From a virus, in the IMG/VR virus record IMGVR_UViG_3300010354_000584, positions 1 through 25,223 of that record: a DNA stretch of 25,223 nt; one strand, 5' to 3'. Positions 1 to 25,223 of this stretch are shown here, in pieces (within the stretch, counting starts at the first letter, position 1; the number at the start of each line of letters is the position of its first letter). A program made the translations under genes and the position numbers. The notes beneath the pieces are model-generated. The model was not told the origin of the DNA. It worked only from the letters and a program-made list of their open reading frames with translations, and ran no database searches.

Positions 1-197
1 CTACCAAAAGCATCGATAGCAGTTGTATCTGGATTAATAGTTACATAAGTTCCAGTTGATATTGCAACATTTCCTGTTACTGGAAATGGATTATCTGTAG
101 AAACTACCTCGCCATTTTTATTGGCGACCATATTTACTTCAAAAAGAGTCCTCTCTTGATTTAAAAAATCTTGAGTATTTTTATTAAATTGTGCCAT
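1..197 (-). CDS. Virion structural protein, N-terminal fragment (3' end outside window)
   Basis: Reading from an ATG at 195-197, 65 codons stay open to the window edge. The product begins MAQFNKNTQDFLNQERTLFE and contains NPFPVTGNV; the last readable residues are AIDAFG. From memory, marine T4-like phages have large virion proteins with this same opening and a DAFGRLRVS-like motif, and the fragment stops exactly where that motif would continue. The gene starts three bases after the TGA of the 104-residue gene (TGATGAATG), so translation is probably coupled. A TGGAG Shine-Dalgarno lies about 10 bases before the ATG, inside the upstream gene, and supports this start. Role inferred: tail or surface component of the particle. 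T4 would have gp17 (large terminase) about here, but this N-terminus does not look like a terminase ATPase. Full length and C-terminal domains are unknown. Confidence 0.75.
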   Translation of the reverse strand, partial: MAQFNKNTQDFLNQERTLFEVNMVANKNGEVVSTDNPFPVTGNVAISTGTYVTINPDTTAIDAFG

Positions 198-200
198 TCA

Positions 201-515
201 TCAATCACTCCACGATAATCTTTCTGGCTGATATCTTTGTGTGTTTTTAATCTTTAAAGAAGAACTTGTTACTGGGTAAATGTTATGAACTATTGCCCCC
301 GGATATTCGTCCTGAAGTTGCTCTGCTAGTTCATTTTTGCTCATCATTTTTCCCTCAACTTCCATACGATAAATTCTTCCTTCCCAGACAACATCTGCAA
401 AAAAAGATTCGCCAACAGAGTTTGATTCTGGTTCTGAACTATTGATATAAAGATTTCCGTTGAAATCTCCTGCTATATTTACACTTTCAGAAATAAACTG
501 TTTAAATGATTTCAT
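201..515 (-). CDS. Small protein with T4-type capsid-targeting leader (putative head-internal protein)
   Basis: The product has 104 residues and opens with MKSFKQFISE. That closely parallels the T4 internal-protein capsid-targeting sequence (MKTYQEFIAE type), which directs proteins into the prohead core and is cut by the gp21 protease after an I/L-x-E site; here the site would be I8-S9-E10, followed by S11. The rest is a small, probably beta-rich domain with a conserved-looking FFADVVWEGRIYRMEVEGK stretch, an EYPGAIVHNIYPV stretch and an aromatic C-terminus (RYQPERLSW). No membrane segment is visible. I recall similar short proteins near the terminase genes of cyanomyophages, usually unannotated. 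The ATG is one base after the TAA of the mosaic gene (TAAGATG), implying coupled translation. What is seen is the leader; packaging into the head and cleavage are inferred. Confidence 0.85.
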   Translation of the reverse strand: MKSFKQFISESVNIAGDFNGNLYINSSEPESNSVGESFFADVVWEGRIYRMEVEGKMMSKNELAEQLQDEYPGAIVHNIYPVTSSSLKIKNTQRYQPERLSWSD

Positions 516-516
516 C

Positions 517-2142
517 TTAGTTACAGTTCCAACGGCGGAGGGCTTTGTTAATTCTTGAATCCGGATCTCTTGCAGTTTTTGCTGATGTGAGTTTATCTTT
601 CATTCCGGACATACGACTACAAAAAGCATCTTGTCTATCTGCTCTTTTTCCGGTTGGATTTTTTTCAGTTACTGCAGTTTGAAGTTTTGATCCGGGATTT
701 TCCCGACGATATGCTTTAACGGCAGCAGGACTTAATCCATCAGTTTTATCTTTTCGATTAACTTTCTGCCAATCTTCCATAAAGTGGGTGAAAGTTTTAA
801 GATTTCTTGATTCTGATAAACCTTTCATTTTCTCTGGTTTAATCAGATCAATAAATTCAATATATGGATTTCCATCTGCATCTTCAATAGATACGTTTTC
901 TTTTTTAACGCAACGATTGTAAGTTTTTCCGAATAATTTTTGGGTTCCTACTTTTTTATGTCCCTTCCAGCACTTCATTTCCTTCATTTCTCCACTATCA
1001 ACATAATCTGCTGCAGAATCTAGGTAATCTGCTGCTTTAGTAATTTTAGATTGAACCCAAGCTTCAACATTACCTTCACCCTTTCCCATTTTTTTTCTCA
1101 ATCTCTTGGCGGCAGAAATAATCGTTGAGATTTCAGATCTAGCCATCGAATACTCATGATCCATAGATTCTGGCATATTTCCTGGATGTGGAGTATTTGG
1201 GGTGTAACCATCAATGTTTCCTAATTTAGTTGGAACGGAAAATAGATCCCAGTATTTTGGTCCATACTTACACTCACTCCTAGATTCATTTTTTTTACAT
1301 TTAGGACAGTATCTGTGTAGTTCATCATGTATTGGTGAATCCCAATCGTAACCAAGTGATCCACTATGAGTACTTTCTGACTTTGTTCCCCAATTTGCAG
1401 CACCCTTTTGACGACATTTGACCAATGCTCCGGAGGCATAAGCACTAGGCCAAACATCATATCTTGCCTTTACTTTATGGTAACAAGCATCTTTTTTCCC
1501 ACTACCTTTTCCTTTTTTATCAGATTCTTCGTTCATTTTTTTCTTTTTTCCTTGACAGTGAGCTCTCTGAGAAAATCCTTTCGGATTATCACAATCTATG
1601 GATTTTTTATATTTATTTGACCATTCTTCTTTAAAAGTTTTTTTTGGTTTATCTGTAGAAACATAAGTTGGTTTTGCTGCTCCAGTTTTTTGTTGTTGTC
1701 CAGGGTCTGCCGCTTTTTTTCTTCTTGCCGCTGATAACCTTTCGGACTTTGACATACTTGCTCTTTTTGATGAAGAAACGCATTTAGGAACTCCTTCACC
1801 GGGTTCATCACTAGCGCAAGTTCCGCCAGTTACAACATTTACCCAACCTGGTTTCCCATCTTTTGATTTACTGTTAAACCATTTATGTAAATTACCTTCG
1901 GACACATCTTTAAATTTTTTATGATGTTTTTTGGCGTCCGATTCCATTTTTTTCAGGCGAGTATAATAATCTGGAATTTCATCCAAATGTTGGAGGGCAA
2001 TGTCAGTCGCCAAATCTTTATCCCTAGTGTGTTCATGCTCAATAGGAATTCCCATTTCGAGTTGATTCTTCACAAAAGAAACCTCAAGACGGTGTTTCTT
2101 TGCAATTTGCTCAACAGTTTTATGGGATTTTATCTTTTGCAC
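517..2142 (-). CDS. Mosaic multi-domain basic protein (DUF5661, DUF5872 and DUF6321-type modules)
   Basis: This 541-residue protein is a chain of short modules, and no enzymatic function is recognised. Residues 3-72 resemble DUF5661 (HKTVEQIAKKH, EHEHT, YYTRLKKME). Residues 84-166 carry KDGKPGWVNVVTGGTCASDE and a Lys/Arg-rich SKSERLSAARRKK segment. Residues 181-202 hold SIDCDNPKGFSQRAHC, and 217-252 a DUF5872-like module (ACYHKVKARYDVWPSAYASG). Residues 276-291 hold a His-Cys cluster (H276, C279, C282, C291). Residues 328-382 form a helical AWVQSKITKAADYLDS module. Residues 391-413 are CWKGHKKVGTQKLFGKTYNR plus C411, and 447-541 are DUF6321-like (NRKDKTDGLSPAAVKAYRRE to the end). All Cys-bearing modules except the cluster contain exactly two cysteines. 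Start is a GTG at 2140-2142; gp16's TAA is in the same frame five codons before it, so no earlier ATG is possible. Possible role: head-internal or injected DNA-binding protein (inference). Confidence 0.88.
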   Translation of the reverse strand: MQKIKSHKTVEQIAKKHRLEVSFVKNQLEMGIPIEHEHTRDKDLATDIALQHLDEIPDYYTRLKKMESDAKKHHKKFKDVSEGNLHKWFNSKSKDGKPGWVNVVTGGTCASDEPGEGVPKCVSSSKRASMSKSERLSAARRKKAADPGQQQKTGAAKPTYVSTDKPKKTFKEEWSNKYKKSIDCDNPKGFSQRAHCQGKKKKMNEESDKKGKGSGKKDACYHKVKARYDVWPSAYASGALVKCRQKGAANWGTKSESTHSGSLGYDWDSPIHDELHRYCPKCKKNESRSECKYGPKYWDLFSVPTKLGNIDGYTPNTPHPGNMPESMDHEYSMARSEISTIISAAKRLRKKMGKGEGNVEAWVQSKITKAADYLDSAADYVDSGEMKEMKCWKGHKKVGTQKLFGKTYNRCVKKENVSIEDADGNPYIEFIDLIKPEKMKGLSESRNLKTFTHFMEDWQKVNRKDKTDGLSPAAVKAYRRENPGSKLQTAVTEKNPTGKRADRQDAFCSRMSGMKDKLTSAKTARDPDSRINKALRRWNCN

Positions 2143-2154
2143 TACTATTAGATA

Positions 2155-2565
2155 TTACTCTTTATTATTTAGAAAACCTTGCTTTAGAAGTTTTGAAAGA
2201 TCTGAGGTTGATCCAACAAATACTGCGTTATTTGTAACATTATTTGTTGTCTTTACAGATTCTTCCTCAACATCTTTAAGTTTCTTTTGTAAATCAATTA
2301 ACTTATCAGTCACGTCTCCAACACTTTTGATTAACTGTCCAGCAACTTCATATGCTCTAGGACTGGAACTTTCATCTGCCAGTTCCATTATTCCATTAAT
2401 TGCTTCTTGTCCCTTTTCAATCAAAGAATATAAATTCGCACGGGTATATTCATAGTCTTTTTTTAGATCATTCTTTTCATCTCTAACTATATCTAAAGAT
2501 TTATCGGGAATTGATTGAATGATGCTACTATCCACATCAATAGTTTCGTCTACATTTTCACTCAT
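2155..2565 (-). CDS. 16: Terminase small subunit (gp16-like)
   Basis: The product has 136 residues. In T4, gp16 binds the DNA end, regulates the gp17 motor-nuclease and starts headful packaging. The centre (about residues 28-105) is strongly helical and charged (EYTRANLYSLIEKGQEAING, then GQLIKSVGDVTDKLIDLQKK), as expected for the coiled-coil oligomerisation core of T-even small terminases. The C-terminal tail (NAVFVGSTSDLSKLLKQG) resembles the tail of cyanomyophage gp16 as I remember it. It directly follows gp15, the T4 order 13-14-15-16. T4 gp16 is somewhat longer (about 164 residues). Nineteen bases separate it from gp15, with a weak GAG about 7 bases before the ATG. The large subunit gp17 is not in the window; a mosaic gene follows instead. 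Confidence 0.85.
   Translation of the reverse strand: MSENVDETIDVDSSIIQSIPDKSLDIVRDEKNDLKKDYEYTRANLYSLIEKGQEAINGIMELADESSSPRAYEVAGQLIKSVGDVTDKLIDLQKKLKDVEEESVKTTNNVTNNAVFVGSTSDLSKLLKQGFLNNKE
2166..2172 (-). promoter_or_regulatory. Possible late-promoter-like element before the mosaic gene (CTAAATA)
   Basis: The minus strand reads CTAAATA at the end of gp16, 23 bases before the GTG of the mosaic gene. It differs from TATAAATA in its first two bases and overlaps coding sequence, so it may be chance. Listed only because the spacing to the next gene resembles the two better promoters. Confidence 0.25.
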
Positions 2566-2584
2566 AATTTACTCTATTTTTTTA

Positions 2585-3382
2585 TTAAATATCTGTTTGT
2601 TGAGTTGGACTGTAAGACTTGGAATCTTCAAAGAAGTCCCAATTCTCACTAAATCCAAAATCATCTCCAGGTTCGGCAGTAATAGGATCAGGAACAACAG
2701 TATATCTAACTTCTCTCTTGGCAGTTGTAACGTCCGTATTGGAATACATATCGACTTGAACCTTACGGATCAGACCATCTGTAGATTCTGCAATTGGGCC
2801 AAATAGATATGTTTTTGCTGTAAATTGAAGAGTGTAAATTAACGCTCTTCTTGTAGAGAAGTCTCCCTCATAATCATCCTGGAAAGAAATATTATTTAGA
2901 GTTATTGGGATATCTCTTTTTTCTCCAATAGAATCTATTAAATCAACAGTTAAATTAAATGATGGTTGGAAAAATGGTAATATCTGCTCTACAACTTGTA
3001 ATGCATCATCATTCAACTTTGTTAAAATGTTAAGTTCAAATCCAATATTGTAAGGAACTGGTAAATATACTCTTTTAAAATTTTGTCCGTCAGAAGCTTT
3101 AAATGATTGAGTAACGTTTGATTTTCTAGTCGGATCATATTGAATTGAATTCATCTCAAATGACATTCTGGGTAATGTTATTTGAACAGGTTTATTTAAA
3201 TCTGGTTGTTGCTGAATTCTTGCTAAAAACTTTTGAGTTGGTCCATATGCTAATGGAACTTTTATTTGACTAATATTGTCTCCGTCCGCACTCTTATGAA
3301 AGATATAAATTTCATTGAATATAGTTCCAAAAGCAATTATAGTCTTTCTAATTATTTGGTGGTAGAAATAAGTTCCTAGCAT
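2585..3382 (-). CDS. 15: Tail sheath stabiliser / tail terminator (gp15-like)
   Basis: The 265-residue product closely tracks T4 gp15 (272 residues), the hexameric cap that ends the tail tube and sheath and contacts the neck. Matches to the T4 protein as I recall it include the opening (MLGTYFYHQIIRK against MFGYFYNSSFRR), DDALQVVEQILPFFQPSFN at residues 125-143 (T4: DDMFQIVEQILPYFQPHFN), KRDIPITL at 155-162 (T4: KRDIKIVL) and STDGLIRKVQVD around 200-211 (T4: DAEGLIRTTYTD). These are core motifs, so the call is firm. The ATG shares one base with the gp14 stop (TAATG), implying translational coupling with the neck protein it contacts. The acidic C-terminal tail is shorter than in T4. Confidence 0.95.
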   Translation of the reverse strand: MLGTYFYHQIIRKTIIAFGTIFNEIYIFHKSADGDNISQIKVPLAYGPTQKFLARIQQQPDLNKPVQITLPRMSFEMNSIQYDPTRKSNVTQSFKASDGQNFKRVYLPVPYNIGFELNILTKLNDDALQVVEQILPFFQPSFNLTVDLIDSIGEKRDIPITLNNISFQDDYEGDFSTRRALIYTLQFTAKTYLFGPIAESTDGLIRKVQVDMYSNTDVTTAKREVRYTVVPDPITAEPGDDFGFSENWDFFEDSKSYSPTQQTDI

Positions 3383-4764
3383 TAGTAGATACCAAATGGA
3401 TTTGATTCTGAGAAATCTAAGATGAGATCGGCTTCTCTTTCAATCTCAGCATTTTCACTATATTTATCATACAAGTCCATAGTTTCATATGAACTAACGG
3501 AGTACATTGCTCCCGAAGTCTGTCCAATAATAGATTCTCCTGGATAAAATCTTATATTTGGTTTATTTGATGCAACAAAAGAAACTTTAAGAGTCTTAGT
3601 GTCCAAATCCCAATTTTTAACTCTAGCTTCTACATTAGATTGAGATCCAACAACTATTTCATTGAATAGATATGTTCCAATACCAGTAATTACTGGTGGT
3701 GATGCTATAGTAATTTGTGGAGTAGAGGTATATCCAATACCACAATCTTCAAGTAATATAGATCCAATATTTTTATTGTTTCCCAAGACAGCGACTGCTT
3801 TTGCTGAAGTTGTTGCCGCACCAGTAATTGTCACAGTTGGAACTGTGCTATATCCAACTCCACCATTATTGACATTTATGCTTACAACACCATAAGCAGT
3901 TTTTTCGATCGAACAAGTCGCCGCTGCTCCAGTTCCTCCTCCACCACTAATCGTTATTATTGGTGTTTGAGTATATCCAATTCCGGCATTCTTTAATAAA
4001 ATTTTGTCAACGGAATATGAACTTCCAACTTTACGAATTGATGCAACTGCTGTTGCTATTGTCCCTCCAGCAGATGGTGGAGTTATTGTAATGGTTGGAG
4101 CGGTTTTATATCCATATCCATCATTGTTTAAATATATCTTTTTAATATATCCAGTTGCTATTGTAGCAGTTGCAGATGCTGTTGACCCATATCCAATTAG
4201 TTCTAACGTAGTAATATATCCTTGATTTTCTATCTTTTCATCAATTTCTTGAATTGAAGTGTCAATAATCTCATCCTCATACTCGAAGAGTTCACACTTC
4301 AGCTCATAAACATATGTTTTTCCTAATTGATAGAAAGGTTGTTCGTGTTCTACAAATTTAACCTCAAACAATCTTCCTCCTAGAGGAAAATACACTAAAT
4401 CTCCTTCTCTAGGGCGATTTGAAATTTCAATATCATCCATATCATTTAAAAATGGAGATATAAAATCTTCAAATCTTTCTTTTGAAATTATAAGAGTTAA
4501 TTCGTCTCTTAAACTCATTCCAAATTTTGTTAATATGTCACCGGAACCACCATACCCCTCATAAGTGTTAATGTATGCTTCGAGTAAAAACGAATCATCA
4601 AATTTTGAAGAGGTAACCTCCTCTATAATAGTTTCTTCTCTAACAAACTTTCTTGGTATATAAGTTACATCTATACCATATATTTTAAGTTGTTCATTAA
4701 TTAAATCTTGTATTAGTCTTTGTTCTGCTGGAGAACCGTTTAGGAAAAAAGGATTAAGTGCCAT
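3382..4764 (-). CDS. 14: Neck protein gp14-like, with inserted glycine-rich repeat domain
   Basis: This neck protein joins the head portal to the tail together with gp13. The first ~180 residues (MALNPFFLNGSPAEQRLIQD, IYGIDVTYIPRKFVREETI, GDLVYFPLGGRLFEVKFVEH, YVYELKCELFEYEDE) and the last ~100 residues fit the gp14 family. T4 gp14 has 256 residues and this one 460. Much of the excess is a repeat block at about residues 205-350, with four GxGYxxxPxITI units (GxGY at 216, 261, 302 and 342). The block separates the N-terminal gp14 core from a C-terminal part ending ADLILDFSESNPFGIY. The ATG overlaps the gp13 stop by one base (TAATG), and the stop overlaps the gp15 start in the same way. The repeat block probably projects from the neck as beta-structured decoration (inference). 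Confidence 0.92.
   Translation of the reverse strand: MALNPFFLNGSPAEQRLIQDLINEQLKIYGIDVTYIPRKFVREETIIEEVTSSKFDDSFLLEAYINTYEGYGGSGDILTKFGMSLRDELTLIISKERFEDFISPFLNDMDDIEISNRPREGDLVYFPLGGRLFEVKFVEHEQPFYQLGKTYVYELKCELFEYEDEIIDTSIQEIDEKIENQGYITTLELIGYGSTASATATIATGYIKKIYLNNDGYGYKTAPTITITPPSAGGTIATAVASIRKVGSSYSVDKILLKNAGIGYTQTPIITISGGGGTGAAATCSIEKTAYGVVSINVNNGGVGYSTVPTVTITGAATTSAKAVAVLGNNKNIGSILLEDCGIGYTSTPQITIASPPVITGIGTYLFNEIVVGSQSNVEARVKNWDLDTKTLKVSFVASNKPNIRFYPGESIIGQTSGAMYSVSSYETMDLYDKYSENAEIEREADLILDFSESNPFGIY
3715..4155 (-). repeat. Four tandem glycine-rich beta-repeat units encoded inside gp14
   Basis: Four diverged units of about 40-45 residues each carry the core GxGYxxxPxITI: GYGYKTAPTITI, GIGYTQTPIITI, GVGYSTVPTVTI and GIGYTSTPQITI. 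Each core follows an I-x-L/V strand and is followed by an Ala/Gly/Thr-rich turn. On the plus strand the units show as recurring tatatccaa...ccacc-like runs. T4 gp14 lacks the block. Confidence 0.85.
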
Positions 4765-5594
4765 TATCCAATAAAGTCATATGGTGGAAGTTCGTGCTCT
4801 AGTGTCATCACTTCTTTTAACTTATCTAATTCTCGTTCAGCATCATCATACATTTCTCTACCATTCAGTTCAATTCCACCTGGAAGTTTGACACCTCTGA
4901 ATTTAATTAAATTTTGACCCCACTGCTTTTTGATCAAAGCGGTTAGATATTTCTTTAAAAAACTATCGTTATAAACTCTTGTAAAATCATTAGGATCTAA
5001 TATTCTATAACAATCTAGGATTACAAAGTTTCCTGCTTTTTGCGATCCCCAATCAATATCGAGATATAATCTATCTTGTCTTTTATTAAATCTAATTTGC
5101 TTATCTGTGGTTAATAAGAAGTCAATATCTTCCAGATAAGATTTAACCATCGAATATTGTAATAATTCAACTGAATTGAAATAGTAAAGATCATTCAGGA
5201 ATAATTGATATTTGATACTAAACATTCCTCCTGAAATAGAACTAGTATCAAATTTAAATACCTTTTCAATACCAATTACAGAATCTGGTACTTGAATATA
5301 ATTTGAACTTTCATACCAGTTAAAACTGAGACCAGTTGTGGAAACTGCTGTAGTTGTTACTATACCTGGACCATTAGGAAGTTTAGCTTTTCCTCTGTCA
5401 ATATCTTCTTGAGTGAGCTGGTACTTTAAGTACATTCTCTCAACGCCATCAAAGTGGCGTTCCTGGAAGTACTGAAGGGCATCGTCGACTAAATCATCTA
5501 TTTGATCATCATCGACGTTAATCTCCAGTACAGGGGCACCCAGGCGCCTTAGACAGTAATCTATAAGTTGTTGCCTGGATGCTGGTTTTGCCAT
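4764..5594 (-). CDS. 13: Neck protein gp13-like
   Basis: The product has 276 residues (T4 gp13 has about 309). The N-terminus (SRQQLIDYCLRRLGAPVLEI, then VDDDQIDDLVDDALQYFQER and HFDGVERMYLKY) is a signature I recognise from gp13 of cyanomyophages: a helical head-completion domain that docks on the portal. The middle (residues 85-200) is beta-rich with many aromatics (FNWYESSNYIQVPDSVIGIE). The C-terminus has KKQWGQNLIKFRGVKLPGGI followed by a charged helix (MYDDAERELDKLKEVM). It is the first gene of the coupled 13-14-15 trio and ends in the TAATG that starts gp14. A clear TAGGAGT Shine-Dalgarno at 5601-5607, six bases before the ATG, sets the start. Confidence 0.92.
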   Translation of the reverse strand: MAKPASRQQLIDYCLRRLGAPVLEINVDDDQIDDLVDDALQYFQERHFDGVERMYLKYQLTQEDIDRGKAKLPNGPGIVTTTAVSTTGLSFNWYESSNYIQVPDSVIGIEKVFKFDTSSISGGMFSIKYQLFLNDLYYFNSVELLQYSMVKSYLEDIDFLLTTDKQIRFNKRQDRLYLDIDWGSQKAGNFVILDCYRILDPNDFTRVYNDSFLKKYLTALIKKQWGQNLIKFRGVKLPGGIELNGREMYDDAERELDKLKEVMTLEHELPPYDFIG

Positions 5595-5600
5595 TATTTT

Positions 5601-5607
5601 ACTCCTA
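5601..5607 (-). promoter_or_regulatory. Shine-Dalgarno of gp13
   Basis: The minus strand reads TAGGAGT six bases before the gp13 ATG. It is one of only two strong ribosome-binding sites among the genes here; most others are coupled by overlap or have weak sites. It fits a fresh round of initiation at the head of the 13-14-15 trio. Confidence 0.8.
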
Positions 5608-5633
5608 AATTACCGTGCCTTATATACTGCAAT

Positions 5634-5975
5634 TTATCGTGTAGATCCTTCTCTGACCAAAACCATACCTTCAACAACTCTTTTAGTAACTCCGGTATTA
5701 TCAACTACAACAACATCATAAACATATCTTCCCGGTTTTAATGATGATGTTTGTGTAGTTGTCAATCCAACTTTAATCTGTCCATTAAGTTCGTTAAAAA
5801 TTTCAGCATTAAATGAAACATACTGTGAACTAGCAGCATGTTTTCTTAACTGGGAAGAAACAGTATACCCAGTTAAATTTAATGCAGAATCAGTATTGAC
5901 ATCTTCAAGATTAAAAATTTCAGAAAAATCTGCGTTTTGATTAATTACAAGGTTGGCTACATATGTTGCTGCCAT
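5634..5975 (-). CDS. Small beta-rich virion protein
   Basis: The product has 113 residues with no enzyme motif. It starts MAATYVANLVINQNADFSEI and contains LNLTGYTVSSQLRKHAASS (residues 32-50), GQIKVGLTTTQTSSLKPGRY and a closing VVEGMVLVREGSTR. The sequence alternates as in a beta-sandwich. Proteins of this shape (NQGATF, LDLTGYT and GRYVYDV patterns) recur in marine T4-like phages next to structural genes, and the fold pattern resembles small baseplate or appendage adaptor domains (inference). It lies where T4 has wac (fibritin), between the tail-appendage genes and gp13, but has no coiled coil and is not a recognisable fibritin. An earlier ATG at 5986-5988 meets TAA after two more codons, so the start at 5975 holds. 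A TATAAATA late promoter lies 27 bases before it. No clear Shine-Dalgarno is visible. Confidence 0.85.
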   Translation of the reverse strand: MAATYVANLVINQNADFSEIFNLEDVNTDSALNLTGYTVSSQLRKHAASSQYVSFNAEIFNELNGQIKVGLTTTQTSSLKPGRYVYDVVVVDNTGVTKRVVEGMVLVREGSTR

Positions 5976-6002
5976 TTACGAAACCATAGACTAACCAAAA
6001 AA

Positions 6003-6010
6003 TATTTATA
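6003..6010 (-). promoter_or_regulatory. T4-type late promoter (TATAAATA)
   Basis: The minus strand reads TATAAATA in one of the few non-coding gaps, 27 bases before the ATG of the 113-residue gene. It is an exact match to the T4 late -10 consensus, which is read by RNA polymerase carrying the phage sigma gp55 with gp33 and the gp45 clamp. It would drive the 113-residue gene and gp13-gp14-gp15-gp16. AT-rich DNA makes chance matches likely, but the placement is right. Confidence 0.6.
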
Positions 6011-6011
6011 T

Positions 6012-6182
6012 TCAAATAACTCCAAGATTTTTTATAGTCTCTTGCTGTTTCAGGTATAAACGATAGTATAATTTAGCAAAGAGTTTCAATTCATCTGGGT
6101 CTAATTTATCAATTACCCTAACGTGCTTTTCATATTCAAATAAAGTATCTATAGAATGTAGTTCAATATCACTTGGATCCAT
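6012..6182 (-). CDS. Small conserved-looking hypothetical protein (56 residues)
   Basis: The frame reads from an ATG at 6180-6182 to TGA at 6012-6014 and encodes 56 residues, starting MDPSDIELHSIDTLFEYEKH and ending QQETIKNLGVI. It has a strong Shine-Dalgarno, AAAGGAGA, six bases before the ATG, and overlaps the end of the 66-residue gene by 14 bases in another frame. The product is almost entirely helical and charged, with a central DKLDPDELKLFAKLYYRLYL stretch. I recall similar mini-proteins beside the DUF4815 gene in cyanomyophages. Function unknown; the position suggests a virion-assembly accessory. Confidence 0.75.
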   Translation of the reverse strand: MDPSDIELHSIDTLFEYEKHVRVIDKLDPDELKLFAKLYYRLYLKQQETIKNLGVI

Positions 6183-6369
6183 TTATAATCTCCTTTAATA
6201 GTTGTTTTATTTCATTAATATCATCTTTTAGTTGATCAATCTCTTCTCTTTGCCTCCTCTTATCCTCACGCATTCTAATATATTGGGAATGACCTATGGT
6301 ATCGGTGTTTACAATAGCACCACTACTTTCATCTCTGAATAAATGTTTGTTTCCTTCTACTGGTATCAT
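6169..6369 (-). CDS. Small coiled-coil protein (66 residues)
   Basis: The N-terminal half (MIPVEGNKHLFRDESSGAIV) looks like a conserved capping motif. Residues 32-63 form a predicted coiled coil with heptad-like hydrophobics (KRRQREEIDQLKDDINEIKQ followed by LLKEII). I recall a family of very similar 60-80 residue proteins in T4-like marine phages, always short and next to structural genes. The ATG is one base after the TAA of the giant DUF4815 gene (TAATATG) and the end overlaps the 56-residue gene. A helical trimer helper for the neighbouring large protein is possible but inferred; no function is known to me. Confidence 0.8.
   Translation of the reverse strand: MIPVEGNKHLFRDESSGAIVNTDTIGHSQYIRMREDKRRQREEIDQLKDDINEIKQLLKEIINGSK
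6189..6196 (-). promoter_or_regulatory. Shine-Dalgarno of the 56-residue gene
   Basis: The minus strand reads AAAGGAGA six bases before the ATG at 6182, inside the 3' end of the 66-residue gene. It is the strongest ribosome-binding site in the window and the main reason to accept the 56-residue frame as a gene. Confidence 0.8.
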
Positions 6370-6370
6370 A

Positions 6371-9300
6371 TTATGCCAATGCGATTACTCTAAGGTCTTT
6401 ATATCTAATTTTAGAAGATTCATTTGTTGAAGACATTACTATTTTAATTGCAAATCCAGTAAATGGATCTAAATTATCTGCAGTGAATTGATATTCTAAA
6501 AATTCTCCATTGGCACTTTCACCGACCTTAGCATCTGGACGTCCATCATTTAAATACTGATCTATAACAACATCTCCAAAACCATCACCATCAGTATCTC
6601 TTAGATTGGTATATCCTGGGAAAAGAACATAAGATGGATCAACGCCAATTAAATCTGGTTTGAACAGTTTATATAGAACTCTAAAATCAGAACCATATGG
6701 TCTACAAGCAGAAACTAGAACTTTTAAACTAGTTGCAGTCTGTTTTAAATCAATTCTGTTAGAAATATAAATTGAACTATGAGGGTCGCCATAATTCAGA
6801 TTAACTCTACTATCAGTTACATAATCAGAAACTGGATTATTCAATCTGTTTCTACCAAAAGTCATATATGCAGTCTGTAAATCAATTACCGGAGATAGAT
6901 AAAAATCATTCTCAGATCTTTCCATAAAAATACTAATCGAAACTGATTTATTCTTAGGTAAATTGCTTAAATTAGTTGATTCGTTTATTTCCGAACAAAC
7001 TAATCTTGGAGTATTCAAATAATTTATTGCATTTAATTGAATATCTTCAAATCCTTGATCTATAAATGAAACTTCGTTTCCACCAGCACTAGTTCCACTT
7101 ACAGATCTTAAAGATCCGTAGACTGCAGTTCCAGTTCCTGGAGTAATAATATTAAATTGTGGAGTTATAGAACTATATTGGTGGTTTTGAGATATTCTTG
7201 CAATAGATCCACCTACATTTTTTTCAGCACTAAAACTAATTTGGGTATCTCCAGAAACTCTATCTCCTCTATCAAATTCTACATAATAGAAGTCCAAATC
7301 TGTGGCATTTTTCAGTGTTGGATTTGTGGAGGATAAAGGTAGATCTAGAGTTTTGTTAATCTTTCTTAAAGAAACATTGGCAATTTCATATTTTCTAGCA
7401 AAATTTCCAGAAAAATGAGGTCTAATTAAAGTTCCATCAACTCCCCTAACACCTATTGATAGTGTGTTAGTTCCGGTATCAACGTTATTATAATACATAA
7501 CCTCATTATTGAGTTTAATATATCCAGTAGATCCAGATACACCTTCAAATGTTGTAAATGATGTTGCATCAGAGACAAACAGTGTTGTATCATTTACACC
7601 AAAATCTGCAGTTAAATAAACAATTGGAGCATCTGAGTCTATATCTTTGATTGAAACTTTGTTACCATTTCCGTGCATTCCATGATTTCTTTGGAAAATT
7701 CTAAATACATTTCCCTCATATAATGGACTTATAACTGATGATCCTCCTACAATAGTTGCAGTCCCCGCTAAAACGTATGCAGTATCGCCAGTATTTCTAT
7801 AGAGGAGTTTGGAACTACTGGTAAATTCTTCACCCTGAACATTAGTTAAGTATAAAGTATCGATATTATTACTTATTGAAGAAACTGATATTAAAGCATT
7901 TCTTCCTTTACCTATTGCAGATGTAGTTATACCTAATACATCACCAATTGCATAACCATTTCCTAATCCAGTTGAAACTATAGAAACAGAAGAAAGTTTT
8001 CCGCTGCCATCAAAAGTTAAATCTGCCAATGCCCCAGTTCCTAGACCAAAAACAGAGTATAAGGGAACATTTGTATATGTCCCAGTAGAGTATCCTGCAC
8101 CAACGTTTGCAATACTTACTCCAGAACTTCCAGAATCTAAAGGTCCTCCTATCTTTTCAATGTATCCATAAGGTCCAGGATTTCCAATATTTGGACCTTC
8201 ACTAACTTTTCTACCAACTGTTAAAATTGATCCAAGAGTATTTGTAGTACTAATTCCTACTTTTAATTTTCTAGGTAAAACAGTAACAGGGTTGTTTTCT
8301 AAAGGTTGATCACTGAAAGGTAGTGTTGGATTATAGAAAACAACTTGTCCTCTCTGAGATGTAAATTTAGCTCTATAAAGCTTAAATTTCATATCTTGAT
8401 ACTGATTTGGACTCCATATTGTTCCGTTTTGAGATTTGAACAAACTTCCACCCAAATATTGTCTTCCAATAACAACACTCTCAACATCAGGTAAATTCTT
8501 AGATTCTATGGTCTTTTTACCCATAGTACCAGTCCAAACTTGATACTTATCTGTTGTTGGGGATAATAAAACTATTGCATATTCAGTATCTCCTTGAAGA
8601 TAAATTGGAGATGGGAATGTAATCTTAGTAGGTAGGGAAGCATCTTCGGAAACAATAACGTCTTCAGAATCTAATATGACTCTAGAATAATCCTGCACAA
8701 GTTGATCTGTTGGAGTTCCTAACTCTACAGTTCTTAGTTGTACCTCTACTTTTTCTGTGGGATCTTTTGTGGCAAAGAATATATCTACTGATGTCAAGAA
8801 AAATCCATTTCCTGGTTCAGTAGCAAATGTTTGTGCTAAAGGATCATCTTTCTTACATTTTTTATTATTCTTAGTGCCATTATCTTTACTTCCACTCTTT
8901 TTACTCTCTTCGTTTTTATTGTAATTATTATTGTTGCTATTTTTATTATTGTTATTATTGTTATTGTTATTTCCAGCAGTTGATCCAGAAGATCCTGATA
9001 TTTGTGCCTGAGCTTGTTTCAGAGGAATTTTATCATTTATGCTAACACCTTGCCCACCTAGTGATTTTGGACTACGTATTGTTACTACACTGGCAAGATT
9101 AAGATCTTTTTTATTTGCAACAAAATCTCTGATTTTATTACCCTGTTTTGGACTAATGTTTCCATTTGATCCTATATCTAAATCTTTTATGCCAGCAGCT
9201 TTGGCAAGATCCTTAATATCTTTATTTTTTGGATTATCTCCATAATAAAGATCTAAAAGTAGTTTTTGGTTATAATTTCCATATACTGTTCCTTTACTGT

Positions 9301-12300
9301 TGACGTAAATTACATCATTTTTTGCAGTTGTTGGTGTAACAGAAGGAGCAGATGTTGGAGTAACCGAAGGTGAAGGTGTACTTTCAGTTGGAACATAAAC
9401 ATATTCAATATTCACCTCTTTTTCAGGAGGAGCTGGAAGTTCGGGTGGTTCGTATCTAACTTGAACAACACTTGTTGTTTGAGTCTGAATGATTCCAGTA
9501 CTATTAAATGCACCGAATGCTGTGCTGGAGAGTGTAATATCTCCTGGTAAAGCTGTTACTCCTGGAGCAATAGAAGATAATTTGAATAATTTTTGTCCGG
9601 ATTTATATTTAAAAGGTGGATTAGAATTTGGATCTCTGATAAAGAATGAACCTACAGCATATCCAACTTCATCGGAAATTAATCTGATATTTGAAACTCT
9701 TGCGCTTGCTTTGCTGGTTTTTCCAACCAAGATAACTTCAGTTGTAACATATCCACCATATCTTGTTAATGACTCTTCAGTCAGAGATTCAATATCAACA
9801 TTTAATAATGTTGATGATGCAGAATATGATGTTGGTACTGAAGTGTTTCTATCATAGGGACTTTTATTGTAGATTTTTGATGGTTGATCGTATGGTCCAA
9901 ACTTATGATTTGAAACTGCTGTTCTAAAGGAAATTACTCTTTTATCCCCAATAAATCCCTCAACATCTTCACCACTAACAAATGATCCAGAAATCATTGT
10001 TACTTCTAAAAGTTTTGGAATTATGTCTATAGAACTAACATCATCTAAAGATGCATAGTGTTGAGTAAAGGACTTTAATGAATCTGCAACAAAAGAATAG
10101 TTTCTGGATCTTAAATATGGATCAACATCACTATTAATTTGAATACTTTCAACATAATCAGATATATTTTCAGCTCCAGTTGATACTACTCTACCTTCAC
10201 TTGTATAGAGGTTTCTAACCCAGTTATCCGATGCTGGGCTTAATTTAATATTGCCAATATATTCTACTACACTAAATGGATTAATATTTTCTACATTTGA
10301 TGCTAATGGTTGTTCTATCCAATTTTCTTCTATGTAATTTAATGTAATTAAATCACCAGTTTTTTTAGTGTTGGAATCTATTAATGGTATATCTTGAGAA
10401 AAATCTAATACTGATATATCAAAACTAGTCTGAGATGCAATTTCTGCCTTCATTGACCAATTATCGGTACAAGAAGACATTTCTTTATTATTAGTATCAA
10501 TGTCAACTTTAGTATCTGGATTTTTAAAATCTACCAAAGATCTAGTTTTAAAATCATCAACAAAAAATCCAGATTTAAATCTAGTTAATCCATCAGAATC
10601 TTGAATTTGTAGTGTTTTTGTGTCTAATTCCAGTAAAGAAAGAGATGTTACTGTTTCTAAATTTTTAATTCTATCTTCTAGTTTACCAACATCTCTCATA
10701 GTATAGCGTTTGTTGTCAATTAATTTAACCTTAGCATCTTTAACATTGTATAAGTATGCTGGAAGTTCGACGCTACCTAAATCCATAGCATCTTCAATAT
10801 TAACTGGAAGTTTTGGAGTGTCTGAGGATGTACCCTTAATGACAGAAACTTCCCCTAAACTATTCAAGACAACTCTATCAATCCTCGGTAAATAGTAATC
10901 GTATCCAATTAAAGAGCTCTCTCCAGATTTGATACTGGATGGTGATACTGAAGTATCAAAAACTCTTTCATTAAAATCAAATGGAGATCCACTTCCACTA
11001 GTATACTTAACTACTCTTGGTCTAAAGTCTAATGTATCTGTAGATCTAATACCACTTGGTAAAATGGGAACATCACTAGAAAATCTTTGAACATCATATG
11101 AATTAGCTGTTACAACATCTCCACCATTATTGGCAGATACATCAAAATAATTAAATACTATTAAAAGCTTCTTAGAAGGTGCTGCAGAAGAGTCTTTTCT
11201 AACTATTCTAGAATAATCACAGTACTCTTGCCTATGACCTTTGTCTAGTATGTAACTACTAGTTCTGTTTATATAATTTCCTTTCTCTATTACCTGAATT
11301 TGGGAAATAACACCAGATTCTTCAAATGTTATAGTTTCTCCAATTTGGAAAATATTCGAATTTAAATATACAAAACTAACTTTTGATGATGAATCTCTAG
11401 TTACTAATTGTGCAACTGCGCCACTTGAAGATCCGATTATCTTTTCTCCAATAACTGTTTTTGTATCCAATCCAAGATTGGCAACTATAGTTAAAGAATC
11501 CAGTGATGGAGTTTGTGCATCAAGAGATTCATATACTGCAACAACATTAGTTGCATCCGGAACATTTAGAGAAATTTCTAAATCTTCAACTCTAGTTCCA
11601 TACCAAAAACTACTTGTCAATCCAGTTACATTTGAATTATATCCAGAAGATGTGTTAGATACAATTAACGTTTCACTTCTGACAAATGTTTTTACTGCAT
11701 TTTGTACTATAGATTTTCTTAAAGTGGTATTTAAACTGACATTTGCAGATTGACTTGGTAAAAGACCATTAATTGTAATCTGAGTTCCATCGTTGTTTAT
11801 CGAGAACTGGTCATAAGTTAAATCTTCGACCACCCCATTAGAATAAAAGAGAGAATATCTATCGGCATCAAAATTTTCGAAGAATGAATTACTAATTCCT
11901 GTATTAGTAACGTTAACAGTTAAAGTTCCATTAGAATCTGTAGTTAGTGAATCTACCTGCGATGTAACAACTAAATTTGCGCTAGATAAATTAACTTCTG
12001 AAACATTTTTATCAAATAAAGGGGAGTATAATGGATATTGGGAATTATTCTTTATATCTGTAACACCAACCTTAAATGGAATCGATGTTGTAATGCCAGG
12101 TAAGTTTCCATTACATACATTTGCTATACTAGGGCAAGATGTAACGGTCATAGAAAGACCATTTGATGATACAGAAACTACTTTATTGAAGGTTTCTAAC
12201 GTTTCTCCTGGTATTTGGTATTGAATTATAGAATCACTTCTAATACCTAAAAAGTTTCTTCCTGCACAAGAAACATCCCCAGACGGTGTGATAGTAATTT

Positions 12301-14044
12301 GATCACTTAGTTTAAATCCATAAGGAATTTTGTTTTTTAAAATAGTGTCTGCAACAAAATCAGTTTTTAAATCTCCAGATGTGATAGTTGTGCAATCTTG
12401 CCATACTGATTTTATATCATCGGCAGTGTAATCTTGTATATAAACTATAGATCTAGAATTGAATAGAGATTCATTTATATAAAAACTTTCTCCTACTGCA
12501 AATTTTCCAGATGTCTGAATTAGATAAACTTCTTTACCATTTATTGAATTTACAAATCCAGAAGCTCCACTATTTGCTCCTCGGATGTAAGATCCTGCCA
12601 CTAAATTATCGGCAGGAGTTTCATTAATGACTAATCTAGTAAAAGTTTGAATATCGTATAGATATAAATCCCAAGAAGAAGATGAATTTTCATAGGGGGC
12701 ATCACTGAGACTAAATGAATATACTCTTGCCTTACCAATCAAATTACCAGTTCCGGAAGAAGTTGATGAACTTCTTTGATTGTATAGATTAATTATATTA
12801 TTTGAAGCAGTTGGATTAATGTATGGAGCACCATAAACATTATTAACTTTCAACAAAGTCCCCACATTAAATGGAACTAAAGTATTACTTCTAGTTTTAG
12901 TATCTCTCGGTTTAGGAACATCTAAAAGAACAGCAGAGGGGACAGTAACATCATATCCTCTCACATAAGCTTTACCTGGTGAAACCTTTATGCAGATATT
13001 ACTTTCAGATGGAACTCCGTTAGATTGTGTAGATTCATTTTCATAATATACACCATTATTAGATATTCTATCATTTAGGGACTCTAATACTTCAATATCA
13101 AATTGATTTAAGGAATAATCTCCAGACTCGTCATATGTTCTTTTTGCAATATAGTCTTTAATTAATGAATATGTCGTAGTGTCTTGTATTTTCTTAATAG
13201 TTCCATTCTGTATCCTGACAATTTCAATGAAATTTTTATCATCATAATCATTTAATAATTTTTTTGATAAAAATGCTGTTATTTTTAGTCTATCTGCACC
13301 TGGTGCAGCATAATTTGAAAATCCTTTAGCATTATCGTTCAGAGAAGAATCATCAAAAGAACTTATTAACTCTTCTTGTATTGTTAATCCAACTCTATAA
13401 CTAGTTAAATTAGAATAAGGATCGAGGATGACAACTGAATTGGGAACTTCAATAAACATTCCCCTAATAAAATATACTCCCTTATCAAGATTAACTGCTG
13501 ATCCGGTGAAAGTTGAATTTCCCGAAGAAACAGTTGCAACAGTATTCCCAAAATTAATTGTTATCCCACTATATACAATATTTTCTTCTAAAAGAACTAA
13601 AGATTCCTCAGAAACAAACTGAGCAGTTGTAAAATCATCTCCAGATGAAATGTATTTTACATACAATGTTATACTTTCAACCCCATCATCTGGGGGAAGA
13701 CTGAAATTTTTAACTATACCTACAGCACCTGAATTTTGTCCTTGAACTTTCTTTCCAACTAATTCGGAAAGATATAGTGAAATTTCTGTACCAAAATGAG
13801 TTGGGTCTACAATTACAGAAAAATATTTGTCATCATAAGTAACAGACCCTGGTATAACCATAGATCCTTCTTTGAATATGTGACTTCCGAAGGATTCAAT
13901 TTGGTTTTGTAATATGGATTGTAGAGTTGTTAGTTCTCTAGCCTGTACAGGATATCCTGGTTTAAATAAAACTCTATAAAAATTATCATCTTTATCAAAA
14001 TCATCATAATACGGATTTATGTTTAGATTAAATTTTTGTGCCAT
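6371..14044 (-). CDS. Giant DUF4815-type virion structural protein (2557 residues)
   Basis: The N-terminus (MAQKFNLNINPYYDDFDKDD, then YRVLFKPGYPVQARELTTLQ and SILQNQIESFGSHIFKEGSM) is typical of the DUF4815 family of large phage baseplate/appendage proteins. Further on come DPLAQTFATEPGNGFFLTSV (about residue 1735 on), a beta-sandwich-like segment common in this family, and a C-terminal virion domain ending KIRYKDLRVIALA. At about residues 1550-1735 an insertion of Pro/Thr/Ser-rich linker, a small Gly/Lys/Asp-rich domain and an Asn-rich linker interrupts the chain. Residues around 1980-2050 carry GxGY beta motifs like those in gp14. It lies where T4 keeps genes 9-12, between gp8 and the neck genes, so it probably supplies baseplate periphery or fibre-attachment functions. 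The start is six bases past the gp8 stop, with only a distant GGA, so translation probably depends on gp8. Confidence 0.9.
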   Translation of the reverse strand: MAQKFNLNINPYYDDFDKDDNFYRVLFKPGYPVQARELTTLQSILQNQIESFGSHIFKEGSMVIPGSVTYDDKYFSVIVDPTHFGTEISLYLSELVGKKVQGQNSGAVGIVKNFSLPPDDGVESITLYVKYISSGDDFTTAQFVSEESLVLLEENIVYSGITINFGNTVATVSSGNSTFTGSAVNLDKGVYFIRGMFIEVPNSVVILDPYSNLTSYRVGLTIQEELISSFDDSSLNDNAKGFSNYAAPGADRLKITAFLSKKLLNDYDDKNFIEIVRIQNGTIKKIQDTTTYSLIKDYIAKRTYDESGDYSLNQFDIEVLESLNDRISNNGVYYENESTQSNGVPSESNICIKVSPGKAYVRGYDVTVPSAVLLDVPKPRDTKTRSNTLVPFNVGTLLKVNNVYGAPYINPTASNNIINLYNQRSSSTSSGTGNLIGKARVYSFSLSDAPYENSSSSWDLYLYDIQTFTRLVINETPADNLVAGSYIRGANSGASGFVNSINGKEVYLIQTSGKFAVGESFYINESLFNSRSIVYIQDYTADDIKSVWQDCTTITSGDLKTDFVADTILKNKIPYGFKLSDQITITPSGDVSCAGRNFLGIRSDSIIQYQIPGETLETFNKVVSVSSNGLSMTVTSCPSIANVCNGNLPGITTSIPFKVGVTDIKNNSQYPLYSPLFDKNVSEVNLSSANLVVTSQVDSLTTDSNGTLTVNVTNTGISNSFFENFDADRYSLFYSNGVVEDLTYDQFSINNDGTQITINGLLPSQSANVSLNTTLRKSIVQNAVKTFVRSETLIVSNTSSGYNSNVTGLTSSFWYGTRVEDLEISLNVPDATNVVAVYESLDAQTPSLDSLTIVANLGLDTKTVIGEKIIGSSSGAVAQLVTRDSSSKVSFVYLNSNIFQIGETITFEESGVISQIQVIEKGNYINRTSSYILDKGHRQEYCDYSRIVRKDSSAAPSKKLLIVFNYFDVSANNGGDVVTANSYDVQRFSSDVPILPSGIRSTDTLDFRPRVVKYTSGSGSPFDFNERVFDTSVSPSSIKSGESSLIGYDYYLPRIDRVVLNSLGEVSVIKGTSSDTPKLPVNIEDAMDLGSVELPAYLYNVKDAKVKLIDNKRYTMRDVGKLEDRIKNLETVTSLSLLELDTKTLQIQDSDGLTRFKSGFFVDDFKTRSLVDFKNPDTKVDIDTNNKEMSSCTDNWSMKAEIASQTSFDISVLDFSQDIPLIDSNTKKTGDLITLNYIEENWIEQPLASNVENINPFSVVEYIGNIKLSPASDNWVRNLYTSEGRVVSTGAENISDYVESIQINSDVDPYLRSRNYSFVADSLKSFTQHYASLDDVSSIDIIPKLLEVTMISGSFVSGEDVEGFIGDKRVISFRTAVSNHKFGPYDQPSKIYNKSPYDRNTSVPTSYSASSTLLNVDIESLTEESLTRYGGYVTTEVILVGKTSKASARVSNIRLISDEVGYAVGSFFIRDPNSNPPFKYKSGQKLFKLSSIAPGVTALPGDITLSSTAFGAFNSTGIIQTQTTSVVQVRYEPPELPAPPEKEVNIEYVYVPTESTPSPSVTPTSAPSVTPTTAKNDVIYVNSKGTVYGNYNQKLLLDLYYGDNPKNKDIKDLAKAAGIKDLDIGSNGNISPKQGNKIRDFVANKKDLNLASVVTIRSPKSLGGQGVSINDKIPLKQAQAQISGSSGSTAGNNNNNNNNNKNSNNNNYNKNEESKKSGSKDNGTKNNKKCKKDDPLAQTFATEPGNGFFLTSVDIFFATKDPTEKVEVQLRTVELGTPTDQLVQDYSRVILDSEDVIVSEDASLPTKITFPSPIYLQGDTEYAIVLLSPTTDKYQVWTGTMGKKTIESKNLPDVESVVIGRQYLGGSLFKSQNGTIWSPNQYQDMKFKLYRAKFTSQRGQVVFYNPTLPFSDQPLENNPVTVLPRKLKVGISTTNTLGSILTVGRKVSEGPNIGNPGPYGYIEKIGGPLDSGSSGVSIANVGAGYSTGTYTNVPLYSVFGLGTGALADLTFDGSGKLSSVSIVSTGLGNGYAIGDVLGITTSAIGKGRNALISVSSISNNIDTLYLTNVQGEEFTSSSKLLYRNTGDTAYVLAGTATIVGGSSVISPLYEGNVFRIFQRNHGMHGNGNKVSIKDIDSDAPIVYLTADFGVNDTTLFVSDATSFTTFEGVSGSTGYIKLNNEVMYYNNVDTGTNTLSIGVRGVDGTLIRPHFSGNFARKYEIANVSLRKINKTLDLPLSSTNPTLKNATDLDFYYVEFDRGDRVSGDTQISFSAEKNVGGSIARISQNHQYSSITPQFNIITPGTGTAVYGSLRSVSGTSAGGNEVSFIDQGFEDIQLNAINYLNTPRLVCSEINESTNLSNLPKNKSVSISIFMERSENDFYLSPVIDLQTAYMTFGRNRLNNPVSDYVTDSRVNLNYGDPHSSIYISNRIDLKQTATSLKVLVSACRPYGSDFRVLYKLFKPDLIGVDPSYVLFPGYTNLRDTDGDGFGDVVIDQYLNDGRPDAKVGESANGEFLEYQFTADNLDPFTGFAIKIVMSSTNESSKIRYKDLRVIALA
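8835..9395 (-). other. Linker-flanked inserted domain within the DUF4815 protein
   Basis: About 185 residues break the flow of the giant protein. Upstream in the protein is a Pro/Thr/Ser linker (VPTESTPSPSVTPTSAPSVT). Next comes a compact segment (VNSKGTVYGNYNQKLLLDLY, DLAKAAGIKDLDIGSNGNIS, PKQGNKIRDFVANKK), then a Gly/Ser/Asn linker and a Lys-rich run (SKKSGSKDNGTKNNKKCKKD) that leads into DPLAQTF. The helical, Gly-punctuated middle looks like an independent small domain; I cannot assign it to a family. Confidence 0.6.
8924..8971 (-). repeat. Asparagine-codon tract (AAT/AAC repeat)
   Basis: The minus strand carries a run of AAT and AAC codons giving nine Asn in a row, then N-rich sequence (KNSNNNNYNK). 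On the plus strand it is ATT/GTT trinucleotide repeats. It forms the core of the low-complexity linker in the DUF4815 protein. Confidence 0.9.
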
Positions 14045-14049
14045 TTTGT

Positions 14050-15606
14050 TTAAAATTCCAGGACGATTTTAATATCTTCTTTTTGACGTGGATTTCTTGA
14101 AATAATAGGTCTATTATCGACGTAAATTATTTCACCAGATCTTTTATTTATTTCTGGAATTGCCAACCCAGAAGAAAAATTTACTCCAAGATCAATTACC
14201 TTTGTTCCTGAAGGATTAACTTTATTGTCACTAAATGTAATATCGATAGATCCAGAAAAAGAATCAGAAGTTACTGGATTTACACTTGATTCAAAATCAA
14301 CATATTTTGATATTGTAGATATTCCAATAAAATCAGTTTGATCTAATGTTGTTTGGTTATAATATAGTGAACGATCTGTAAAATATTTTAAAACCATTGT
14401 CTCTTCATCATAAGAAGCGACATATCCTTTTGCTTTACTAGATCCATCAATAGATAATTGAGTGATCTTTTCTCCTATTGTTGGAGTTCCTGTAATAGAA
14501 TTAAATTTAATCGCATATAATGCAGAAAAGTAATTATCATCATACACTATATTTGAAGTTGAAGATTCTGGATTTTTTACAATTCCTATTTGAGCAAATT
14601 TTGTATCTACAGGAAAATCTTTATTGGAATCATCAAATCTAGAGTAAACTAATATCTTATCAGTTCCTAATTCCTTATATATGTCATAACCATGCCCTTT
14701 TGATGGTGGAATTATAGGTATTAATTTTGCCGGAGTTGATGTTGTCGATAAATTTAATGCCCCAAGATCAACCATACCATAAGAATATCCTTTTCCTCCA
14801 GAAGAAACAACCGCATTGACTATTTTTCCACCATCAACATCAATTATTACTTTCCCACCAGTCCCATCACCAAGTATATCTACTTCTTGCCCTAAAACAT
14901 TAGAATAATTTTCACCAGCATCTTCAATATAAACTTTTTTTATCTGATTTTCATTTACATCAGAATTTCCATTATCTCTAATTGCTTCTATTTGAGGATT
15001 TGAACTAGTTGCCCAATCATTTGGAACTGTTATGTACTCAGTAGAATCAAACTTTATAATGTCACTTGGTGAAATGGTAAACAAGTACTTCCAAATATAT
15101 CCATCGCCACTTTCTCCTGCTTTAGATGGTTCTAAATCAGTAAATAGGGGTTCATCTTTCGAAGCGTTTCCAGTGCTGTTTATTCCAGTTGATCCATTAT
15201 CTATACAAATGTAAACTCTGTAGTCTTGGTTTACGACATAATAATTTGAATTATATAAATTTGCAGATTTTGTAATCGGGGATGGATTTAAAACACTATA
15301 GTCATGGCGATACATTTCATATTTTGTTCCTTTAACCCAATCAATTCTTCGTATTAATCTCCGTATATTTGCACTCGTTACTCTTGATCCAAATAGCATA
15401 GTGTCCTTAACATGATTTAAATAATCAAAATTATCAATTGGATTTGGTACATTAGAATCCCAATTAGGATCTCTCCCAAAACCAACTACAGAAGATGGAT
15501 TTGCCAGGCCTACAAACAAATAATATGAATTATCCTCATTGCTAATAGAATCTACAAAATTATTAGCATTTAATATTCTAAATTGGTTGGTTACAATTGC
15601 CGCCAT
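14050..15606 (-). CDS. 8: Baseplate wedge protein gp8-like
   Basis: The product has 518 residues; T4 gp8 has 334. Anchors to the T4 protein as I recall it are the opening AAIVTNQFRI (T4: AIVTSKFRT), GDGYIWKYLF at residues 167-176 with EYITVPNDW at 190-198 (T4: GDGYVWEYLFEI, EYIVVPWP), and the C-terminus RSGEIIYVDNRPIISRNPRQ with DIKIVLEF (T4: HSGEMIYMENRPPIIMAMDQ, EINILFTF). In T4, gp8 dimers with gp7, gp10, gp53, gp6 and gp25 make the baseplate wedge. The extra length is mostly in the middle (about residues 222-290), where two GxGY-like beta units (KKVYIEDAGENYSNVLG, AVVSSGGKGYSYGMVDLG) appear. A TATAAATA late promoter sits 18 bases before the ATG. There is no Shine-Dalgarno and the leader is A/T only near the start. 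Confidence 0.95.
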   Translation of the reverse strand: MAAIVTNQFRILNANNFVDSISNEDNSYYLFVGLANPSSVVGFGRDPNWDSNVPNPIDNFDYLNHVKDTMLFGSRVTSANIRRLIRRIDWVKGTKYEMYRHDYSVLNPSPITKSANLYNSNYYVVNQDYRVYICIDNGSTGINSTGNASKDEPLFTDLEPSKAGESGDGYIWKYLFTISPSDIIKFDSTEYITVPNDWATSSNPQIEAIRDNGNSDVNENQIKKVYIEDAGENYSNVLGQEVDILGDGTGGKVIIDVDGGKIVNAVVSSGGKGYSYGMVDLGALNLSTTSTPAKLIPIIPPSKGHGYDIYKELGTDKILVYSRFDDSNKDFPVDTKFAQIGIVKNPESSTSNIVYDDNYFSALYAIKFNSITGTPTIGEKITQLSIDGSSKAKGYVASYDEETMVLKYFTDRSLYYNQTTLDQTDFIGISTISKYVDFESSVNPVTSDSFSGSIDITFSDNKVNPSGTKVIDLGVNFSSGLAIPEINKRSGEIIYVDNRPIISRNPRQKEDIKIVLEF

Positions 15607-15624
15607 TTTATAGAATTTTTTATC

Positions 15625-15632
15625 TATTTATA
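15625..15632 (-). promoter_or_regulatory. T4-type late promoter (TATAAATA) of gp8
   Basis: The minus strand reads TAATATAAATAG: the TAA is the stop of the giant upstream gene and the promoter begins immediately after it. Exact TATAAATA in a 26-base gap, 18 bases before the gp8 ATG, matches the T4 late consensus. The RNA leader would be very short. Confidence 0.65.
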
Positions 15633-18600
15633 TTAAATAGTAAATTGTTTTCTCAATGACCCATTATCTCTAAGACCATATCCCTTTCTTTGTATGGTTG
15701 GGAAGGTTGATAATCCAGAGTCCACTGTTAGGCCAGTTACACCTATGGAAATATTTGTTAGTCTACTTTCTATATTTGAAAGCATTCCCCAAGAGAAATT
15801 ACCTACTGGATTTTCTATGGTTCCATAAGTAGATATTCCAGTAATATTGGAATTTGATTTAATATTTGCAGTTATTGCCGCATTTGGACCATCTTTTACA
15901 ATGCTGTGAATATAGTAAATATTATCAACATATTCGGTACCAACATTAACTACAGAAGAATCAGAAGAATCAATAGAAGTCAATCCAGATCCAACATTTG
16001 TGTTAAACACATAAATCGGATATCCATTATTTAAATCAAAGAATGTTAATGCGCTAGTTTTTCTTCTTACGAAGAATTTTATTGCCAATGGGTTTCCATT
16101 TGTACCACTAGTAGTAGTAATTCCTGTAATAATTCCCGAGAATCCCCTAGATATTTGAGTTAAACTGCTTGGACGAACTAGTTTTATTTTTTCATAATTA
16201 ACTTCAGGTAGAGGAATAATAGTTTTTGGTGGGTTACTTTGTAAATATCCAAACCCTGGATTGTTAATAGTATATCCAGTAATAGAACCATTAGTAATAG
16301 TAACGCTAGCTTCTGCAGTAGTTCCTATACCAACACCAATAGATTTTGGTGCAGAAATTTTAATTTGTAACGGTGAAGATTGAGTGTAACCATTTCCAGA
16401 ATCTACTATCGTTAAAGAACTGATTGTTCCTGCAGCAGATACATTGGTAGTTATTTTCGCCTCACTTGGATTTGTTCCACTTACAATTAATACATCATAT
16501 TCATTAATTTTAACATTAAAATCATTTTCTTCATAATCAAATAATTCTACGTTATCCACAAAAATAGCAGAACTATTTTCATTAAAATCTTTTATAATTT
16601 TTGCAGTTGGATATACTTGAGATTCTATAGAATCTCTAGTTTTGTATACATAATCTCCATTAATTAATAGATCCTCTTTTTGTTTTTGCCAATCAAAATA
16701 TCTATAATTGTCTGGATCAATTCCTGGACCAGAATAAAGATTAGTTTGAATGACATCTGATTGTACAATATCTTCAACTATTCTTGGATCTTGATAATCA
16801 GTATTTTCTGAGTAAGTAGTTCCATTAACCTGTACCGTATCTCCAATCTTTATAGTTTCAAATATATTGACAAAAGTACTATCTTCATTTCTTGTACCTC
16901 TATAGAAAAATATAGATACATTTGCTGACGGTTTTGGTGGTTCAGTGAAGATAAAGGATGATCCACCTTCAAACTGGTATGCATCTCCTGGTTCTTGGAG
17001 AACTCCATTTATAAAGATTACTAATACTGAGTTTAAATCAATATCTGGACCATTTTTCTCATCTTTCTGGAAACTTAACAAGTTTCCATTATAATATAGT
17101 GGAAATCTCTTTCTGTTGCCATCCTGTAAATTTTTGATAGAATCAATATAATCTAGTTCTCCAAATTGCCAAGAAGTAAATGAATCTGAGAATGTATCCA
17201 AAACAGTTAAGTTAAATTCATTAATAGGAGAATTTAATCTTCTATCGGTAACTAATCCAACAGGTTTTATGACATCACCAATTTGGAATCCATAACCTGC
17301 TCTTGCAATTCTAAAATTAGTAACTTGGAAGTATGTGGATCCTATTCCGGTTGTGGCAAGACCGCCAACTTCGACACTTACTAATAAATTTTTTCCAGTT
17401 TCTGAGGTATTTCCTATTCCTCTTCTAAAAACTCCTACGGTAGGTAAATTTTCATAAGATGGTTCAGAGACCAATATAGTTGGTTTGACATATCCACTAC
17501 CAGGAGTAACAACATTAAACGATAGAGTTCCACCTGCCCCAACATTGGCAGTTATAACTGCCTCTGTCCCTGCGTGCAGAGGATCTGTAATGCCGATGGA
17601 AACTGGAGACCTATATCCAGATCCAATTATGTCTGTCGTGCCTAGACCAACCGATACAACCGCTCCTGTGGAGTTGTTCAAAACTGCTGTTACAGATGCT
17701 CCGACAAGGGGAGCATATCCAAGACCTGGAGTTGATCCGAGTGAAACAATTAAACCACCTCTAGGTAGTTGATTTTGATTAACATCAAAATCTGAGTAAA
17801 TAACCTGTCCATTTGAGGAGGTTATACCACTAAACATAACGCTGGTAATACCTGCATTAGATTCATACGTATAATTATTTCCAATATTATTCTTCGTAGA
17901 TGGAGTTTGGAATATACCGTTAATAAAGAGAACTCCACTTCCAGTTTCAATTCCTGTTGTGTTTATTCCTTGAACTGTCAGTGTGTAAGAAGATCCAAGA
18001 CCAGTAAATTGATCGGATATATCATCATATAGTAAGTTGTTAGTATAATTATTGCGGAGGAAAATTCTTCCACTGAAAGATGAGGTGGGGTAAGGTAAAT
18101 TACTAAAGTCTCTTCTTTCTCTTGCACTTCCTCTTGGAGGTTGTGTGAAGTATATTTTACTTGATTTTAAATTAAAAGATCCTCTGTAAACTCTGACTTG
18201 AGTTCCATCGGTGTGTGTAGTTGCTACCGTTCCAACATGTCCTCGGTTAACATAAACTATATTGTATGAACCAGATTCTGTAATTGGTCCAGTGGAGGTT
18301 GTTCCAAAACCTGAGGATATAACCTGAACATATTCGTCATCGATTTTAAGCAGGTCTCCAGAACTAATTGAAGATATTCCACTTAGTGCAAAATAGTTAG
18401 TTGTAACTCCTATTTGGCCACCATTATTGGCGAGGAGGAAAAATAGTGGAGTATAAGATAGTGGTTTTTGAACAACTCCATCAATAGAAATTACAGATTT
18501 TTCAAATTGCTTATACATTTCTAATGAATGGGCATTACCTTCTCCAGTAGAAGTAAATGTAACATATATCCCAGCAAGAGAATAGTCTCTCCTTGTGGAT

Positions 18601-21600
18601 AGTCTAAATTGATCATCATCTATTTTAATTGCATATACTTCCTGAGGAAGTATATTAGTTACAATTCCTACAGAATTTGCAGTCGATCCTATTCCAACTG
18701 AAGACTCTCCTACCCCAACGAAAGTAGATTTTGCTTCATATATTAATCTTTCACCAGTATTAAAGAAGTGGTCTTTAATTGATATTATTCCAGTTTCTTT
18801 ATCTAAAATCGAAGGATCACTTGGATTAAAAACTTTCCTAAAAATTGGAATTCCTTTATATTTGAGATCAAAGTCGACTTTATTTGCTCTTGGGCCATTT
18901 AATCCATCATATGCTGCTAATTTAACACTCTCTAAAACATTTCCATATTTTAAAGTGCTGTTAGTTCCCAAAGATTCATTTTCAAAATCATTGAAAGTGT
19001 ATAATAACTGATTATAACTTTGTATTGTAACTATACCAACAATTCCATTATCTGGATAGAACGATATTTCTGTATATTCTCCAGAATATTTTGCACCAAA
19101 TGTTCCTATACCTGTTTCTGAATTTGATGAGATAAATGGATACTGAGTTGTGTATAAGTCATATCCATCTTGAAGACACATTAATTGATGTATGGAACTA
19201 GTTTTTCCACAAGAAACTCTAATTAAAGATTTTGTTCCTGTTATTTCATTTGTTTTAAATTTAAATACTGTTGATATTCCTGAAGATACCACATAATTTG
19301 ACTCAAAACGTGCAGATCTTTCACTTCCTTCTGGTTGTCCTGCATAATTAAATCTATAAGTTCCGATTCCAGATGCTGTAGAACCAAAACCAACTATATT
19401 TGCATTAACTAAAATTTTAGTGTTTATATTATTAGTTACTTTGAGTTTTAAAACCCCAGATTCTAACACTGAATCAAAAGTTGCAATATAATTTGTTGAT
19501 AATCCAACAGTATCATCAAAATAATACTCTGCAAGATAAGTATTAGTTTTATCCGTATCAACAACAACCTCAACAAAGTTGAAATTAAATCTTACCGTAT
19601 CAAAAACAAATATATTAGCAACTAAACCGTTATTTTTGGTAATTGGGAAAGATATTAAATTGGAAGTTGTTCCTATTCCGACAGATGTACTTACTCCTAT
19701 TAAATCGATACATCCTATTGATTCTGTATTAATTCCTATTTTTTTAGGATCTAAGTTGTCAAAATAAGTTTGGACATACTTAATATCGTAATCAGTATCA
19801 AATGGATCCTGTGGAGTAAATCTAAGAGTCTTTGTGTTATAATCATCAACTTCTCCTGTAATTTCACCCAATCTATTTTCGGAAGTTTTTAAGGAAGTTT
19901 TTTCAAGAGAGAAAATATTTTTATCATAGAATAAAACAACATTCTCACTTAACTGATAAGTGTTATTAGTTATATCATTTATTTGTACAATGTACTTAGA
20001 GAATAAAGTATCTTCCAAGTATGTGTAAACATTTGTAAATAAATCTCTGTCATTAGATTTATTTGAGAATTTCCCACTTACATCATCTACTTTTAAAACT
20101 CTATTAGATGAACAACTAATATAATCAGTTAATGTTAAATTATTAAACTTCAAGTATCTAGATTTATTACCCAAAACATCATAGTCTACTGAATATGAAT
20201 AGTTTTTGTTAATATCGACACTAGATTCTGCTACAACATCCAATATAATGGATTGACTTGAAGTTGCTCCATAAGAAACAAAACTACCTTTAGATTCAAT
20301 TTGAGTATCTGCAAAGTTTTTTAATCCAGAAATATGAACCAGATTATTAACTGGATTTATAAATTCACTGTATTCTATAGGACTCTTAATACTATAAGAT
20401 AGATTCTGATAGTAATCATTATCCTGAACAACCTGGAATAATTCATTTAGTTTTCCAACCTCATTAGACCATCCCAATGAAGATGTATTTGAATAATTAA
20501 TTTCAAATTTGGATTCGTTAAGTATAATATTGACTACAGTGGATAATGCTCCAGATTCTTTTCCTCTTAAAATATTACCACTTTTTATTTTATATAAATC
20601 TAAACCAGAAACTCTGACATATGCATCTTTACTTTCTTCTACAATTAAATCAATTTCTATAAATCCATTCCCAAAGTTACAGTAGAGACTTTCTCCCTTT
20701 CTAAATTTAGAGAAAACCTGATTTGCAACAACAGATGGATAATTTTTCTTATTTACAATAATTGCATACCCTAACTGACTTGTTTTTGCTATGCCAGGAT
20801 CTGTAGTTACGCCCGATAAATTATATTCTAAAACCGCTGGGTTTGTGTTTAAAAATGAGGTAACTTTAAAGAAATTATATCCATAGTCTGTAGAATTAAG
20901 TCCATCACCAAAAGTGCTGTCTTTTTGGATATTTTCTACGAATATTTCATCACCAACTTCAAATGGTGGATTTATAAATCCAGAAATAATAGGAGTAACC
21001 AATGTACAAGTTACAATTCCACTAGAAGAACTTTGTACGGAATTTATTCCTATACCGTTTGAATTATTAACAAAAACAACCTGGTGATTTATTGATTCTA
21101 GTCCTTTTATTTCAGAATCTAAGTTTATTTTACTAATAGATCCAGATTTAATTTCACATGATAATCCATCACTGTTGACAATTTCATCTGTATATGGATT
21201 TTTCAGTAGAACTGATGGACTTGAAGAATACCCAAATCCACCATCAGTTATTTCAAAATCTTTTATTTCTGTTGAATTACTAGTAAATATAATTGATGGG
21301 ATAGAAGCTTCAGGTCTTAATGTATTATCTGAAGGATAATCAAATCCTTGATCTAATATTAAGTATTCATTAACTCCACCAATGCTTGAAGTATTGATTA
21401 TAATACTAGCATCTCTACCCAAATCTGAGTTAGATCCATCAAAAATAGGCAATTCATTATATTTAAATTGAGTATTTGTAATATTTAAATTATAAATTCC
21501 TCCTTTAGCGGTTTTTGAACTAGTTGAGTAATTTAGAATATCGCAATTCTCATTAGAGTAGAATAATTTATTTGGTACTGAAGGAATATTAAATACAAAT

Positions 21601-24600
21601 TCTGTAGATCCTATTCCAGATACAGTAAAAGATCCATTACAAGAGTTACTGACAAATCTAATAGATGCAGAATGAATAACATCGCTATCAATTTGGATTG
21701 GATATCCATCTTTAATCAAATTATAATAAATTTTTTCTGGAATATTTGAAGAATATTTTAAACTATATGATGCAGTAGAAGCTACACCTGGAGTTCCAAC
21801 GCCAATAAAGTTTACTTCTGTTGATAATCCAACGGAATTAAATTCTTTGTTAAACTCAGAATCATAAAAAAGTTTTAACTCATATCCAACTAAACTAGAA
21901 TCTGAAACATCAAAAAGTACAGTATTATTTCTTTCCGTTACTATTTCTGGATTAACTAAACTTATTTTTTGATAAGACCCACCTGTCGATAAAAACTTTA
22001 TAACATTTGGATATTGTCTTTGTGTATCATAGTATGTTTCGCAAAGTTGAATATTATTATCATCAATTTTATACACAAAATAACCATTAGATGATATTCC
22101 ACTTATTGGTGTATCATCATATGAATAAAAAACTTTATTTCCAGTTTCAAAACTATGACCCTCTAAATTTATACAATTTTTAGATAAAATGACATTACTG
22201 GAACTAAAATTAGTAGTATTTACTAATAAGGACTTTGATAATGGATCATAACTAATTTTAACCGAAGAAGATGTTCCTATACCAACAGTATCATTTGATG
22301 CTAATTTAAGATCAATTATGTCTCCAGAACTTAACCCGTGATCCTCTATCGTGTAAATTTTTCCTACATTTTTTTGAATCTCACATTTTATTTGTGGATA
22401 GTTAGTTTCAATAGAATAATCATATTCTATCGGTATTGGTCCAAGTAAAAACAATCCATTAGACGTAAAAGCACTATCAAGAGATGTAGTTATTCCTATC
22501 AAGTCTTTCGATTTATTAATAATATAAACATTTTCTTCTAATGTTGATCCATTTAATAAAGTAAAAGATGCTGAACTTGGTGTATTTGAAACTATTATCG
22601 GAGATCTAGTCGCTACTTTTCTCAAAATAGCAGAATCTCCAGTTTTGAATGGATGATTCTCTATACGAATAGACTGAGTTGGAACTGATATTGTCTTAGT
22701 GACATCACCAATAGTTTGTTGAAGATCTATTCCTATTCCCGAAGTTGTTCCAATCCCTGCAGATTGTGATGGATTGAAATAGATTTTATTATTAATTTTA
22801 GAATTAAAATAATTGGTATTTGATTGAATTGTAAATCTATTAGGTAAAACTGTAAGTAAATCTGATGCTGTGTGTGCATATCCAACATCAGATCTCTTAA
22901 CTCTTAAAATTGATCCTTGATCAAATATGTTTAAAACAGATAGTAATTCATTCCCTATACTCAAAGTACTTCCAACTGAAACTGTAGGTGGTATTTTAGA
23001 AACATAAATGTCTTCAACTTTTTGTGGAGTGACGTTTGATGTCATATCACTCAACAGAGTAATTTGTTCAACTCTTAAATTGCATATCTTTTCTCCATTC
23101 AAGGAAGACAAATAAGTGCCAATTCCAGTTAATGTAATCCTATCGTAGTCTAATAAGTTCACATAAGGTTCATAATAACCAGTAATATAATTTGAAGACC
23201 ATTCAAGAACAACATTTTCATATTTTTGCGTAGAGATCTCTAAACTAGAAATATCTTTACCTTCCAATTTAGAAACAGTGCTAGTTAGTTGGCCACTTTC
23301 ACTATCGGAAACTTTAAAATAACAAATGTCTCCAACTCTATAATCTGTACCCGGATTAATAATGCTAAATGAACTTACTGTACCTTTTGTTGTAGACTTA
23401 ACTTCTGTTAATTGCTTAGATATTTCACTAGACTCTGTATAAAATTCATAATCAGAATTTTCTTCATTTATTTGATATGGGAAGGTATTTCTTATCAAAT
23501 TGGAGTTATTAAAGTCAAAACTTTGATCTAAACTCCAATTTTCTTCAATTTTTTTGGATCTATAATATGGTCCTATGAAGTAAGGATAAGTAGATTTAAA
23601 TGACGATGTTTCTTCATCTGGAATAGATGAAACAAAGTATGCATAAATTCCATCGGGAAATTCTGGAGTCCTACAATATCTTCCATTATACTGATCTAAA
23701 TCGCCTGATCCTGCAAATACATAATCTTCGGCAAAAAATCCAGCAGGAAACTCATAAGGTCTATTATAAATTCCCGCATAAGATAAAATATATCCAGAAG
23801 AAAGTTGTTTTATTGCTGAGTTTTTATCATAAGGATCAGAATATCCATATGGACCATATATTGGATTTCCATCATATGCCCATCCAATTATTGGTGAATG
23901 CTTATTACCATCATCATTCAATTGTTCCGCCAAAGTAGGCGTATATGCCGTTAAAGAATATTGTAAATTATTCAAAGAATTATTAAAATATTCATCTCCA
24001 AACCGATAATGATTATCAAGAGACAAAAATCTTATTCTGGGATTTAATATTGCATCACTTCCAGATGATATTACACTTATGCTGGTAGTTTCTTGTACAT
24101 ATCCATAACCAGGTTTTATCACAATAACACTTTTTAACTTGTTATTTACAATTACTGGGCGTAAAATACATCCAGTGCCTTCACCATTTATTTTTAATTT
24201 TGGAGTAGAATAATAATATTGTCCCGCAGAAAGAACATTTACCTTTACTATCTTTCCATCTTTAACAAAAGGAGATACTTGTGCGTATTCTCCTGTTTTT
24301 ATTTTTACAATAGGTTTTTTTTCAAAATTTAAAACATTAGATCCATAAGAAGTTCCATTTTCATATAAATTTACGTACTTTATTGGTCCAGTAACAACAG
24401 GAATCGCTACTATGTTACTGGCATTAGTAAAACTAGAACCATATGAAACAGTTACATTAACTTCAATCTGAGGATATCTGAAGATATGATAGTCAGTTCC
24501 GATCGAAGACAATTCAACATATTTCTTTCTTTCAAAGTTTTCTTTGTTTAAATTGAACTTGTCAGTTCCAGCATCACATACTTTAAAATAATCATCATCT

Positions 24601-25223
24601 ATTTTTCTTACAAAATAATAGTTTGATGTGGATAATCCAGAAATTTGTGTTCCGGTATGTTCATATGTAACAATGTCCCCATCATTGAAATGGTGAGATT
24701 TGGAAAATATATTATTAAAGCTTGTTGATATTCCTGAAGATTTTACATATATTTTATGATTAGAGTATCCTTCACCAGGATTTAGAACTTTTATTTCAGA
24801 TATAACTTTTTTTTCTGTTGTTCTAAACTTATGAATTCCCCCACTAACTTCTGTACTAAAACCTATGGTATTGATTCCCGAACTATAATCATTAAAAGAT
24901 GAATATAGTTTTACTGTTCTTGGATTAACTACTTGGGCATAATAATATGATCCATTACTCAATGTATTTGAAGTTGCGTTTGATCCTAAAAAAGTTCCAA
25001 TGCCAACTTCAGTATTTCCATTACTATCATAAATGATTTTATCACCACTGCTAAAATAGTGATTAGAAATAAAAGTTATAGTCTCACCAGTGATTGGATC
25101 TATTCCACCATTATCTGTCAAAAATCTAGCATCAAATTCAACTTCTCTATATCTTTTTTCGATAACTGGACTAATTATTGCATTTTTTCCATTTCCTCCA
25201 GTAATAACTACAGATACTACACC
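15633..25223 (-). CDS. Giant baseplate-region virion protein (gp7 position), 5' partial
   Basis: The frame is open from the window edge to TAA at 15633-15635, giving at least 3196 residues. A TTG at 25119-25121 is not the start, since reading continues through it for 34 more codons (GVVSVVITGGNGKN and so on). The gene precedes gp8, the place of T4 gene 7 (1032 residues), but residue-level similarity to gp7 is not evident. The protein is a chain of beta modules: H-x-F-x-x-G-D units with a YxFVxxIDDD strand (at least six), GxGYxxxP units (about ten), three RGxxGTxxxHxxG units, a VFINGVLQEP unit near 17000 and a degenerate YHYH-like domain near 23600-23900. The C-terminus (FSWGMLSNIE, GLSTFPTIQRKGYGLRDNGS) matches the closing signature I recall from cyanomyophage giant structural proteins. 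A baseplate-periphery role is inferred. Confidence 0.88.
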   Translation of the reverse strand, partial: GVVSVVITGGNGKNAIISPVIEKRYREVEFDARFLTDNGGIDPITGETITFISNHYFSSGDKIIYDSNGNTEVGIGTFLGSNATSNTLSNGSYYYAQVVNPRTVKLYSSFNDYSSGINTIGFSTEVSGGIHKFRTTEKKVISEIKVLNPGEGYSNHKIYVKSSGISTSFNNIFSKSHHFNDGDIVTYEHTGTQISGLSTSNYYFVRKIDDDYFKVCDAGTDKFNLNKENFERKKYVELSSIGTDYHIFRYPQIEVNVTVSYGSSFTNASNIVAIPVVTGPIKYVNLYENGTSYGSNVLNFEKKPIVKIKTGEYAQVSPFVKDGKIVKVNVLSAGQYYYSTPKLKINGEGTGCILRPVIVNNKLKSVIVIKPGYGYVQETTSISVISSGSDAILNPRIRFLSLDNHYRFGDEYFNNSLNNLQYSLTAYTPTLAEQLNDDGNKHSPIIGWAYDGNPIYGPYGYSDPYDKNSAIKQLSSGYILSYAGIYNRPYEFPAGFFAEDYVFAGSGDLDQYNGRYCRTPEFPDGIYAYFVSSIPDEETSSFKSTYPYFIGPYYRSKKIEENWSLDQSFDFNNSNLIRNTFPYQINEENSDYEFYTESSEISKQLTEVKSTTKGTVSSFSIINPGTDYRVGDICYFKVSDSESGQLTSTVSKLEGKDISSLEISTQKYENVVLEWSSNYITGYYEPYVNLLDYDRITLTGIGTYLSSLNGEKICNLRVEQITLLSDMTSNVTPQKVEDIYVSKIPPTVSVGSTLSIGNELLSVLNIFDQGSILRVKRSDVGYAHTASDLLTVLPNRFTIQSNTNYFNSKINNKIYFNPSQSAGIGTTSGIGIDLQQTIGDVTKTISVPTQSIRIENHPFKTGDSAILRKVATRSPIIVSNTPSSASFTLLNGSTLEENVYIINKSKDLIGITTSLDSAFTSNGLFLLGPIPIEYDYSIETNYPQIKCEIQKNVGKIYTIEDHGLSSGDIIDLKLASNDTVGIGTSSSVKISYDPLSKSLLVNTTNFSSSNVILSKNCINLEGHSFETGNKVFYSYDDTPISGISSNGYFVYKIDDNNIQLCETYYDTQRQYPNVIKFLSTGGSYQKISLVNPEIVTERNNTVLFDVSDSSLVGYELKLFYDSEFNKEFNSVGLSTEVNFIGVGTPGVASTASYSLKYSSNIPEKIYYNLIKDGYPIQIDSDVIHSASIRFVSNSCNGSFTVSGIGSTEFVFNIPSVPNKLFYSNENCDILNYSTSSKTAKGGIYNLNITNTQFKYNELPIFDGSNSDLGRDASIIINTSSIGGVNEYLILDQGFDYPSDNTLRPEASIPSIIFTSNSTEIKDFEITDGGFGYSSSPSVLLKNPYTDEIVNSDGLSCEIKSGSISKINLDSEIKGLESINHQVVFVNNSNGIGINSVQSSSSGIVTCTLVTPIISGFINPPFEVGDEIFVENIQKDSTFGDGLNSTDYGYNFFKVTSFLNTNPAVLEYNLSGVTTDPGIAKTSQLGYAIIVNKKNYPSVVANQVFSKFRKGESLYCNFGNGFIEIDLIVEESKDAYVRVSGLDLYKIKSGNILRGKESGALSTVVNIILNESKFEINYSNTSSLGWSNEVGKLNELFQVVQDNDYYQNLSYSIKSPIEYSEFINPVNNLVHISGLKNFADTQIESKGSFVSYGATSSQSIILDVVAESSVDINKNYSYSVDYDVLGNKSRYLKFNNLTLTDYISCSSNRVLKVDDVSGKFSNKSNDRDLFTNVYTYLEDTLFSKYIVQINDITNNTYQLSENVVLFYDKNIFSLEKTSLKTSENRLGEITGEVDDYNTKTLRFTPQDPFDTDYDIKYVQTYFDNLDPKKIGINTESIGCIDLIGVSTSVGIGTTSNLISFPITKNNGLVANIFVFDTVRFNFNFVEVVVDTDKTNTYLAEYYFDDTVGLSTNYIATFDSVLESGVLKLKVTNNINTKILVNANIVGFGSTASGIGTYRFNYAGQPEGSERSARFESNYVVSSGISTVFKFKTNEITGTKSLIRVSCGKTSSIHQLMCLQDGYDLYTTQYPFISSNSETGIGTFGAKYSGEYTEISFYPDNGIVGIVTIQSYNQLLYTFNDFENESLGTNSTLKYGNVLESVKLAAYDGLNGPRANKVDFDLKYKGIPIFRKVFNPSDPSILDKETGIISIKDHFFNTGERLIYEAKSTFVGVGESSVGIGSTANSVGIVTNILPQEVYAIKIDDDQFRLSTRRDYSLAGIYVTFTSTGEGNAHSLEMYKQFEKSVISIDGVVQKPLSYTPLFFLLANNGGQIGVTTNYFALSGISSISSGDLLKIDDEYVQVISSGFGTTSTGPITESGSYNIVYVNRGHVGTVATTHTDGTQVRVYRGSFNLKSSKIYFTQPPRGSARERRDFSNLPYPTSSFSGRIFLRNNYTNNLLYDDISDQFTGLGSSYTLTVQGINTTGIETGSGVLFINGIFQTPSTKNNIGNNYTYESNAGITSVMFSGITSSNGQVIYSDFDVNQNQLPRGGLIVSLGSTPGLGYAPLVGASVTAVLNNSTGAVVSVGLGTTDIIGSGYRSPVSIGITDPLHAGTEAVITANVGAGGTLSFNVVTPGSGYVKPTILVSEPSYENLPTVGVFRRGIGNTSETGKNLLVSVEVGGLATTGIGSTYFQVTNFRIARAGYGFQIGDVIKPVGLVTDRRLNSPINEFNLTVLDTFSDSFTSWQFGELDYIDSIKNLQDGNRKRFPLYYNGNLLSFQKDEKNGPDIDLNSVLVIFINGVLQEPGDAYQFEGGSSFIFTEPPKPSANVSIFFYRGTRNEDSTFVNIFETIKIGDTVQVNGTTYSENTDYQDPRIVEDIVQSDVIQTNLYSGPGIDPDNYRYFDWQKQKEDLLINGDYVYKTRDSIESQVYPTAKIIKDFNENSSAIFVDNVELFDYEENDFNVKINEYDVLIVSGTNPSEAKITTNVSAAGTISSLTIVDSGNGYTQSSPLQIKISAPKSIGVGIGTTAEASVTITNGSITGYTINNPGFGYLQSNPPKTIIPLPEVNYEKIKLVRPSSLTQISRGFSGIITGITTTSGTNGNPLAIKFFVRRKTSALTFFDLNNGYPIYVFNTNVGSGLTSIDSSDSSVVNVGTEYVDNIYYIHSIVKDGPNAAITANIKSNSNITGISTYGTIENPVGNFSWGMLSNIESRLTNISIGVTGLTVDSGLSTFPTIQRKGYGLRDNGSLRKQFTI
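23590..23900 (-). other. YHYH-like domain within the giant gp7-position protein
   Basis: The segment reads HSPIIGWAYDGNPIYGPYGY, then YNGRYCRTPEFPDGIYAYFV, then TYPYFIGPYY. Order and spacing follow the YHYH family (DGFPIYGPYG, then G..H/R.T.DG.YHYH, then YPY..G). The name-giving YHYH is YAYF here, so both histidines are missing. Metal or ligand binding like that of classical family members is therefore uncertain. Confidence 0.75.

Follow-up and report, generated by a model that had tools for sequence, protein, structure and literature searches.

Results

A chain of short modules beside gp16

The window, that is, the whole stretch of DNA analysed here, is a viral fragment record of 25,223 bases, in which profiles identify gp16, gp15, gp14, gp13 and gp8 of the virion cluster of a T4-like phage. 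Homologues of its mosaic protein come nearly all from phages of Synechococcus and Prochlorococcus, and we therefore take the window to be from a cyanophage. Because the record is a fragment, the gp21, gp22 and gp23 of this virus cannot be read, its own gp21 lying outside the record. A frame of at least 3196 aa (15633-25223), upstream of gp8, runs past the window end. The ORF that concerns us lies just downstream of gp16, inside the virion cluster:

2155 to 2565, minus strand: gp16, terminase small subunit, upstream neighbour of the mosaic ORF (PF11053, 7e-9; phrog_445, 2e-52)
517 to 2142, minus strand: mosaic ORF, 541 aa, GTG start; pI 9.6, net charge +39, 13 Cys
201 to 515, minus strand: N0 (phrog_1742), 104 aa, the next gene after the mosaic; its domain family is that of module M11, which occurs in other mosaics

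A sequence-only reading had described the frame at 517-2142 as a mosaic of at least seven short modules, and our own profiles bear this out with nine in a row (M1 to M8 and M10), each profile matching the mosaic protein at E 1e-16 to 1e-49, with the window sequence itself included in the profiles. Two of the family labels proposed at that time hold above the Pfam curated cut-offs, namely DUF5661 at residues 11-68 (1e-14; 55 bits against a cut-off of 27) and DUF6321 at residues 464-538 (6e-14; 52.8 bits against 28.5). Pfam returned nothing beyond these two at E<=1, such that the label DUF5872 for a further module finds no match at this threshold. No enzyme family was found for the mosaic protein in Pfam, NCBIfam or PADLOC, in agreement with the earlier remark that no enzyme motif explains the frame. 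The modules and joints are as follows:

1906 to 2133, minus strand: M1, DUF5661 (PF18905), by Pfam and own profile
1894 to 1905, minus strand: joint VSE/G between M1 and M2, putative gp21-type site, by motif and profile borders
1651 to 1887, minus strand: M2, TGGTCAS..KCVSS..KPTYVSTD, basic, 2 Cys, by charge and profile
1621 to 1635, minus strand: joint TFKEE/W ahead of M3 (FKEEW), by motif and profile
1537 to 1623, minus strand: M3, SIDC..RAHC, by profile; elsewhere a stand-alone gene behind MKTFKQFQE
1522 to 1536, minus strand: joint MNEE/S between M3 and M4, by motif and profile
1375 to 1521, minus strand: M4, KKDACY..VWPSAYASGALVKCR, the most conserved module, by alignment and profile; signature among our own profiles PSAYASGALVKC
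1231 to 1314, minus strand: M5, RYCPKC..EC (CPxC..C), predicted zinc-ribbon-like half, by model and profile
988 to 1161, minus strand: M6, helical, AWVQSKITKAADY, by model and profile
904 to 975, minus strand: M7, KCWKGHKK..NRCVK, predicted beta hairpin, 2 Cys, by model and profile; family signature CWxGYKK..C in our own profile
823 to 894, minus strand: M8, VSIEDADGN..IDLIKPE, acidic, by charge and profile
808 to 819, minus strand: joint LSE/S following M8, by motif and profile
772 to 801, minus strand: internal segment LKTFTHFMED, like a capsid targeting sequence (CTS), directly ahead of DUF6321, with Asp at position 10, by sequence and PMC9026906
523 to 771, minus strand: M10, DUF6321 (PF19846), by Pfam and own profile

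Homologues of the mosaic protein were found in 518 phage records and 378 IMG/VR stretches, and an alignment of 35 relatives contains many invariant positions. PHROGs 727, 3477 and 12753, the cyanophage cluster T4-GC 119, DUF5661 and DUF6321 are direct homologues or contained domains, but these labels carry no function, and none of them tells that the modules are shuffled, that a motif recurs at the joints or that there is kinship with CTS genes, as reported below. A literature search on DUF5661, DUF6321 and DUF5872 found only work on an algal virus.

The modules are shuffled and are predicted to lack one continuous fold

IMG/VR and phage genomes yielded 158 distinct ORFs with more than one module, in which we counted 80 module orders, a number inflated by ORFs that are cut by contig ends; among close relatives (n=61) there are still about 20. 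M3 may come first, lie internally or form a separate gene, M7 occurs at several positions, and M8 is found on either side of M7. In the S-SM2 mosaic, M6 comes ahead of M2 and an entire DUF192 domain lies between modules, and in S-CREM2 the array is represented by two distant genes, gp137 (M11 and DUF6321) and gp160 (M2, M7, M4). An AlphaFold model of the mosaic protein, computed with an alignment of the window and the IMG/VR loci only, had a mean pLDDT of 51 and a pTM of 0.22, with local islands at M1, M2, M5 and M7 but no continuous fold. The shuffled architecture that the sequence-only reading had seen is thus confirmed, and neither one architecture everywhere nor one continuous fold was found.

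The whole model gave nothing at E<0.001 in a fold search against the PDB. Defensin-like PDB folds matched to the M7 hairpin were set aside (E>4), as was a PDB sequence match to Csy4 over residues 372-424 (E 0.02), which spans M6, M7 and M8, leaves the first M7 Cys unmatched and is attributed to chance. P-SCSP1c, a T7-like cyanophage, carries a lone DUF6321 gene of 84 aa directly after its major capsid gene (L262, 8959-9213); we looked for a mention of it in the P-SCSP1u cryo-EM paper and found none. Other virion proteins of S-SCSM1 resemble chains of short modules (L088, 36357-37328, gp089; 40061-41835, gp280 and gp279), and the SNWR linker motif of the mosaics is also present in S-SCSM1 gp280.

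Most modules have a net charge of +5 to +16, M6, M8 and the DUF192 cassette being neutral or acidic. Together with the overall charge and pI of the chain and the low-confidence linkers between its folded islands, this would suit an uncut string of beads that condenses DNA in the head, in which basic modules neutralise the DNA and the Glu-containing linkers are flexible spacers. We consider this rather unlikely, not least because of what the linkers contain.

The joints resemble prohead protease sites

In T4, the prohead protease gp21 cleaves after Glu, and processing of the IPIII propeptide needs residues 8 and 10, i.e., a hydrophobic-x-Glu arrangement (PMC9026906). The corresponding motif [ILVM]xE[AGSTQ] was counted 359 times across the 706 distinct linkers, as compared to 110 (sd 10) expected when each linker is shuffled, and altering the spacing between the hydrophobic residue and Glu reduces the z-score from 25 to 1.5 and 6; these joint z-scores are descriptive only, since we compare related sequences and our own profiles set the linker borders. 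With one protein per architecture, there are 202 occurrences against 67 (sd 8) in shuffled linkers. The density of the motif is 15.9 per 1000 residues in linkers versus 2.4 in module cores. [ILVM]xE is present in 81% of joints, the remainder being without the motif, and a full internal CTS-like motif was found in only 7 linker sequences. Taken alone, the S-SCSM1 mosaic homologue is unexceptional (z 2.3, rank 14 of 188), and because enrichment in a single protein is too weak to stand alone, the test must be made at the level of the family.

Plain spacers in an uncut condenser leave this particular spacing unexplained. The similarity of the joints to sites of the head-maturation protease argues instead that the modules are probably packaged as cargo alongside the DNA. 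Many gp21-type joints would also be expected of a part of the prohead core or scaffold, like T4 gp67 or gp68, that is chopped by gp21 and mostly leaves the head, and the same enrichment is in fact seen in S-SCSM1 gp22. Yet strong conservation, Cys pairs and partial folding set the modules apart from disposable scaffold, some arrays have an entire DUF192 domain inserted, and peptides are retained in mature virions (PMC10665884), such that we regard a scaffold role as improbable.

Modules occur as separate genes behind a capsid targeting sequence

The mosaic does not stand by itself, being one of a class of genes that also takes in its neighbour N0, which begins with the following element:

486 to 515, minus strand: T4-type CTS of N0, MKSFKQFISE/S, by alignment; compare T4 ipIII MKTYQEFIAE

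T4 ipII and ipIII both start with MKTYQEFIAE (ipIII being cut ahead of A). Residues 4 and 7 of the T4 CTS serve targeting and residues 8 and 10 processing, and Asp at position 10 permits targeting without processing (PMC9026906). M1, K2, F4, F7 and E10 are invariant in an alignment of 43 N0 sequences, though the invariance of K2, F4 and F7 is partly due to selection, as the 42 relatives had been picked for M[KR]x[FYL]xxF. Among unselected ORFs, 52 of 54 start with a segment of this type. The body of N0 recurs as M11 inside mosaics, as seen from profiles and from a match to locus L045 (E 2e-4), and its structural matches include DUF6321-containing proteins of S-CAM9, P-HM1 and S-SCSM1; a direct BLAST of 201-515 against the S-SM2 mosaic gave nothing significant.

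A CTS was found at the start of three stand-alone modules, i.e., M3, N0/M11 and the gp136 type. Stand-alone M3 ORFs have a CTS-like start in 22 of 23 cases, the short ones reading like MKTFKQFQEDWSNKY; since their positions 8 and 10 depart from the T4 rule, they may undergo targeting but not the standard processing. Across 118 loci, M3 is fused in 30 and stand-alone in 20, never both (p 0.0015, uncorrected for relatedness). S-CREM2 gp136 starts with MQTFSMFFSE/D, and its body matches a cassette in the mosaics of loci L012 and L031 (E 5.5e-6). Small ORFs of the virion cluster (L084 7680-8108, L101, L117, L145, L168 and L264 25343-26236, gp160) contain a segment resembling the N-terminus of mature gp23. 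In five ORFs this segment directly follows a CTS, and the fusion point coincides with the expected gp23 cut: S-SM2 gp23 reads GMIAE/QPTNAVGNGGYT and the small ORF MKTLKQFLKE/TPTNSVGNGGYT. This gp23-like segment may anchor cargo to the shell.

Modules that stand alone behind a CTS are likewise not accounted for by an uncut condenser. They also bear on a tail-fibre or surface adaptor that varies with host range, which could be suspected from the tail-fibre genes adjoining the homologue in S-SM2 and S-SCSM1 and from the gp16-gp17 region being a known variable hot spot (PMC3037559). The signals behind which the modules recur are those of the capsid rather than of the tail, the modules are small and basic, and no receptor-binding fold was seen among them, which makes an adaptor the least credible of the alternatives and very improbable.

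The targeting code and the virion proteomes

The CTS motif was fixed first on S-SCSM1, where it picks out an NMNAT that is detected in the virion (PMC9602691), gp030 and one likely chance ORF; gp030, a CTS gene homologous to N0, bears no virion label in the annotation. It was later applied to the whole S-CREM2 genome, in which it marks four gene starts, those of a cytidylyltransferase, an APH-like kinase, a SAM hydrolase and a 78-aa protein. All four are among the 52 virion proteins of 219 (hypergeometric p 0.003, or 0.013 counting ATG starts alone). A widened motif gives five out of five, but was widened after some N-termini had been seen. The SAM hydrolase, kinase and 78-aa CTS genes lie at L265 3837-13331, minus strand, together with the gene for a Cas9-like virion protein that has a CTS motif at residue 19. 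Of 48 relatives of cyanophage NMNAT (L088 38819-40048 and L213-L260), 47 carry its CTS (MKSFLQFLKE/A), and the one without it is a 5′-cut sequence. After the CTS, gp12 and gp14 of L265 and the L088 NMNAT seem to have a small region in common (e.g., AKKLNLKSDGHGGWYDSRGEFVAKT), which could be a shared tag for packaging or ejection.

Published virion proteomics, a kind of check that the sequence-only reading had proposed, places relatives of the mosaic in virions. Both halves of the S-CREM2 mosaic are on its virion list, gp137 with 4 peptides and gp160 with 7 (PMC10665884, Table 3). The S-SCSM1 homologue, gp029, is annotated as "virion protein", which we take as detection because 47 genes carry this label and 45 proteins were reported by mass spectrometry (PMC9602691). 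Presence in virions would also fit an uncut DNA condenser.

Discussion

We lean towards the view that in T4-like cyanophages the mosaic serves as a cargo polyprotein inside the head, which is cut by gp21 and whose modules stay with the DNA and are ejected. In such a scheme, small modules that recombine, most of them basic and many with Cys pairs, would be strung into one chain and enter the prohead core, where gp21 would cut it after the [ILVM]-x-E joints into separate peptides. The basic, Cys-paired pieces would remain with the DNA in the head, and at infection some of them, or all, would leave with it. The shuffling, the joint motif and the CTS kinship are seen in the sequences, and published proteomics has relatives in virions; cleavage at the joints, a location inside the head, ejection and a job for each peptide are what we infer. 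The sequence-only reading had offered three guesses, a delivered multi-effector, a DNA-condensing internal protein or a scaffold. Its observation is confirmed and its interpretation partly supported: a processed cargo inside the head is favoured, whose freed pieces may condense DNA or act in the host.

Speaking against the cargo reading, the mosaic chain begins MQKIKSHKTVEQI and has no CTS at its N-terminus, and position 10 of its internal CTS-like segment is an Asp, which in T4 blocks processing. Targeting could be served by this LKTFTHFMED segment or by another core protein. Lacking an N-terminal CTS, the mosaic is not classed as a T4-type internal head protein, but only said to work like one.

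The stand-alone relatives, including the gene at 201-515, share the N-terminal CTS of T4 IPI, IPII and IPIII (F/Y4, F7, hydrophobic 8, E10), and like these are small, basic and variable between phages, some relatives of the mosaic being likewise found in virions; no sequence likeness between the T4 and cyanophage proteins was seen outside the CTS. Each of the T4 genes encodes a single cargo behind a single CTS, whereas the mosaic puts many cargo-like modules into one chain, in 80 orders. In having several sites per chain, it is like T4 gp67, gp68 and gp22, which are expected gp21 substrates, but T4 core fragments are largely lost, whereas the mosaic's conserved Cys-paired modules would be kept, with relatives detected in virions. 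The ejection proteins of phiKZ, 201phi2-1 and SPN3US are head-internal and processed by the prohead protease after Glu (PMC9026906, PMC5694885); they lose a single N-terminal propeptide, whereas the cuts proposed for the mosaic would separate modules.

As to what the peptides do, the basic modules, to judge from their charges, most likely bind DNA. A more speculative extension, which we hold to be doubtful, is a combinatorial effector cassette, in which peptides cut by the head protease accompany the DNA into the cyanobacterium and hit host machinery at once, their content being reshuffled against host defences. An example would be N0/M11 as an RNA polymerase binder with a Gp2 fold. The N0 domain is modelled with a pLDDT of about 90 over residues 41-80 and is weakly like T7 Gp2 and the RNA polymerase-interacting YkzG (E 0.2-0.3). 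The Foldseek match to Gp2 (4lk0_M; E 0.30, prob 0.99, TM-score 0.71 by target length) is not significant, and this predicted likeness is a lead only.

Cyanophage virions hold many proteins without a known route or role, and the authors of the S-CREM2 study were unable to separate packaged enzymes from contaminants in them (PMC10665884). The T4 capsid targeting code offers a rule by which cyanophage cargo can be predicted from sequence. If the cargo reading is true, the shuffled array would be a polyprotein route by which many small proteins are loaded into one head.
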